A stretch of DNA of 64,000 nt from Arthrobacter agilis (lineage in GTDB: Bacteria > Actinomycetota > Actinomycetes > Actinomycetales > Micrococcaceae). Made by a program: the position numbers and the translations under genes. The DNA lies in contig NZ_NFSC01000028.1 of NCBI RefSeq assembly GCF_002157505.1, positions 310,001 through 374,000 on the forward strand. The letters run 5' to 3'. The first letter of the stretch is position 1. Every line of letters begins with the position of its first letter. The notes beneath the pieces are model-generated. The model saw only the letters and a program-made list of their open reading frames with translations, was not told the origin of the DNA and searched no databases. Shown here piece by piece: positions 1 through 64,000 of this stretch.

Positions 1-59
1 CCCGCCGGCCCCGAGGGGTCGGCAGAACCGGGTGCGTACTGCCGGGCGGGCATGACGGA

Positions 60-998
60 TCAGCGGGTCTCGGTGATCTCGGGACCGCGCTCCAGCGGAT
101 TCAGGTCCGGACGGACGGGAGCGGGAGCGGAAGGCGTGCCTGCTGTCGCATCCTTCGGCAACCGGAGCTGCAGCAGTTCGCGCGGCGGGAGGGGGTGGTC
201 GCCGCGGACGACGACGACACTGCGGAAGAGCTTCTCGATGGACGCCGCGGCGCCCTGCTCCAGGGCGGCCGGGCCGCCGAAGACGCCGCGGAGGAACCAT
301 CGCGGACCGTTGATCCCCACGAAGCGGGCCACGCGGAACCCCGCCTGGCCGTCCGGGGTCTGTGCGGGCAGCTTGGCGAGGAGTTCGGTGCCGAGGCGGC
401 CCGGGCGCTCCATGACCGTTCCACCCTGCGATCCCACGGAGGCGCCGATCTGCTCCCTGATCTCGTCCCAGAGCCCTTCGGTCTTCGGCGCAGCGAAAGC
501 CTGGAGCTGCAGCGTGGAGCCGCCGAGATCCAGGGTCACGGCGATGACGCGCTTGCTGCGCTCCTCGACCTCGAGGCGCAACTGGAGTCCCTCGGCAGCG
601 TGGATGCGGAGGGCTCCGAGGTCGATGTACCCGGTGTCGGTGTCCTTCTCCGAGATGTCGAACGGCCCCAGTCCGGCCCGGTCGTAGTCGGCGCTGGACA
701 CATGGCCGGCCGGCACGGCGGGCGCGGCCGGCGCGGCGCTGTCCGCTGCAGGGTCACCGGCGGGCGCGGCGGGCGCGGCGGGCGCGGCGGGCGCGGCGCT
801 GTCCGCTGCAGGATCACCGGTCACCGCGTCGGGGGCGGCGCTGTCCGCTCCAGCGTCACCGGCCACCGCGTCGGCGGAAGCGGGCGTCTCCGGGGATTCG
901 ACGGCGACGTCGACCGGCTCCGCCGCTTCCTCCGGCTCCTGCTGCACCGACGCGTCGGCGTCGTCCTGCTTCTTCTTCCTGAGGCGCCCAAAAGCCAT
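60..998 (-). CDS. DUF3710 domain-containing protein
   Basis: This 312-residue protein of unknown function starts MAFGRLRKKKQDD. Residues from about 20 to 105 are a low-complexity Ala/Pro/Asp linker with near-repeats of GDPAADSAAPAAPA. The folded part, from about 110 to 300, matches what I know of the actinobacterial DUF3710 family (for example SADYDRAGLGPFD, then YIDLGALRI). It lies 94 bases downstream of dut on the same strand, a pairing common in Actinobacteria, so the two are probably cotranscribed. No catalytic motif is visible. The repeated linker probably varies between strains. The family call is fairly secure; the function is unknown. Confidence 0.85.
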   Translation of the reverse strand: MAFGRLRKKKQDDADASVQQEPEEAAEPVDVAVESPETPASADAVAGDAGADSAAPDAVTGDPAADSAAPAAPAAPAAPAGDPAADSAAPAAPAVPAGHVSSADYDRAGLGPFDISEKDTDTGYIDLGALRIHAAEGLQLRLEVEERSKRVIAVTLDLGGSTLQLQAFAAPKTEGLWDEIREQIGASVGSQGGTVMERPGRLGTELLAKLPAQTPDGQAGFRVARFVGINGPRWFLRGVFGGPAALEQGAAASIEKLFRSVVVVRGDHPLPPRELLQLRLPKDATAGTPSAPAPVRPDLNPLERGPEITETR

Positions 999-1092
999 GG
1001 CGGGTCCCTTTCCTTCTGGCGTGTCCGAGGTGTCTGACGTTTCTGCTATCCCTGAATGGGAAAGTCGTGTGGCGCCCTGCAGCGCCGGGCGG

Positions 1093-1587
1093 TCAGCCGC
1101 CGGCAGCGGTGGCCGCGGGCGTGGCGTCGATCGGGCCGAACCCGCCGGTCGAGCCGAAACCGCCCGTACCCCGGACGCTCCCGGGCAGATCGTCCACCAC
1201 TGCGAATGCGGCGCGCTCCACGCGCTGGATGACCAGCTGCGCGATCCGGTCGCCCCGGGCGAACGTGACGGCCTCGTGGCGGTCCGTATTGAGGAGGCAT
1301 ACCTTGATCTCGCCCCGGTAGCCGGCGTCGACGGTGCCCGGCGCGTTGACGATCGTCACGCCGTGGCGCGCGGCGAGTCCGGATCGCGGATGGACGAGGC
1401 CCACATAGCCGTGCGGAAGAGCCATCGCCACTCCCGTGGGGACGAGTGTCCGCTCGCCGGGCTCGAGGACGAGGTCGACGGCGGTGCGCAGGTCCGCGCC
1501 GGCGTCACCCTCGGTGGCGTAGGCGGGCGGCTCGAGACCGTCGTCGAGCATCAAGATCTGGACCGGGAGGTCCTGCTGTGTACCCAT
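1093..1587 (-). CDS. dut: dUTP diphosphatase
   Basis: Hydrolyses dUTP to dUMP and diphosphate, keeping uracil out of DNA and feeding dTMP synthesis. The 164-residue protein has the trimeric dUTPase motifs in order: EGDAGADL (motif 1), PRSGLA (motif 2), [11 protein letters not shown] (motif 3, with the catalytic Asp) and the Gly-rich C-terminal arm [13 protein letters not shown] (motif 5). The start is set at MGTQQDL; an in-frame ATG three codons upstream (1596) is also possible. It precedes the DUF3710 gene on the same strand and is divergent from the DUF3093 gene. Family and function are secure. Confidence 0.95.
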
Positions 1588-1749
1588 TGACCGCATCTCC
1601 CACGCAAGCTATCCGGTTATCAGCCCCCCACTTTAGCGCCTTTGCCCGAGCCCTACCTGACAGTCCCGCCCGACCTCGACCAACCTGCTCCGGCCTCCGC
1701 CGGCCTCGTCCGGGATGAGACGGTCCGCAAATGGTGGAATGCTGGTTCC

Positions 1750-2226
1750 ATGTCCAGCGCTCCAGGGGAAGCCCCCCAGAACACACCCGACCAGGCCGTC
1801 CTGTACGAGGAGCGCCTCTGGCCGTCGTTCTGGGTCTGGCTCATCGCGGCGGGCTTCTCCTCCGCGGTGATCGTGATGTTCGCACCGATCTCGATGGCCG
1901 TCGGGTACGGGGCAGCCGCCGTCGTCGCGGTGATCGTCTTCACGCTGCTGGTCCTGTCCACACCGCGCATCGCGGTGACCGCGACGACCCTGACCGTCGG
2001 CCGCGCGACAATCGAACGGACGTACCTGGGGTCCGTCGAATGGTTCGCCGGGGAGGATGCCACCCACCAGCGCGGTCCCGGCCTGAACGGCCTCGCGTAC
2101 CTCTGCATCCGTGGCTGGATCTCGCCCGTCGTCCGCGTCGAGGTCACGGACCCCGAAGACCGCACGCCCTACTGGCTGGTCTCGTCACGGCACCCTGAGC
2201 GGCTCGCGGCAGCTCTCGCGGCCTGA
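1750..2226 (+). CDS. DUF3093 domain-containing membrane protein
   Basis: A 158-residue protein of unknown function. The reading frame is open from 1642, but the ATG at 1750 (MSSAPGEAPQNT) gives the length and N-terminus usual for DUF3093. Two adjacent hydrophobic segments (about residues 22-65, FWVWLIAAGFSSAVIVMF and the stretch after it) form a membrane hairpin. A soluble beta-rich C-terminal half follows, ending in the family-typical YWLVSSRHPERLAAAL. It is divergent from dut and convergent with the DUF4193 gene. This family often sits beside dut in Actinobacteria. No enzymatic residues can be assigned. Confidence 0.82.
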   Translation: MSSAPGEAPQNTPDQAVLYEERLWPSFWVWLIAAGFSSAVIVMFAPISMAVGYGAAAVVAVIVFTLLVLSTPRIAVTATTLTVGRATIERTYLGSVEWFAGEDATHQRGPGLNGLAYLCIRGWISPVVRVEVTDPEDRTPYWLVSSRHPERLAAALAA

Positions 2227-2287
2227 CGCCTCACGGTCGGCAGCGCCGGCGCCGATCACGGATCGGGCGGCACCAGCGTGCCGGCCC

Positions 2288-2587
2288 TCAGCCCTCGCAG
2301 TCCATGCAGTAGAGCTGCCCGCCCCTGTCCAGGGCGATCTGCGAGCGGTGGCGTACGAGGAAGCACGAGGCGCAGGTGAACTCGTCCGCCTGGGCCGGCA
2401 GGATCTCCACCGAGATCTCCTCGCTGGAGAGATCCGCTCCCGGCAGGTCGAACGAGTCCGCCGCCGCCAGTTCGTCCTCGTCGATCAGTGCCGTCTGGTG
2501 GACCGGAAGGTGCCCCTTGAACTCGTCGACCCGGGTGTCGCCCTCGTCGCCCGCCGTCGTGCGCGGCGCGTCGTAGTCTGTCGCCAT
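2288..2587 (-). CDS. DUF4193 domain-containing zinc-ribbon-like protein
   Basis: A small acidic protein of 99 residues. The frame runs upstream to 2752, but MATDYDAPR at 2587 gives the standard family length and the upstream residues look non-coding. Two Cys pairs, CASC and CMDC near the C-terminus, suggest one zinc ribbon. The rest is rich in Asp and Glu. DUF4193 is a conserved actinobacterial family with no established function. It is divergent from sepH across about 210 bases. The family call is good and the zinc site is inferred from the cysteines. Confidence 0.86.
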   Translation of the reverse strand: MATDYDAPRTTAGDEGDTRVDEFKGHLPVHQTALIDEDELAAADSFDLPGADLSSEEISVEILPAQADEFTCASCFLVRHRSQIALDRGGQLYCMDCEG

Positions 2588-2799
2588 ACCTGTTCTCTTC
2601 CGCTCCCTGGTCTCCGGCCATCTATTGGGCCACATGCGAGGCCATCCTGCAATGTGCCTCCACGGCTCCCACAACGCCGGGAGTCCGGAATTTGTGCCCG
2701 CTGCCACTGCGACGGCCGCCACACCTTCCCTCGTAGTAGGAAAGGCTGCCATTCAGTGGCAGAGTTTCACCTAGGAATTATTGTCGGCTGGAGGAATAG

Positions 2800-4203
2800 A
2801 TGCAGGAGTTACGCCTGGTGGGTGTGGATGGCGAGCATCTGCTGTTGAGCGGCGAGCAGGGCACGTCCTACCGGCTGCCCATCGACGACGAGCTGCGTGC
2901 CGCGAGCACCCCGGCCGGCTCGGAAGCGCCGTCCCCCGCCGTCCCGGAGGAACCCCGCCGGAAACCCCCGAAGCCACCGGTCCATCTGACGCCCCGGGAC
3001 ATCCAGGCACGCATCCGCTCCGGTGCGACGGCGGAACAGGTCGCCGCCGAGTCCGGCCTCGACCTGGCGCACGTGCAGCGCTACGAGGGACCCGTCCGCG
3101 CCGAGCGCGACTACGTGGCCTACCTCGCGCAGCGCGTCGAGGTGGCGTCACCGCTGCCGAGCCACGACGGCTACCGTTCCGCCTTCGGTGACAGCCCCGC
3201 ACTTCTCGGGGACATGGTCGCGTTCCGTGTGCAGAGCTACGGGGTCGACGTCGGATCCCTCGAGTGGGACTCGTGGCGCCGTCCTGACGGCTCCTGGCAC
3301 GTCGAGGCGTCCTTCGACCTGCCGGAGGGCTCCACGGTGGATCTGGGCGAGCAGCCGCCCGCCCGGTGGACCTACAACCCGACCCGCAAGACCGTCACCA
3401 ACGGCAACCGCTGGGCGCAGGTGCTCAGCGAACTCGAACCGCTCGACAGCCCCCTGCCGTCCCGTCGACTCAGCGCGGTCGCCGACCGCGTCTTCGATTT
3501 CGAGGCGGAGAAGGCGGACGAGGCACCGGAAGGAAACCCTGCCGACCAGGACGGCCTGCTGGACGTCCTCCGCTCGCGGCGCGGGCAGCGCCTCGGCGCC
3601 GACGAGGAAGGCGACGACGCCCTTGCTGCGCTGTTGTCGCGGGGCGGTATCCCTGCCGCGCACCCCCGGGACGAGGACGCCACGGGCCAGGACGGAGCGG
3701 AGGACCAGGTCGACCCGGTCCGGGGCCTGGCGCTCGCCCCTTCGTCGGGCGCCGGCAGTGACGGCAGTGAGAGCGACGACGGCAGTGACAGCGACGACGG
3801 CGACAGCGGGGCCGGCACTGGGACCGATTCTGGAGCCGATGGTGACGTGCTCGAGGGCGCGGCCGCTGATTCGACGCACCACGACGACGGCACGCCGAGG
3901 CTCTACGACGGCGTCGGCACGGATACGCGCGAGATCAGCATTTTCGCGCAGCCCACACGCAGGCTGCAGCCCCCGGCGGCAGCGCGGCAGGGGACCGACG
4001 TCGGCGTGTCGGCCGGCGGGAGCCGCGCCGCGGGCAGGAACTCCGGCAAGGATACGGGCGGTGGTTCCAGCAGGGACACGGGCGGCGATACCGGCACCGA
4101 GTCCGGCAAGGGCACAGAGGCCAGCCCGGAGCGCCGCGTCAAGCCGAAGCGGTCCAGCGTCCCGAGCTGGGACGACATCGTCTTCGGACGCAAGGGCGAG
4201 TAG
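2800..4203 (+). CDS. sepH: Septation protein SepH
   Basis: SepH binds FtsZ and promotes Z-ring assembly in actinobacteria. The 467-residue protein has the N-terminal DUF3071 domain (about 1-190: MQELRLVGVDGEHLLL, then a helix-turn-helix-like stretch around LTPRDIQARIRSGATAEQVA). A long disordered middle rich in Asp/Ser/Gly repeats (about residues 310-360) follows. The conserved C-terminal tail ends in VPSWDDIVFGRKG. RBS-like GGAGGA lies just upstream of the ATG. The gene stands alone on the plus strand, divergent from the DUF4193 gene and convergent with thymidine kinase. Domain architecture and tail make the call strong. Confidence 0.92.
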   Translation: MQELRLVGVDGEHLLLSGEQGTSYRLPIDDELRAASTPAGSEAPSPAVPEEPRRKPPKPPVHLTPRDIQARIRSGATAEQVAAESGLDLAHVQRYEGPVRAERDYVAYLAQRVEVASPLPSHDGYRSAFGDSPALLGDMVAFRVQSYGVDVGSLEWDSWRRPDGSWHVEASFDLPEGSTVDLGEQPPARWTYNPTRKTVTNGNRWAQVLSELEPLDSPLPSRRLSAVADRVFDFEAEKADEAPEGNPADQDGLLDVLRSRRGQRLGADEEGDDALAALLSRGGIPAAHPRDEDATGQDGAEDQVDPVRGLALAPSSGAGSDGSESDDGSDSDDGDSGAGTGTDSGADGDVLEGAAADSTHHDDGTPRLYDGVGTDTREISIFAQPTRRLQPPAAARQGTDVGVSAGGSRAAGRNSGKDTGGGSSRDTGGDTGTESGKGTEASPERRVKPKRSSVPSWDDIVFGRKGE

Positions 4204-4268
4204 CGGGCGACGGACCTGTAGGCGGAACCGCCCTGGCGGACGCCGGCGCTCCCTGGCGCCATGCTAGC

Positions 4269-4348
4269 TGACGCCCGTGCCACCTGACGGCCGTGGCACC
4301 TGACGGCCGTGGCACCTGACGGCCGTGGCACCTGACGGCCGTGGCACC
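4269..4348. repeat. Five tandem 16-bp repeats between convergent genes
   Basis: Five head-to-tail copies of TGACGGCCGTGGCACC begin at 4269, 4285, 4301, 4317 and 4333. The last four are identical and the first has two mismatches. Each unit contains the palindrome ACGGCCGT. The array fills half of the 158-base space between the 3' ends of sepH and tdk. It is too short and spacer-free for a CRISPR array. It may act as a bidirectional transcription barrier or simply be a minisatellite. Confidence 0.9.
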
Positions 4349-4361
4349 TGGTGAGCGGAGC

Positions 4362-5198
4362 TCAGGAGCGGCCGCCGGGCTCCGCACCCTGCAGCTGGCT
4401 TCCCCTGGTCCCGTGCTGCTCGTCCGGCCTCTCGTCGAAGGGCAACGGCACCTCGTTGGAGAAGAGTGACGGCGACGTCCGTGACGTCTGCCGGCGCATG
4501 TGGTGCCGGCGGCAGAGGGTCTCGTAGCCGACGATCGGAGCCCGGCCCGCATCCGCCTGGGATCGGGTCGCCGGCCCGGCGTCCGGCTCGAAGGGCTGGT
4601 CGAAGGGCGGGTCGAAGGCCTGGTCGAGGGGCTGGTCGGATGACGGACCGACGGGCTGGTCGAGGGGCTGGTCGATATCCCCCACGACCATCTGGTCGCC
4701 CTCGACCACCATGACGCCGTCGACCGTGCGTGCGTTGTGCGTGGCGCGCTTGCCGCACCAGCACAGCGCTTCGACCTGCAGGACCTGGACCCGGTCCGCG
4801 AGTTCGATCAGCCGCTGCGACCCGGGGAAGAGGCGCGTGCGGAAATCCGAGGTGATGCCGAAGCTGAAGACATCGATGTCCATCTCGTCGACGACGCGCG
4901 CGAGCTGGTCGATCTGGTCTACGGTGTAGAACTGGGCCTCGTCGCAGATGACGTAGTCGATCCGCGCTCCCATGGTCTGCCGCAGGGTCAGCTCGACCCA
5001 GAAGTCGGTCTCCGGGAAGACCTCCACCGCCGGCACCTGCAGGCCGAGGCGGCTCGAGATCATGGATTCGCCGGCGCGGTCATGGGAACTGAACAGCACT
5101 CCCCGCCGTCCGCGTGCCTTGTGGTTGTGGTCCATCTGGAGCGCGAGCGTCGATTTCCCGCAGTCCATGGTGCCCGAGAAGAACAACAGCTCAGCCAC
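4362..5198 (-). CDS. tdk: Thymidine kinase with a repetitive internal insertion
   Basis: Phosphorylates thymidine in the salvage pathway. The GTG at 5198 is chosen: it yields the family start (V)AELLFFSGTMDCGKST, has AAGGGGG six bases upstream and overlaps the preceding stop in GTGGCTGA. Another in-frame GTG is at 5216. Walker A (SGTMDCGKST), the catalytic Glu of CDEAQF and all four zinc ligands (CWCG and CRRH) are present. Between the zinc half-sites, after VVGD, about 47 extra residues made of DQPLDQP-type repeats precede VGYETLCRRHH. The C-terminal tail is also long. It is the last gene of a DUF5998-phosphatase-tdk operon. The function is likely retained but the insertion is unusual. Confidence 0.9.
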   Translation of the reverse strand: MAELLFFSGTMDCGKSTLALQMDHNHKARGRRGVLFSSHDRAGESMISSRLGLQVPAVEVFPETDFWVELTLRQTMGARIDYVICDEAQFYTVDQIDQLARVVDEMDIDVFSFGITSDFRTRLFPGSQRLIELADRVQVLQVEALCWCGKRATHNARTVDGVMVVEGDQMVVGDIDQPLDQPVGPSSDQPLDQAFDPPFDQPFEPDAGPATRSQADAGRAPIVGYETLCRRHHMRRQTSRTSPSLFSNEVPLPFDERPDEQHGTRGSQLQGAEPGGRS

Positions 5199-6396
5199 GG
5201 CCGGCCCCCTTGCCACTCCCCCGGCGCGAACCGCCGCCGGTGGGTTTCTTCAGCGTCAACAGCGGGATCTCGCGCTCCGCCCGCGTGAGTGAGCCGTGCT
5301 GCCCCACCATCTCGAACGCGGCGGGCTGCACGCGCCGCCCGTCCATGAGGGCGATGCCCTCGCGTGCCAGGACGAGGAGGTCCCCGATGCGCGGCACCAC
5401 GGAATCCGCCACGGCACCGAAGTATCCCCCTGTGATTGCCTCGTCCCGGGTCAGGACCCATGCGCGGGACCCGAAGGCCTCGTGCCAGCGCAGTGCCAGC
5501 GCGTCGCGCTCACTGCTGGTGAGCGCCGGGTCGAGGTAGAGGTGGAGCATCCGGGCTTCCCCGCCCGTGTGGGCCACGCCCTCGACGAGCTCCGGATGCT
5601 CGGAATAGTCGATGCGCTGGGACGGCGGGACGTCCACCATCCCGTGATCGGCGGTCAGGAGCAGCAGCGTGTCGGGCGGTACCCGGCGGGCGAGGAGCTT
5701 CAGCGCGGCGTCAAGGTCCTCCAGCGTCCGCAGCCACTCCCGGGAGTCGACGCCGTGCCGGTGGCCCGCCTTGTCCAGGTCGTTGAGGTAGAAGTACATG
5801 AGCGTGCTCGGCGCCTTCGCCAGGTGCTCCGCGGCCGCGTCGATCCGTGCGTGGATGGTGTCGGCGCCGACGAACGTCCCGCCACGCAGTGCCGCCCGCG
5901 TCATGGGCGAGTCACCGAAGCGGGGCTGGCTGACCGTCACGACCGGCAGGTGCGCCGACACCCGTTCGAAGACGGTGGCGTGGGGCTGCCACGCTCGCGG
6001 GTCGACGCCGTCGTCCCAGCCACCGAGCATGTTGACCACCCTCCCCTGCGCGGGGTCGAGGACGTCGTACCCCACCAGGCCGTGCTGCCCGGGGGGCAGG
6101 CCCGTTCCCAGGCTGGCGAGCGACGCCGCCGTGGTGGACGGGAACGCCGAGGAGAGCACGCGCGCGGAGTCCAGGCTCTCCCGCAGGAAGGGCGCGTGGG
6201 CGGCGTACTTCCTGAGCAGCGCCATGCCGAGACCGTCCACCATCACGATGGCGATCCGCTTTGAGGAGGGCAGCGCGAGCGCGTTGGTGAAACCGTCGAC
6301 GCCGAGCGCCGCAGCGGCACTGGTCATGACCTCGGCCAGGGTGGAGGCGCCGTAGGCAGGGGGCGAGGGCAGGGGCTCTCGATGCGGGAAAGGCAT
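5191..6396 (-). CDS. Alkaline phosphatase family protein (nucleotide pyrophosphatase/phosphodiesterase type)
   Basis: A 401-residue metal-dependent phosphohydrolase of the alkaline phosphatase superfamily. Visible motifs: IVMVDGLG (first metal Asp), FPSTTAAS (nucleophile Thr), DLDKAGHRHG, TADHGMVD and VGQHGSLT, which carry the remaining metal ligands. The ATG at 6396 is preferred over a TTG at 6399. The gene begins six bases after the stop of the DUF5998 gene and its stop overlaps the tdk start, so the three are probably one operon. The substrate cannot be read from the sequence; nucleotides or phosphodiesters are plausible. The Arg/Gly-rich C-terminal tail is probably disordered. Confidence 0.88.
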   Translation of the reverse strand: MPFPHREPLPSPPAYGASTLAEVMTSAAAALGVDGFTNALALPSSKRIAIVMVDGLGMALLRKYAAHAPFLRESLDSARVLSSAFPSTTAASLASLGTGLPPGQHGLVGYDVLDPAQGRVVNMLGGWDDGVDPRAWQPHATVFERVSAHLPVVTVSQPRFGDSPMTRAALRGGTFVGADTIHARIDAAAEHLAKAPSTLMYFYLNDLDKAGHRHGVDSREWLRTLEDLDAALKLLARRVPPDTLLLLTADHGMVDVPPSQRIDYSEHPELVEGVAHTGGEARMLHLYLDPALTSSERDALALRWHEAFGSRAWVLTRDEAITGGYFGAVADSVVPRIGDLLVLAREGIALMDGRRVQPAAFEMVGQHGSLTRAEREIPLLTLKKPTGGGSRRGSGKGAGRG

Positions 6397-6402
6397 CAAC
6401 CG

Positions 6403-7074
6403 CTACCGCTGGTGGGCCCGGTTGAACCGCCCGCCGAAGCCGGGCTGGCGCCGCGCGGCGTCGGGCGCAGCGATGTATCCGCCGGTAACCGGGCTCGCCG
6501 TGTTGACCTTCCGCAGGGCACGCGCGAACCCCTTGGCGTTCTGCACCGCCTGGACGCCGTCCGCTTCGGCACTGACGCGCAGGACGATGTCCTCCTGGGC
6601 GACCGTGCCCGTGAACCCGTGGTCGGCGTCGCACTGGGGGTCGCCGCAGCTGGCAGGACCGATGTCGAGGCGCTGCCCGCCCGACCAGGCGATGGCGAGC
6701 GTCATCTCGCGGACCTGATCGCTGGGCTTGTAGTCCTGGGGCTGCGCGTACAGGTAGCTGAGCACGACCGAGCGGATCTGGCTGACGGGAACGGACTCGG
6801 TCGAGACCTGCGCCATGACCTGCTCGCCCGCGTCGTCGAGCTGCTGGTCGTCCACGTGCGTGATGACCAGCATGTCCTCGGTGAGGACGAGCACTGTGAT
6901 GTGGCGGTGCACCTCGGTGCGCTCGAAGTGCGTCTCCAGGTGGGCGACGTGGGACAGCGGCTCGCGCCCGTCGAGGGCGTCGTGGACGACGTCGGCCACG
7001 AGCCGTGGGTAGAAGCCTGCCCGCTCGAGCGATGCATCGAGGTCACGCCACTGGGCGGAAAGCGATGGGGTCAT
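6403..7074 (-). CDS. DUF5998 family protein
   Basis: A 223-residue protein matching the actinobacterial DUF5998 family as I know it (FYPRLVADVVHDAL, ITVLVLTEDMLVITHVDD, CGDPQCDADHGFTG). The start MTPSLSAQW at 7074 is chosen; a GTG at 7092 is an alternative. The CGDPQCDADH stretch could bind a metal, but this is a guess. It is the first gene of the operon with the phosphatase and thymidine kinase and lies 47 bases downstream of the GNAT/acyl-CoA ligase gene, a recurring actinobacterial neighbourhood. Its function is unknown. Confidence 0.8.
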   Translation of the reverse strand: MTPSLSAQWRDLDASLERAGFYPRLVADVVHDALDGREPLSHVAHLETHFERTEVHRHITVLVLTEDMLVITHVDDQQLDDAGEQVMAQVSTESVPVSQIRSVVLSYLYAQPQDYKPSDQVREMTLAIAWSGGQRLDIGPASCGDPQCDADHGFTGTVAQEDIVLRVSAEADGVQAVQNAKGFARALRKVNTASPVTGGYIAAPDAARRQPGFGGRFNRAHQR

Positions 7075-7121
7075 GCCCCCAGTTTCCCCCACCGGGCCGC
7101 GTTGTGCCTAACCCGCGGGCG

Positions 7122-9938
7122 TCAGTCCCGCATGGCGCGGCGTGCGCTGTCGGTGCGCCGCTGGGGGTTGCCGACGTCGATCGCGGCGCTCAGTACCGAG
7201 AGGCCCGACGTCGCGACGAGGACCGGGTTGAGGTCGAGCAGCGCGATCTCGGGGTGGTTGTCCTTCATCAGGGCCACACGCGACACGAGGTCCTCGATCG
7301 CAGCGACGTCGGCGGGCGGCAGTCCCTGGTATCCGAAGAGCTTGCGGGACGCCCGGGGTGCCCGGACGAGATCCGCGATATCCCCCGTGCTGAGGGGAGG
7401 CACGGCGTGGGCCCAGTCGTCCAGCAGGTTGACGGCGTCGCCGGCGAGCCCGAAGGACACCACCGGACCCATGAGCGGGTCCTCGATGGCGCGGAGGCTG
7501 CACGCCTGGCCGGAGGGCGCCATCGACTGCACCTCCATGCCGAAGCTGCCGAAGGGCGCGAGGGCCCTCTCCATCTGGGTGATGGTGCGCCGCAGGGATT
7601 CGGCGTCGTCGATGGCCAGCCGCACCCCTCCGAGGTCGAGCCGATGTCGGAGGTGCTCGTCCATCGTCTTGAGTGCCACCGGCCATCCGAGGCGGTCGGC
7701 TGCCTCCACCGCTTCGTCGGCGGATGCGAACCGTGCCGACGGCAGCAGCCCGATGCCGTAGGCACCCAGGAGGGCTGCGCATTCGTCCGGGGAAAGCCGT
7801 GTGAGTTCGACGTCGGTGACCCGCGCCCGGACGCCGGCCAGGACCCGCGCGGCCTCGTCGACGTCGACGCCGTCCGGGTCCAGGAACTCGCCGTGGTCGT
7901 GGGAGCGCCACAGCGAGTACCGTACGACGGCGCCGAGCGCGGCCAGGGCGGCACCGGGACTGGGGAAGCACGGCAGTCCGCGCTGCAGGGGCAGCGGGGC
8001 GGCCTCCACCGCAGCGGCCGCGCCAGGGCCTTGCGCGGGCGGGGATCCTGCACCCGCGCCCTCGAGGGGCACCCGGACCGGCTCGGCTCCTTTCTCCACC
8101 GGCGGGTCCGCGGCTGCCCGCGAGGCCGACACCGCTGCGACCAGCCCATCGAGCTGCAGGCGGACGTCGAGGATGCCGGTGAACGAGGCGATGACCGGTT
8201 TTCCGGCGTCCTCGGCGCACTGCTGCAGGCGGGCCGCGACGGCCTCGGCGGTGAGGCCGCGGGCGGGAAGCGTGGTGACGATCGCCGCGTGGACGGAGTC
8301 GTCCCGCAGGGCATCGGCCACCGCCGAGGCCAGGGCGGGCAGCGCGACGGACTGCCCGGTGTCGAGCTGCAGCCCGGCCTCCAGCCGCGCGACCGTCATC
8401 CCCTGCGACACGACGCCGTCCGCGACCACCTTGCCGAGGGCCGAGGAGTTGCTGAAGACGGCGACGCCGGATCCCCGGGGCAGCGGCTGGCTCGCGACGA
8501 TCTGCGCGATGTCCATCAGCTGTTCCGTCGTCTCGACCCGCATCACGCCGGACTGCCGCAGCATCGAGTCCAGCGCACCGGCCGGGGCCTGGGTGGTCCG
8601 CACGGCGTGTCCCGGCGGAAGCTGGAGCCCCGTGACGTCGGACTTCGCGACGATGACGGGCTTGGTCCTCGCGAGGCGGCGGGCGATCCGTGAGAACTTC
8701 CTCGGGTTGCCGATCGACTCGAAGTACAGGCCCACAGCGCGTGTGCTCGGATCGTCCTCCCAGAACTGCATGGCGTCGTTGCCGGACACGTCGGCGCGGT
8801 TCCCCGCGGAGATCACAGAGGACACCCCGAGCCCCCGCCGCCGCGCGCTGGCGTACAGGAGCACGCCGAGGCCCGCGGACTGACTGAACAGCGAGAGCGC
8901 GCCGCGCTGCGGGAGGTCAGGAGCCATCGAGGCATTGAGCCGGACGCCGGGATCGGTGTTGACGAGCCCCAGCGAGGCCGGACCGACCACCCGCATGCCG
9001 TGGGCCCTGGCCTTGTGCACGAGGGCGCGCTGGCGGGCGAGCCCCTCGTCGTCGTCCGCATAACCGGCCGTCGCCACGAGTAGGCCCCGGACCCCGGCCC
9101 GGGCGCACTCGTCCACGACGGCGTCCACCTGTTCGTGCGGCACGGCGATGACCGCCAGGTCCACGGGCTCCGGCACCTCGGAGACCGAGGCGTGGGAGAC
9201 CATGCCGTGCAGCTCGAAGGCCTCGGGATTGACCGCGTAGACCCTTCCGGTGAACCCGCCGTCGATCACGTGTTCGAGCAGGGCGTACCCGACGGTGCCC
9301 TCCTTGCGGCTCGCGCCGATCACCGCGACCGACGACGGCGTCAGGAGCTCGGCCATGCTCCTCGCCTCGGCGCGGTGCTCGCGGGCCTCCATCACGGCCT
9401 GCGACTTCCGGGTGGGGTCGATGTCGAAGCTCAGCATGACGACGCCGTCGTCGAAGTGCCGCTGCACCTCGTACCCCGCCTCGGCGAACACGGTGATCAT
9501 CTTGCGGTTCTCGGGGAGGACCTCCGCGGAGAAGCGCCGAATGCCGTTCTCGCGGGCGGCGGCCGCGAGGTGCTCGAGCAGGATGGAGCCGACTCCGCGG
9601 CCCTGGTGGTAGTCCGAGACGTTGAAGGCCACCTCCGCCTCGAGCGGGTCGTCGAGGCGGTCGTAGCGGCCGATGCCGATGATGTCGGCACCGCGGGTGA
9701 TGACGAAGGCGACGCGGTCCCGGTGGTCCACCTCGGTGAAGCGCTTGAGCTCCTTGTCGCTCAGCGTCGCCTTGTAGGTGAAGAACCGGAGGTAGATGGA
9801 ATTCTTGGACTGGCGGACGTGGAACGCCTGCACCGCGTCCGCGTCGGACGGCGAGATGGGCCGCAGGTGCGCCGTCCCGCCGTCGCGCAGGACGACATCA
9901 GCTTCCCAATATTCCGGGTATTGTCCGTCCGCCACCAT
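7122..9938 (-). CDS. Bifunctional GNAT acetyltransferase / NDP-forming acyl-CoA ligase family protein
   Basis: A 938-residue fusion. An N-terminal GNAT domain (about residues 20-180: RVAFVITRG...; acetyl-CoA loop HQGRGVGSILLEH) is followed by a CoA-binding domain (SSVAVIGASRKEGTVG), succinyl-CoA-ligase-like domains and a C-terminal ATP-grasp domain. Proteins of this type include the Pat lysine acetyltransferases, which acetylate acyl-CoA synthetases; whether the ligase half is active cannot be judged here. The start at 9938 (MVADGQYPEYW) is chosen because the frame upstream to 10121 reads like non-coding sequence; a TACCCT lies six bases before it. It is divergent from parC. Confidence 0.88.
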   Translation of the reverse strand: MVADGQYPEYWEADVVLRDGGTAHLRPISPSDADAVQAFHVRQSKNSIYLRFFTYKATLSDKELKRFTEVDHRDRVAFVITRGADIIGIGRYDRLDDPLEAEVAFNVSDYHQGRGVGSILLEHLAAAARENGIRRFSAEVLPENRKMITVFAEAGYEVQRHFDDGVVMLSFDIDPTRKSQAVMEAREHRAEARSMAELLTPSSVAVIGASRKEGTVGYALLEHVIDGGFTGRVYAVNPEAFELHGMVSHASVSEVPEPVDLAVIAVPHEQVDAVVDECARAGVRGLLVATAGYADDDEGLARQRALVHKARAHGMRVVGPASLGLVNTDPGVRLNASMAPDLPQRGALSLFSQSAGLGVLLYASARRRGLGVSSVISAGNRADVSGNDAMQFWEDDPSTRAVGLYFESIGNPRKFSRIARRLARTKPVIVAKSDVTGLQLPPGHAVRTTQAPAGALDSMLRQSGVMRVETTEQLMDIAQIVASQPLPRGSGVAVFSNSSALGKVVADGVVSQGMTVARLEAGLQLDTGQSVALPALASAVADALRDDSVHAAIVTTLPARGLTAEAVAARLQQCAEDAGKPVIASFTGILDVRLQLDGLVAAVSASRAAADPPVEKGAEPVRVPLEGAGAGSPPAQGPGAAAAVEAAPLPLQRGLPCFPSPGAALAALGAVVRYSLWRSHDHGEFLDPDGVDVDEAARVLAGVRARVTDVELTRLSPDECAALLGAYGIGLLPSARFASADEAVEAADRLGWPVALKTMDEHLRHRLDLGGVRLAIDDAESLRRTITQMERALAPFGSFGMEVQSMAPSGQACSLRAIEDPLMGPVVSFGLAGDAVNLLDDWAHAVPPLSTGDIADLVRAPRASRKLFGYQGLPPADVAAIEDLVSRVALMKDNHPEIALLDLNPVLVATSGLSVLSAAIDVGNPQRRTDSARRAMRD

Positions 9939-10062
9939 AGACTCAGGGTAGTCGGCATCCCCCGGACGTGGGCCGGACCGCTGCCGGAACCGCCCCGCGG
10001 ACCACGGATGCCCGCCGACCACCGATTTCGCACACCCGAGTTGTTGAGGAACCGCCACGCAT

Positions 10063-12687
10063 ATGGCCAGGCGCCAGAGCTCCGCTCCGCCGGAGGATTT
10101 CACCGAGAAGATCATCGACATCGATGTCGAAGCCGAGATGGAGGAGTCCTTCCTGGAGTACGCGTACTCCGTGATCTACTCGCGTGCGCTGCCCGACGCA
10201 CGCGACGGACTGAAACCCGTCCAGCGGCGCATCCTCTACATGATGACGGACATGGGCCTGCGCCCTGACCGCGGCCACGTGAAGTCGGCGCGCGTCGTCG
10301 GCGAGGTCATGGGCAAGCTGCACCCGCACGGCGACAGCGCCATCTACGACGCCATGGTGCGCATGGCCCAGGACTTCTCCCTGCGACTCCCCCTGATCGA
10401 CGGCCACGGCAACTTCGGTTCGCTCGACGACGGACCGGCGGCCGCACGTTACACGGAGGCCCGCCTGGCCGCGGCCGCCCTGACGATGACGAACCACCTC
10501 GACGAGGACGTCGTCGACTTCGTCCCGAACTACGACAACCAGCTCACGCAGCCTGAAGTGCTGCCGGCCGCCTTCCCGAACCTGCTCGTCAACGGTGCCA
10601 GCGGGATCGCCGTCGGCATGGCGACGAACATGGCCCCGCACAACCTGGGCGAGGTCGTCGCCGCCGCGCGGCATCTGATCGCGAACCCCGACGCGTCGCT
10701 CGAGGAGCTGATGCGCTTCATTCCCGGGCCGGACCTCCCCAGCGGCGGCAAGATCGTCGGGCTCGAGGGCGTACGCGATGCCTACGCCACCGGCCGCGGA
10801 TCCTTCAAGACCCGCGCCACCGTGACGGTCGAGCAGCTGTCGGCGCGGCGCACCGGGCTCGTGGTCACCGAACTCCCCTACACCGTGGGGCCCGAGAAGG
10901 TCATCGAGCGGATCAAGGATGCCGTCACCTCCAAGAAGCTGCAGGGCATCTCCGACATCGTCGACCTGACCGACCGCACGCACGGCCTGCGGCTCGTGAT
11001 CGAGCTGAAGAACGGGTTCAACCCCAACGCCGTCCTCGCGCAGCTGTACCGATTCACGCCGATGGAGGACTCCTTCGGCATCAACAACGTGGCCCTCGTC
11101 GACGGACAGCCCCGGACCCTCGGGCTCGTGGAGCTGCTGCAGGTCTACATCACCCACCGCATCCTGGTGGTGCGCCGCCGCACCTCCTTCCGGCTGCAGC
11201 GCAAGCGGGACCGCCTGCACCTCGTGGAGGGCCTGCTCATCGCGATCGTCGACATCGACGAGGTCATCCAGATCATCCGGTCCTCGGACGAGGCGTCCGC
11301 GGCACGCGAGCGCCTGATGTCCATCTACGACCTGTCCGAGATCCAGGCCAACTACATCCTCGAACTGAGGCTGCGCCAGCTCACCCGGTACTCGCGGATC
11401 GAACTAGAGAAGGAGCAGGAGCAGCTCCGCCTCGACATCGCGGAACTCGAGGCCATCCTCGGATCCGAGGAGCGCCTCCGCACCCTCGTGTCCGACGAGC
11501 TCGCCGAACTGTCCGAGCAGTTCGCCACACCACGGCGCACGGTGCTGCTCGAGTCGGAGGCCGCAGCCCCGCTCAAGGGATCCGTCCTCCCCGCCCCGAC
11601 CGGCAAGGGTGCCAAGGCTGTTGTGCCGCTCGAGATCGCCGACGACCCCTGCTGGGTACTGCTCTCCGCGTCCGGACAGCTCGCCCGTACCTCGGACCGC
11701 CAGCCGCTCGGCGACGGGCAGCGCATCAAGCACGACGCGTTCCGCTCCGTGCTGCCCTCGACGGCGCGCGGCGAGGTGGGGGCCGTGACCTCCGCGGGCC
11801 GGATGATCCGCCTCCAGGTGATGGACATGCCAGCCCTCCCGCCCACCGCCGGCGTGCCGAACCTCGCGGGCGGGGTGCCGTCGTCGGAGTTCATTCCGCT
11901 CGAACGCGGCGAATCCCTCGTGGGGCTGGCGCCGCTCAACGGCGTGGTCGCGGTGGGGACCGCACAGGGCGTGGTCAAGCGCGTACAGCCGGACTATCCG
12001 CTGAACCGGGACGACTGGGAGGTCATCTCGCTCAAGCCGAAGGACACGGTGGTGGGCATCGCCTCCGCCGCGGACGAGGACGACCTCGTCTTCATCACGC
12101 GCCTCGCGCAGCTGCTGCGCTTCCCGGCGTCGGCGGTCCGGCCCCAGGGCCGCACCGCGGGCGGCATGGCCGGCATCAAGCTCACCGCCGGGGATGGCGT
12201 GCTCCACTTCGGCGCCGTTGCACGGAACGACGACCAGGCCGTGGTGGTGACGGTCGCCGCAGCGGGAGACGCACTACCCGGTACGACGGCGGGATCGGCG
12301 AAGGTGACGGAATTCTCCGAGTACCCGGTGAAGGGACGGGCTACGGCCGGCGTGCGGGCGCACCGCTTCCTCCGCGGAGAGGAGGCACTCTCGCTGGCGT
12401 GGGCCGGTCACGGTCCAGCGCGTGCTGCTTCCGCGAACGGGGTCGCCCGGGCGTTGCCCACGGAGCACGGTCGGCGCGACGGCTCCGGTGTCCCGCTGAC
12501 GCAGCAGATCGACGCCGTCGGGCCCACCCTGCTCGGTCTCATCGAGGCGTCCCGCCCGTCGGTTCCCGCGGCAGGCGGACCGCTGTCCGATGCACAGGCC
12601 CCTGACGCGCCGGAAGCGGGGCGGGCACGTGCGGACCGTGCAGGGGACGGTGCAGGGGACGACGACGCCCAGGGGACACTGCTCTAG
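10063..12687 (+). CDS. parC: DNA topoisomerase IV subunit A
   Basis: The breakage-reunion subunit of a type IIA topoisomerase, 874 residues. The catalytic Tyr is Y130 in [10 protein letters not shown]. The quinolone-resistance region reads [10 protein letters not shown], with Ser92 and Asp96 in the drug-sensitive state. The winged-helix and tower regions are followed by a C-terminal beta-pinwheel, with an acidic low-complexity tail. It is assigned to topoisomerase IV rather than gyrase because it is unlinked to a gyrB and its partner subunit B lies at 30.5-32.6 kb; the GyrA/ParC distinction is an inference. It is divergent from the GNAT/acyl-CoA ligase gene across 124 bases that must hold both promoters. 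Confidence 0.93.
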
Positions 12688-12718
12688 CGGTCCCTCCCGT
12701 CGGTTCCAGAGGCCGGCG

Positions 12719-13501
12719 TCAGGGTTGCGCCTGCTGCGGCAGCGTGAGGATCTCGGCTCCCTCGTCGGTGATGGCGATGGTGTGCTCGCTGTGTGCTGCC
12801 CGGCAGCCTGTCGCACTGCGCAGCGTCCACCCGTCGGCGTCGGTGACCAGTTCCGCCGTGTCCGCCATGATCCACGGCTCCAGTGCGAGCAGCAGCCCGG
12901 GGCGCAGGACGTAGCCGCGGCCGGGGCGTCCGGTATTGGGGATGTGCGGATCCTGGTGCATCGTCGATCCGATGCCATGCCCTCCGAAGGCGGTGTTGAT
13001 CGGGTACCCCGCCTCACTGAGGACCGCGCCGATGGCGGCGGACAGGTCGCCGATGCGGGCTCCGGGTCGCGCAGCGGCTATTCCTGCGCTCAGCGCCCGT
13101 TCGGTCGCACTGATCATCGCCAGGCTCTCAGGGTGCTTCGATGCGCCGACCACGAAGCTGATGGCGGAGTCCGCAGCGATCCCGCGCAGCGAGACGGCGA
13201 GGTCGAGCGTCAGCAGGTCGCCGTCGGCGAGCGGGTAGTCGTGCGGGAGGCCATGGAGCACGGCGTCGTTGACGGACGTGCAGATGTAGTGGCCGAACGG
13301 CCCGCGTCCGAAGGACGGCTCGTAGTCGACGTAGCAGGACTGCGCTCCCGCCTCCACGATCAGGTTCCGAGCCCACTCGTCGATGTCCAGGAGGCTCGTG
13401 CCGACCTCGGTCCGGCTCTTCAGGGTCTGCAGGATGTGGGCGACCAGGGCGCCGGCATCCCGTGCCCGGGCGAGCTCGGAGGAGTTCAGGATCTCGATCA
13501 T
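12719..13501 (-). CDS. map: Type I methionyl aminopeptidase (first of two)
   Basis: Removes the initiator Met from nascent proteins. The 260-residue form starts at MIEILNSS; an in-frame start at 13525 is possible. The substrate His is in NDAVLHGLP and the metal ligands are the two Asp eleven apart (TLDLAV...ADSA), His in GGHGIG, Glu in LEPW and Glu in SEHT, so an active enzyme is expected. It lacks the Pro-rich N-terminal extension found in the second copy at 62.2 kb. It is divergent from a small XRE regulator with an inverted repeat in the gap, suggesting this copy is conditionally expressed. Confidence 0.93.
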   Translation of the reverse strand: MIEILNSSELARARDAGALVAHILQTLKSRTEVGTSLLDIDEWARNLIVEAGAQSCYVDYEPSFGRGPFGHYICTSVNDAVLHGLPHDYPLADGDLLTLDLAVSLRGIAADSAISFVVGASKHPESLAMISATERALSAGIAAARPGARIGDLSAAIGAVLSEAGYPINTAFGGHGIGSTMHQDPHIPNTGRPGRGYVLRPGLLLALEPWIMADTAELVTDADGWTLRSATGCRAAHSEHTIAITDEGAEILTLPQQAQP

Positions 13502-13531
13502 GCGGCGCCCTTCGTACGCGACCAATAACTA

Positions 13532-13553
13532 TACCGGCCATATTATCCCGGTA
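13532..13553. promoter_or_regulatory. Inverted repeat, candidate operator between map and XRE gene
   Basis: TACCGG (13532-13537) and CCGGTA (13548-13553) form a perfect 6-bp inverted repeat with a 10-bp spacer. It lies in the 66-base divergent space and abuts the TAGAAT -10-like element (13555-13560) of the regulator gene. The position suits an autoregulated XRE repressor. The assignment is inferred from geometry only. Confidence 0.5.
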
Positions 13554-13567
13554 CTAGAATCGGAGCC

Positions 13568-13870
13568 ATGGTCAGATCCCCGCTCACTCCGGACGAGGTC
13601 GAGCGCGGACAGCGCCTCGGCGCCCTGCTGCGGCGGGCCCGCGGGGAGCGCTCGATGCTCGGAACCGCGCTCGACGCCCAGGTGTCACCGGAGACCCTCC
13701 GGAAGATCGAGTCGGGCCGCGTGGCGACCCCGGCCTTCCCGACCATCGCTGCGATCGCCGACGTACTCGGCCTCTCCCTCGATGCGGTGTGGGCCGAGAT
13801 CAACCAGCCCCGACGGGATGCCGAACCGGCCGCGTCGGGTCCCGGCGCGTCCGAGCGACTGGCCTCGTAG
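13568..13870 (+). CDS. XRE-family helix-turn-helix regulator
   Basis: A 100-residue DNA-binding protein with one Cro/C1-type helix-turn-helix (about residues 14-72: LGALLRRARGERSMLGTA, VSPETLRKIESGRVATP, then a helix with LGLSLDAVWAEI). The C-terminal 25 residues are Ala/Pro/Gly-rich and disordered. No sensor domain is present. TAGAAT lies seven bases upstream of the ATG with no Shine-Dalgarno, so the mRNA is probably leaderless. It is divergent from map, and the shared inverted repeat at 13532-13553 is its likely target. Confidence 0.85.
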   Translation: MVRSPLTPDEVERGQRLGALLRRARGERSMLGTALDAQVSPETLRKIESGRVATPAFPTIAAIADVLGLSLDAVWAEINQPRRDAEPAASGPGASERLAS

Positions 13871-13952
13871 GTCCCGCTCCACAGGCACTCCGGTCGAGGT
13901 TCGGGTCGCCCTGCTGCAGGTCGGCGCCTGGTGCCTCCCTGGAGTCGATCCC

Positions 13953-13981
13953 TTGACAGGGTCGATCTTCCGTCTGATCAT
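13953..13981 (+). promoter_or_regulatory. Putative sigma-70-type promoter of the glucosylglycerate operon
   Basis: TTGACA (13953-13958) is followed after 17 bases by GATCAT (13976-13981), giving a consensus -35 and a plausible -10. It points at the binding-protein gene starting at 14024. The spacer and -10 lie inside the 29-bp palindrome described separately, so a protein bound there would block RNA polymerase. Confidence 0.6.
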
Positions 13982-13993
13982 TAGACAGAAGAT
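13965..13993. promoter_or_regulatory. 29-bp near-perfect palindrome, candidate repressor operator
   Basis: Centred on 13979, with arms starting ATCTTC (13965) and ending GAAGAT (13993). By my count 12 of 14 base pairs match around the central base; mismatched pairs are 13971/13987 and 13976/13982. It overlaps the spacer and -10 of the promoter upstream of the ABC transporter/GH63 operon. The most likely ligand is the ROK repressor encoded at the operon's end. I found no second copy in front of the ROK gene. Confidence 0.75.
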
Positions 13994-14023
13994 GCAATGA
14001 CGCACTCTTGATCGGAGCCACCC

Positions 14024-15373
14024 GTGAAAAACGCCCCTCCCTTCCTCTCGCAGCGCTCCGTTTCCCGGCGCAGCGCCCTCCTGGGAGGACTGGGTGCCGC
14101 ACTCTCGGTTCCCTTCCTCTCTTCCTGCGCCGGATTCGACACCAGCGGCGCCGCTGCCGGCAAGGGAACCGTCGGGTTCCTCTCGACCCAGTTCACTCCG
14201 GTCGAGGAAAAGCAGCGCTATGAGGACGTACTCCGCAAAACGCTCAACGTCCCCGTTGCCTACAACTCGGTGGACCCGGGCGTCTTCACCTCGACCGTCC
14301 AGACCCAGACCGAGGCCGGCAGCGTGAGAACCGCCCTGCTGGGCGGACTTCACGGCGAACTGGCTCCCCTCGCCGACTCCCTCGAGGATGTCGACCAGAT
14401 CCTCAGGGACCTCTCGGGAAGCGGCTTCACCCAGGAGGTCCTCGACCTCACCAAGGTCGGCGGCACCACCTCGAAGTACGTTCCCTGGATGCAGGCGACC
14501 TACGTCGTGGCGGTCAACAAGAAGGCCCTGGAATGGCTTCCCGGGGGCGTCGACGTCAACGACCTCACCTATGAGGGCTTCCTGGAATGGGCGCAGGCGG
14601 CCAAGCAGGGCGCCGGGCGTCCCGTCTTCGGAATGCCCGCCGGCCCCAAGGGGTTGCACCACCGCTTCTACCAGGGCTTCCTCCTGCCGAGCTTCACCGG
14701 CGGCCAGATCACCACGTTCCGCAATTCGGACGCGGTCATGGCCTGGGAGTACATGAAAGACCTGTGGGACGCCACCGCTCCGGCCTCCACCAACTTCGAT
14801 GCGATGCAGGAGCCTCTGGCACGCGGCGAGGTGCTCGTCGCCTGGGACCACGTCGCCCGCCTCGTCGGAGCCCCCGCCGACAACCCGGACGAATGGCTGA
14901 TGGTTCCCGCCCCGCGCGGCCCCAAGGGTCGTGGATACATGCTGATCGTCGCCGGTGTCGCGCTTCCGAAGAACGGACTGGAGCGCGAGCGGGCAGAACA
15001 GGCCATTCGGGGGCTCGCCGAACCGACGACCCAGATCGAGACGCTGCGCAGCAACGCGTTCTTCCCCGTCGTCCAGACGGAACTTCCGACGGACCTCGCG
15101 GGCGCGATCGCGCTCGAAGCGGCAGCCGTGCGGCTCCAGCAGCGGTCCGCCGGCGCGCTCCTTGCCCTTCCCCCGGTGGGCCTCGGCCCCAAGGAGGGCG
15201 AGGTGTCCCAGATCTTCAAGAACTGCTTCCAGGAGATCTGCCTCAACGGCTCGGCCGTCCAGCCCACGCTCGATGACCAGGCCAAACAGCTCAACACCAT
15301 CCTGCAGGAACTGAAGGTCCCGTGCTGGGCTCCCGATCCCGTCTCTGCCGGCGAAAAGTGCGAGGTAGCGTAA
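14024..15373 (+). CDS. Sugar ABC transporter substrate-binding lipoprotein
   Basis: A 449-residue extracytoplasmic solute-binding protein, first gene of the glucosylglycerate-type operon. It has a twin-arginine-like signal (SVSRRSALLGG) and a lipobox ending in Cys35 (LSSC), so it should be exported and lipid-anchored. The mature part has the carbohydrate-binding (CUT1-like) family layout: YVPWMQATYVVAVNKKALEWL, then GKGD-like ARGEVLVAWDH. Its stop overlaps the start of the first permease in TAATG. The ligand is inferred from the linked hydrolase to be glucosylglycerate or a related glycoside; the sequence alone does not prove it. Confidence 0.86.
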   Translation: MKNAPPFLSQRSVSRRSALLGGLGAALSVPFLSSCAGFDTSGAAAGKGTVGFLSTQFTPVEEKQRYEDVLRKTLNVPVAYNSVDPGVFTSTVQTQTEAGSVRTALLGGLHGELAPLADSLEDVDQILRDLSGSGFTQEVLDLTKVGGTTSKYVPWMQATYVVAVNKKALEWLPGGVDVNDLTYEGFLEWAQAAKQGAGRPVFGMPAGPKGLHHRFYQGFLLPSFTGGQITTFRNSDAVMAWEYMKDLWDATAPASTNFDAMQEPLARGEVLVAWDHVARLVGAPADNPDEWLMVPAPRGPKGRGYMLIVAGVALPKNGLERERAEQAIRGLAEPTTQIETLRSNAFFPVVQTELPTDLAGAIALEAAAVRLQQRSAGALLALPPVGLGPKEGEVSQIFKNCFQEICLNGSAVQPTLDDQAKQLNTILQELKVPCWAPDPVSAGEKCEVA

Positions 15374-16266
15374 TGACCGTCGATCTACCCCCGGCTCCAG
15401 CTCAGCTGGACACACCCGCCCGACCCCGCCGCATTCCGCCGGCGGTCCTGCTCATCGCCCCGTCGATCGTCTTCATGGCGCTTCTCCTCGGCTGGCCCGT
15501 CATCCAGGGGGTACTCCAGGCCTTCCGCAGCGATGACGGGTTCACGCTCGAATTCGTCACCCGGATGGTCCAGGATCCCTATTTCTGGCCCGCAGTCCGC
15601 AACACGCTCCTGCTGATCGCGGTGATGATCCCGCTTCAGTTCGCCTTCGCCATCACCATGGCGCTGCTCCTGCGGTCGAATCCACGCCTGGACAAGGTCC
15701 ACTTCTTCGTGTGGGCCATCCCCCTGGCCCTGAGCGACCTCGCTGCGGGGCTCGTCTGGCTTTCCATTTTCAACGACCGCGGCTACCTCAACTCGGTCCT
15801 CGCCTCCCTGGGCATCGACACCATCCCCTGGCTGGCCTACGACAACCCCACCACCCTGTTCCTCTGCGTCCTCGTCGCCGAGGTGTGGCGGTCGACGTCG
15901 CTGGTGCTCGTCATCGTCGTTTCCGGGCTCCAGGGAATCCCCAAAGACTACGACGAAGCCGCCCAGGTCTTCGGAGCCGGGTTCTGGCAGCGCCTGCGCC
16001 ACGTCACCCTCCCCCTGCTCAAGCCCAGCCTCCAGGTCGCCCTGATCCTGCGGACGATCCTCGCGTTCCAGACCTTCGCCGTCGCCCAGGCACTGACGGG
16101 GCAGAACTTCCCCCTCGTCGTGGGTGAGACCTACCGCTGGTACACGGGACTGCAGAACCCGAACGTCGCGGCGGCACTGGCCCTGGTCATCCTCGTAGCG
16201 TCGATGCTCATCTCCATTTTTTACCTGCGGGCTCTCCGCGACAAAGGGCAGGAAGGCACCCGATGA
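15373..16266 (+). CDS. Sugar ABC transporter permease (MalF type)
   Basis: A 297-residue inner-membrane permease with about six membrane segments, the first near residues 20-40 (PAVLLIAPSIVFMALLLGW). The EAA loop for ATPase docking reads YDEAAQVFGAGFWQRLRHVTLPLLKP. The frame is open from 15322, but the ATG at 15373 (MTVDLPPAP) overlaps the preceding stop and is the natural start. Its own stop overlaps the next permease in ATGA, so translation is probably coupled. It forms the transport channel with the next gene. Confidence 0.92.
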   Translation: MTVDLPPAPAQLDTPARPRRIPPAVLLIAPSIVFMALLLGWPVIQGVLQAFRSDDGFTLEFVTRMVQDPYFWPAVRNTLLLIAVMIPLQFAFAITMALLLRSNPRLDKVHFFVWAIPLALSDLAAGLVWLSIFNDRGYLNSVLASLGIDTIPWLAYDNPTTLFLCVLVAEVWRSTSLVLVIVVSGLQGIPKDYDEAAQVFGAGFWQRLRHVTLPLLKPSLQVALILRTILAFQTFAVAQALTGQNFPLVVGETYRWYTGLQNPNVAAALALVILVASMLISIFYLRALRDKGQEGTR

Positions 16267-17135
16267 CAACGACACGCATAGTCGACACGCCCCCGGCACG
16301 ACCTGCGGTCGACGAAGCACCGCTGAAACGGCAGCGCCGGAACCGGGCCCTGCTCCAGGCGGCCTGCATCCTCATCTCGCTGTTCATGCTGGTTCCGATC
16401 TACCTGATCTCCCTCGCCGCGCTCTCCACGCGGGAATCGCTCAACGAATTCCCGCTGAGCCTGCTGCCGACGAACCTGTCCTTCGAAACCCTCCGCGCGT
16501 TCCTCGGCTCGACCGGAATCATCGGCGCCTTCGGCAACTCGCTGATCGTCGGCCTCGGGACACTGCTGATCTCGGCCCTGATAGGAGTCCCGGCGGGGTA
16601 TGCCCTGGCACGGTTCGCCTTCCCGGCCAAGGAGCCGTACCAGCTGTTCCTGCTGTTCACCCGCGCACTGCCCATCGTGGTGCTCTCGGTCCCCCTGGCC
16701 CGGCTCTTCCTCACCGTCGACCTGTACGACACCACGTACGCCGTGATCCTGCTGCACACGGCGCTGGCGCTGCCGACGACGATCCTCATCTCCGCGAGCG
16801 TCTTCCTCAGCGTCCCCATCGACGTCGAAGAGGCAGCCCGCGTGTTCGGCTGCACCCCGGCGGGGGCTTTCCTGAAGGTGGTTCTGCCGATGGCACTTCC
16901 GGGTCTCGCCGCGGCCTCCATCTTCACCTTCGTCATGTCCTGGAACGAGGTGCTCGGCGCCTCGATCCTCACGCTCGACCACCGCACCCTTCCTGCCCAG
17001 GTCCTCACCTCGCTGTCCGATTCCCCCCTTGCCTACCGGTTCGCGGGCGGGTTCGCGCTGGTGATCCCGTCGATCATCTTCATTGCATTCATGCGCCGCT
17101 ACCTGACCAATATGTGGGGCTCGACGATCCGCTAG
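16263..17135 (+). CDS. Sugar ABC transporter permease (MalG type)
   Basis: A 290-residue second permease subunit with about six membrane helices and an EAA loop (DVEEAARVFGCTPAGAFLKV, then LPMALPG). The start overlaps the stop of the first permease by four bases. A 48-base gap with GAAGGAG precedes the dedicated ATPase gene. Family membership is clear, and substrate specificity follows the binding protein. Confidence 0.92.
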   Translation: MTTTRIVDTPPARPAVDEAPLKRQRRNRALLQAACILISLFMLVPIYLISLAALSTRESLNEFPLSLLPTNLSFETLRAFLGSTGIIGAFGNSLIVGLGTLLISALIGVPAGYALARFAFPAKEPYQLFLLFTRALPIVVLSVPLARLFLTVDLYDTTYAVILLHTALALPTTILISASVFLSVPIDVEEAARVFGCTPAGAFLKVVLPMALPGLAAASIFTFVMSWNEVLGASILTLDHRTLPAQVLTSLSDSPLAYRFAGGFALVIPSIIFIAFMRRYLTNMWGSTIR

Positions 17136-17183
17136 GAACGCCCCACCCTCTCCAGCTTTCCCCATCCTTCGAAGGAGCCGATC

Positions 17184-18266
17184 ATGGCGGACATCACCAT
17201 CTCCCACCTCGTCAAGACCTATCCCGGCGGCACCGAGCGGGCGACCGACGATGTGTCGCTCGACATCAAGGACGGCGACTTCACCGTCCTGCTCGGCCCC
17301 TCGGGCTGCGGCAAGACGACCCTGCTGCGCATGCTCGCAGGTCTCGAGCTGCCCGACGGCGGATCGGTCGCCGTCGGCGGGAGGGACGTTACCTACCTCC
17401 CGCCGAACAAGCGGAACATGTCGATGGTGTTCCAGTCCTATGCCGTCTTCCCGCACCGCAAGGTCCGCTACAACATCGGCTTCGGACTCGCGATGGCCAA
17501 GAAACCCAAGGAGGAGATCGACCGCAAGGTCGAATGGGCCGCCGATCTGCTGCAGCTCGGCCCCTATCTGGACCGGCTGCCCGCCCAGCTGTCGGGCGGC
17601 CAGCGCCAGCGTGTTGCCGTGGCCCGCGCCATCGTGATGGACGCCGACGTCCTCCTGATGGACGAACCGCTCTCCAACCTCGACGCGCTGCTGCGCCTGA
17701 ACTTCCGCTCCGAGCTGAAGAAGATCGTCAAGGACCTCGGGACCACCACCGTGTACGTGACCCACGACCAGAGCGAGGCGCTCTCCCTGGGCGACCGCGT
17801 CGCCGTCATGCGGAAGGGACGCATCGCCCAACTCGGCGATCCGCTGGACGTGTATGACGCTCCCGCGGACCGCTTCGTGGGCGGTTTCATCGGCTCCCCG
17901 CCCATGAACTTCATCAACGCCGCGGTCTCCGGGGATGGTGACGTGCTCTTGGTGGGCGACCAGCGCCTCCGCGCTCCGTCCCTGCTGAGGTCCTTCTCGA
18001 GCGCCGATGTCGTGCTGGGGGTCCGGGCGGAGAACGTCGCCGTCGATACTCAGCGCTCCTCGGGCGATGTCCCGGGAACGGTGCTCGTCGTCGAACCCAT
18101 GGGGTCCTCGATCCTGCTGACGGTGGAGGTGGAGGGCCAGACCATCAAGGTCCAGGCACCGCCCACCTTCCGCACCACTCCCGACTCAAGAATCTGGCTG
18201 ACGTTCTCCCCCAACAGCATGCGCTTCTACGACAGCGAGACTGCGATGGCGCTGGTCGCCCGATGA
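17184..18266 (+). CDS. ABC transporter ATP-binding protein (MsmK/UgpC type)
   Basis: A 360-residue ATPase energising the linked permeases. Walker A is GPSGCGKTT, the Q-loop region is MVFQSYAVFPH, the signature is LSGGQRQRVAVARA, Walker B is VLLMDEPLSNLDA and the switch His is in VTHDQSEA. The C-terminal 120 residues form the TOBE/OB regulatory domain typical of sugar importers. Many actinobacteria share one MsiK ATPase among sugar importers; here a dedicated ATPase is in the operon. Its stop overlaps the hydrolase start in ATGA. Confidence 0.94.
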   Translation: MADITISHLVKTYPGGTERATDDVSLDIKDGDFTVLLGPSGCGKTTLLRMLAGLELPDGGSVAVGGRDVTYLPPNKRNMSMVFQSYAVFPHRKVRYNIGFGLAMAKKPKEEIDRKVEWAADLLQLGPYLDRLPAQLSGGQRQRVAVARAIVMDADVLLMDEPLSNLDALLRLNFRSELKKIVKDLGTTTVYVTHDQSEALSLGDRVAVMRKGRIAQLGDPLDVYDAPADRFVGGFIGSPPMNFINAAVSGDGDVLLVGDQRLRAPSLLRSFSSADVVLGVRAENVAVDTQRSSGDVPGTVLVVEPMGSSILLTVEVEGQTIKVQAPPTFRTTPDSRIWLTFSPNSMRFYDSETAMALVAR

Positions 18267-19624
18267 GCCCGGAGACACCCGGCACGGAGCAGCTGCGAGC
18301 CTCGGCCATCGAGGTCCTTCGCCTCAACGACCTGGGCACCATGACAACGGCTGCGCCCAATCTGTATCCCCACATGTGGAGCTGGGATGCGGCATTCGTC
18401 GCCATCGGTCTGGCGCGGTTCGATGTCCCCCGGGCCATCACCGAACTGCGAACCCTCCTGGCTGCCCAATGGACCACCGGGATGATCCCGCACATCGTCT
18501 TCACCGACGACGACACGGGCTACTTCCCCGGCTTCGAACGCTGGGGCACCGCCGGCGCAGCGGCCCTGCCTGCCGGTATCAAGAGCAGCGGGATCTGCCA
18601 GCCACCGGTCCACGCGATCGCCCTGCTGCACATCCTCGACCGTGCCCGCGAGAACGGGGGCAGCGACAGGGAGGCTGCCGAGTCCTTCCTCGCCGAGTCC
18701 TTCGACGGCTGGCTCGCCTGGCATCGGTGGCTGGCCACGGTGCGTGACCCGGACGGCGTGGGCCTCGTGGAGATCCACCACGGGTGGGAGTCCGGTTTCG
18801 ACAACTCACCGCGCTGGGACGGCCCCTACTCCCGCGTCGTCCCGGGAGCGGTCGAGCCCTTCACCCGCCGGGACACCCAGCATGTGACGGACGCCAGCGA
18901 GCGCCCGGATGACGCGGAATACACGAAGTACCTCTGGCTGGTGCAGCAGATGGCATCGGTCCGCTTCGAGGACAGGGCGGTTCAGGACGTCGTCGACTTC
19001 CGCGTCCGGGATGTGTTCTTCTCCGGGATCCTCGCCGCCTCCAGCGACGTGCTCGCCGGGCTCGGCGAAGAGCTCGGCCGCCATGACGAGGCTGCCGAAC
19101 TCCGGCAGCTCGCAGTACGTTTCCGCGACGGCGTCGCCTCGACGGTCGACCCGGACACAGGCCTGGCACGGGACTACGACATACTGGCAGAGGAATGGAT
19201 TTCGACTGACACGGTCTCAGGCTTCGCTCCGCTGGTGGCCGGCGGTGATCGCATCCTCCTGGATCGGCAGCGGCAGCTCCTCCGGGGTCCGCAATGGATG
19301 GGACATCCCGATCTGCGTTTCCCCCTGCCGCCCTCTACTTCACCCACCAGCCCGGCGTTCCGCCCGCGGACCTACTGGCGGGGGCCTGTCTGGCCCTTCC
19401 TGAACCTGCTCTTCGGGTGGGCCAGCATGCGCGACGGGCAGGAGGACCTGTCCAGCGAGCTACGGTCCGCTTCGCTGGAGCAGCTCTCCGACCTCAAGTT
19501 CGCCGAATACTACGACCCGCTCACCGGCCGGCCGCTCGGCAGCTTCGCGCAGGCATGGACCGCCGCGGCAGCGCTCGAATGGCTCGGTTCAGCTGACGGG
19601 ACCGGCGGGAGAGCCCCGATCTGA
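18263..19624 (+). CDS. ggH: GH63-type glycoside hydrolase, probable glucosylglycerate hydrolase
   Basis: A 453-residue cytoplasmic (alpha/alpha)6-barrel hydrolase expected to split glucosylglycerate (possibly also mannosylglycerate) into sugar and glycerate. It matches, from memory, the characterised mycobacterial enzyme closely in LGTMTTAAPNLYPHMWSWD, GMIPHIVF, HGWESGFDNSPRWD, FRPRTYWRGPVWP and FAEYYDPLTG. By that comparison the catalytic acid is Asp180 and the base Glu415. No signal peptide is present, so substrate must be imported, consistent with the upstream importer to which it is translationally coupled. Related specificities (other small glucosides) cannot be excluded. Confidence 0.85.
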   Translation: MSPETPGTEQLRASAIEVLRLNDLGTMTTAAPNLYPHMWSWDAAFVAIGLARFDVPRAITELRTLLAAQWTTGMIPHIVFTDDDTGYFPGFERWGTAGAAALPAGIKSSGICQPPVHAIALLHILDRARENGGSDREAAESFLAESFDGWLAWHRWLATVRDPDGVGLVEIHHGWESGFDNSPRWDGPYSRVVPGAVEPFTRRDTQHVTDASERPDDAEYTKYLWLVQQMASVRFEDRAVQDVVDFRVRDVFFSGILAASSDVLAGLGEELGRHDEAAELRQLAVRFRDGVASTVDPDTGLARDYDILAEEWISTDTVSGFAPLVAGGDRILLDRQRQLLRGPQWMGHPDLRFPLPPSTSPTSPAFRPRTYWRGPVWPFLNLLFGWASMRDGQEDLSSELRSASLEQLSDLKFAEYYDPLTGRPLGSFAQAWTAAAALEWLGSADGTGGRAPI

Positions 19625-19709
19625 GGACCGTTCCTACCCCCGCAGGTGGGCACCGGGCGCTCGGGGCACTGGGGTAGGCTTGACGACCGTACCGGGACGG
19701 GAGGATGGA

Positions 19710-20885
19710 ATGCCAGGTGAGCGGATGCCCGCGGGGCTCAGTGGAGTTGCCTCCCACGGGAGCCTCCTCGAACTGATCCGATCCACCGGTGGCCTCTCAC
19801 GCCAGCAGCTGCTGACGGAAACCGGGATGTCCCGGGCCACGTTGTATGAACGGTTGGAGACTCTGGTGCGGCGCCGGTTCGTCTACGAAGCCGAAGCCCT
19901 GGAGGCGACCGGCGGACGGCGCTCACGTAAGATCCGGTTCGACGATCGAGGACGGGTCATCCTCGCCTTCGCCCTCGGGCAGACCCACGCTACCGTCAGC
20001 GTGACGGACACCGCGGGGTACCAGCTGCGCAGCCGGACGATCTCCCACCGGATCACCGAGCCGGCCGACACCGTCCTTGCACCTCTCCTGGCGCTCGGCA
20101 CCGAACTGCTGGACTCCGAGCCGGGCGAGGTGCTCACCGGCGTCGGAGTGAGCCTCCCCTCCTCCGTCGAGGCAGCGACCGGCCATGTCGTCCATTCCAC
20201 AACCATTCCCGACTGGGCTCCGGACGCGGTCGTCTCGGCCATGTCCGGACGTTGGCCTGTGCCCCTCGTCGTGGAGAACGACGCGCGTGCAGCCGCGCTG
20301 GGCGAACGCCGGACGGACGACGAAACGATCGTCTACATCAAGATCGCGACCGGCATCGGGTGCGGCATCGTCGTCGACGGTTCGATACTTCACGGCGCCC
20401 ACGGTGCAGCGGGCGACATCGGGCACATCCGCGTCGCCTCCGACGGACCGGTGTGCAGCTGCGGCCGGCACGGGTGTCTTGCGACGTTCAGCTCCGGACG
20501 CTCGCTGGCCGGCCAGCTCGCCGCCTCCGGCTACCCGACGCTTCAGAGCATCAGCGAGGCCGCCCGCAGGAACGTGCCGGAGGTGGCCCAGGCCCTGACG
20601 GTGGCCGCCCTCGTCCTCGGCCGGGCCCTGGCAACGACCGTCACGACGATCAATCCCGATCGCCTCGTGCTGGGCGGGACGATCGGCGTCCTTCCCTCGT
20701 TCGTCGAGCAGGTCCGCGACCGGGTGCTCGCCGACGTCGTCGACAGGATCGCCCGCGGACTGACCGTTGAGGGCGGAGCAGGAGGCGACGACGCCGCGTT
20801 GCAGGGACTGACCACCCTGGTGATGCGCAAGGTCTTCGCCCCCGCAGCAGTCGACGGCCTCCTGCTGGACTACGCGGTCTCCTGA
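19710..20885 (+). CDS. ROK-family transcriptional regulator
   Basis: A 391-residue sugar-responsive regulator. Residues about 12-60 form a winged helix-turn-helix (LSRQQLLTETGMSRATLYERL). The rest is a ROK sugar-kinase fold with the zinc motif CSCGRHGCLATF. The ATG at 19710 is preferred to an upstream TTG at 19680 because GGGAGG lies just before it. It follows the hydrolase by 85 bases on the same strand and is the obvious candidate regulator of the operon, acting at the 29-bp palindrome near 13979. Its 3' end overlaps the convergent GNAT gene by 16 bases. Effector identity is not visible. Confidence 0.88.
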   Translation: MPGERMPAGLSGVASHGSLLELIRSTGGLSRQQLLTETGMSRATLYERLETLVRRRFVYEAEALEATGGRRSRKIRFDDRGRVILAFALGQTHATVSVTDTAGYQLRSRTISHRITEPADTVLAPLLALGTELLDSEPGEVLTGVGVSLPSSVEAATGHVVHSTTIPDWAPDAVVSAMSGRWPVPLVVENDARAAALGERRTDDETIVYIKIATGIGCGIVVDGSILHGAHGAAGDIGHIRVASDGPVCSCGRHGCLATFSSGRSLAGQLAASGYPTLQSISEAARRNVPEVAQALTVAALVLGRALATTVTTINPDRLVLGGTIGVLPSFVEQVRDRVLADVVDRIARGLTVEGGAGGDDAALQGLTTLVMRKVFAPAAVDGLLLDYAVS

Positions 20886-21955
20886 CAGGTGCCGGAGGAG
20901 TCCGCTTCAGTGCCCGCGGCGGGAAGCGGGAGGTTGAAGACGATCGAACGCTGGGTGGGCACGTAGCCCATCCGCTCGTAGAGCCCGAGGGCACCGGAAG
21001 GATTCTCGGTGTCGACGCCGAGCCCCGCGTTCTCCACGCCCGCGGCCCGGTAGCGCCTCATCGCCTCGGCGAGGAGGGCCGGCGCGAGTCCGCGACCGCG
21101 CCAGGCCCTCCGGACGCCCAGCAGGTCCGTGTACCCCTCGGAGTGGCCGAGCAGCTCCTTCGAGTGCGGGTCGTAGCTCGCCAGCTGGTACGCCGCCACC
21201 TCGCCCTTCGCGGGGTCCACCAGGGCAAGGCTCCAGTCCGGCCGGAACTCGGGATGGCTGACGGTGAACTGCCATGACTCCTGGTCACGGGGTTCGCTGC
21301 CCCAGTGATCCTGGAAGGCATCGTTGTGCGCGAGCCGGACGAGTTCGGCGATGTTCCGGCCTGCGCCTTCCGCGAAGCTCACGAGTTCCAGTTCCGCAGG
21401 GAACGGCAGGTCGGGGATCGGTTGGTCGAGAGGCCTCGTCATCTCCGTGAAGTACCGGACGATCGTGCTTCCGCTCGCCCGGAGCAGTGCCAGGTGTGAG
21501 GTGTTGCGTTCCTCGACGTAGTTCCGGAAGACGCCCCTCGCCTGACCCGTCTCCCGCAGGCGCATGCCGGCGCGCCAGCTCTGCCAGGCGAGGACGGCCC
21601 GGCCGAGGCCACGACCGCGCCACGCCGGGTCAACGCCGCCGGCGCCGTGCACGAGCGAGGACCCGGGATTCATGGAGAGACGCCCAAAGGCGCGCGGCGC
21701 TCCGTCATCGTCGAACCCCGCGATGGTGTCGCGGCGGGGGTCGTTCTTCGACGCCCTCAGGGCCTGCTCCAGGTCGGCTCGCTGCTCCACCCAGTCCGGT
21801 TCGTCGACTGCGGCTATGCGCCGGATCAGCGCCAGCCAGGGTTCGATATCCGCGTAGCCCAGCGGTCGCCACTGCAGGATGTCGGGAAGGGCCGGCGCCG
21901 CGGGCGGCTGCATGCCGGCATCGGCGTCCTGTCCGGGGATCTCACGCGTACTCAT
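20870..21955 (-). CDS. Tandem GNAT-domain N-acetyltransferase
   Basis: A 361-residue protein with two GNAT domains: an N-terminal one with acetyl-CoA loop VDPAWRGRGLGRAVL and a C-terminal one with VRRAWRGRGLAPALL followed by LGVDTENPSGALGLYERMGY. The arrangement recalls mycothiol synthase, but the sequence does not support that specific call. The start is set at MSTREIPG (21955) rather than 21982. It is convergent with, and overlaps, the ROK gene. The substrate is unknown. Confidence 0.8.
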   Translation of the reverse strand: MSTREIPGQDADAGMQPPAAPALPDILQWRPLGYADIEPWLALIRRIAAVDEPDWVEQRADLEQALRASKNDPRRDTIAGFDDDGAPRAFGRLSMNPGSSLVHGAGGVDPAWRGRGLGRAVLAWQSWRAGMRLRETGQARGVFRNYVEERNTSHLALLRASGSTIVRYFTEMTRPLDQPIPDLPFPAELELVSFAEGAGRNIAELVRLAHNDAFQDHWGSEPRDQESWQFTVSHPEFRPDWSLALVDPAKGEVAAYQLASYDPHSKELLGHSEGYTDLLGVRRAWRGRGLAPALLAEAMRRYRAAGVENAGLGVDTENPSGALGLYERMGYVPTQRSIVFNLPLPAAGTEADSSGTCQETA

Positions 21956-22023
21956 GACGCCAGCGTATGGCAGGGCGGGCACATGGGCGCGGACCCGTCC
22001 GCGGTTCGGGACGGCGACCCCGC

Positions 22024-25000
22024 TCAGGGCCGGTGCGTTGCTTCGATCGGCAGGGCGGCGGAGGTTCGGGCGCCCAGCGCCACCACCTCGTCACACAGGG
22101 CCGCCTCGTTCCGGTCGTGGGTCACGAGGAGGACCGCCGTTCCGGGGAGTCCGCGCCGGAGATCCGCCAGCAGCGAGCGGGCGCCGTCGGCGTCGAGGTG
22201 GGCCGTGGGCTCATCGAGGAGGACGACGCCGGACCGGGTCAGCAGGGCCCGCGCCACCGCGAGCCGCTGGCGCTGGCCGCCGGAGAGACGCGAGCCACCA
22301 GCTCCCGCCTGCGCGTCCAGCCCCTCCGCGAGGCCCGCCACCATGTCCGCCAGCCCGACGGCGCGGATCGCCGCGTCGAGCTCCTCGTCGGTCGCAGGGT
22401 CACCGGGCGAACGCGCGAGCTGAAGGTTCGAGCGCAGGCTGGAATTGAAGAGATGGCTTTCCTGGGGGCACCAGGCGATGCGCGGCGCCTCATCGGGGGT
22501 GGCGGGCCGTCCGTCCACGAGCAGCCTGCCGCTGTCGAGCGGAAGGAATCCCAGCAGTGCCCCGATCAGGGTCGATTTGCCACTGCCCGAGGGTCCGGTA
22601 AGGCCTGTCCAGCGTCCTGGACGGAGTTCGAGGCTGACATCGCTCACCACCGGGCGGCCCGGCTCGTAGCCGACGCCGGCGTCCTCGAGGGAGACCGTCC
22701 GCACCGGCGGGGCAATATGCCCCGCGCCGCTCCTGCCGCCCGACTGTCCGCCCGGCTGCCCGTCATCGGACGCGCCGATCCAGGGCGTGATGCGACGCGC
22801 CACAGCCCACAGCGGACCCCAGTGCTGGACAGCCGACGTCCCGGCGACGAACGGTTCGATCAGCGCGAGCTGCATCAGCACCAGCACGGCCGTGATGTCG
22901 GCAGGCAGACCCGTAGCACCGAGAAGGATCCCGAGCGACGCGGTGCAGCACACAGCGACGATGACCGCGGTCGAGGCGCCCGCAGCGGCCGCCGAACGGC
23001 GGGACGCCGCTGCGGCGCGGCCGTCCAGGCGCCGCGTCGCGTCGAGGGCGGCACGGTGTGCGCCGTTCACCCTCAGATCGGGTGCTGCCCTCAGGAGGCT
23101 GGTGACCCGTTCGAGGGCCTCTGCGCGCACCTGCACGCCGGCGGCCCCGGCGGCCTGCTCCCGCGCCGCGGCGAGAGCCGGCGCGAGCACGAGGGCACCG
23201 CCGACGGACACGAACTGCCATCCGAGGGACGCAGGATGCAGCACGGCGGTGGTGATGAGCGCCGCCACGCCCGTGAGCACCGCGGTGACGAACGGCAGGA
23301 CGGCACGCGATGACAGATCACGCAGCTCGTCGATATCGCCGACGAGCCGCTCGATCCCCCCGGATCCGCGGGCGATCGTGCGCCAGGAGCGGCCGGCCTG
23401 GAGGAGGCCGGTCCAGAGCCGCAGCCGGGTGTCGTCGGCCCGGAAGAACACGGCTTGATGCAGCCAGAGGCGTTCCGCATACCGCAGGAGGGAACGTCCG
23501 ATGCCGAAGAAGCGCACGCCGACGATGGCGGTGAGGAGGTACAGGATCGGTGGCTGCTCGGCGGCCCGGACGATCAGCCACCCGCTCAGTGCGGTCAGCG
23601 CGACGGCGAACACCGAGGCACCGAGGCCCAGGGCGGCTGCCGCGACGAATCGCCGGTCCCAGGGTCGGACGAGGGCCAGCACTTCCCTGGCCGCCGCGAG
23701 CCATGAGTTCGTGGCGCGGGACCGCCGGAGCGGCGCGGGCTCGTCGGGTGACACCGGCCGTCCCGCAACCATGGACGTGGAAGGGCGCGGGGCAGGACGG
23801 CCCGGGGTCGCCTGTCCGGCGAGACGATCACCGGGACGATCACCGAGGCGGATCTCGGCCGACGCTACGCCTGCCGTCTCGTCGTCGTGCGCGATCAGGA
23901 GGACCGTCAGGCCCGGCCGGCGCGACTGGATGGCGCCGCGGATGGCGCGCGATGCCTCAGCGTCCACGTGCGCGGTCGGCTCGTCCAGCAGCAGGAGCCG
24001 GACCGACGGGTCCTGGGCCCTGAGCAGGGCACGTGCGACGGCGACCCGCCGCAACTCACCGGGGCTCAGCTCTGCGCTGCGCCGCACCGCGAGTCCCGCA
24101 CCGCCGACGGCGGCCAGGTGTGCCTCGATGGCCGGGGACTCCGCGGGCAGCCCGCCGTACAGGGCGAGCTCGTCGCGGACCGTCCCCATGAGGAGTTCCG
24201 GATGCTGCGGAACCCAGGCGATGCCGCCGTCGAGCCCGGTGATGCGCCCTTCCAGACGGAGCCCGGCCGGGACGGCCGCTCCCCCGGCGAGCGCGCGCAC
24301 GAGGGTGGACTTGCCCGAACCGCTCGGGCCCCGGAGGGCGGTGATGGAGCCTGGTTCGAGGACGAAGGAGACATCCTCGAAGACGGGCGTGAGCACGCCG
24401 TCGTAGCGGGCCGAGAGCCGCTCGACGCGGATGCTGCCGGAGCCGGCCGGGAGCTGTCCTGCCGGGCGCGGCGCCACCGGGCGCGCAGGGGCGCCGATCA
24501 CCGCGCGCACCCGGGCGCCGGCCTCCTCGCCGTCCTCGCTGGCGTGGTGGGCGGCGCCGACGTCGCGCAGGGGCCCGTAGCACTCGGGTGCCAGGATCAG
24601 CGCGATGAGGGCCGTCTCCAGGCCGAGGTCCCCGTGGATGAGCCGCACGCCCGCGAACACCGCGACGACGGCGACCGAGATCGTGCTGATGAGTTCGAGC
24701 GCGAGTGATGAGAGGAAGACCGTCCGGAGCGTCGTCATTGTGCGCGATGTGTAGGTTCCGGCGATGTCGCGCAGCGCGCGCGTCTGCTCGGAGGCACGGC
24801 CCAGTCCCACGAGGACGGGTAGTCCCTTCGCGAGTTCGAGCAGGTGGTCGGACAGGCGCCCCAGGGCGGCTGCGGCCTGCTGCGTGCGTTCCTGGGTGTG
24901 GAGGCCGATCAGTGCCATGAAGGCGGGCACGAGCGGCACCGTGAGGACGATGATGAGGGCGCTGACCCAGTCGGCTGCCAGGATCCGCGCGCCAACGAGG

Positions 25001-25536
25001 AGCGGGACCGCCGCGCAGGTGATGAGCGCGGGGAGGTACTGCGTGTAGTACTTGTCGAGGCCGTCGATCCCCCGGGTGAGGAGCACCGCGAGGGAACCCT
25101 GTCCGCTGCCGGCCGGCGCTGCCTGCGTCGTGCCGCCGTCGTCGAGCACGCGGAGCAGGGCGGCCTCGCGCAGCCGCTCCTTGACCCCGAGCGCGAGGCG
25201 GGCGGCGGTGGCGTCCTGGCCCCACGCCGCGAGGGTCCGCAGCGCGGCCCCGAGGACTCCCTGCAGCAGGACGGCGCGGACGTCGAGGGAGCCGGCGGCG
25301 ACGGACGCGATACCGAGTGCGAGGGCCTGGGCCAGGAGCACCAGCCCTGCGGCCCGGGCGGCGGCGAGGACTCCGAGAAGGTAGACCGCCGACGTCGAAC
25401 CGGCGGCTCCCGCCGGTCCCCCGGACCTCAGCGCGACCATCGGCGACACCCGCCGAAACTCGTGTCCGGCCTCGTGTCCGCTGGTCTCGGCGGCAGATCC
25501 GCTGGTCTCCGCGGCGGCGCTCGGGTGTTCGGGCAT
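22024..25536 (-). CDS. cydDC: Fused CydDC thiol/heme ABC exporter
   Basis: A 1170-residue fusion of CydD and CydC, needed for assembly of cytochrome bd, exporting glutathione/cysteine or heme-linked substrates in other bacteria. Each half has about six membrane helices and an ATPase: first half GPSGSGKST, an atypical signature LSPGELRRVAVA and LLLLDEPTAHVD; second half GPSGSGKST, LSGGQRQRLAVA and VVLLDEPTAHLD. The start MPEHPSAAAET at 25536 is chosen with AGGA upstream, 20 bases after cydB. The frame stays open far upstream through cydB, but that part is an out-of-frame shadow. It is the third gene of the cydA-cydB-cydDC operon. Confidence 0.92.
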   Translation of the reverse strand: MPEHPSAAAETSGSAAETSGHEAGHEFRRVSPMVALRSGGPAGAAGSTSAVYLLGVLAAARAAGLVLLAQALALGIASVAAGSLDVRAVLLQGVLGAALRTLAAWGQDATAARLALGVKERLREAALLRVLDDGGTTQAAPAGSGQGSLAVLLTRGIDGLDKYYTQYLPALITCAAVPLLVGARILAADWVSALIIVLTVPLVPAFMALIGLHTQERTQQAAAALGRLSDHLLELAKGLPVLVGLGRASEQTRALRDIAGTYTSRTMTTLRTVFLSSLALELISTISVAVVAVFAGVRLIHGDLGLETALIALILAPECYGPLRDVGAAHHASEDGEEAGARVRAVIGAPARPVAPRPAGQLPAGSGSIRVERLSARYDGVLTPVFEDVSFVLEPGSITALRGPSGSGKSTLVRALAGGAAVPAGLRLEGRITGLDGGIAWVPQHPELLMGTVRDELALYGGLPAESPAIEAHLAAVGGAGLAVRRSAELSPGELRRVAVARALLRAQDPSVRLLLLDEPTAHVDAEASRAIRGAIQSRRPGLTVLLIAHDDETAGVASAEIRLGDRPGDRLAGQATPGRPAPRPSTSMVAGRPVSPDEPAPLRRSRATNSWLAAAREVLALVRPWDRRFVAAAALGLGASVFAVALTALSGWLIVRAAEQPPILYLLTAIVGVRFFGIGRSLLRYAERLWLHQAVFFRADDTRLRLWTGLLQAGRSWRTIARGSGGIERLVGDIDELRDLSSRAVLPFVTAVLTGVAALITTAVLHPASLGWQFVSVGGALVLAPALAAAREQAAGAAGVQVRAEALERVTSLLRAAPDLRVNGAHRAALDATRRLDGRAAAASRRSAAAAGASTAVIVAVCCTASLGILLGATGLPADITAVLVLMQLALIEPFVAGTSAVQHWGPLWAVARRITPWIGASDDGQPGGQSGGRSGAGHIAPPVRTVSLEDAGVGYEPGRPVVSDVSLELRPGRWTGLTGPSGSGKSTLIGALLGFLPLDSGRLLVDGRPATPDEAPRIAWCPQESHLFNSSLRSNLQLARSPGDPATDEELDAAIRAVGLADMVAGLAEGLDAQAGAGGSRLSGGQRQRLAVARALLTRSGVVLLDEPTAHLDADGARSLLADLRRGLPGTAVLLVTHDRNEAALCDEVVALGARTSAALPIEATHRP

Positions 25537-25556
25537 GGACGTCCTGGTGGCTCCGC

Positions 25557-26579
25557 TCACAGGGCTGTAACGGCGTGCGCCGCGGGAATGCTGGCCTCGG
25601 AGACACGCTGCCGGAAGACCCAGTATGTCCATGCCTGGTAGGCGAGGACAAGCGGAACTCCGAAGCACGCGACCACGCTCATCAGGCCGAGCGTGTAGGG
25701 CGAGGAGGATGCGTTCTGCACCGTCAGGTTGAATGCCGGGTCGAGGGTCGAGGGCAGGACCACGGGGAACGCCGCGCCGAAGATCGACCCCACGAGCGCG
25801 AGCATCCCGACGCCCAGGCCGGCGAACGCGCGCCCGTCGCGGCCGGCGACGGAGGAGCGGTAGGCGGCGGCGAGGGCTCCCACGGCGAGGACGACGACGA
25901 GCCAGGTCACCACCGACCCGGTGTCGAGCTGGACGAGGAGCGCCCACGCCAGGAACGGGATCATCGCGACCGGCAGCAGGCGGCGGAACAGGCGGTCCGC
26001 CTGCGCCCGCACTCCCCCCTCGGTCTTGAGCGCGACGAAGGCCGCGGCATGGACGAGGCAGAAGAGGACGACACCGGCCGCTCCGAGGAGCGCGGAGCCG
26101 GTGGCCCAGGCGAAGGCCCCGCCCACCCGGTTGCCGTCGGCGTCGAGCGGCAGTCCCGTCGTCGTCAGCGCGAGGGCCGCGCCGATGCCTGCGGCAGCCG
26201 TGAAGGAGCCGAGGGCGATCGCCCAGTCCCAGCGGTCGCGCCAGGCGTCGCTGTCCCGCTTGCCGCGGTATTCGAAGGCGACGGCCCGGAAGATCAGGCC
26301 GAGCAGCACGAGCAGGAAGGGCAGGTAGAGCGCCGACAGGAGGGAGGCGTACCAGTGCGGGAAGGCGGCGAACATCGCACCGATCGCCGTCACGAGCCAC
26401 ACCTCGTTGCCGTCCCACACGGGGCCGACGGTGTTGAGGAGGACGCGGCGCTGGGTGTCGTTGCGGGCCATCAGCTTCATCAGCATCCCCACTCCGAGGT
26501 CGAAGCCCTCGAGGAAGAGGTAGCCGGCCCACAGCACGGCGATCAGTACGAACCAGACTGCAGGCAGTGCCTCGGTCAT
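25557..26579 (-). CDS. cydB: Cytochrome bd ubiquinol/menaquinol oxidase subunit II
   Basis: A 340-residue membrane subunit of the high-affinity terminal oxidase. Typical CydB features are the N-terminal WFVLIAVLWAGYLFLEGFDLGVG and GPVWDGNEVWLVTAIGAMFAAFP, with about eight or nine membrane helices. The start MTEALPAVWF at 26579 is chosen over 26615, which would add a hydrophilic leader. It lies 78 bases downstream of cydA and 20 upstream of cydDC in one operon. Confidence 0.95.
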   Translation of the reverse strand: MTEALPAVWFVLIAVLWAGYLFLEGFDLGVGMLMKLMARNDTQRRVLLNTVGPVWDGNEVWLVTAIGAMFAAFPHWYASLLSALYLPFLLVLLGLIFRAVAFEYRGKRDSDAWRDRWDWAIALGSFTAAAGIGAALALTTTGLPLDADGNRVGGAFAWATGSALLGAAGVVLFCLVHAAAFVALKTEGGVRAQADRLFRRLLPVAMIPFLAWALLVQLDTGSVVTWLVVVLAVGALAAAYRSSVAGRDGRAFAGLGVGMLALVGSIFGAAFPVVLPSTLDPAFNLTVQNASSSPYTLGLMSVVACFGVPLVLAYQAWTYWVFRQRVSEASIPAAHAVTAL

Positions 26580-26657
26580 CGGAGAACCTTCCAGGCGTTC
26601 GGGGACGTCAGGCATACGGGAGCAGGAACGGTTGCAGCGACCGACTCGGCGGCCGGG

Positions 26658-28238
26658 TCAGTAGGCGAAGGCCAGCACATCGCCGTCGTCCTTCCTGTCG
26701 GTGTCCGACGCGTCGTCGTGCCGGTCTCCGGCGTGCGCCAGCTCCGGCATGGCCGACGCCGTGCCACCCCGCACGTAGGTGAAGAGGAGCCGGACCTCGA
26801 CCACCAGGAGGACGGCGTACACGGCCGTCAGTGCGACGAGTGAGGCGACGAGTTCGGCCAGCGACACGCCGGGTGAGACGGCCGCCGCAGTGAACATGAA
26901 CACGCTATCGATACCGGAGGGATCCGGATTGGGCGCGACGACGAACGGCTGCCGTCCCATCTCGGTGAAGATCCAGCCCGCGGAGTTCGCTCCGAAGGGA
27001 GCGAGGATGCCGAACACCGCGAGCCTCATGAGCCACCGGGACTCCGGCACGGTCCCCCGACGGAGGACCCAGAGGGCTGCGGCGGCTGCGGCCGCGGCGA
27101 TCGCGCCGAATCCGATCATGATGCGGAATCCCCAGTAGGTCACCTCCATGACGGGCAGGTAGTCGATCGCGGTGCCCGCGCGCTCGCCGTACATCGGGTC
27201 GTCCGGGAGCGTGGTGCCGTACTTCTCCTGGTACTCGGGCAGGAGGGTGTTGACGCCCTTGACCTCGGTGGTGAAGTCGCCGTTGGCGAGGAAGGACAGC
27301 ACCCCGGGAACCTCGATGACCGCGGTGATGTCGTCGCAGCTCTGCGCACCGAGGTTGCCCACGGACAGGATCGAGAAGCCCGTGCCGTCATGGCATGCGG
27401 CTTCCGCGGCCGCCATCTTCATGGGCTGCTGGTCGAACATGAGCTTGCCCTGCAGGTCGCCCGTGATGCCGGTGCCCGCGAACGCGATCATGGCGACGAC
27501 GGCGCCGGCCCGGGCGGAGCGAAGCCATACCTTGTGGTCCACCGCGCCCCGGGCGCCGCCCGGGTCGCCGACGACGACGGTGCCGTCCTCGCCGAGGGTG
27601 TCGAGGCCGTCGCGGCGCCGCTTCCACAGGTGGTACCAGCTGATCCCGAGGAGGAAGGCTCCGGCGACCGCAAGGGCGCCGAAGACCGTGTGTGGGAAGG
27701 CGACGAGGGCAGTGTTGTTGGTGAAGACCGCCCACGCATCCACCATCACCGGCCGACCGTCGACCATCTCGACACCCACGGGGTGCTGCATCCAGGAGTT
27801 GGCCACGAGGATGAAGTAGGCGGAGAGGACCGAAGCCAGGACGGCGGCCCAGAGGGACAACAGGTGGACGAGCCGGGGCAACCGCCCCCACCCGAAGATC
27901 CAGAGGCCGAGGAAGGTCGACTCGACGAAGAAGGCGAGCAGCGCCTCCATGGCCAGGGGTGCCCCGAAGACGTCGCCCACGAAGCGGCTGTATTCGCTCC
28001 ACGCCATACCGAACTGGAATTCCTGCACCAGTCCCGTGGCCACGCCCATGATGAAGTTGATGAGGAAGAGCTTCCCCCAGAACTTCGTCATGCGGAGGTA
28101 GTGCTCCTTGCCGGTGCGGTGCCACATCGTCTGCATTCCGGCGACCAGGAGCCCGAGCCCGATGGTCAGGGGGACCATGAGGAAGTGGTAGACAGTGGTG
28201 ATTCCGAATTGCCACCTGGCAATTTCCAAGGCTTCCAT
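26658..28238 (-). CDS. cydA: Cytochrome bd oxidase subunit I
   Basis: A 526-residue heme- and quinol-binding subunit. Near the N-terminus RWQFGITTVYHFLMVPLT carries the conserved His. FPHTVFGALAVAG and MEVTYWGFRIMIG hold candidate heme b558 ligands, and GRQPFVV is conserved near the C-terminus. The Q-loop looks like the short type. RBS AAAGGG precedes the ATG. Expression is probably controlled by the BlaI-type repressor: three operator-like palindromes lie 41-117 bases upstream in the divergent promoter region. Confidence 0.95.
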   Translation of the reverse strand: MEALEIARWQFGITTVYHFLMVPLTIGLGLLVAGMQTMWHRTGKEHYLRMTKFWGKLFLINFIMGVATGLVQEFQFGMAWSEYSRFVGDVFGAPLAMEALLAFFVESTFLGLWIFGWGRLPRLVHLLSLWAAVLASVLSAYFILVANSWMQHPVGVEMVDGRPVMVDAWAVFTNNTALVAFPHTVFGALAVAGAFLLGISWYHLWKRRRDGLDTLGEDGTVVVGDPGGARGAVDHKVWLRSARAGAVVAMIAFAGTGITGDLQGKLMFDQQPMKMAAAEAACHDGTGFSILSVGNLGAQSCDDITAVIEVPGVLSFLANGDFTTEVKGVNTLLPEYQEKYGTTLPDDPMYGERAGTAIDYLPVMEVTYWGFRIMIGFGAIAAAAAAAALWVLRRGTVPESRWLMRLAVFGILAPFGANSAGWIFTEMGRQPFVVAPNPDPSGIDSVFMFTAAAVSPGVSLAELVASLVALTAVYAVLLVVEVRLLFTYVRGGTASAMPELAHAGDRHDDASDTDRKDDGDVLAFAY

Positions 28239-28278
28239 CGGGCCCTTTCAGCAGCGCCTGGCGTCGGCGACGACGAAA

Positions 28279-28355
28279 CTTCTACATGCCGTAGAAGAAG
28301 TTCTTCTACACATCGTAGAACAAATCGGGCGTCATTTCTACGTGGAGTAGAAATG
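28279..28355. promoter_or_regulatory. Three BlaI-type operators between cydA and blaI
   Basis: Three palindromes of the form TTCTAC-N5-GTAGAA sit at 28280-28296, 28304-28320 and 28336-28352. The first extends to 19 bp and the third to 23 bp with perfect flanks. They are spaced 24 and 32 bp start to start. TAC...GTA cores are what BlaI/MecI/CopY winged-helix repressors recognise. Their place in the 221-base divergent region suggests control of both the cyd operon and the blaI-M56 genes. Confidence 0.8.
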
Positions 28356-28459
28356 TTGGCCGCGACGCTGTACGTTAGATGCACCACGCTTCTAGCTCCC
28401 GGTGGGGAGCGGATCCAGGTCCGAAGGGACCGGGATCGCGTTTTGATTGAAGGAAGAAC

Positions 28460-28828
28460 ATGGCAACGCTCGGAGACCTCGAACGCACAGTGATGGACCT
28501 GCTGTGGGCTGCGCCGGAGGCATTGACCGCGAATGAGCTGCGCGACGCCATCGCCGAGGCGCCGTCGGGAGAAGTGGGACGGGAACTCGCCGTCACCACG
28601 GTGCTCACGGTGCTGTCGCGCCTGGAGAAGAAGGGCCTTGTGGAGCGGGAGCGCGACAGCCGCCCGCACCGATACAGGTCCGTCACGAGCCGTGAAGACC
28701 ACACCGCCGAACTCATGCACGAAGTTCTCGTGACGGCGCCGGACCGCGAAGCCGTCCTGGCCCGCTTCATCGGCAGCGTCTCGGAGGCAGAAGCCGAGAC
28801 GCTCCGCAAGCTGCTCGGCGGCAGCTGA
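28460..28828 (+). CDS. BlaI/MecI/CopY-family repressor
   Basis: A 122-residue dimeric winged-helix repressor (MATLGDLERTVMDLLW; recognition region VTTVLTVLSRLEKKGLVERE), with a C-terminal dimerisation helix pair. RBS GAAGGAAG precedes the ATG. It is followed seven bases later by an M56 metallopeptidase gene, the usual BlaI-BlaR pairing, and is divergent from the cyd operon. The three palindromes in the shared promoter region are its likely sites. Regulation of cytochrome bd is inferred, not shown. Confidence 0.9.
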   Translation: MATLGDLERTVMDLLWAAPEALTANELRDAIAEAPSGEVGRELAVTTVLTVLSRLEKKGLVERERDSRPHRYRSVTSREDHTAELMHEVLVTAPDREAVLARFIGSVSEAEAETLRKLLGGS

Positions 28829-28835
28829 CCCGTCC

Positions 28836-29840
28836 GTGTTCTGGGCCTCGTACCTGCTCGCGGCACTCGCGATCATCCTCGCGTGGCCCGCCCCGATCGC
28901 ACTGTCACGCGCTTCCTGGCCCGCCCGCGCGCCCTTCACCGCGATGGTGCTCTGGCAATCGATCGCACTCGCCGGTGGGCTGTCGATGATCGGGGCCATG
29001 CTCGTCTGGGGCCTCCAGCCGCTGGGCGACAACCTCGTGTCGGCATCGGCGGGGTTCTTCAACATCCTGATCGATGACGAGTCGGCCCAGACACTCGGCG
29101 TGATCCACGTCTTCGCAATCAGTGCCGCCACCCTCTTGTTCGGGCACCTCGTCTTCACCCTGGTCCTGACCTTCGTCAGGATCCGCCGCCAGCGCAGACG
29201 GCACCGGGACATGCTCAACCTGCTGAGCTCTCCCGCCGCCGATCAGCCCGCGACGCTCGTGATCAGCCATCCCGCGCCCGTGGCCTACTGCCTCCCCGGC
29301 GGGGCCCGATCGGTCACCGTCATGTCCGACGGCCTCATGGGCCTCCTGTCCCGCGCCGAACTCGACGCGGTCCTCCTGCACGAGAGCGCGCACCTGCACC
29401 AACGCCACCACCTTCTGCTCTGGGCCTTCGCTGCGTGGCGGTCGGCCCTGCCGTGGCTGCCGACGTCGCAGCTGGCACAGCGGGCGGTGAGCGAACTCAT
29501 CGAGATGCTGGCCGACGACGAGGCCCTCCGTACCGTGGATGAGCCGACGCTCGTGCGGGCCATCGCCATCGTCGGCTCCGGCGCCCTGCCATCGTCCCCC
29601 TCGCCGCGGGACGCGCTCGAGGATCCCCTCGGCGAGGAGGGCCGGCTGGGCTCGGGAACCGGGTCGACGGCCGTGACCGGCGGCACCGCGGATGCGCAGT
29701 CGACAGCCCACCGGCTGCGGCGGCTGCTCACTCCCCTGCCGCCCCTCAGCAGGATCCAGCAGGCCGCAGCCCTGTCCGCCGCGGGCCTGCTGCTGGTGGT
29801 TCCGCCCGTTCTTCTGGTCGCTCCCGAACTCCTCGGCTGA
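28836..29840 (+). CDS. M56-family membrane metallopeptidase (BlaR1-like, no sensor domain)
   Basis: A 334-residue membrane protease starting at GTG seven bases after the repressor stop. It has several hydrophobic segments (residues 2-20, 35-60, 88-112 and a C-terminal one) and the zinc motif HESAH within LDAVLLHESAHLHQRHH. In classical BlaR1 a C-terminal penicillin-binding domain senses beta-lactam; here the protein ends after the last membrane segment, so no such sensor exists. It probably inactivates the neighbouring BlaI-type repressor in response to an unknown cue. Confidence 0.85.
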   Translation: MFWASYLLAALAIILAWPAPIALSRASWPARAPFTAMVLWQSIALAGGLSMIGAMLVWGLQPLGDNLVSASAGFFNILIDDESAQTLGVIHVFAISAATLLFGHLVFTLVLTFVRIRRQRRRHRDMLNLLSSPAADQPATLVISHPAPVAYCLPGGARSVTVMSDGLMGLLSRAELDAVLLHESAHLHQRHHLLLWAFAAWRSALPWLPTSQLAQRAVSELIEMLADDEALRTVDEPTLVRAIAIVGSGALPSSPSPRDALEDPLGEEGRLGSGTGSTAVTGGTADAQSTAHRLRRLLTPLPPLSRIQQAAALSAAGLLLVVPPVLLVAPELLG

Positions 29841-29928
29841 CCCGCCCTCCCTTTTGGACGCCAGCTGCCACCCTTCCGCCGTCGATCGTGGTGCGTCGGG
29901 TGGTTCGAGGGGCCGAAAACGTCCTTCT

Positions 29929-30035
29929 GGACCCTCTTCCGCCCGTGGAGGGTCCTGAGTAGACTTCGCGACACGGTCCTCAGCAGGACCGTAGGGAGCA
30001 GACCTGCGCTGGGCAGTGTCGTGGTTTGCAACCAC
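29929..30035 (+). other. Cluster of three perfect hairpins upstream of a small secreted protein
   Basis: Three perfect stems occur in 107 bases: GGACCCTC/GAGGGTCC (29929-29936 with 29948-29955), ACGGTCCT/AGGACCGT (29973-29980 with 29985-29992) and GTGGTT/AACCAC (30021-30026 with 30030-30035). The first may terminate the M56 transcript, though no T-run follows. The others could be a structured leader for the gene at 30094. It matches no riboswitch class I recognise. The rest of the 253-base gap shows nothing clear. Confidence 0.45.
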
Positions 30036-30093
30036 TACCGTGCGTGCGTCGGCGACCTGGAAGCAAGAGCACTTCTAGAGATCGAGGCACGTT

Positions 30094-30384
30094 ATGCGCA
30101 AGACATCACTACTCGGCGCCGCAGTCTGCGCCCTGGCACTGGCAGGTCTGAGTACGTCCCCGGCCTTCGCCGCAGGCCAGGTCGAGAGAGGCACTGAGCA
30201 CGCGAATTCCATCTGTTCGTTTTCGGGCCTGAACGACGATCCTAGAGAGGCCTACCCTCACGGCGGCCGTGTGCAGTCCTACGGACAGTTGGTGAGGCTT
30301 GGGCTGAAGGCGGACTTCCCGAGCCCGGGCGATGTATGTAAGCTGCCCTACTCCCCCGAGGCTCCTGAGCCTGAAGGTCCGTAG
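30094..30384 (+). CDS. Small secreted protein of unknown function
   Basis: A 96-residue protein with a classic signal peptide (MRKTSLLGAAVCALALAGL), likely cut after AFA near residue 27. The mature part of about 69 residues is hydrophilic, has two cysteines (Cys41 and Cys82) that could form a disulfide, and ends in a Pro/Glu tail. GAGG lies seven bases before the ATG. I do not recognise the family. It is isolated between the M56 gene and convergent parE, behind a hairpin-rich leader. Confidence 0.7.
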   Translation: MRKTSLLGAAVCALALAGLSTSPAFAAGQVERGTEHANSICSFSGLNDDPREAYPHGGRVQSYGQLVRLGLKADFPSPGDVCKLPYSPEAPEPEGP

Positions 30385-30395
30385 GGGACTGACGG

Positions 30396-30420
30396 GCCGG
30401 CCCTCGGTCTCGGGGCCGGC
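30396..30420. terminator. Possible terminator between convergent genes
   Basis: GCCGGCCC (30396-30403) and GGGCCGGC (30413-30420) can form an 8-bp stem with a 9-base loop, just after the small secreted protein gene. There is no T-run, so the call is tentative. Confidence 0.4.
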
Positions 30421-30522
30421 AGTGGCGGTGCGGATTGCAGCAGGTACAAACGAGAAACTCGCAGACCCGTTGCGGTAGGGGCCCTGCGGCGTCTTCACCG
30501 GACCGACGTCGTCCGGCGTCGG

Positions 30523-32631
30523 TCAGGCGTCGATGCGGTCCCGGTCGAGGGACGAGGCCCCCGCGACGATGAAGTCCTTGCGGGGGGCGACGTCGCTTCC
30601 CATCAGCAGGTTGAACACCCGCTCGGCCGATTCGGCCTCCTGGATCCGCACGCGCCGCAGGGTGCGATGCCGCGGATCCATGGTGGTCTCCGCGAGCTGG
30701 CCCGCGTCCATCTCACCGAGACCCTTGTAGCGCTGGATGGGTGACTTGTAGCGCTTGCCCTTCTTCTCCATGGCGGCCAGGAGGCGTGTGAGTTCCGCTT
30801 CCGAGTACGTGTAGATCATCTCGTTAGCCTTCGATCCACCGTTGATCACCTCCACACGGTGCAGGGGTGGGACGGCGGCGTAGACCCGCCCGGCCTCGAC
30901 GAGGGGACGCATGTACCGGAAGAACAGCGTCAGGAGCAGCGTGCGGATGTGGGCGCCGTCCACGTCCGCGTCGGTCATCAGGATGATCTTGCCGTACCGC
31001 CGTGCATCGAGCTGGAAGCTCCGTCCTGACCCGGCGCCGACGACCTGGATGAGGGCGGCACACTCCGCGTTGGACAGCATGTCCCCCACCGATGCCTTCT
31101 GCACGTTGAGGATCTTCCCCCGGATGGGAAGCAGCGCCTGGTAGTCGGAGGACCGCGCGAGCTTGGCGGTACCGAGCGCGCTGTCCCCCTCGACGATGAA
31201 GAGCTCGGACCGCTCCTGGTCGTCGATCCTGCAGTCCGCGAGCTTGGCCGGCATGGTCGAGGTCTCGAGGGCGTTCTTGCGCCGCTGGGTCTCCTTGTGG
31301 ACCCGTGCCGAGATCCGGGACTTCATCTCGGCGACGACCTTCTCGAGGAGCAGCGCCGACTGTGCTTTGTCGTTGCGCGCCGAAGAGGACAGGCGTGCCT
31401 GCAGTTCCTTCTCGACCACCCGGGCCACGATGGCCTTGACGGCGGAGGTGCCGAGGATCTCCTTGGTCTGGCCCTCGAACTGGGGCTCGGCGAGGCGCAC
31501 CGTCAGGACGGCGGTCAGGCCGGCGAAGACGTCGTCCTTCTCGATCTTGTCGGTGCCGGCCTTCAGCTTGCGGGCGTTGGCCTCGATGACCTTCCGGAAG
31601 GTCTTCAGCAGCGCCTGCTCGAAGCCGCTCTGGTGCGTGCCGCCCTTGGGGGTGGCGATGATGTTGACGTAGCTCCGGACCGTGGTCTCGTAGCCGATGC
31701 CCCAGCGCAGGGCGATGTCGACGTCGCAGTCACGCTCCACCTCCGCCATCTGACTGTGTCCGCGCTCGTCGAGCACGGGCACGGACTCCTTGAAGCGGCC
31801 CGACCCCTGGAAGCGCCAGACGTCCGTGACCGGCGCGTCGAGCGCCAGGAATTCGGCGTATTCGGAGATACCGCCGTCGTGCTGGAAGACCTCCTCCACC
31901 GGACCCGACTCGCCCGGCGTGCCCGGGAGCCTCCGCTCGTCCCTCAGCGCGATGCGGAGGCCCGGCACCAGGAACGAGGTCTGCCGAGCGCGCGTCTGCA
32001 GCTCCTCGTAGGAGAAGGTCGCGTCGGGGGTGAAGATCTGGCGGTCGGCCCAGTACCGGATGCGCGTGCCCGTGACGCCGCGCTTGGCCGTTCCCACGAC
32101 CTCGAGGCGCGAGCCGTCGAGGAAGGGCTCGAAGACGGACGTGGGCGACGGCGTCCGAGCGTCCTTGAAGATGCCCGGTTCACCGCGCCGGAAGGACATC
32201 GCATAGGTCTTGCTGCCCCGATCGACGAAGACGTCCAGCCGGGAGGACAGCGCGTTGACGACACTCGCTCCGACGCCGTGGAGGCCGCCGGATGCGGTGT
32301 AGGACCCGCCGCCGAACTTGCCTCCGGCATGGAGCTTCGTGAAGACGACCTCGACGCCGCTCAGGCCCGTCTTGGGTTCGATGTCCACAGGGATGCCGCG
32401 GCCGTCGTCGTGGATCTCCACGGAGCCGTCGGCGTGCAGGATCACCGTGATGCTCTGGCCGTATCCCGCCAGCGCCTCGTCGACGGAGTTGTCGATGATC
32501 TCCCAGAGGCAGTGCATCAGGCCGCGTGAATCCGTGGACCCGATGTACATTCCGGGACGCTTGCGGACTGCTTCGAGGCCCTCGAGGACGGAGAGGTGCC
32601 GGGCGGTGTAGTCCGAGGTGGGGGGTGTCAC
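30523..32631 (-). CDS. parE: DNA topoisomerase IV subunit B
   Basis: The ATPase subunit of the type IIA topoisomerase, 702 residues. The N-terminal GHKL ATPase shows EIIDNSVDEALAGYG and HDDGRGIPVD-like motifs. The Toprim domain has the catalytic EGDSALG and the DADVDGAHI metal site. The GTG at 32631 is chosen with AAGGAG upstream; another GTG lies at 32661. It is assigned to topoisomerase IV because the matching subunit A is at 10-12.7 kb and no gyrA is adjacent. It is divergent from the DUF7455 gene. Confidence 0.93.
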   Translation of the reverse strand: MTPPTSDYTARHLSVLEGLEAVRKRPGMYIGSTDSRGLMHCLWEIIDNSVDEALAGYGQSITVILHADGSVEIHDDGRGIPVDIEPKTGLSGVEVVFTKLHAGGKFGGGSYTASGGLHGVGASVVNALSSRLDVFVDRGSKTYAMSFRRGEPGIFKDARTPSPTSVFEPFLDGSRLEVVGTAKRGVTGTRIRYWADRQIFTPDATFSYEELQTRARQTSFLVPGLRIALRDERRLPGTPGESGPVEEVFQHDGGISEYAEFLALDAPVTDVWRFQGSGRFKESVPVLDERGHSQMAEVERDCDVDIALRWGIGYETTVRSYVNIIATPKGGTHQSGFEQALLKTFRKVIEANARKLKAGTDKIEKDDVFAGLTAVLTVRLAEPQFEGQTKEILGTSAVKAIVARVVEKELQARLSSSARNDKAQSALLLEKVVAEMKSRISARVHKETQRRKNALETSTMPAKLADCRIDDQERSELFIVEGDSALGTAKLARSSDYQALLPIRGKILNVQKASVGDMLSNAECAALIQVVGAGSGRSFQLDARRYGKIILMTDADVDGAHIRTLLLTLFFRYMRPLVEAGRVYAAVPPLHRVEVINGGSKANEMIYTYSEAELTRLLAAMEKKGKRYKSPIQRYKGLGEMDAGQLAETTMDPRHRTLRRVRIQEAESAERVFNLLMGSDVAPRKDFIVAGASSLDRDRIDA

Positions 32632-32882
32632 GGTGGGATGGTCTCCTTGGCGGAACGGCACGATCCAGGACAGGCGTCAGGAGGGTGATGGCGGGGAAAG
32701 AGTGCCTTCAGTTTATTACGCACGACCGACACCGAGCGGACGGCGCGTCCTGACGAGCATCTCCGGCCTGCGAAGACAACTTCTACCCCCTGGTACGCCC
32801 GGAGCGAAAGGAGGCCCAACCTGCGAAGGCTCGGCAACGAATAGTGGTTATATGAGTACACGATCCACATGAGGAGGCATTC

Positions 32883-33104
32883 ATGACCACTGCAGTAGCA
32901 ACTCGCGAACTCACTGCCCTGGACCGCTGTGACCGATGCGGCGCCCAGGCCTACGTTCGAGCAGTCCTTCAGTCCTCCGGTGGAGAGCTTCTGTTCTGCG
33001 GCCACCACGCGCGCGCTGTCGAAGCAAACCTGAAGCCGCTCACCTCTGAGTGGCAGGACGAGACGAAGCGGCTTCACGAGAAGCCGGCCGTCGTCGGCGA
33101 CTGA
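32883..33104 (+). CDS. DUF7455 domain-containing small Cys-rich protein
   Basis: A 73-residue protein with CDRCGAQAYVRAV and LLFCGHHARAVEANL: two Cys pairs or Cys-His clusters likely to bind one zinc. It fits the actinobacterial DUF7455 family, which is regularly found beside the primary sigma factor gene. GAGGAGG lies shortly before the ATG. It is convergent with sigA, separated by two strong hairpins. Function is unknown; the zinc site is inferred. Confidence 0.82.
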   Translation: MTTAVATRELTALDRCDRCGAQAYVRAVLQSSGGELLFCGHHARAVEANLKPLTSEWQDETKRLHEKPAVVGD

Positions 33105-33169
33105 CCGTCGACAAACGCCACACCCACTACTTGACGAACAAGCGCTCCGTGTACAGGCGCTGAAGCACA

Positions 33170-33205
33170 AGGAAGGGCCCTCTCCAGCAGGAGGGGGCCC
33201 TTCCT
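33170..33205. terminator. Bidirectional terminator hairpin
   Basis: AGGAAGGGCCC (from 33170) pairs with GGGCCCTTCCT (to 33205) across a short GC-rich interior. It lies between the convergent DUF7455 and sigA genes and should stop the plus-strand transcript. Confidence 0.8.
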
Positions 33206-33280
33206 GCGTCCGGGGGCAATTCCATTCCTGGCAGCCCCTTCCTGCCCGTTCCTTCTGCCCGGGCGGCCCGGCTCCGCGGG

Positions 33281-33320
33281 CACGAAAAAGGGCCCTTCCC
33301 GGAGGAAGGGCCCTTTCGTG
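33281..33320. terminator. Bidirectional terminator hairpin, A/T-flanked
   Basis: CACGAAA...GGGCCCTTCC (33281-33299) pairs with GGAAGGGCCCTTTCGTG (33304-33320), with two extra A residues on the left arm. It is 41 bases beyond the sigA stop and is the likely sigA terminator. Confidence 0.8.
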
Positions 33321-33360
33321 GATCCTGCGGGATCCGTGGAGGTAGATCCGTCGAGGTAGA

Positions 33361-34578
<1,218 letters not shown>

Positions 34579-34887
34579 AGAGAACCTTTCGTACGGCGGT
34601 GTGTGGTGCAATCAGAGGGACAACACCACTATGACCCTGTCAAGTCCGCGCTGGTTTCCAGACGAATCCGGCCGGGCCGACTCCCTAGGGAACGGTCCTG
34701 CCGCCCTCGCTATTCCCCCGGATATCGCTCGTCCGCGACGCCCGTCCTGGAATGCTCGGTGATTTTCTGATGCACGGACCCAACCGGGTCTCAACCTCTA
34801 TTGTCTCACGTGGTGGGGGCACGCCGGAAATGCGCGATGAGCTTCTCTGGCGCATACTCCGTGCCCCCGGCGAGGGCACATCGCCGG

Positions 34888-36336
34888 TCACGCCGCGTCC
34901 GGTGGCGCAGGAGGCGGACCAGGCGTCCAGGCGGTCGACCGAGCCCGGGCCCACGCGGGCAGGCCTCCGCGGCGGAGGAGTTCATGCAGCAGGCGGGCCA
35001 GCCGGTAGCCGGGTACCGCACGCTCGGCAGCCTCAAGATAGACCGCCGCCCTGGAACCGCGTCCTCGCGCGTAGTCGAACCAGGCGGACATGGTGAGGGC
35101 AGCCGCACGGGACTCGCCCTCGGACACCGCGGCGAGCCGCGCCAGGATGCACGCCATGGCGTCGACACGGCTCCATGCGATGGCACCGGTGTGCCGCCCG
35201 GCGAGGACGTCCGTATAGAGCAGGGCGGCGCCTCCCCCGGTCGTCGGCGCCCCGGACCCCGCGGTCGTCGTCGAGGTGGCCGGCTCCGCCATCGTCGCTG
35301 CTACCCCTGCCAGCGCGGTCCGGAGCTCCCCCGCGCGCCGCGCGTCAGGCAGGACCCATGCCGCAGTCGGGGCGGGGCTACCCGACGGACGAAGATGCGC
35401 ACTGTCCGGACGTGCTGGCGGACGCGCCGACGCACCGGCTGATGCATCGACCGAGGGGATACCGGACGGGACGGCAGGGGAATCAGCCGACCCCAGGAGC
35501 CCGCAGGCCGCCGCTCCCGCGAGCGCCCTGCCAGACCCGAGGCACGCACTCACCAGGAGGAAGTCACGGACCGCTCGGGACTCGATACTGGCCAGGAGGA
35601 ACCCCGCGATCCCGGGCTCGGCCTCCGCCTCGAACACCTCCGGCCGCAGGATCACGGCATCCCACAGCGCGGATGTCGCCCGGAACTGGACCGGTGCGGT
35701 CCATCGGCCGGCGCAGCAGGCGGCGAAGTGCGCCTGGGCATCCTCGACGGCCCGTCGCCCTGGTGCTGATGCGGCAACCTGTCCCCCGACGGCGGGCACC
35801 ACCCGGAGGACGGCCTCGGAGGGCGACGCATCGAACGCGCTGCCACCGAAGATCAACTCGGCATTGAGGGGGCTGGAAAGGACGGCGTCCAGCGGCTGCC
35901 CGGGCCACGGGCAGCACTCCTCGTCGGCGCAGAAGAAGTCGCGCCACCCGCTCGGCGAGACGAGCCACCCCGCTCGGACCGGCAACCCCGCGGCCCGGAG
36001 AACGGCGTCGATGGTTCCCACGAAGCGGTTGCGCGGTGGTGGCTCCAGGCGCTGCCAGGTTTCCTTCGTGTAGATGACCAGGAGTGTGCCGTCGGCCCCG
36101 GTGTCGCCCTGCAGGAAGGAGAGCACCCCCTCGGCGAACGCGAGGGGGGCCGCTTCGTCGGCGGGCAGGTCCACCCGCAGGGTCGCCCCCAGTCTCCTGC
36201 CGGTCGTCGTGAGCACTACGAGGCTCTCGTCGGGCAGAAAGCCGAGCGCGTGGGGTATATAGGACAGGATGTCCGCCGGCGAGGTGATGGCGAAGGACGG
36301 GGACTGGCCCGGCGCGGGGCTCGTGGGAGATGACAT
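34888..36336 (-). CDS. DUF4192 domain-containing protein
   Basis: A 482-residue protein whose N-terminus (SFAITSPADILSYIPHALGFLPDESLVVL) is diagnostic for DUF4192, an actinobacterial family of unknown function. Middle residues are conserved in the family; a Pro/Ala/Ser-rich linker at about 300-330 precedes a helical C-terminal part (LLYTDVLAGRHTGAIAWSRVDA) resembling TPR-like helices. There is no signal peptide or membrane segment. It lies upstream of sigA on the same strand, with a 309-base gap to the sigA start that holds no other gene. Confidence 0.85.
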   Translation of the reverse strand: MSSPTSPAPGQSPSFAITSPADILSYIPHALGFLPDESLVVLTTTGRRLGATLRVDLPADEAAPLAFAEGVLSFLQGDTGADGTLLVIYTKETWQRLEPPPRNRFVGTIDAVLRAAGLPVRAGWLVSPSGWRDFFCADEECCPWPGQPLDAVLSSPLNAELIFGGSAFDASPSEAVLRVVPAVGGQVAASAPGRRAVEDAQAHFAACCAGRWTAPVQFRATSALWDAVILRPEVFEAEAEPGIAGFLLASIESRAVRDFLLVSACLGSGRALAGAAACGLLGSADSPAVPSGIPSVDASAGASARPPARPDSAHLRPSGSPAPTAAWVLPDARRAGELRTALAGVAATMAEPATSTTTAGSGAPTTGGGAALLYTDVLAGRHTGAIAWSRVDAMACILARLAAVSEGESRAAALTMSAWFDYARGRGSRAAVYLEAAERAVPGYRLARLLHELLRRGGLPAWARARSTAWTPGPPPAPPDAA

Positions 36337-36389
36337 GCCGCCAGCCTGCTATCCCTGGGCGGCGCCCGGTCGGCCTTCGGGCCCTATGT

Positions 36390-36491
36390 GGACAAGCGCC
36401 CCTGGGACGAGCGAGCCCCAGGACAAGCGGGCCCCGGGCAGGCGGCCCGGGACGAACGGGCCGGGACCCGCGGCCCTGGACACGCGGCCCT
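36390..36491. repeat. Degenerate 14-16 bp tandem repeat array
   Basis: GGAC-led units resembling GGACAAGCGGGCCCC recur at 36390, 36405, 36421, 36450, 36464 and 36478, with one more degenerate unit near 36437. The array fills most of the 197-base gap downstream of the MFS gene and upstream of the DUF4192 start. It is too degenerate to call a specific element. Confidence 0.6.
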
Positions 36492-36533
36492 GCGACAGGC
36501 TCCGGCGCGAGCGGTTCCTGCCCGGAGTAGCGC

Positions 36534-37874
36534 TCAGCCGCCCTGGGGCTTCCTCGCGGCCTTCTGGTCGCGGCGGCGCCGGCGCTCGCGGGCGAGGGCG
36601 TCGCGGATGGGCGGGACGACCACGCCCTGCTGTGCCATCTGCCGCCGCACCCTCCGCCTCGCGATGAGCAGGGCGGCGGTCCCGGCCGCGAGGATGACGA
36701 GTTGGACGGACATCGCCAGCCGGAAGGACGGGAGGGCGTAGAGGTCACCCTGCGAGAAACCGGTTCCGAGGAGGACGTCGAGGATGATCCCGATGACGAA
36801 CATCGACAGGAGGGACGCCATGAAACCGCCGATGTTGACGATGCCCGTCGCCGTTCCCATCCTGCCTGCGGGATTGAAGGTGCGGGCGAAGTCGAAGGCG
36901 ATCATGGAGCCGGGCCCGCCGATCGCCAGGGCGATCACCAGCAGCGCCAGGAGAGGCAGGGGCGCCGGTCCGGGGTGGAGCAGCACCGCGAGCCAGGCTC
37001 CGGCCATCAGTGCGACGATCGCCAGCACCATCGTGGACCGCCGCAGGGGGTGCCGGCCCACGTAGCGTCCGAGGAGCGGCCCGCAGGCGATACCGACGGC
37101 GACGAACAGCGTCATGAGGGCGGAGGCCACGCCCTCCCCGACCTTCTCGGCACGCACCAGGTAGGGGTAGCCCCACATGAGGACGAAGACGGTGCCGGGG
37201 AACTGGACGGTGAAGTGCGACCACAGCCCCAGGCGCGTACCCGGTTGCTTCCACGCCTCCGCGAGCGAAATGCCGGTCTGCCGAAGCGTCTGGGGGGAGC
37301 GCTCGCTGGGGTGCGGGGAGTCGCGGATCACGGTGGCGGAGAGGACGACGGCGAGCGCGGAGAAGGCGGCGGCCGACAGGAAGGCCGTCTGCCACCCGAA
37401 CGTCGACAGCAGTGCCACGAACGGCAGGACGGAGACCACCTGGCCCAGCTGGCCAATGATGCCCGTCCACTGGGTGAGGACCGGGATCCGCCGGGGCTCG
37501 AACCAGGCGGGCAGCAGTCGAATAACACTGATGAAGGTCGTCGCGTCTCCGGCGCCCACGAACAGGCGCCCGACGATCCCGGCACCCACGGAGTCCGCGA
37601 AGGCCAGCTGTGCCTGGCCCAGTGCCATGAGCACTCCGCCCGCCACGATGAGGACGCGGGGACCCCAACGGTCCACGAGGACACCGACGGGCACCTGCAG
37701 GCCTGCGTAGACGAGCAGCTGCACCACGGTGAAGACCGACAACTGCGACGCGGAGGCTTCGAACCGGTCCGTCGCCTCGAGGCCAGCCACCCCGAAGGTG
37801 GTGCGCTGGGTGACTGCGACGAGGTAGGCCGCCACACCTGCTGCCCAGACCAGAAGTGCCCTCGAAGAATTCAC
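36534..37874 (-). CDS. MFS transporter
   Basis: A 446-residue major facilitator with about twelve membrane helices. The loop 2-3 motif appears as VGVLVDRWGPRVLI and there is a basic C-terminal tail. The GTG at 37874 (MNSSRALLVW) follows the PAC2 stop by 22 bases and is the best-placed start, although its Shine-Dalgarno (GGGGGA) is very close; the frame upstream to 38297 runs through the PAC2 gene and is not credible. The substrate cannot be inferred. It probably shares an mRNA with the PAC2 gene. Confidence 0.85.
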   Translation of the reverse strand: MNSSRALLVWAAGVAAYLVAVTQRTTFGVAGLEATDRFEASASQLSVFTVVQLLVYAGLQVPVGVLVDRWGPRVLIVAGGVLMALGQAQLAFADSVGAGIVGRLFVGAGDATTFISVIRLLPAWFEPRRIPVLTQWTGIIGQLGQVVSVLPFVALLSTFGWQTAFLSAAAFSALAVVLSATVIRDSPHPSERSPQTLRQTGISLAEAWKQPGTRLGLWSHFTVQFPGTVFVLMWGYPYLVRAEKVGEGVASALMTLFVAVGIACGPLLGRYVGRHPLRRSTMVLAIVALMAGAWLAVLLHPGPAPLPLLALLVIALAIGGPGSMIAFDFARTFNPAGRMGTATGIVNIGGFMASLLSMFVIGIILDVLLGTGFSQGDLYALPSFRLAMSVQLVILAAGTAALLIARRRVRRQMAQQGVVVPPIRDALARERRRRRDQKAARKPQGG

Positions 37875-37896
37875 TCCCCCATTATTGCGCGGCGCA

Positions 37897-38952
37897 CTAG
37901 GCCAGGGAGCGCGGCTCCGGACCGGACGGTCCGTCGTCGTCGTGTCCCTCGGGCGTCGTGGGCTCCTCGCGGCCGTCGCGGCTTCCGTAGTCGATCGGGC
38001 TCGTGCCGAGGAACTCCGTGTCCCATAGCAGAGTGGACTCCTCCTCCGCCTGCGGGCTCGCCAGGTACGCCTCGACGGCGGCACCCAGCTCCTCGGCGCT
38101 GGCCAGCTCGCTGTTCTCCTTGACCAGCAGGGACCTGCGCTCGGCTCCGTCCGCGTACTCGTCGTACCGCTTCTCCAGCGAGGCGACGACGGACTGAACT
38201 TCCGCCGAGTTGCCGACCTGCCGTGCGATCTGGCGCTCGACGTCGCGTCCCGTCTCGCGCAGCCGGTCCGTCGGCAGCACCAGGCGGGCGGTGGCACCCA
38301 GGTACTCGAGCCCGGCCACCGCGGCGGGCGGGTACTCGGCCTCCGAGAGGTAGTGGGGAACGTGGATGACGTGCCCCACGACGTCGTGCCCGGCCTCGAT
38401 GAGCCGAAGCTCCAGCACGTGGCCGATGGACGCCTGCAGCTCGGCGGTCGGCCGCCAGGCGTTCATGCCGTCGATCAGGTCGGAGCGGTTGCCGTGCAGC
38501 GTCACGCCGATCGGACGCGTGTGCGGGACCGGCATCGGGATGGCATGGATCCACGAGATAAGGGGCACCTCGAGGTCCTCCACGAGTCCGACGACGGCGC
38601 TCGCGAAGCGCTCCCACTGCAGGTCCGGCTCGACGCCGGTCAGGAGCAGGAAAGGCTCGCCCAGGCCGTCGTACAGCCGGTGCAGCTCGAGCCGGTGCGG
38701 CTGGTAGTCCGTGAGGTGGTCCTCGACGAAGGTGATCTTCGGACGCCGGCCGCGGTAGTCCATGAGTTGGTCGGCGTCGAACTCGGCCACCAGTTCGTGG
38801 TCGAGGATCTCCAGTAGTTCCTCGCTCACCTGGGAGACGACGTGCCCGGCGTCCATGAAGCCGGTGAGGCTCACGAGCAGGGGAAGCCCCTTGGTCTCCG
38901 GGTCGCCGAAGACCTCGGCGTCGGTGTTGTACAGGGTTCGTGGATCCAGCAT
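37897..38952 (-). CDS. PAC2 family protein
   Basis: A 351-residue member of the PAC2 family, with the fold of proteasome-assembly chaperones (LLVSLTGFMDAGHVVSQ; FLLLTGVEPDLQWERF; WIHAIPMPVPHTRP). In actinobacteria these proteins are conserved but their role is unsettled. The start MLDPRTLYNTD at 38952 is chosen over 39063. The C-terminus is acidic and probably disordered. It is divergent from pepA and upstream of the MFS gene. Confidence 0.9.
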   Translation of the reverse strand: MLDPRTLYNTDAEVFGDPETKGLPLLVSLTGFMDAGHVVSQVSEELLEILDHELVAEFDADQLMDYRGRRPKITFVEDHLTDYQPHRLELHRLYDGLGEPFLLLTGVEPDLQWERFASAVVGLVEDLEVPLISWIHAIPMPVPHTRPIGVTLHGNRSDLIDGMNAWRPTAELQASIGHVLELRLIEAGHDVVGHVIHVPHYLSEAEYPPAAVAGLEYLGATARLVLPTDRLRETGRDVERQIARQVGNSAEVQSVVASLEKRYDEYADGAERRSLLVKENSELASAEELGAAVEAYLASPQAEEESTLLWDTEFLGTSPIDYGSRDGREEPTTPEGHDDDGPSGPEPRSLA

Positions 38953-39222
38953 GGCTCTCTCCTTGCGGTTGGGTCCTGCTGGTATCAACACCGACCGGGC
39001 CTGCTTCATTCCGGGCGCTTCACCCGTCCGGCCGCGATATTCCGGTCCCTGCGGGTCCGGCACCAGCCCTGTTCCTGTGCGGCACCGACACTGCCCGGCC
39101 GCACGCCGTCGGCGGCAGGGCAGAGACTACGATCGTCTGGACGGTTCCCGGACCACCAGCTACCGGAACCACGAGTGCTGCTGCACCTGGACAACCCAGC
39201 CGGACACGAGGAGACAGATTCT

Positions 39223-40770
39223 GTGATCAAGACGACCGAACTACACCTGACAGCTTCCGGGAAGGACCTCAAGAAGATTCCGAGTGACGCGCTCGTGATC
39301 GCGGTCGCCAAGGGGACGGACGGACCGGTCCTCCTCGACAGTCCGCTGCCGGCGAAGGCGGCACGAGCCCTGGGAGATTCGCTCCAGGTCCTCGGCATCA
39401 CCGGCGCCGCCGACGAAGTGCGGCGCCTGCCGGGGCTGCCCGAGACCGGAGCCGATTCCCTCGTGCTCTCCGGAGTGGGAGCGGTGCCGGCCGGGGACGT
39501 CCTCGACCCGGAGACCCTGCGCCGCGCTGCCGGTGCTGCCGTGCGCCAGCTGACCGGCCTCGAGACCGTCGTGCTCGCCTTCCCGGCGGGCTCCGTCGCC
39601 TCGGCAACGGCGGTCGCCGAGGGCGCCGCCTTCGGCGCCTACAGCTACGAGGGCCACAAGTCGGGCATCAGGGCCGATGGCACCGTCGCACCCGCCAAGG
39701 AGAAGACCGCCGTCCGCAACGTCGTCGTGCACACGTCCGCAGCCGACGACGCCGACCTCGCACCGGCCTTCCGGCGCGCCGTCATCCTGGGGAAGAACGT
39801 CAACGCCACGCGGTCGCTCGTGAACCAGCCGCCCAGCCACCTGTACCCGGAGACCTTCGCGCAGGCCGCGAAGGATCTCTCCCGCGGGCTCCCGGTCAAG
39901 GTGACGGTGATGGACGAGAAGCGCCTCGAGCGTGACGGCTACGGCGGCATCCTCGGCGTCGGCAAGGGATCCTCCCGGCCTCCGCGCATGGTGAAGGTCG
40001 AGTACACCCCCGCCAAGTCCGCCGTCCACCTCGCCCTCGTGGGCAAGGGCATCACCTTCGACTCCGGTGGCCTCTCCCTCAAGCCCGCCGCCGGCATGCA
40101 GACCATGAAGCTCGACATGGCGGGCGCCGCCGTCGTCCTGACCACGCTCCTCGCCGTCGCCGAACTCGGCCTTCCCGCCAAGGTCACGGCGTGGCTGTGC
40201 CTTGCCGAGAACATGCCGTCGGGCACCGCGCAGCGCCCCGAGGACGTCCTCACCATCTACGGCGGACGCACGGTCGAGGTCCTCAACACCGACGCCGAGG
40301 GCCGCCTGGTTCTGGCGGACGGCCTCGCCGCCGCGAGCGAGGAAGCACCGGACGCCATCATCGACATCGCGACACTCACGGGGGCCCAGATGGTCGCCCT
40401 CGGCACGCGCGTCTCGGGCGTCATGGGCGACGACGGGGTGCGCGACGCCGTCAAGGCCGCAGCGGACCGCGCAGGCGAGCAGTTCTGGCCCATGCCCCTG
40501 CCGGAGGAGCTCCGTCCGAGCCTCGACTCCCAGGTCGCCGATATCGCGAACATCGGCGAACGGCACGGCGGCATGATGACCGCCGCCGTGTTCCTCCGCG
40601 AATTCGTCGGCCAGGTCGACGGCGAGAAGATCCCGTGGGCTCACCTCGACATCGCCGGACCGGCCTTCAACGAGGGCGGTCCGTACGGGTACACGCCGAA
40701 GGCCGGAACCGGTGTCGGGGTCCGCACGCTGCTGGCCTACGTCGAGGACGTCCTGGCCCGCACCGCCTAG
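39223..40770 (+). CDS. pepA: Leucyl aminopeptidase
   Basis: A cytosolic M17 dimetal aminopeptidase, 515 residues, releasing N-terminal residues during peptide turnover. The catalytic domain contains GKGITFDSGGLSLKP (metal Lys and Asp), the signature NTDAEGRLVLADGL and the C-terminal HLDIAGPAF. The GTG at 39223 with GAGGAG nine bases upstream is chosen; the open frame back to 38842 is not protein-like. It is followed by a strong hairpin and then lpdA, a common actinobacterial order. Confidence 0.95.
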   Translation: MIKTTELHLTASGKDLKKIPSDALVIAVAKGTDGPVLLDSPLPAKAARALGDSLQVLGITGAADEVRRLPGLPETGADSLVLSGVGAVPAGDVLDPETLRRAAGAAVRQLTGLETVVLAFPAGSVASATAVAEGAAFGAYSYEGHKSGIRADGTVAPAKEKTAVRNVVVHTSAADDADLAPAFRRAVILGKNVNATRSLVNQPPSHLYPETFAQAAKDLSRGLPVKVTVMDEKRLERDGYGGILGVGKGSSRPPRMVKVEYTPAKSAVHLALVGKGITFDSGGLSLKPAAGMQTMKLDMAGAAVVLTTLLAVAELGLPAKVTAWLCLAENMPSGTAQRPEDVLTIYGGRTVEVLNTDAEGRLVLADGLAAASEEAPDAIIDIATLTGAQMVALGTRVSGVMGDDGVRDAVKAAADRAGEQFWPMPLPEELRPSLDSQVADIANIGERHGGMMTAAVFLREFVGQVDGEKIPWAHLDIAGPAFNEGGPYGYTPKAGTGVGVRTLLAYVEDVLARTA

Positions 40771-40777
40771 GTTCCCC

Positions 40778-40816
40778 GGGGAAGGGCGCCGTGCCAGCGG
40801 CAGGGCGCCCTTCCCC
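40778..40816 (+). terminator. Terminator after pepA
   Basis: A perfect 13-bp stem: GGGGAAGGGCGCC (40778-40790) with GGCGCCCTTCCCC (40804-40816), 13-base loop, eight bases after the pepA stop. There is no T-run. The rest of the 300-base gap up to lpdA shows no gene; only an RBS (GAGGGAG) before lpdA is clear. Confidence 0.75.
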
Positions 40817-41070
40817 GCCCCTCCACCCTGCACTTACCACCTCTTCCACCCTGCCGTTCCGCGGCTCGCAGGGACCCCACGTGAGACTGAGCACATCCGG
40901 GCGCTACGCCGCGTCCCACATGCACTTCAAGTGGATGCAGGCTTCTTCTGGGGATAGGGTGAAAAACGAGATTCCAGCAAGCACCTGCGACCGCACCGCG
41001 ACCGCATCAGCAATCGATTTATCAACCGACGCGCCCTGCGCGTCAACAGACCACGCGAGGGAGCGTACAA

Positions 41071-42453
<1,383 letters not shown>

Positions 42454-42476
42454 GGCCAGGCACCAGCACACCACCG

Positions 42477-42509
42477 GCTTAGTCCACGCCCCAAGGGCGT
42501 GGACTAAGC
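42477..42509. promoter_or_regulatory. Perfect 15-bp hairpin between lpdA and sucB
   Basis: GCTTAGTCCACGCCC (42477-42491) and its exact complement GGGCGTGGACTAAGC (42495-42509) flank a 3-base loop. It begins 24 bases after the lpdA stop and ends 93 bases before the E2 start. It could be a terminator/attenuator or an RNA-processing site; no T-run follows, and a 15-bp perfect stem is stronger than most terminators here. Confidence 0.75.
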
Positions 42510-42602
42510 TCGGACGCAGGAACGTCAAGCATTTCCAGCTGAACCGGCGCCGCTCGTCGACCAGCTGCCAGGAACGATCTACAAAGGAGAAACGGGCGCA
42601 TT

Positions 42603-44417
42603 ATGTCTGAATCCGTGAACTTGCCCGCTCTCGGTGAAAGCGTCACCGAAGGCACCGTCACCCGCTGGCTCAAGCAGGTCGGTGACCGTGTCGAGGTCGA
42701 CGAGCCCCTCCTCGAGGTCTCCACCGACAAGGTCGACACCGAGATCCCCTCGCCCATCGCGGGCGTCATCGAGGAGATCCTCGTCGCGGAGGACGAGACC
42801 GCAGAGGTCGGCGCCCCGCTCGTGCGTATCGGTGACGGCTCAGGCAGTGGCGACTCGGGCAGCGGCGATTCAGGCAGCGCGGCCCCCGCGCCGGCTCAGC
42901 CCGAGCAGCCGGCCGCGCCCGCGGAAGAAGCGCCGCAGGCCGACGCAGCACCCGCAGCAAGTGAGAACTCCGACGCTTCCGGCGAGGGCACCGAGGTCAC
43001 ACTCCCCGCGCTGGGCGAAAGCGTCACCGAGGGTACTGTCACCCGCTGGCTGAAGGCCGTCGGCGACGACGTCGAGGTCGACGAGCCCCTCCTCGAGGTC
43101 TCCACCGACAAGGTCGACACCGAGATTCCCTCGCCCGTCGCGGGCAAGCTGCAGGAGATCCGCGTCAACGAGGACGAGACGGCCGAGGTCGGCGCAGTGC
43201 TCGCCGTGATCGGGTCCGGTGCAGCCGCACCGAAGAAGGTCGAAGCCGCCTCGGGTGAGCCGCTCGTCGCCGCACCGTTCGAGGAGCGCAACGACGCCCC
43301 CACCGAGAAGCCTGCCGCCGGCCAGGAAGCCGGGCGGGCCTCTGGCACCTCCGAGCCCGACGACGACGCCAGCGGCGCCCCCGTGCCCGCCGCGGCGGAG
43401 GACAAGCCCGCTGCTCCTGCCGAGGAGTCCTCGGCGTCGGAAGACTCCGGGACCTCCGACGCCTCCGCCTACGTGACGCCCCTCGTCCGCCGCCTCGCGA
43501 ACCAGAACGGCGTCGATCTCTCGACCGTCAAGGGAACCGGCGTCGGCGGCCGCATCCGCAAACAGGACGTCCTCGAGGCCGCGGAAGCCCAGAAGGCCCA
43601 GAGCGCGGCACAGCCCGCAGCTGCGCCTCAGGCCGCTGCATCGGCACCCGCCGCGCCGTCGAAGCCCGCTGCTCCCGCCGTCGAGCCGTCCAAGCTCCGC
43701 GGCACTGTCGAGAAGGCCCCGCGGATCCGCCAAACCATCGCGAAGCGCATGCGCGAGTCGCTCGAGGTCTCCGCACAGCTCACCCAGGTGATCGAGGTCG
43801 ACATGACCCGCGTCGCGAAGCTCCGTGCCGCATCCAAGGACACCTTCCAGGCACAGAACGGCGCAAAGCTCACCTTCCTCCCCTTCATCTCGAAGGCGGT
43901 CACGGAGGCGCTCAAGCAGCACCCGAAGCTGAACGCCTCCTTCGACGAGGAGAAGAAGGAAGTCACGTACCACGACGCCGAGCACCTCGCGATCGCGGTC
44001 GACACCGAGAAGGGCCTGCTGGTTCCCGTCATCAAGGATGCGGGCAACCTCAACCTCGGTGGGCTCGCCAAGAAGATCGCCGACGTCGGTGCGCGCACCC
44101 GCAACGGTCAGATCGGTCCGGACGAGCTCTCGGGCGGCACCTTCACGATCACCAACATCGGATCGGCCGGTGCCCTCTTCGACACCCCGATCATCAACCA
44201 GCCACAGGTCGGTATCCTCGGGACCGGCATCATCGTGAAGCGCCCCGTCGTCATCACGGGGGTCGACGGTGACGACACCATCGCCATCCGCTCCATGATG
44301 TACCTCAGCCTCACGTACGATCACCGCCTCGTGGACGGTGCCGACGCGGGCCGCTTCCTGCAGACGCTGAAGGCACGCCTCGAAGGCGGCGCCTTCGAGG
44401 CCGACCTCGGCCTGTAG
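42603..44417 (+). CDS. sucB: Dihydrolipoyl acyltransferase (E2) with two lipoyl domains
   Basis: A 604-residue E2 core of a 2-oxoacid dehydrogenase complex. Two lipoyl domains (lipoyl Lys43 and Lys170, both in STDKVDTEI) are joined by Ala/Pro/Ser linkers. An E3/E1-binding domain ([17 protein letters not shown]) and the catalytic acyltransferase domain with His574 and Asp578 in DHRLVDGAD follow. In actinobacteria the protein labelled SucB often serves pyruvate dehydrogenase as well, so the acyl specificity is left open. RBS AAAGGAGA precedes the ATG. Lipoate is supplied by lipB-lipA downstream. Confidence 0.94.
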
Positions 44418-44443
44418 CCCGCCCCGGCTTCAGCCGGCCGCAC

Positions 44444-44475
44444 AGGAGCCGCTTCCCGCCCGGGAGGCGGCTCCT
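44444..44475 (+). terminator. Terminator after sucB
   Basis: AGGAGCCGCTTCCC (from 44444) pairs with GGGAGGCGGCTCCT (to 44475) with one G-T pair and a short loop, 26 bases after the stop. Confidence 0.8.
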
Positions 44476-44633
44476 TCGCGTCAGCCACCTGTCGCGGCCG
44501 TCCGTCCCGGTGGCGCTCCACCATGCCCACCGCAAGGGCCTGCACCTGCGATGGAACTACGTCCTGCGGCTCCCTAGGATGGGAGTGAAGTACCGGACGC
44601 GACACCCGCGCCCGTTCGACAGCAAGGAGAACC

Positions 44634-45065
44634 ATGGCTACCGTTCGCACAGCCCACACCGTCTGGAGTGGAGACCTCCCCTCCGGCTCAGGCCAGGTAA
44701 CGCTTGATTCGTCCGGTCTCGGGACCTACGACGTCACATGGAAGGCACGCGCGGAGCAGGCCGGGGGCAAGACGAGCCCCGAGGAGCTCATCGCCGCCGC
44801 CCACTCCGCATGCTTCTCGATGGCTTTCAGCCACGCCCTGGGCGAGGAGGACAAAACCCCCGAACGCGTCGAGACGAAGGCGGAAGTCGACTTCCAGCCG
44901 GGTACGGGCATCACGGCCATCCGCCTCACGCTCGACGCCACCGTGCCGGGCCTGTCCGAGGAGGACTTCCAGCGCGTGGCGCAGGCCGCCAAGGAGGGCT
45001 GCCCCGTGTCGCAGGCCCTCGCCGCCGTCAAGGACATCTCGCTGACCGCGACGCTCCACGGCTGA
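44634..45065 (+). CDS. OsmC family peroxiredoxin
   Basis: A 143-residue thiol peroxidase of the OsmC/Ohr family that reduces organic hydroperoxides. The two reactive cysteines are Cys60 (AAHSACFSMA) and Cys123 (EGCPVSQAL), in the spacing expected of OsmC. RBS AAGGAG precedes the ATG. It has its own terminators on both sides and appears to be monocistronic. Confidence 0.92.
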   Translation: MATVRTAHTVWSGDLPSGSGQVTLDSSGLGTYDVTWKARAEQAGGKTSPEELIAAAHSACFSMAFSHALGEEDKTPERVETKAEVDFQPGTGITAIRLTLDATVPGLSEEDFQRVAQAAKEGCPVSQALAAVKDISLTATLHG

Positions 45066-45088
45066 GCTGCGCCACCACCGCACAGCGG

Positions 45089-45129
45089 CAGCAGAAGGAC
45101 TCCGGGCACTGTCCGGGGTCCTTCTGCTG
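45089..45129 (+). terminator. Terminator after osmC
   Basis: A 17-bp stem: CAGCAGAAGGACTCCGG (45089-45105) with CCGGGGTCCTTCTGCTG (45113-45129), one T-G pair, 7-base loop, 24 bases beyond the stop. Confidence 0.85.
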
Positions 45130-45268
45130 TACGCGGCACAGGGCAGCCGTCCAACGATGGGGCGCATGCCGCGCACGCGATGGCGTCCGGGATTCAGGAG
45201 TGGGCGGCGCAGCCTGCGGCGAGGACCTCCCGGTACCCTTCACCCGGAACAAGTGGTTCGATGGGTTC

Positions 45269-46162
45269 ATGCGCATCCTCCTTGCCGGCGCGTCCGGGAC
45301 CATCGGCACAGCCCTCACCCGCCAGCTCGAGAAGAACCACGAGGTCACGCGCCTCGTCCGCAGGGCGCCGAAGGGCCCGTCGGAGATCCGCTGGAATCCG
45401 TCGGCGGGCGAACTGGATGTCGCGGCCATCGAGCGCGCCGACGCCGTCATCAACCTGTCCGGAGCCGGCATCGCGGGCAGTCTCTGGACCAGGAGCTACA
45501 AGGAGACGCTGTACTCCTCGCGGATCATGGCGACTCGGACGCTGGTCGAGGCGATGCGCAAGGCCGGCAACCCACCGGAGGTCTTCATCAGCCAGTCGGC
45601 CTCCGGCTACTACGGGGACCGGGGCAACGAGGTCCTGACAGAGGGCTCGACGTCGGGCGGGACCCTCCTCGCCGATATCTGCCGCCGGTGGGAGGCCGAA
45701 GCGCTGCGTGCTCCCAACACCGTCCGCGTCGTGCTGGCCCGCACGGGCATCGTGATGGCCAGGGGCGGCGGCGCGCTGCCCAACCTCCTGGTCCCTATCC
45801 GGTTCTTCGCCGGGACGTCCCTCGGCTCCGGCCAACAGTGGTGGCCCTGGATCAGCCTGAACGACGAGGTACGGGCCCTCGAATTCCTCCTCACCGCGCC
45901 CCTGTACGGTCCCGTCAATGTGAGCGCCCCCGCACCGGCCACCCTGGACACGATCACGCTGCAGCTCGGCAGGGCCTTCCACAGGCCCGTGTGGTTCCGG
46001 GTTCCCGGCGCCATCCTGACAACGGTCATCGGCCAGCTCGCGTACGAGCTCCTGCTCGTGAGTCAGCGCATGGAGCCCCGGGCCCTGACCGGTGCGGGCT
46101 TCGCTTTCGACGAGCCCACGCCCGAGGCGCTTGCCGAGTGGGTGCGCCGGACCGCCGGGTAG
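45269..46162 (+). CDS. TIGR01777 family SDR-type oxidoreductase
   Basis: A 297-residue extended-SDR protein with the nucleotide-binding MRILLAGASGTIGTALTRQL, the family motif INLSGAGIAG and a GYYGDRG active-site-like Tyr, plus a C-terminal DUF1731-type tail ending RALTGAGFAFDEPTPEAL. The ATG at 45269 is chosen because it starts the Rossmann strand; the open frame back to 44738 overlaps osmC and is spurious. Family members are called epimerases, but no reaction is established. It ends convergent with the kinase gene. Confidence 0.88.
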   Translation: MRILLAGASGTIGTALTRQLEKNHEVTRLVRRAPKGPSEIRWNPSAGELDVAAIERADAVINLSGAGIAGSLWTRSYKETLYSSRIMATRTLVEAMRKAGNPPEVFISQSASGYYGDRGNEVLTEGSTSGGTLLADICRRWEAEALRAPNTVRVVLARTGIVMARGGGALPNLLVPIRFFAGTSLGSGQQWWPWISLNDEVRALEFLLTAPLYGPVNVSAPAPATLDTITLQLGRAFHRPVWFRVPGAILTTVIGQLAYELLLVSQRMEPRALTGAGFAFDEPTPEALAEWVRRTAG

Positions 46163-46233
46163 ACCGAGCGGTGTGCCGGCCTGGCATGTGGCGGGACCCG
46201 GTCGGCGTCGGGCACTGCCCTCATCGTGCACCT

Positions 46234-46299
46234 GGCGCGGCTCAATCGGGCGTCTGGCGCGGCACAGTCGGGCGTCTGGCACGGCTCGGTCGGGGCACC
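46234..46299. repeat. Three degenerate 22-bp tandem repeats
   Basis: Units at 46234, 46256 and 46278 resemble GGCGCGGCTCAATCGGGCGT plus two bases; the first two differ at a few positions and the third is more diverged. They sit in the 178-base space between the convergent TIGR01777 and kinase genes, where no hairpin terminator is obvious. Confidence 0.6.
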
Positions 46300-46340
46300 G
46301 TGCGCGGCTCGTGCCGGACACCTGCCGGTTGCGCACCGTC

Positions 46341-48353
46341 TCACTCCGGAGGCGATACGACGGAATGAATCTGCCACGCGGGGCCGGAATTCCACAGGAT
46401 GAAGATGAGCTCCTGCCGGCCTGCGGCCATCAGCGGACTCGGCTCGGCATCCGCTCGCGGTGTCGACGCCGCCCTCTCCGTGTACGACGAGAGTGCCGCC
46501 GTCGCCCGGATGAGGGACACCTGCGTGCCGCCTGGTGCTCCGGTGACGCCCGGGAGGCTGCCGACCGCCGGCATCGCAGCGAGGTCCGTCTGACGGAGGA
46601 CCACAGGATCGCGGATGTCGATGGACAGGTCCTGGAGGTTCCGGCCCGAGTCCGCGAGCGCCGTCACGGCTTTCCGGTCCGCGGACAGGGCAGGGGATCC
46701 TTCGACGTCGACGGTTGTCAGGACGGCGGTGTCCGCCGTGGTGAATGCTGTTGCCCGAAGAGCCGCGAGACTCCTGAGCGCGGTGACAGGATCACCGGTC
46801 AGCAGTGCCTCGGCCGGTCGCTCGGACGGTACGCCCACTCCCCCGGATCCTTCCGGCCCCTCGTGTCCTTCCGATCCGGGCTCGGCTTCCTCCCGGCCCG
46901 TGGCCCCATTCGCTGCTGACATACCCGACTCAGCGCTCGAACCGGACCCCGCGCTCGAACCGGCGCTGGGCACCGGGCCGGGAGGGACAGCAGGTGGAGC
47001 GCCGAAACCGCCCAGCGTCACGGCGATCCCCGCGACCAGAAGCACGATGGCGGCCAGAGCTGCCGCCATCGCAAGGCCGTTCCGGGCCCGCCCGCCCGAT
47101 CGGCCTGCCCCGCGACGGGCAGACGTGCCGGCCGATGCGCCGCGGCGGGGAACCTTCTGCCCGGGCAGGGGCGGTCGGCGTGCGACTTCATGCGTTTCCT
47201 TCGTGGTGCTTCCACGACCCCCGATGATCCGCTTCCACCGTGACTGACGGACGGCGGGACGCGGGCCTGCGCGCCTCGTCACCAGGTCGGGAAGCACGCT
47301 GGAGTGGACAGCCGGCACGAGGTTCACAGGGTCCGGAGCAGCACTGGACAGCAGGATGCGCGCGAAGTGGTCAGCCGTGGGCCTGCGGTCCCGGGTGGAA
47401 CTCAGCCCGTCCTCGATGAGCTGCATGAGCTGTTGAGGGACCTCGGGAATGATCAGGACGAGGGGTGGCCGTTGCTCTGTCGGACCTGGAACCCTGCCCG
47501 TCAGGGCGAACCAGGACACCGCTGCGAGCGCGAAGACGTCCGCGCCGGAGTCGAACGGACCACGCTGCGTCGGATCGAGAAAGCCCGGTGTGCCCGCGGC
47601 GGCTTCCCTGTCGGATCCGAGGAGCCGCGCCGTTCCGAAGTCTCCGAGCAGCGGCTTGCCCTCGGCAGTGAACAGGATGTTTCCAGGCGTCACGTCGCCG
47701 TGCAGTGCTCCGGCGCTGTGGAGGTGGCTGAGCACCTGCGCTATGGGTACGAGGGCCGTGACGACTTCCGGAATGGGAAGCGGGCCCCTGCTGGTGACCA
47801 GGCCCAGCAGGGAACCGCCCGGTGCAAGGTCCATCAGCATGCCCGGACCCTGGTCGGTCCCGACCGTGCGGTGCACCCTGAGGAGGTGGTCATGGGAGAA
47901 CCGCTGCAGGAGCCGGAGCTCCCGAGCCATGTCCTCCGCCCCGACTCCCTGGTCCGGCGCCGGCCGCTCCCCGTCCGCATGCTGGAGCTGTTCATCCGGC
48001 GAGTCGGCGGCAGAGGGTTCCGAGGCGGAAGCTTCGGTCAGGGCCCGCGCGACGCGCCGGGCGCGCCGGACGGGTGGCGCGCCCACGGGATGGTCCGATG
48101 CGCCCTCGCCGGACCGGGACGGTCCCGCCACCTTGAGGGCGAACCGCTGTCCGCCGTCGTCCGTCACCAGCCAGACGGCGGAGGACCCGCCCCTGCCGAG
48201 CAGCCTTCCCACGCGCAGGCCCTGGACCACAGGCGGTGGCACGTCCTCGGCGGAGGAACGGGCAAGTAGTGGTTCGGACGGGGCACCCGGCAGGACACCG
48301 CCCGGGACAGTCCCCCGGGAATCCCCTGCCTGCAGTGGCGCGGCGTCGCTCAT
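46341..48353 (-). CDS. Membrane-anchored protein kinase-like protein with atypical catalytic loop
   Basis: A 670-residue Hanks-type kinase homologue. The Gly-loop LLGRGGSSAVWL, ATP Lys74 (FALKVAG), helix-C Glu145 and DFG (238-240) are present. The catalytic loop reads HGDVTPGN (218-225): the Asp is kept, but HRD is HGD and the usual Lys is Thr222. About 50 extra acidic/Pro residues separate Lys74 from helix C. A basic linker leads to one membrane helix (about 426-449) and an extracellular domain of about 220 residues with a Ser/Gly-rich stalk; I do not recognise that domain. It stands alone, divergent from the DUF6504-like gene. Confidence 0.82.
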   Translation of the reverse strand: MSDAAPLQAGDSRGTVPGGVLPGAPSEPLLARSSAEDVPPPVVQGLRVGRLLGRGGSSAVWLVTDDGGQRFALKVAGPSRSGEGASDHPVGAPPVRRARRVARALTEASASEPSAADSPDEQLQHADGERPAPDQGVGAEDMARELRLLQRFSHDHLLRVHRTVGTDQGPGMLMDLAPGGSLLGLVTSRGPLPIPEVVTALVPIAQVLSHLHSAGALHGDVTPGNILFTAEGKPLLGDFGTARLLGSDREAAAGTPGFLDPTQRGPFDSGADVFALAAVSWFALTGRVPGPTEQRPPLVLIIPEVPQQLMQLIEDGLSSTRDRRPTADHFARILLSSAAPDPVNLVPAVHSSVLPDLVTRRAGPRPAVRQSRWKRIIGGRGSTTKETHEVARRPPLPGQKVPRRGASAGTSARRGAGRSGGRARNGLAMAAALAAIVLLVAGIAVTLGGFGAPPAVPPGPVPSAGSSAGSGSSAESGMSAANGATGREEAEPGSEGHEGPEGSGGVGVPSERPAEALLTGDPVTALRSLAALRATAFTTADTAVLTTVDVEGSPALSADRKAVTALADSGRNLQDLSIDIRDPVVLRQTDLAAMPAVGSLPGVTGAPGGTQVSLIRATAALSSYTERAASTPRADAEPSPLMAAGRQELIFILWNSGPAWQIHSVVSPPE

Positions 48354-48489
48354 GCATCAGTTCTAGGCCACCGGAGCAGGGAGGCCGGCGTTATCCACAG
48401 GGCCTCCCGCAACTACTCCCGACCCCATTGATTTCGTCGAACATACGTTCTATTTTTAACCTTCAGGCATCCACCAGACAGGCAGCGTC

Positions 48490-48855
48490 ATGAAGCCCAC
48501 CCCCGACACGATCGGCCCCTGGCGGCCGTGCGATGAAGCGGTCGCGCTCACCTTCGAGGAGACCAGCGGCACGCCCGAGCCCTCCTGCCTGCGCTGGCGC
48601 GGGTCCCTCTGGCGCGTCGTCGGCCGCAGCCGTCACTGGTCCACCTGGCACGCGCTGCCCGTGGTGCCCCTCCACGCGGGCAACGGGCCGACGACGCGGG
48701 GCCTCAGGGCCGACTTCTGGCGGTTCCAGGCACAGACCGATCCGGTCTCGCCCGTGGCGTGCTTCGAGGTACGGCGGGCCGACCGGGAATGGCGCCTGGT
48801 CCGGCGCGACGCGACGTTCGACGTCCCTGGACAATTCGACGTCCCCCGACAGTAG
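48490..48855 (+). CDS. DUF6504-like small protein
   Basis: A 121-residue cytosolic protein with CLRWRGSLWRVVGRSRHWSTW and TTRGLRADFWRFQAQ, resembling the DUF6504 family found in actinobacteria alone or beside Y-family polymerases. No polymerase is adjacent here. Short repeats FDVPGQFDVPRQ end the protein. The family call is moderate and no function can be given. It precedes lipB by 83 bases on the same strand. Confidence 0.6.
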   Translation: MKPTPDTIGPWRPCDEAVALTFEETSGTPEPSCLRWRGSLWRVVGRSRHWSTWHALPVVPLHAGNGPTTRGLRADFWRFQAQTDPVSPVACFEVRRADREWRLVRRDATFDVPGQFDVPRQ

Positions 48856-48938
48856 GGCCAGAGCAGCGCCCCTTTCGGAGCGGGCACCGCGCGGAACCGG
48901 TGGAAAGGAACGTGGCGGACGGGACTACGATTGGACCC

Positions 48939-49676
48939 ATGACTCTTGTGCTGTCGCGCGTCGGCCTCGCTCCGGATTACATCGAGTACACGCAGGGGTG
49001 GGAGATGCAGAAAGACCTGCATGCGAAGGTGGTCGACGGCGCCGCGCCCAGTACCGTCCTCCTGCTCGAGCACACACCCGTGTACACCGCGGGCAAGCGC
49101 ACTGAGGACCACGAGCGCCCCTTTGACGGCACGCCCGTCGTCCCCGTGGACCGCGGCGGAAAGCTCACGTGGCACGGGCCCGGACAACTGGTGGGATACC
49201 CGATCCTCGCCCTGCGGGATCCGGCGCGCGTCGCGGACTACGTCCATACCCTCGAGGAAGTCATCATCACCGCACTCCGCCACTTCGGCATCGACGGCAT
49301 CCGGGTCGACGGCCGGTCCGGCGTCTGGCTGGCGGCAGCGGATGACCGACCCGCGCGGAAGATCGCCGCGATCGGCATCCGCGTGAAGGATCGGGTCACG
49401 ATGCACGGCTTCGCCGTCAACTGCAGCAACGATCTCGCGCCGTTCCAGCAGATCGTCCCGTGCGGCATCAGTGATGCCGGGGTCACGTCCATCTCCGCCG
49501 AGTGCGGCCGGACAGTGCCTCCCACGGACGTCGTTTCGCTTATCGAGGCCGAACTGCGCAAGAATGAGGCGTTGCTGGTGGCCGAGGACGACGCCGCCTC
49601 AACCCAGATCGGTGCTGGCACTGCCGCCACGTCCGGCGCCACCCATGGCATCCAGCCAGAAGGAGCTTTACTGTGA
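48939..49676 (+). CDS. lipB: Lipoyl(octanoyl) transferase
   Basis: Moves octanoyl from acyl carrier protein to lipoyl domains such as those of the E2 at 42.6-44.4 kb. The 245-residue protein has the substrate-pocket sequence [18 protein letters not shown], the catalytic Lys in [10 protein letters not shown] and the catalytic Cys in [12 protein letters not shown]. The frame is open from 48759, but ATG at 48939 gives the family start; TACGAT seven bases before it suggests a leaderless mRNA. The stop overlaps lipA in GTGA. Confidence 0.95.
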
Positions 49677-50674
49677 GCCTTGCCCCCGAGGGCCGCCGCC
49701 TGCTGCGCATCGAGGCGCGCAATGCCGAGACGCCGGTCGAGCGCAAGCCGGACTGGATGAAGGCGAAGGTCAACATCGGACCCGAGTTCGTCGCGATGAA
49801 GAACCTGGTGAAGAAGGAGGGCCTGCACACCGTCTGCGAAGAGGCGGGGTGCCCCAACATCTTCGAGTGCTGGGAGGACCGTGAGGCCACCTTCCTCATC
49901 GGCGGCTCCGAGTGCACCCGCCGGTGCGACTTCTGCCAGATCGACACGGGCAAGCCGCAGCCGCTGGACCGCAGCGAGCCCTTCAAAGTGGCCCAGTCGG
50001 TGCAGTCCATGAACCTGCGCTACGCAACGGTGACCGGCGTCGCCCGCGACGACCTCGCCGACGAGGGCGTCTGGCTCTACGCCGAGACCATCCGGCAGAT
50101 CCACAGCATGAACCCCGGCACGGGAGTCGAGATCCTCATCCCCGATTTCTCCGGGCGCCCCGAGCACATCGCCGCGATCTGCGACGCCGCCCCGGAGGTC
50201 TTCGCGCACAATGTGGAGACGGTGCCGCGCATCTTCAAGCGCATCCGACCGGCCTTCCGCTACGAGCGCTCGCTCGACGTCATCACCCAGGGACGGGACC
50301 GTGGCATGGTCACGAAGTCCAACCTCATCCTCGGCATGGGCGAGACACGCGAGGAGATCTCCGAGGCCCTCCGGGACCTGCACGCCGCAGGATGCGACCT
50401 CATCACGATCACGCAGTACCTGCGCCCCAGCGAACGCCACCTGCCCGTCGACCGATGGGTGAAGCCCGGTGAATTCGTCGAACTGAGTGAAGAGGCGGAA
50501 GAGATCGGCTTCCTCGGCGTCATGAGCGGCCCGCTCGTGCGCTCGTCCTATCGCGCGGGCCGCCTCTGGGCACGCGCCATGCGGAAGAAGGGTCTCGAGT
50601 TGCCCCCCGAACTCGCGCACCTCGACGAACCCGGCTCCGCCTCCCAGGAAGCGACCTCGCTCCTCGCCGGCTGA
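49673..50674 (+). CDS. lipA: Lipoyl synthase
   Basis: A radical-SAM enzyme that inserts two sulfurs into the octanoyl group. The 333-residue protein has both [4Fe-4S] cluster motifs: Cys55, Cys60 and Cys66 ([12 protein letters not shown]) for the auxiliary cluster and Cys81, Cys85 and Cys88 (CTRRCDFC) for the SAM cluster. The C-terminal RSSYRAG supplies the Ser ligand. It starts at GTG overlapping lipB, so the pair is translationally coupled. Confidence 0.97.
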
Positions 50675-50780
50675 CGCAGGTACTGTCCCGGCGGCTACCG
50701 CACCAGCCGCCCGCGGAACCGCAGCACATCGTCGGGGAACCGGCGGTCATCCTGATCTCATCCCGTAGAATCGAAGTACT

Positions 50781-51533
50781 ATGTCGCACGCAATCGATCC
50801 TTCAGGCTCACCCACGCCCAAACGCCGCCTCTTCTCGCGCAAGCCGAAAGCCGGGGCTGCGCCGAAGCAGACCGGGCGGATGAAGCAGGTTGTCGAAGTC
50901 TTCAAGATGACGCGGCGCAACGACCCCAGCGCTGTCTGGTTCATGCTGCTGGCGTTCGTCGGGATCATCGCGCTGGGCCTGCTCGTCGGACTCCTGATCA
51001 ACAACGTCATCACGCTGATGATCATCGCGATCCCGCTGGCTGTCCTTGCGGCCATCTTCATCCTGTCCCGCAGGGCCGAACGCGCGGCGTTCTCCCAGAT
51101 CGAGGGAAAGCCCGGCGCTGCCGGCGCTGCGCTGAGCGTCCTTCGCCGCGGGTGGATCCTGCAGGAGCAGCCGGTCGCGGTGAATCCGCGGACGCAGGAC
51201 GCCGTATTCCGGATCATCGGCCGGCCGGGCGTCGTCCTCGTGTCGGAGGGCCCCTCCACGCGGGTCAAGCAACTCCTCGACGGTGAGAAGCGCAAGATGG
51301 CGCGAATCATCCCGAACGTTCCGGTGCACGTGATCGAGACGGGCCGCGGTGACCGCCAGGTACCCCTCTCCAAGGTCCCGAAGACCGTGCAGAAGCTGAA
51401 GAAGACGCTGACCAAGCAGGAGGTCCACGCCGTTGACAAGCGCCTGGCCGCCCTGGGCAGCAAGCTTCCGATCCCCAAGGGCGTGGACCCCTTCAAGGCC
51501 CGCCCCGACCGCAAGGCGATGCGCGGGCGCTGA
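50781..51533 (+). CDS. DUF4191 domain-containing membrane protein
   Basis: A 250-residue actinobacterial protein. A basic N-terminus of about 50 residues is followed by two adjacent membrane helices (about 52-95: WFMLLAFVGIIALGLLVGLL, then LMIIAIPLAVLAAIFIL) and a soluble basic C-terminal domain. DUF4191 regularly follows lipA in Actinobacteria. TAGAAT lies nine bases upstream of the ATG without a Shine-Dalgarno. Its function is unknown. Confidence 0.88.
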   Translation: MSHAIDPSGSPTPKRRLFSRKPKAGAAPKQTGRMKQVVEVFKMTRRNDPSAVWFMLLAFVGIIALGLLVGLLINNVITLMIIAIPLAVLAAIFILSRRAERAAFSQIEGKPGAAGAALSVLRRGWILQEQPVAVNPRTQDAVFRIIGRPGVVLVSEGPSTRVKQLLDGEKRKMARIIPNVPVHVIETGRGDRQVPLSKVPKTVQKLKKTLTKQEVHAVDKRLAALGSKLPIPKGVDPFKARPDRKAMRGR

Positions 51534-51544
51534 CCGCAGACAGC

Positions 51545-51576
51545 AAGAGCCCCTCCCGGCGACGGGAGGGGCTCTT
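51545..51576. terminator. Bidirectional terminator
   Basis: A perfect 13-bp stem: AAGAGCCCCTCCC (51545-51557) with GGGAGGGGCTCTT (51564-51576), 6-base loop, 11 bases after the DUF4191 stop and between convergent genes. Confidence 0.88.
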
Positions 51577-51627
51577 CGCGTTTCGGGATCTGTTGCGGGG
51601 TTCCCGGTGCTGGAGCAGTGCTAGATG

Positions 51628-52065
51628 CTAGATCCGGAACAGGCCGGTGTTCCGGGCCCGGTCGTGGAGGCCGCGCTGGTCGGCGTCGATGATGAAGGCC
51701 GGGATGACGAGGCATACGAGCACACTGCGGACGATGGCCGTCAGGTAACCGGCCGGCTTGCCGTCGAGCGTCTGCACCTGCATCCGTAGGAGACGATGCC
51801 CGATGCTGTAGCCGAAGAAACCGACGAACAGGATCTGCTCCACGAGGAAGATGTACAGCGTCGCGAAGCCGTCGTAGTCGAAGAACGCGGCGGAGATGAG
51901 CGAGCAGAGAACCCAGTCGATCAGCAGGGCACCGGCCCTGGGTCCGAAACGGGCGAGGGACCCGGGACCAGATTCGGGCCGGCCGAGTCGCTGCCCGGGC
52001 CATTGCTGATCGCCCGACGGCGGCGGGCCTTCCATCCACGAGCCGATGTTCTCCCTGTTCACCAC
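51628..52065 (-). CDS. RDD family membrane protein
   Basis: A 145-residue protein with a Pro/Gly-rich cytoplasmic N-terminus of about 40 residues, followed by the RDD domain. The domain keeps LARFGPRAGALLIDWVL (Arg and Asp of RDD), GYSIGHRLLRMQVQTLDG and the C-terminal HDRARNT, across three or so membrane helices. The function of the family is poorly defined. It is divergent from glnA, a recurrent actinobacterial arrangement. Confidence 0.9.
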   Translation of the reverse strand: MVNRENIGSWMEGPPPSGDQQWPGQRLGRPESGPGSLARFGPRAGALLIDWVLCSLISAAFFDYDGFATLYIFLVEQILFVGFFGYSIGHRLLRMQVQTLDGKPAGYLTAIVRSVLVCLVIPAFIIDADQRGLHDRARNTGLFRI

Positions 52066-52162
52066 GCCTCTAGCCTACCCGCGCAACGACAGGCTCCGGC
52101 CCGGCCGTATTATGCCTCCGCGCTCCCGGGGGCGCTAGGGTGGGAGGCGCAGTTCACGTCAT

Positions 52163-52200
52163 GTAACGTCCCGGAAACAAAGCCGACACCAGCGAGAAAC
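52163..52200 (+). promoter_or_regulatory. GlnR-type box upstream of glnA
   Basis: Four half-sites with exact 6-base spacing: GTAAC (52163-52167), GAAAC (52174-52178), GACAC (52185-52189) and GAAAC (52196-52200). This matches the published actinobacterial GlnR pattern gTnAC-n6-GaAAC repeated twice, with one mismatch in the third half-site. It lies 130 bases before the glnA start; a TACAGT -10-like hexamer follows at 52211-52216. No glnR gene is in the window. Confidence 0.75.
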
Positions 52201-52329
52201 TGCCTGCTCATACAGTTGGGACGAGCCGGCGGTAGAGAGCCAGCCTGCCAGAGCCCGTGATATCCCGTGCGGCGCAGGACATGCGCTGGCGCCGGTTTTC
52301 CCCCAGCCATGCGTTAGGAGCATGAATCG

Positions 52330-53754
52330 ATGTTTAAGAATGCGGACGAGGTCCTCAAGTTCATCGCCGACGAAGACATCAGGTTTGTCGATGTCCGGTT
52401 CACCGACCTCCCGGGAGTGCAGCAGCACTTCAACGTTCCCGCCAAGTCGGTCGACGCGGACTTCTTCGTGCACGGCCAGCTCTTCGATGGATCCTCCATC
52501 CGCGGCTTCCAGGGCATTGCGGAATCGGACATGCAGCTCATCCCGGATGTGACGACGGCGTTCATCGACCCGTTCCGGACGGAGAAGACCCTCGCGCTGA
52601 ACTTCTCCATCGTCAACCCCCGCACGGGCGATCCCTACCACCGCGATCCCCGCAGCGTCGCAGAGCGCGCCGAGGCGTACCTCTCCTCCACCGGCATCGC
52701 GGACACCGCGTTCTTCGCTCCCGAGGCAGAGTTCTTCATCTTCGACAACGTCCAGTACGAGTCTTCCCCGCAGGGCAGCTTCTACAAGGTCGACTCGATC
52801 GAGGCTCCCTGGAACAGCGGACGCGAGGAAGTCGGTGGCAACCTCGGCAACAAGACCCCGTTCAAGGGCGGCTACTTCCCGGTTTCCCCCGTGGACAAGC
52901 AGGCCGACCTGCGCGACGCGATCTGCGTCGAGCTGGACAAGGCAGGCCTCGAGGTCGAGCGTTCGCACCACGAGGTCGGCGGTGCGGGCCAGGCCGAGAT
53001 CAACTACAAGTTCACGACCATGACGCACGCTGCGGACGACCTGCAGAAGTTCAAGTACATCGTGAAGAACGTCTCCGACGCGTGGGGCAAGTCCGCGACC
53101 TTCATGCCGAAGCCGGTCTTCGGTGAGAACGGCTCCGGTATGCACTGCCACCAGTCGCTGTGGAGCGACGGACAGCCGCTGTTCTACGACGAGCGCGGCT
53201 ACGCCGGCCTGTCGGACATGGCCCGCTGGTACATCGGCGGCCTGCTGAAGCACGCCTCTGCCGTCCTGGCCTTCACCAACCCGACGGTGAACTCCTACCG
53301 TCGCCTGGTCAAGGGTTTCGAAGCCCCGGTCAACATGGTCTACTCGCAGGGCAACCGCTCTGCCGGTATCCGTATCCCGATCACCGGATCGAACCCCAAG
53401 GCCAAGCGCATCGAGTTCCGCGCACCGGACCCGTCGTCGAACCCCTACCTGGCCTTCGCCGCCCAGCTCATGGCAGGCCTCGACGGGATCAAGAACCGCA
53501 TCGAGCCCGCCGAGCCCATCGACAAGGACCTCTACGAGCTCCCCGCCGAGGAAGCCAAGGACATCCAGAAGGCTCCCGGTTCGCTCGAGGAGGCCCTGCT
53601 GGCGCTCGAGGCCGACAACGAGTTCCTGCAGGCCGGCGACGTCTTCACGCAGGACCTGATCGACACCTGGATCGAGTACAAGCGCGAGATGGAGATCAAG
53701 CCGCTCTCGCTGCGGCCGAACCCCTACGAGTTCGAGCTCTACTACGGCGTCTAG
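52330..53754 (+). CDS. glnA: Glutamine synthetase type I
   Basis: Makes glutamine from glutamate, ammonia and ATP; the main assimilatory enzyme. The 474-residue protein has the N-terminal [16 protein letters not shown], the metal-site [18 protein letters not shown], the ATP-site [10 protein letters not shown] and the adenylylation loop DKDLYELP with Tyr402 as the predicted GlnE target. It is the regulated GSI-beta form. Control is likely both transcriptional (the GlnR-type box at 52163-52200) and by GlnE encoded 2.5 kb downstream. Confidence 0.97.
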
Positions 53755-53807
53755 CAGCAGAACGGACTGGAAGCGCGGTTAGTCCGCCTTCAGTCCGGGC
53801 ATGTGGC

Positions 53808-53842
53808 GGAGGGTCCCTTGGATGACAACCAAGGGACCCTCC
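53808..53842. terminator. Terminator after glnA
   Basis: A perfect 14-bp stem: GGAGGGTCCCTTGG (53808-53821) with CCAAGGGACCCTCC (53829-53842), 7-base loop, 53 bases after the stop. The rest of the 370-base gap before the acyltransferase holds no gene; a TATACT at 54042-54047 may be that gene's -10. Confidence 0.88.
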
Positions 53843-54124
53843 GTTCGTCGTCGGCCACCTCCCTGGCCCGCGGCGAGGAGATGTGCCGCACCATCCCCGC
53901 CAGACACGGGGTTGGCTGAATTTCAGCCACGGTCGCAGGTCCCGTTCGGCGACCTGGTGAAGGCGTTCCCTGTCCTCCCCGGGTTGTTGCCGAACGCCCA
54001 CGACCATCCGTGTCGAAAGCGCTACCGAGTCCTCCCGCTTCTATACTCGTCAAGGCCGTGAATGTCCTTGATCAACGTCACCGAGTCTGGGCGAGGTGTT
54101 TCCCGCGGCGTCTCAGGAGGACCG

Positions 54125-56278
54125 ATGACCTATATCGACACGGCTGCCCCGCCGGCCCGACCACTCGCCGGCGAACCCTCGACCGCCCGGAGGACGACCA
54201 AGGCGGCGCCGCGTACGGACATCCAGGCCCTGCGAGCCCTCGCTGTTTCCTTCGTCGTGGTGAATCACGCGGCACCGGATCTGCTGCCCGGCGGTTATGT
54301 CGGTGTCGACATCTTCTTCGTCATCTCCGGCTTCCTCATCACGAAGCATCTGCTGGGTGAACTGGAACGCACCGGGCGGATACGCTTCGGTTCCTTCTAC
54401 GCCCGGCGTGCGGCCCGCCTCCTGCCGGCCGCACTCGTCGTGTCCCTGGTCTCCCTCGTCACGGCCTGGATCGTGCTCCCGTTCAGCCGCTGGGCCGGCC
54501 TCGCGCAGGAGACCCTGGCGGCGAATTTCTACGTCGAGAACTGGGTCCTGGCGCTGAAGTCCGTGGACTACTCCGCGCAGACCGAATCCGCGTCCACCGT
54601 GCAGCACTACTGGTCGCTGTCGGTCGAGGAGCAGTTCTACCTCGTCTGGCCCGTCCTCCTCGTCGTCACGTTCACCCTCGCCCGCCGGCAGCGGATCCAC
54701 CGCCGTGCCCTGCTCGCGCTGGTCCTGGGCGCCGTGTTCGTCCTCTCCCTCCTCCTGTGCATCCACATGACGTTCGCGAGCAGGAACGCCGCCTACTTCG
54801 TGACCCCGGTACGCGCATGGGAATTCGCGGCGGGATCGCTCATCGCGGTGCAGGCCATGAGGAACCGGAGCACCCTCCCCGCCACCGGGCGCACCCTCGC
54901 CGGTGTCGCGCAGGTGCTGGGATACGCGTTCATCCTGCTCTCCGCCGTCGGGTTCTCGGAGCGCACCCTCTTCCCCGGCTATCTCGCACTGATTCCCGTC
55001 GTCGGCACGGTCCTGGTCATCGCCTCCGGCCCGGCATCCCCCTCCTGGTCCCCGAACGCACTCCTGGCGGCACGACCGGTGCAGTTCGTCGGGGACGTGT
55101 CCTACTCGCTCTACCTGTGGCACTGGCCCGTGCTGCTCCTTGTGCCCGCCGGCCTCGGGCGGGAGCTCCAGCCGATCGACATGGCGTTCCTCCTGGTGGG
55201 GACGCTCGTGCTCGCCTTCGCCAGCAAGAAGCTGATCGAGGACCCGGGCAGGACGTCGCTGCTGCGCCGCTACGGAGTCCGCAGAAGCCTGGTCCTGTTG
55301 CTGTCGGTCATGCTGGCCATGATCCTCCTGGCGATCGCCATCACGGTGGCGGCCGGTGCTGCCGGAGCTCGCCAGCAAGCGGCTCTCGACGCGATCTCGG
55401 GCGGTCCCTGTTTCGGCGCCAAGAGCCTCTCGAACGACGGGTGCGGGGATCCCTTCGGTCCACCGGCGCTCCCGCAGGTGGGACCGGACGAGGCGCCCTG
55501 GTTCACCGGCGAGGAGTGCGCCGAAGCGAGCGACCCGATCATGGTGAGCGGCGGTGCCCGCCTGAGTACGTGTGACTTCGCGGGCGCCGACGAGGCCTCG
55601 GGTGAGGCATGGCTCGTCGGCGACTCGCACGCCGAACACTGGAAGACGGCACTCTACGGACTGGCCAGGGAGTCCCGGTGGCACCTCCAGGAGAGCCTGG
55701 TCGGCGGGTGCCCGTACATCGGCGTGCGCCGGACGGAGTTCAACGGGAAGCCGTCCGACAGGGCGTCGCAGGACGCCTGTCTGGGGTGGAGCCAGGAGGT
55801 GTCCGACCGCATCGTCGAGGAGAAGCCGGATGTGGTCTTCGCCTCGGCGTTCGGCGCGCGTGAGGTGATCGACGACGGCTCGGGGCGGAACCAGGCCAGC
55901 CAGTACAGGGACGCTTTCACCGCCCGCATCAGCACCTGGGTCGACGCGGGTGTGCGTGTCTACATCCTGAGGGACACTCCCCTGACACTCGACACGACCG
56001 GACCCGACTGCCTCGAGGCTCACGCCTCCTCGCCCCTGGCCTGCTCGCTCCCGTCGCAGGAGGCCCTCCCCGGTGACCCCCTCGCCGAGGCTGCCCTGGC
56101 GATGGACTCGCCGATGGTGAAGGTCCTCGACCTACAGGACCAGTTCTGCCCGGACGGGCGCTGCTATTCGGCGATCGGCGGGGTGCACGTGTACTTCGAC
56201 TCCAACCACGTGACCAGCACCTACATGCGGTCGCTCACGCCGATCCTCGCCCAGCGCTTCGGCCAAGCCAACGGGTGA
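54125..56278 (+). CDS. OafA/YrhL-type membrane acyltransferase with C-terminal SGNH domain
   Basis: A 717-residue acyltransferase that would modify a cell-surface polysaccharide or glycolipid. The N-terminal part has about ten or eleven membrane helices and the acyltransferase-3 motifs DIQALRALAVSFVVVNHAAP and YVGVDIFFVISGFLIT, plus HYWSLSVEEQFYLVWP. From about residue 400 an extracytoplasmic SGNH-like domain begins (GEAWLVGDSHAEHW; end region VHVYFDSNHVTSTYM with the Asp-His pair). The ATG at 54125 with AGGAGG is chosen over 54062. It lies between glnA and glnE on the strand opposite glnE and is functionally unrelated to them, suggesting insertion. Confidence 0.9.
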   Translation: MTYIDTAAPPARPLAGEPSTARRTTKAAPRTDIQALRALAVSFVVVNHAAPDLLPGGYVGVDIFFVISGFLITKHLLGELERTGRIRFGSFYARRAARLLPAALVVSLVSLVTAWIVLPFSRWAGLAQETLAANFYVENWVLALKSVDYSAQTESASTVQHYWSLSVEEQFYLVWPVLLVVTFTLARRQRIHRRALLALVLGAVFVLSLLLCIHMTFASRNAAYFVTPVRAWEFAAGSLIAVQAMRNRSTLPATGRTLAGVAQVLGYAFILLSAVGFSERTLFPGYLALIPVVGTVLVIASGPASPSWSPNALLAARPVQFVGDVSYSLYLWHWPVLLLVPAGLGRELQPIDMAFLLVGTLVLAFASKKLIEDPGRTSLLRRYGVRRSLVLLLSVMLAMILLAIAITVAAGAAGARQQAALDAISGGPCFGAKSLSNDGCGDPFGPPALPQVGPDEAPWFTGEECAEASDPIMVSGGARLSTCDFAGADEASGEAWLVGDSHAEHWKTALYGLARESRWHLQESLVGGCPYIGVRRTEFNGKPSDRASQDACLGWSQEVSDRIVEEKPDVVFASAFGAREVIDDGSGRNQASQYRDAFTARISTWVDAGVRVYILRDTPLTLDTTGPDCLEAHASSPLACSLPSQEALPGDPLAEAALAMDSPMVKVLDLQDQFCPDGRCYSAIGGVHVYFDSNHVTSTYMRSLTPILAQRFGQANG

Positions 56279-56303
56279 GCGGCGCGAGTCCTCCCAGGAG
56301 GGC

Positions 56304-59300
56304 CTAGTACCCGTAGAAGTGCCGCTCGAAGATGGCACGGCTGCGCCGCGTCATGCGGAGGTAGTCCTCCTCGAGGTCCGATCCGCTGCCCGGGCCATAC
56401 CCGCACCACCGGGCGACGGCTTCCAGGTCCCGGCGCGGAGCCGGCAGCAGGTCCGAACCCCGCCCGCTCCAGATGACATTCGCGCCGCGGATGCGGGTGG
56501 CGAGGGTCCAGCTCCCCCGCAGCGTGGCGACGTCCTCCGCGGGGAGCAGGCCCTCCGCCTCGATCACGTCGAGTGCGGCGAGCGTGGACTGTACCCGCAG
56601 GGCCGGGACCGCGGAGGCATGCTGAAGCTGGAGGAGCTGCACGAGCCATTCGACGTCGCTGAGTGCCCCCCGCCCCAGCTTGAGGTGCCTCGAGGGGTCG
56701 GCTCCGCGCGGGAGCCGCTCCGACTCGACACGCGCCTTGATCCGCCGGATCTCGCGGACGTCCGACTCGCTGAGCTCCCGCGGGTACCGCACCGGATCGA
56801 TGAGATCGATGAATTCTGCGGCGAGCCCGTCGTCGCCCGCGAGGGGGCGGGCCCGCAGGAGAGCCTGCGCTTCCCAGACAAGGGACCAGCGCCGGTAGTA
56901 CTCACGGTAGGAGCCGATCGACCGCACCATCGCCCCCTGCTTGCCCTCCGGCCGGAGCGCCGCATCGATCTCCAGGACCCGCTCGGCCAGGACCGGCGGC
57001 TTGCAGGGCTGGGTGAGCAGGGCAGCCGTGCGGGACACCACGGCCTCGGCCTGCTTCTGCGCCGCTGCCTCGTCGGCCCCCGGGAACGGCCGGTGCACGT
57101 AGATCACGTCCGCATCCGAGCCGTAGGTGATCTCCCGGCCGCCCTGGCGTCCCATCGCCATCACGACGACGTCGGTGAGCTGCTCCTCCTGCCCGAACAC
57201 CTGGCTCTCCGCGACGTGCAGCGCGCCGAGGACGGCGGCGCGGTCGGCGTCGGCGAGAGCCTCCCCCACCTCCGCCTGCGACAGGAGGTTGGAGCTGTCG
57301 GCAATGGCGATGCGCAGCAGCTCCCGGCGACGGATCAGCCGGATCAGCCGGATGGCTTCGCCGGGCTCCGGATGCCGCGACATCTTCGACTGGATCTCCT
57401 GCCACTGGGCGTCGAAGGTCTCCGGCACCAGCGCCGCGTCGGAGCCGAGCCACTGTGTCGACTCGGGCGATACCTCCAGGAGATCGGTGATGAACCGGCT
57501 GCTCGACAGGACGGCGCAGAGCCTCTCCGCGGCGGCGTTGGAGTCGCGGAGCATGCCGAGGTACCAGTGGCTGTCACCGAGGGACTCGCTGAGCCGGCGG
57601 AACCCGAGCAGGCCGGCGTCGGGATCGACACCGTCCGCGAACCAGGCCAGGAGGATGGGCAGCAGCTGCCTCTGCAGCATCGCGCGGCGCCGCAGGCCGC
57701 CCGTGAGTGCCTCGATGTGGCGCATGGCCCCGCGCGGGTCCTGGTAGCCGAGGGCGGCGAGGCGGGCCTGCGCGGCCTCGGCAGTCAGCTGGACGTCCTC
57801 GGGCTGCAGCGTGGCCGCATTGTTGAGCAGGGGCCGGTAGAAGATCGACTCGTGGAGCCGCTTGACGAGCCTCCGGGTCCGCTGCCACTTGTCGACGAGG
57901 CTCTGCGCGCTCGGCCTCACCGTGACCATGCAGCCCTCGGAGGACCGGGCGAGGGCACGCAGGGTCGAGTTGTCCTCCGGCATGAGGTGCGTCCGGCGCA
58001 TCTGCATGAGCTGGATCCGGTGCTCGAGGACCCGCAGGTAGCGGTAGGAGTCGTCGAGATCCAGCGCGTCCGAGCGACCGATGTATCCGCCGGAGCTGAG
58101 CGCGCCGATCGCGGTCACGGTATCCCTCACGCGGAGGGATTCGTCGAGTCTTCCGTGGACGAGCTGCAGTAGCTGGACGGTGAACTCGACGTCGCGCAGG
58201 CCTCCCGGTCCGAGCTTGAGCTGGCGTGCCTCCTCGTCGCGCGGGATGTTGTCGGTGACGCGGCGGCGCATGGCCCTCACCGCCTCGACGAACCCCTCGC
58301 GCTGCGAGGACGCCCAGACGAAGGGGGCGATGGCCGCCTCATAGCGCCGGCCGAGGTCCGGATCTCCCGCGGCGGTCCGGGCCTTGAGGAGCGCCTGGAA
58401 CTCCCAGGTCCTGGCCCACCTCTCGTAGTAGGACACGTGGGACTGCAGCGTCCGCACGAGCTGCCCGTCCTTGCCTTCGGGCCTCAGGTTCGCGTCGACC
58501 TCCCACAGGGCGGGCTCCGGCCCCGGCGAGTACACCCCGCGGGACATGCCGGAGGCCAGGCCCGTCCCGATCCTGGTGAGCAGCGTGTCGTCGAGGTCCT
58601 CGCCTTCCACGACGTAGACGACGTCGACGTCGGAGATGTAGTTCAGCTCCCGCGCACCGCACTTGCCCATGGCGATGACGGCGAGCTTCACCCGCGCGAC
58701 GACCTCGGGCCCGTACACCTCGCCGAGTTCGGCACGGGCGACGGCGAGGGAGGCTTCCAGGGCGGCGGCTGCGAGGTCCGCGAGTTCGCGGGCGACGACG
58801 GGCAGGTAGTCGACGGGCGAGCGGTGGCAGAGGTCACGGACCGCCAGGTCCGTCAGGAGGCGCCGATAGGTCACACGGAGCCTCTGGTACGCGTCCATGC
58901 CCAGCCTGCCCGCCACCGGGTTCGCATCGGCGGGCTCGGCGTCGACCGACCGCAGCAGCAGTGCCCGGAGGTCGTCCGGCGTCGCCTCCGCGAGGGTCGC
59001 AGGACTCGGGCGGACGACGTCGAGGTGCTCGGGGTGGCGCATGAGGAACTCCCCGAGCGCCTCGGATGCTCCCAGCAGCCGGAAGAGGGGACCGCGCCTG
59101 CCCTCGTCGGAGAAGGCCGCCAGCGAAGCCTTGCGGTTGACGGCGAGGAGACGGACGAAGGACTGCAGCGCCAGGTCCGGGTTCGCGGCGGCAGCGATCC
59201 CGCCGAACAGGGCGTCGTCGTTCAGCCCCTGCAGCTCGGGCGCATCGAGGAAGCGCCTGCTCTTCTCCAGGTCCGTGAAGCCGTGACTGATCAGCTTGCG

Positions 59301-59312
59301 GGTAAGGCTCAT
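56304..59312 (-). CDS. glnE: Bifunctional glutamine synthetase adenylyltransferase/deadenylase
   Basis: Adds and removes AMP on the regulatory Tyr of glutamine synthetase in response to nitrogen status. The 1002-residue protein has two nucleotidyltransferase domains: the N-terminal one with ELNYISDVDVVYV and the C-terminal one with EITYGSDADVIYV, joined by a helical region; each half has a following GlnD-like helical domain (VEFTVQLLQLVHG; VEWLVQLLQLQHA). The start MSLTRKLISHGF follows glnA2 by 38 bases on the same strand. Target Tyr402 is present in the glnA product. Confidence 0.96.
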   Translation of the reverse strand: MSLTRKLISHGFTDLEKSRRFLDAPELQGLNDDALFGGIAAAANPDLALQSFVRLLAVNRKASLAAFSDEGRRGPLFRLLGASEALGEFLMRHPEHLDVVRPSPATLAEATPDDLRALLLRSVDAEPADANPVAGRLGMDAYQRLRVTYRRLLTDLAVRDLCHRSPVDYLPVVARELADLAAAALEASLAVARAELGEVYGPEVVARVKLAVIAMGKCGARELNYISDVDVVYVVEGEDLDDTLLTRIGTGLASGMSRGVYSPGPEPALWEVDANLRPEGKDGQLVRTLQSHVSYYERWARTWEFQALLKARTAAGDPDLGRRYEAAIAPFVWASSQREGFVEAVRAMRRRVTDNIPRDEEARQLKLGPGGLRDVEFTVQLLQLVHGRLDESLRVRDTVTAIGALSSGGYIGRSDALDLDDSYRYLRVLEHRIQLMQMRRTHLMPEDNSTLRALARSSEGCMVTVRPSAQSLVDKWQRTRRLVKRLHESIFYRPLLNNAATLQPEDVQLTAEAAQARLAALGYQDPRGAMRHIEALTGGLRRRAMLQRQLLPILLAWFADGVDPDAGLLGFRRLSESLGDSHWYLGMLRDSNAAAERLCAVLSSSRFITDLLEVSPESTQWLGSDAALVPETFDAQWQEIQSKMSRHPEPGEAIRLIRLIRRRELLRIAIADSSNLLSQAEVGEALADADRAAVLGALHVAESQVFGQEEQLTDVVVMAMGRQGGREITYGSDADVIYVHRPFPGADEAAAQKQAEAVVSRTAALLTQPCKPPVLAERVLEIDAALRPEGKQGAMVRSIGSYREYYRRWSLVWEAQALLRARPLAGDDGLAAEFIDLIDPVRYPRELSESDVREIRRIKARVESERLPRGADPSRHLKLGRGALSDVEWLVQLLQLQHASAVPALRVQSTLAALDVIEAEGLLPAEDVATLRGSWTLATRIRGANVIWSGRGSDLLPAPRRDLEAVARWCGYGPGSGSDLEEDYLRMTRRSRAIFERHFYGY

Positions 59313-59350
59313 GGACCAACCCTAGCCAAGCGCCGGAGGTGCACGCAGGC

Positions 59351-60691
59351 CTACAGGATGTTGAGGTTCCTGCGCAGCTCGTAGGGCGTCACCTGGATGC
59401 GGTAGTCGTGCCACTCGGCGCGCTTGTTGCGGAGGAAGTTCTCGAACACCTGCTCCCCCAGGATGTCGGCGACGAGCTCCGATTCCTCCATCACGCGGAT
59501 GGCGTCGTGCAGGCTGGCCGGCAGCGGGTCGTGCCCCATCGCGCGGCGTTCCGCGGCGGTGAGGCTCCAGACGTCGTCCTCGGCAGCGGGCGGCAGCTCG
59601 TAGCCCTCCTCGATGCCCTTGAGCCCGGCACCCAGCAGCACGGAGTAGGCGAGGTAGGGGTTGCTCGCGGAGTCGATGCCGCGGTACTCGATGCGCGCGG
59701 ACTGGCCCTTGTTGGGCTTGTAGAGCGGCACGCGGACCAGGGCGGAGCGGTTGTTGTGGCCCCAGGAGAGGTAGCTCGGTGCCTCGCCGCCGCCCCAGAG
59801 GCGCTTGAACGAGTTGACGAACTGGTTGGTCACGGCAGTGAACTCGGGCGCGTGCCGGAGGATGCCGGCGATGAACTGGCGAGCGGTCTTCGACAGCTGG
59901 AACTCGGCGCCCGCCTCGAAGAAGGCATTGGTGTCACCCTCGAAGAGGGAGAAGTGGGTGTGCATGCCCGAGCCCGGGTGCTCGGAGAAGGGCTTGGGCA
60001 TGAAGGTCGCGTAGCTGCCGGAGGTGAGCGCCACCTCCTTGATGATCGTCCGGAACGTCATGATGTTGTCCGCGGTCTGGAGCGCATCCGCGTAGCGCAG
60101 GTCGATCTCGTTCTGGCCCGGCCCGGCCTCATGGTGGCTGAATTCGACCGAGATGCCCACGGACTCGAGCATGGCGACGGCGGTCCTGCGGAAGTCCTGG
60201 GCCACTCCGCCGGGAACGTGGTCGAAGTAGCCGGCCGAGTCCACGGGCACGGGCTGGCCGTCGGGACCGAGCTCCGCCGACTTCAGCAGGTAGAACTCGA
60301 TCTCCGGGTGGGTGTAGCAGGTGAAGCCCATGTCGGCGGCCTTCGCCAGGGTCTTCTTGAGGACGCCGCGTGGGTCGGCGGTGGACGGCTGGCCGTCCGG
60401 CGTCAGGATGTCGCAGAACATGCGCGACGTCTGTTCCTTGTCTCCGCGCCAGGGCAGGATCTGGAACGTGGTCGGATCGGGCTGGGCCAGCATGTCCGAT
60501 TCGTAGACCCGGGCGAGTCCCTCGATGGATGAGCCGTCGAATCCGAGGCCCTCCTCGAAGGCGCCTTCGACCTCGGCAGGAGCCAGTGCGACCGACTTCA
60601 GCGAACCGACGACGTCGGTGAACCACAGACGCACGTAGCGGACGTCGCGCTCCTCGATCGTTCGCAGTACGAACTCCTGCTGCCGGTCCAT
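59351..60691 (-). CDS. glnA2: Glutamine synthetase, GlnA2 type
   Basis: A 446-residue second glutamine synthetase, of the shorter class paired with glnE in Actinobacteria. MDRQQEFVLRTIEERDVRYV matches the mycobacterial GlnA2 N-terminus and sets the start at 60691; an in-frame ATG at 60703 is possible, and the frame upstream to 61261 is non-coding. Catalytic regions (PEIEFYLLK, GSGMHTHFSLF, NNRSALVRVP) are intact. It lacks a DKDLYELP adenylylation loop, so GlnE probably does not target it. GlnE follows directly. The 303-base gap to panB shows no other gene. Confidence 0.93.
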   Translation of the reverse strand: MDRQQEFVLRTIEERDVRYVRLWFTDVVGSLKSVALAPAEVEGAFEEGLGFDGSSIEGLARVYESDMLAQPDPTTFQILPWRGDKEQTSRMFCDILTPDGQPSTADPRGVLKKTLAKAADMGFTCYTHPEIEFYLLKSAELGPDGQPVPVDSAGYFDHVPGGVAQDFRRTAVAMLESVGISVEFSHHEAGPGQNEIDLRYADALQTADNIMTFRTIIKEVALTSGSYATFMPKPFSEHPGSGMHTHFSLFEGDTNAFFEAGAEFQLSKTARQFIAGILRHAPEFTAVTNQFVNSFKRLWGGGEAPSYLSWGHNNRSALVRVPLYKPNKGQSARIEYRGIDSASNPYLAYSVLLGAGLKGIEEGYELPPAAEDDVWSLTAAERRAMGHDPLPASLHDAIRVMEESELVADILGEQVFENFLRNKRAEWHDYRIQVTPYELRRNLNIL

Positions 60692-60994
60692 GACCACCCT
60701 CATTCCTTGCCTCGTCGCCCAGGCCGCCCGGTCGGGGCAGCGGGCTCTCCATGCCCGACGTCGTGCGCGTCCGGCTGCAGCGTTCCCGGGGCGCGCGTGC
60801 GCCTCGTGCGCGCGTGCACCTGCCGTCAACACTCTACTGACCCGCGCGCTGATGAGGTGCACCGTGCCCACCCCGTTGCGGCGCGCCGGAAATCCCGGCG
60901 GACGATATGCGCAGTACCCGGCGGCCCCGGGAGGACCTGTCCCGGGAGGACCGCAGGCAGGAGGGGACGCCGGAGGGTCCAGTAGTCTCATGGC

Positions 60995-61894
60995 ATGACT
61001 TCCGCGGAATTGCCAGCCCCCTACGGAGAGGGAGCAGCCCCGTCGACGCCGGCCCGGGAGGCCACCGCCCCTGCCCCTGCCCCTGCCGAGACGAAGCCAG
61101 CCGGCCGGATCCGGATCCACCACCTGCAGCAGGCCAAGGACCAGGGCAGGCACTTCGCCATGCTGACGGCCTACGACCAGTACGCGGCGCAGGTGTTCGA
61201 CGAGGCCGGCATCGAACTCCTCCTGATCGGTGACTCGGCGGCCAACAACGTCCTGGGACACGCCACGACCCTGCCCATCACGCTCGACGAGATGATCCTT
61301 TTCAGCCGTGCAGTCAGCAGGGCCACGACGCGGGCCCTCGTCGTGGCCGACCTTCCCTTCGGCAGCTACGAGGTCTCACCCCAGCAGGCCGTCGAGTCCT
61401 CCGTGCGGCTGCTCAAGGAGGGGCTGGTCCACGCCGTGAAGATGGAGGGCGGCGCCGACTACGCGGACACCGTCCGTGCCCTCGTCCGCGCGGGCATCCC
61501 GGTCATGGCCCACATCGGGTTCACTCCGCAGAGCGAGCACGCACTCGGCGGCTACCGTGTGCAGGGCCGCGGGGAGGCGCTGCAGCGCATCGTCGACGAC
61601 GCCGTCGCGCTCGCCGACGCGGGAGCGTTCTGCGTCCTGATGGAGATGGTGCCCGCCGAGACCGCGAACGCGGTCGACGCGGCCGTCCGCGTCCCGACGA
61701 TCGGCATCGGCGCAGGCCCGGGCACGACGGGCCAGGTGCTGGTGTGGCAGGACATGGCCGGGCTGCGCGGCGGCAGGCAGGCGAAGTTCGTCAAGCAGTA
61801 TGCCGACGTCCGGAGCGTCCTCTCCAATGCGGCCCGCGCCTACGCCGAGGACGTGCGTGCGGGCACGTTCCCCGGCCCCGAGCACACCTTCTAG
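60995..61894 (+). CDS. panB: 3-methyl-2-oxobutanoate hydroxymethyltransferase
   Basis: Catalyses the first step of pantothenate synthesis, adding a hydroxymethyl group from methylene-tetrahydrofolate to ketoisovalerate. The 299-residue protein has an Ala/Pro-rich extension (about 1-35), then the TIM-barrel with AMLTAYDQYAA, LLIGDSAANNVLGH (Mg Asp), AVKMEGG, MAHIGFTPQ and VPTIGIGAG. TAGTCT six bases before the ATG suggests a leaderless transcript. No panC is adjacent in the window. Confidence 0.95.
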   Translation: MTSAELPAPYGEGAAPSTPAREATAPAPAPAETKPAGRIRIHHLQQAKDQGRHFAMLTAYDQYAAQVFDEAGIELLLIGDSAANNVLGHATTLPITLDEMILFSRAVSRATTRALVVADLPFGSYEVSPQQAVESSVRLLKEGLVHAVKMEGGADYADTVRALVRAGIPVMAHIGFTPQSEHALGGYRVQGRGEALQRIVDDAVALADAGAFCVLMEMVPAETANAVDAAVRVPTIGIGAGPGTTGQVLVWQDMAGLRGGRQAKFVKQYADVRSVLSNAARAYAEDVRAGTFPGPEHTF

Positions 61895-61915
61895 CGGAGC
61901 ACGGGCCGGGGAGCC

Positions 61916-62077
61916 CTAGTCGTCGTCCTTGTCCCAGGCATCGTTGCGCTGCTGGACCTTCTCGAGGGCCTTCTCGGCTTCGGCCCGCGTCGCGTACGGC
62001 CCGATCAGCTGGGACCAGTCCGACTGCCGGTCCTCTTCGACCTCATGCGTGCGCACGTTGAACCAGTACTCCGTCAT
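61916..62077 (-). CDS. Small SPOR-domain-like protein (53 residues)
   Basis: A short gene read from the sequence: MTEYWFNVRTHEVEEDRQSD, then a helix with YATRAEAEKALEKVQQRND and an acidic end. The strong RBS AGGAGGT four bases before the ATG and the clean stop support translation. The pattern (aromatic beta start, then ATRAEAEKAL) resembles the truncated SPOR-like small proteins annotated next to map/panB in related genera. It is antisense to neither neighbour and lies between convergent panB and divergent map. Function is unknown. Confidence 0.82.
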   Translation of the reverse strand: MTEYWFNVRTHEVEEDRQSDWSQLIGPYATRAEAEKALEKVQQRNDAWDKDDD

Positions 62078-62170
62078 GGCGACCTCCTAGATCCAGGGCA
62101 GAGACGCACCGGCGATCGCGCCGATGGCGCCTTTCAGCCGGTGACCTGAGCCCGCTATAGGATCAAGGGT

Positions 62171-63049
62171 ATGCCCCAGTCCTCCCCCACCGCTCCCCTT
62201 GGGACCCTGACCCCCGGCACCATCTCGCCCCAGCGCCCCGTCCCCCCAGGCATTCCGCGCCCCGAATACGTGGGCCGCAAGGCGCCCGCGCCGTTCGAGG
62301 GCTCCGAGGTCAAGACGCCGGAGACCATCGAGAAGATCCGCATCGCCGGCAGGATCGCCGCCCAGGCCATCGTCGAGGTCGGCAACTCCGCCAGGCCCGG
62401 CGTCACCACGGATTACCTGGACCGCATCGGACACGAGTTCCTCCTGGACCACGGCGCCTACCCGTCGACCCTCGGGTACCGGGGCTTCCCGAAGTCGCTC
62501 TGCTCATCGCTCAACGAGGTCATCTGCCACGGCATCCCCGACTCCACGGAGCTCAAGGACGGCGACATCCTCAACATCGACATCACCGCGTACAAGGACG
62601 GCGTGCACGGGGACACCAACTACACCTTCTGCATCGGCGACGTGGACGAGGAGTCCCGCCTCCTCGTCGAGCGGACGCAGGAGTCCCTCAACCGCGCGAT
62701 CCGCGCCGTCGCGCCCGGACGCGAGATCAACGTCATAGGGCGCACCATCGAGTCCTATGCGAAGCGCTTCGGTTATGGTGTTGTCCGTGACTTCACCGGG
62801 CACGGCGTCGGAGAAGCGTTCCACACAGGCCTGATCATCCCGCACTACGACGCCGCCCCCGCCTACAACCGCGTCATCGAGCCGGGGATGGTCTTCACCA
62901 TCGAACCGATGCTGACGCTCGGGACCATCGACTGGACCATGTGGGCGGACGACTGGACCGTCGTCACGAAGGACCGGAAGAGGACGGCGCAGTTCGAGCA
63001 CACGCTCGTCGTCACCGACCGTGGCGCGGAGATCCTGACCCTGCCCTAG
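62171..63049 (+). CDS. map: Type I methionyl aminopeptidase (second copy, with N-terminal extension)
   Basis: A 292-residue initiator-Met aminopeptidase. An N-terminal extension of about 40 residues contains the Pro-rich [10 protein letters not shown], as in the mycobacterial MetAP1c type that docks to the ribosome. The catalytic domain has the substrate His in NEVICHGIP, metal Asp pair in [16 protein letters not shown], His in GHGVGEAFH, Glu in FTIEPM and Glu in FEHT. TAGGAT seven bases upstream of the ATG suggests a leaderless mRNA. This is probably the housekeeping copy, in contrast to the regulated copy at 12.7 kb. Confidence 0.95.
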
Positions 63050-63136
63050 CGCAGCCGCCCAGCGGACCCTGCCTGCACACCGCATCACCCCATTCCGGCT
63101 AGCGCCGGCCGCCCAACCACACGTCGACGGAGAATC

Positions 63137-63994
63137 ATGGCCAAGGACACCGACAAGAAGAAATCGAAGAAGCTCCCCGCAACCGTCATCGGAGTCGATA
63201 TCGGCGGCACGGGCATCAAGGGCGGCATCGTCGACCTCGAGAAGGGCGTGATCGTCGGTGAGCGCTACCGCATCCCGACACCCAAGCCGTCGACGCCGGA
63301 GGCAGTCGCCGAGGTCGTCGCCCAGATCGTCGCCGAGCTCTCCTCGCGGCCCGAGGGTCCCGCCGCCGACGTGCCCGTCGGCGTCACCTTCCCGGCCATC
63401 ATCCAGCACGGCGTCGCCCGCTCGGCGGCGAACGTCGACAAGAGCTGGGTCAACACCGACGTCGATGCCCTCTTCACGAAGGTCCTCGGACGGGACGTCC
63501 ACGTCATCAACGACGCTGACGCAGCCGGGCTCGCGGAGGTCCGCTACGGTGCTGGCAAGGGCAAGATGGGGACCGTCCTGGTCATCACCCTCGGCACGGG
63601 CATCGGCTCCGCCTTCATCTTCGACGGGCGGCTGGTCCCCAACGCCGAACTCGGTCACCTGGAGATCGACGGGCACGATGCCGAGACGAAGGCATCAGCC
63701 GTGGCCCGCGAGCGGGACGGAATCGACTGGGACGAGTACGCCGTGCGGCTCCAGCGCTACTTCTCGCACGTCGAGTTCCTCTTCTCGCCCGAGCTGTTCA
63801 TCGTGGGCGGCGGCATCTCGAAGCGGAGCAACGAGTACCTGCCGTCACTCCAGCTCCGCACCCCGATCATCCCGGCACAGCTGAAGAACCACGCCGGCAT
63901 CGTGGGCGGCGCCCTGCAGGCGGCGCTGCTCCTGGGCACCAAGCGCCATACCCCGGCCGGCGCGCTCGCCCTGACCCCGCCCGACCTGGGCTGA
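63137..63994 (+). CDS. ppgK: Polyphosphate glucokinase
   Basis: Phosphorylates glucose with inorganic polyphosphate or ATP; an actinobacterial signature enzyme. The 285-residue ROK-fold protein has the phosphate-binding VIGVDIGGTGIKGG, catalytic Asp in VINDADAAGLAE, the LGTGIGSAFIFDG loop and NAELGHLEI. The N-terminal Lys-rich segment KDTDKKKSKK precedes the fold. It follows map by 87 bases on the same strand. Glucose released by the GH63 hydrolase at 18-19.6 kb could be its substrate. Confidence 0.95.
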   Translation: MAKDTDKKKSKKLPATVIGVDIGGTGIKGGIVDLEKGVIVGERYRIPTPKPSTPEAVAEVVAQIVAELSSRPEGPAADVPVGVTFPAIIQHGVARSAANVDKSWVNTDVDALFTKVLGRDVHVINDADAAGLAEVRYGAGKGKMGTVLVITLGTGIGSAFIFDGRLVPNAELGHLEIDGHDAETKASAVARERDGIDWDEYAVRLQRYFSHVEFLFSPELFIVGGGISKRSNEYLPSLQLRTPIIPAQLKNHAGIVGGALQAALLLGTKRHTPAGALALTPPDLG

Positions 63995-64000
63995 GCTGAG

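Follow-up and report, generated by a model that had tools for sequence, protein, structure and literature searches.

What does a BlaI-type repressor control in Arthrobacter agilis when its gene stands back to back with a cytochrome bd operon? The question is raised by a stretch of 64,000 nucleotides of this genome (the window, i.e., the whole stretch that was analysed), in which an earlier note had described three TTCTAC-N5-GTAGAA palindromes between cydA-cydB-cydDC and a BlaI/M56 pair. We find that the palindromes are exact and do lie in this gap (28280-28296, 28304-28320 and 28336-28352). It is very probable, from comparison of related genomes, that they are operators of the adjacently encoded BlaI repressor, which would cover much of aerobic respiration and would be relieved by an M56-type protease lacking a sensor domain.

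Genes and predicted operators of the locus

The palindromes had been said to fill the divergent region; they span only 73 bp of a cydA-blaI intergenic gap of 221 bp. The blaI and protease genes are on the same strand with 7 bp between them. A small predicted secreted protein without a Pfam match is encoded downstream of the protease gene (30094-30384). The features of the locus, in window positions, are as follows.

22024-25569, minus strand: cydDC-like fused ABC exporter, start codon approximate (ABC_tran, E 1.7e-49, two stretches; named from position and ABC domains)
25557-26615, minus strand: cydB, cytochrome bd oxidase subunit II (PF02322, E 5.5e-98)
26658-28238, minus strand: cydA, cytochrome bd oxidase subunit I (PF01654, E 2e-149)
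28280-28296, no strand: predicted operator 1, the cydA-proximal member of the cydA pair; exact palindrome, pair spacing 23-26 bp in 57 loci, pair also at six cydA loci away from blaI
28304-28320, no strand: predicted operator 2, the cydA-distal member of the pair, holding the putative cydA -10 TACGAT (minus strand, 28317-28312); exact palindrome, spacer position 3 is T in 57/57
28336-28352, no strand: predicted operator 3, the blaI operator; exact palindrome, kept as a single site in 10/11 named loci without cydA
28340-28335, minus strand: putative -35 TAGAAA of cydA (this clade), in an arm of operator 3; from sequence, 17-bp spacer
28348-28353, plus strand: putative -35 TAGAAA of blaI, in an arm of operator 3; from sequence, 17-bp spacer
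28371-28376, plus strand: putative blaI -10 TACGTT, 17 bp past the -35; from sequence, region kept as GTA..tT in an alignment of 30 genus loci
28460-28828, plus strand: blaI, BlaI/MecI-family winged-helix repressor, 122 aa (Pfam PF03965, E 5.7e-22)
28836-29840, plus strand: M56/M48-like putative membrane zinc protease, 334 aa, BlaR1-like without the beta-lactam sensor domain (HExxH and E223, structural model, Foldseek, Pfam)

Counted with up to two mismatches, the palindrome occurs six times in the window (three exact, three with two mismatches) against 0.16 expected, a number reached by none of 100 shuffles; the two-mismatch matches at 646, 43941 and 44615 were set aside as chance. The earlier note had suggested a motif scan of the whole genome, and the scan yielded further sites. 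The 3.88-Mb genome has 5 exact sites against 0.006 expected under a first-order Markov model trained on 14 stretches of the same genome, and 17 sites in all with at most one mismatch, against 0.44 expected. Fourteen of the 17 are intergenic, gaps making up 0.149 (about 15%) of the sequence examined (binomial for at least 13 of 17, 2.4e-8), and the cydA-blaI gap is the only one found in this genome to hold more than one site. Counted against our main reading are the three intragenic sites, in metX-, ABC- and glmU-like genes, which we set aside as chance, and one site that has no recognised respiratory neighbour. Eight sites in the genome match only the core, CTAC-N5-GTAG; inspection by eye found no respiratory gene near seven of these, and the eighth (C25:50647) precedes ctaCD and is conserved.

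Whole-genome counting is ruled out as proof, since a reversed-pattern control exceeds the motif at two mismatches in this genome (160 versus 100) and the excess at one mismatch is modest (17-18 matches for the motif versus 10-11 for the control in three genomes). The Markov expectation for the reversed pattern is only 1.55 and 34, the latter for up to two mismatches, where 160 were found; the model sets the expectation several-fold too low for patterns of this sort. The excess of exact sites is too large to come from this underestimate. Hence, the case rests on the exact sites and on their conserved position across species.

A pair of sites for cydA and a single site for blaI

We compared the loci of the best 80 of 202 named relatives, obtained with a narrow query alignment of 5 sequences; BlaI is 97-98% identical in Arthrobacter agilis, A. 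bussei and Arthrobacter sp. Leaf234, which places the host in the agilis group of the genus. At least one palindrome precedes blaI in all 80 named loci and, on sequence only, in 35/35 genus genomes examined. A divergent cydA is present in 69 of the 80, with three sites in 62, two in 6 and one in a single locus, where the start of cydA is 3.8 kb away. Ten of the 11 named loci without cydA have one site; the other (L264, genome G030) keeps two sites though cydA was not found there, which we count against the main reading.

Spacing was measured in 57 three-site loci; the other five of the 62 had a blaI match that did not start at 6001 and were excluded. The cydA pair is 23-26 bp apart throughout, and the third site lies 21-236 bp beyond it, at a distance of 85-236 bp in 38 of the 57. 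In five genus genomes cydA is located away from blaI, at six loci (two in G008); all six carry the operator pair, and blaI there keeps one site. A cydA match is absent from 4 of 38 genus genomes, namely G011 (99% complete), G030 (98%), G057 (94%) and G058 (83%), and in G011 blaI persists together with the sites of ctaC, ctaE, qcrC, hemQ, ctaB and ctaA. These comparisons indicate that the three palindromes are a cydA pair plus one blaI operator and not one array. An array of three equal operators, as had been proposed, is ruled out by the distance of the third site in 38/57 loci and by the two-site cydA loci elsewhere.

Several loci have further peculiarities. L244 and L245 (genomes G017 and G001) have cydABDC away from blaI, with an operator pair of its own and next to genes that by eye encode IS21-like transposases; this cyd operon is possibly mobile and would then arrive pre-wired to the host BlaI. 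Genome G008 has two cydAB loci (L246 and L247) with the operator pair at both, and no cydDC was called behind the L246 copy. One record labelled Vibrio cholerae strain 35D (L260) has an Arthrobacter-like blaI-cyd locus with 94% BlaI identity; its label is probably wrong, because match position and identity agree with those of G026.

Sites at other respiratory genes

In this genome, sites neighbour ctaE, the gap between ctaE and qcrC, hemQ, ctaB and an ABC pair upstream of a ctaA-like gene. Further neighbours are CtaG, a TlpA-CcdA-ResB-type operon and sucCD, and sites are also found at an HdeD-like gene with a small membrane gene behind it and at a 113-aa membrane gene; ctaC-ctaD has a two-mismatch site. 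The names hemQ, ctaB, ctaE, qcrC, ctaC, ctaD, sucC and atpB come from NCBIfam matches above cut-off and CtaG from Pfam, whereas qcrA, qcrB, trpD, tkt, CcdA, ResB, atpI, metX, glmU, ctaF and sucD were named by eye only, and ctaA and TlpA have NCBIfam matches only below cut-off.

Conservation within the genus was scored, per locus, in the best-scoring 30 of 35-38 genomes with a match. The site is exact in 30/30 loci at blaI (sites are present at the five other genus blaI loci too) and in 30/30 at qcrC; at hemQ it is exact in 29/30 and has one mismatch in the other. It is present with one mismatch in 30/30 loci at ctaE, and in 30/30 each at ctaB and ABC-ctaA with one fixed mismatch. None of 59 permuted half-sites had an exact match, and at one mismatch they matched on average at most 0.07 of 30 loci. 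Upstream of ctaC, CTCTAC-N5-GTAGTA, which has two mismatches, occurs at -86 to -124 in 18/18 sequences (the 17 of 19 genus stretches that hold ctaC, plus this genome), and 59 permuted half-sites at two mismatches averaged 0.08 and never exceeded 1. The sites at the cytochrome c maturation, CtaG, sucCD and HdeD-like genes recur in 4/4 genomes (G000, G004, G010 and G024), and that of the 113-aa membrane gene in 2/4. The ATP synthase operon has a one-mismatch site in 15/30 genus loci versus none for 20 control patterns; as a target in this genome it was rejected, there being no site at up to two mismatches and a degenerate left arm, and we count this absence against the main reading.

The arms are fixed while the spacer drifts at blaI, cyd and hemQ. 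At ctaE and ctaC, and partly at ABC-ctaA and qcrC, the spacer too hardly varies; common ancestry thus contributes to the conservation of these sites, and we count this against the main reading. From the positions of the sites, both oxidase branches appear to share the predicted operator.

The HdeD-like gene (a sub-threshold DUF308 match) and its small membrane neighbour, which has no Pfam hit, have a common conserved operator in 4/4 genomes (L014:5395-6457; L378:3636-4680; L382:3499-4446; L390:3415-4382), and the pair is a candidate for an unknown respiratory gene. An exact operator is also present in one of the scanned genomes (G010, L384:4075-4091) before a Crp-like regulator, and in another (G004, L389:3913-3929) between an RlmH-like gene, named by eye, and membrane/DUF1775 genes.

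Overlap with putative promoter elements

Position 3 of the spacer, read on the cydA strand, is T in 57/57 distal sites, which gives a TACNNT -10 hexamer, versus 8/57 proximal sites. As this hexamer is preserved in the spacer of the distal site, binding there should block transcription. In several Pseudarthrobacter-type loci TTTACA is seen by eye 18 bp upstream of the cydA -10. Its counterpart in the window is a TAGAAA inside operator 3, 17 bp off, and the blaI promoter would use the other arm likewise.

At other targets the right arm itself may be the promoter element. The base that follows it is T, making TAGAAT, in 30/30 qcrC, 30/30 ctaA and 15/15 atp sites, and GTAGAA(T) is likely to serve as the -10 hexamer TAGAAT in several targets. 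The atp region offers cases of operator loss: all seven aligned rows extending to this position have a decayed left arm but keep GTAGAAT (5) or GTAGGAT (2), as would be expected if the right arm doubles as a promoter element. In L406, L407, L411, L417 and L419, GTAGAAT is kept and the left arm of the operator is gone, and by this comparison the operator appears lost and the promoter retained. At ctaB, TATGAT comes straight after the palindrome in this genome, but the two are about 16 bp farther apart in 5/30 loci. Inspection of the hemQ and ctaE sites gave no evident arm acting as a -10, which, like the variable distance at ctaB, counts against the main reading. The overlap where it exists would fit repression by occlusion.

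The BlaI and protease proteins

The blaI product matches PF03965 (Penicillinase_R) with 78.7 bits versus a cut-off of 22.6 over residues 4-119 and is the only such match in the genome (3.88 Mb, 99% complete). It is far below the NCBIfam cut-offs of the resistance-associated families, with 19.7 versus 180 bits for BlaI_of_BCL and 20.8 versus 250 bits for MecI_of_mecA. Its best solved relative is 2g9w (E 1.3e-18), which we take to be Rv1846c, the M. tuberculosis BlaI. In 9 sequences Phe103 is invariant, and in an alignment with the penicillinase repressor 1sd4 it falls on Phe102. Staphylococcus aureus BlaI is cut between Asn101 and Phe102, with Phe102 as the P1' residue, according to an excerpt of PMC9834060.

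In the protease, H182, E183, H186 and E223 are invariant in 16 homologues, with HExxH at 182-186. The step from H186 to E223 is 37 residues, equal to that between H205 and E242 of BlaR1 (PMC9834060). Pfam assigns 37.9 bits to M48 (cut-off 20.3) and 20.6 bits to M56 (cut-off 31). The AlphaFold2 model has a mean pLDDT of 86.7 and long helices; compared with the PDB by Foldseek, BlaR1 is the top match (E 5.8e-3, TM 0.36) and ZMPSTE24 the third, none reaching an E value of 0.001 or less. Neither Pfam nor the model revealed a PBP-like or transpeptidase sensor domain in the 334-aa protein.

BlaI loci beyond the genus

A BlaI relative was found in 114 of 197 genomes drawn from the class. In 19 of the 29 best class-level loci (own locus excluded), a CydA-like gene lies divergent from blaI within 1.5 kb, and eight of these 19 genes are only 27-31% identical. 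A CTAC/GTAG palindrome is present in 19 of the 29 best loci. A pair of TACTAC/TACGAC-type sites at a distance of 22 bp is found in 4 of the 10 loci without it and in L436, a locus of the same family. Related palindromes, in which TACTAC or TACGAC is combined with GTAGTA or GTCGTA across a spacer of 5, precede blaI in other families. Five loci of one family (f22) have TACGAC-N5-GTAGTA in three cases, TACTAC-N5-GTAATA in one and neither in one; no cyd gene was found near blaI in these five genomes, and the neighbours at three of the loci are presumably mycobacterial-type. One locus with divergent blaI and cydA (L198) had no detectable palindrome, which we count against the main reading. In two loci of other families (L202:2372-6920 and L444:3710-4656), blaI lies near genes that by eye belong to cytochrome c maturation (ResB/TlpA-like), which also hints at a role in respiration.

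Discussion

Comparison of the genus suggests a mechanism in which BlaI dimers would occupy the 17-bp 6-5-6 palindromes over promoter hexamers and exclude RNA polymerase. In the divergent gap, the close operator pair would repress cydABDC and the single site would repress blaI and the protease gene. The predicted targets of this single BlaI extend to the bc1-aa3 complex (ctaCD, ctaE and qcrCAB), to the steps that make heme O and heme A (ctaB and ABC-ctaA), to heme synthesis through hemQ and to the cytochrome c maturation genes; CtaG and sucCD would belong to them as well, and part of the genus would add the ATP synthase operon. Repression would end once the M56-type membrane protease encoded next to BlaI cleaves the repressor immediately ahead of the conserved Phe103. 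The lack of a beta-lactam sensor domain in this protease makes an internal trigger probable, i.e., the respiratory, redox or heme state.

The role of BlaI proteins at respiratory genes has a precedent. The closest solved relative, the sensor-less protease and the cyd link all make the present pair resemble M. tuberculosis BlaI-BlaR (Rv1846c-Rv1845c). An excerpt of PMC5473688, citing Sala et al. 2009, states that M. tuberculosis BlaI binds the cytochrome bd and ATP synthase promoters; hence, a link to cyd has in principle been made before. The same excerpt describes M. tuberculosis BlaR as having no extracellular sensor domain and states that it is unknown how the organism responds to beta-lactams without one (PMC5473688). 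In the available text of PMC12565901, M. tuberculosis BlaI binds and represses Rv1303, which is co-transcribed with the atp genes. A transposon screen, as summarised in part of PMC7058343, found blaR to be needed for the use of heme or hemoglobin as an iron source, which fits a link to heme. The M. tuberculosis system differs in that its reported targets, in these excerpts, include blaC (PMC5473688) and ftsQ (PMC12565901). Among the open-access matches listed, we found no report of a BlaI regulon over bc1-aa3, heme O/A, hemQ or cytochrome c maturation. The staphylococcal BlaI-BlaR1 and MecI-MecR1 systems are similar in repressor family, in the HExxH...E spacing and in the Phe at the cleavage position; unlike them, the Arthrobacter protease has no beta-lactam sensor domain and the predicted targets are respiratory and not resistance genes. 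A largely identical gene set (ctaE-qcrCAB, ctaCF, ctaD, cydABDC, ctaA, ctaB and hemQ) is controlled by HrrSA in Corynebacterium glutamicum, as described in a portion of PMC7337898. However, HrrSA is a heme-responsive kinase and response regulator, unrelated in protein family and mechanism, and it mostly activates respiration and represses heme synthesis (PMC7337898, same portion).

It is unlikely that BlaI is an activator or a dual regulator at some targets and tunes the oxidase branches in opposite directions. Such a role might allow for a ctaE site as remote from the chosen start codon as it is (-197) and for the absence of a -10 hexamer from the arm at ctaE and at hemQ, but the site covers the likely -10 at cydA, ctaA, qcrC and atp and stands directly upstream of TATGAT at ctaB in this genome. 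BlaI/MecI proteins are, moreover, known as repressors. The proposal that BlaI chiefly controls cytochrome bd and itself through three equivalent operators, as a respiratory switch, seems quite unlikely. The adjacency of cydA and blaI, the divergent cydA in 69/80 named loci and the singular multi-site gap would suit it, but these operators are also invariably present at heme genes and at the other oxidase branch, the sites split into two plus one with the third 85-236 bp from the pair in 38/57 loci, and blaI and the sites at six other genes outlive cydA in the nearly complete genome G011.

The palindromes could also belong to another DNA-binding protein, e.g., a redox or heme regulator, with BlaI a mere neighbour. 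Such gene sets are indeed under other regulators in actinobacteria, HrrSA of Corynebacterium glutamicum being one (PMC7337898, in part). We hold this to be very improbable, as the motif precedes blaI in all genus and named loci examined, even where the locus has no cydA, its twofold 6-5-6 symmetry suits a dimer, and related spacer-5 palindromes precede blaI in other families. Finally, the pair could be a system for responding to beta-lactams that has extended its regulon to respiratory genes. This would account for the resemblance of BlaI and the protease to staphylococcal BlaI and BlaR1 and for the tie between M. tuberculosis BlaI and blaC given in the excerpt of PMC5473688. The protease, however, has no PBP-like domain, and inspection by eye revealed no beta-lactamase next to the sites, which makes this extremely improbable.

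Our preferred reading is therefore of a BlaI repressor with a broad respiratory regulon. The earlier note was right, as far as comparison shows, on BlaI, cyd and autoregulation: the palindromes are tied to BlaI, to cydA and to blaI itself by their presence in 35/35 genus genomes and 80/80 loci, by the pairs that accompany relocated cydA and by the -10 overlap. It appears too narrow in making the oxidase operon the main target, since the same operator is found before ctaCD, ctaE, qcrCAB, the genes of heme O/A synthesis, hemQ and more, and an operator common to both branches argues against a simple switch between bd and aa3. The ordinary job of BlaI in these bacteria, these results suggest, is to control respiration and not antibiotic resistance.

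Taken further, and only tentatively since we hold it to be somewhat doubtful, the sensor-less BlaI-M56 pair may be the ancestral master repressor of aerobic energy metabolism in Actinomycetes, with a protease that reads the respiratory chain or heme pool directly, a release order set by operator number and match quality, and beta-lactam resistance as a derived use. If this were true, destruction of BlaI would free the two oxidase branches, the assembly of heme O/A and of cytochrome c, succinyl-CoA synthetase and ATP synthase, and cyd, with its two perfect sites, would come last.

In summary, the predicted regulon points to a class of stimulus (respiratory, redox or heme), a list of targets and an order of induction. 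A compact regulon over much of oxidative phosphorylation, in soil bacteria that are harmless, makes the signal of a sensor-less BlaR-type protease directly testable. It would give respiratory plasticity in these bacteria one shared regulator, and this bears on tolerance to respiratory inhibitors.
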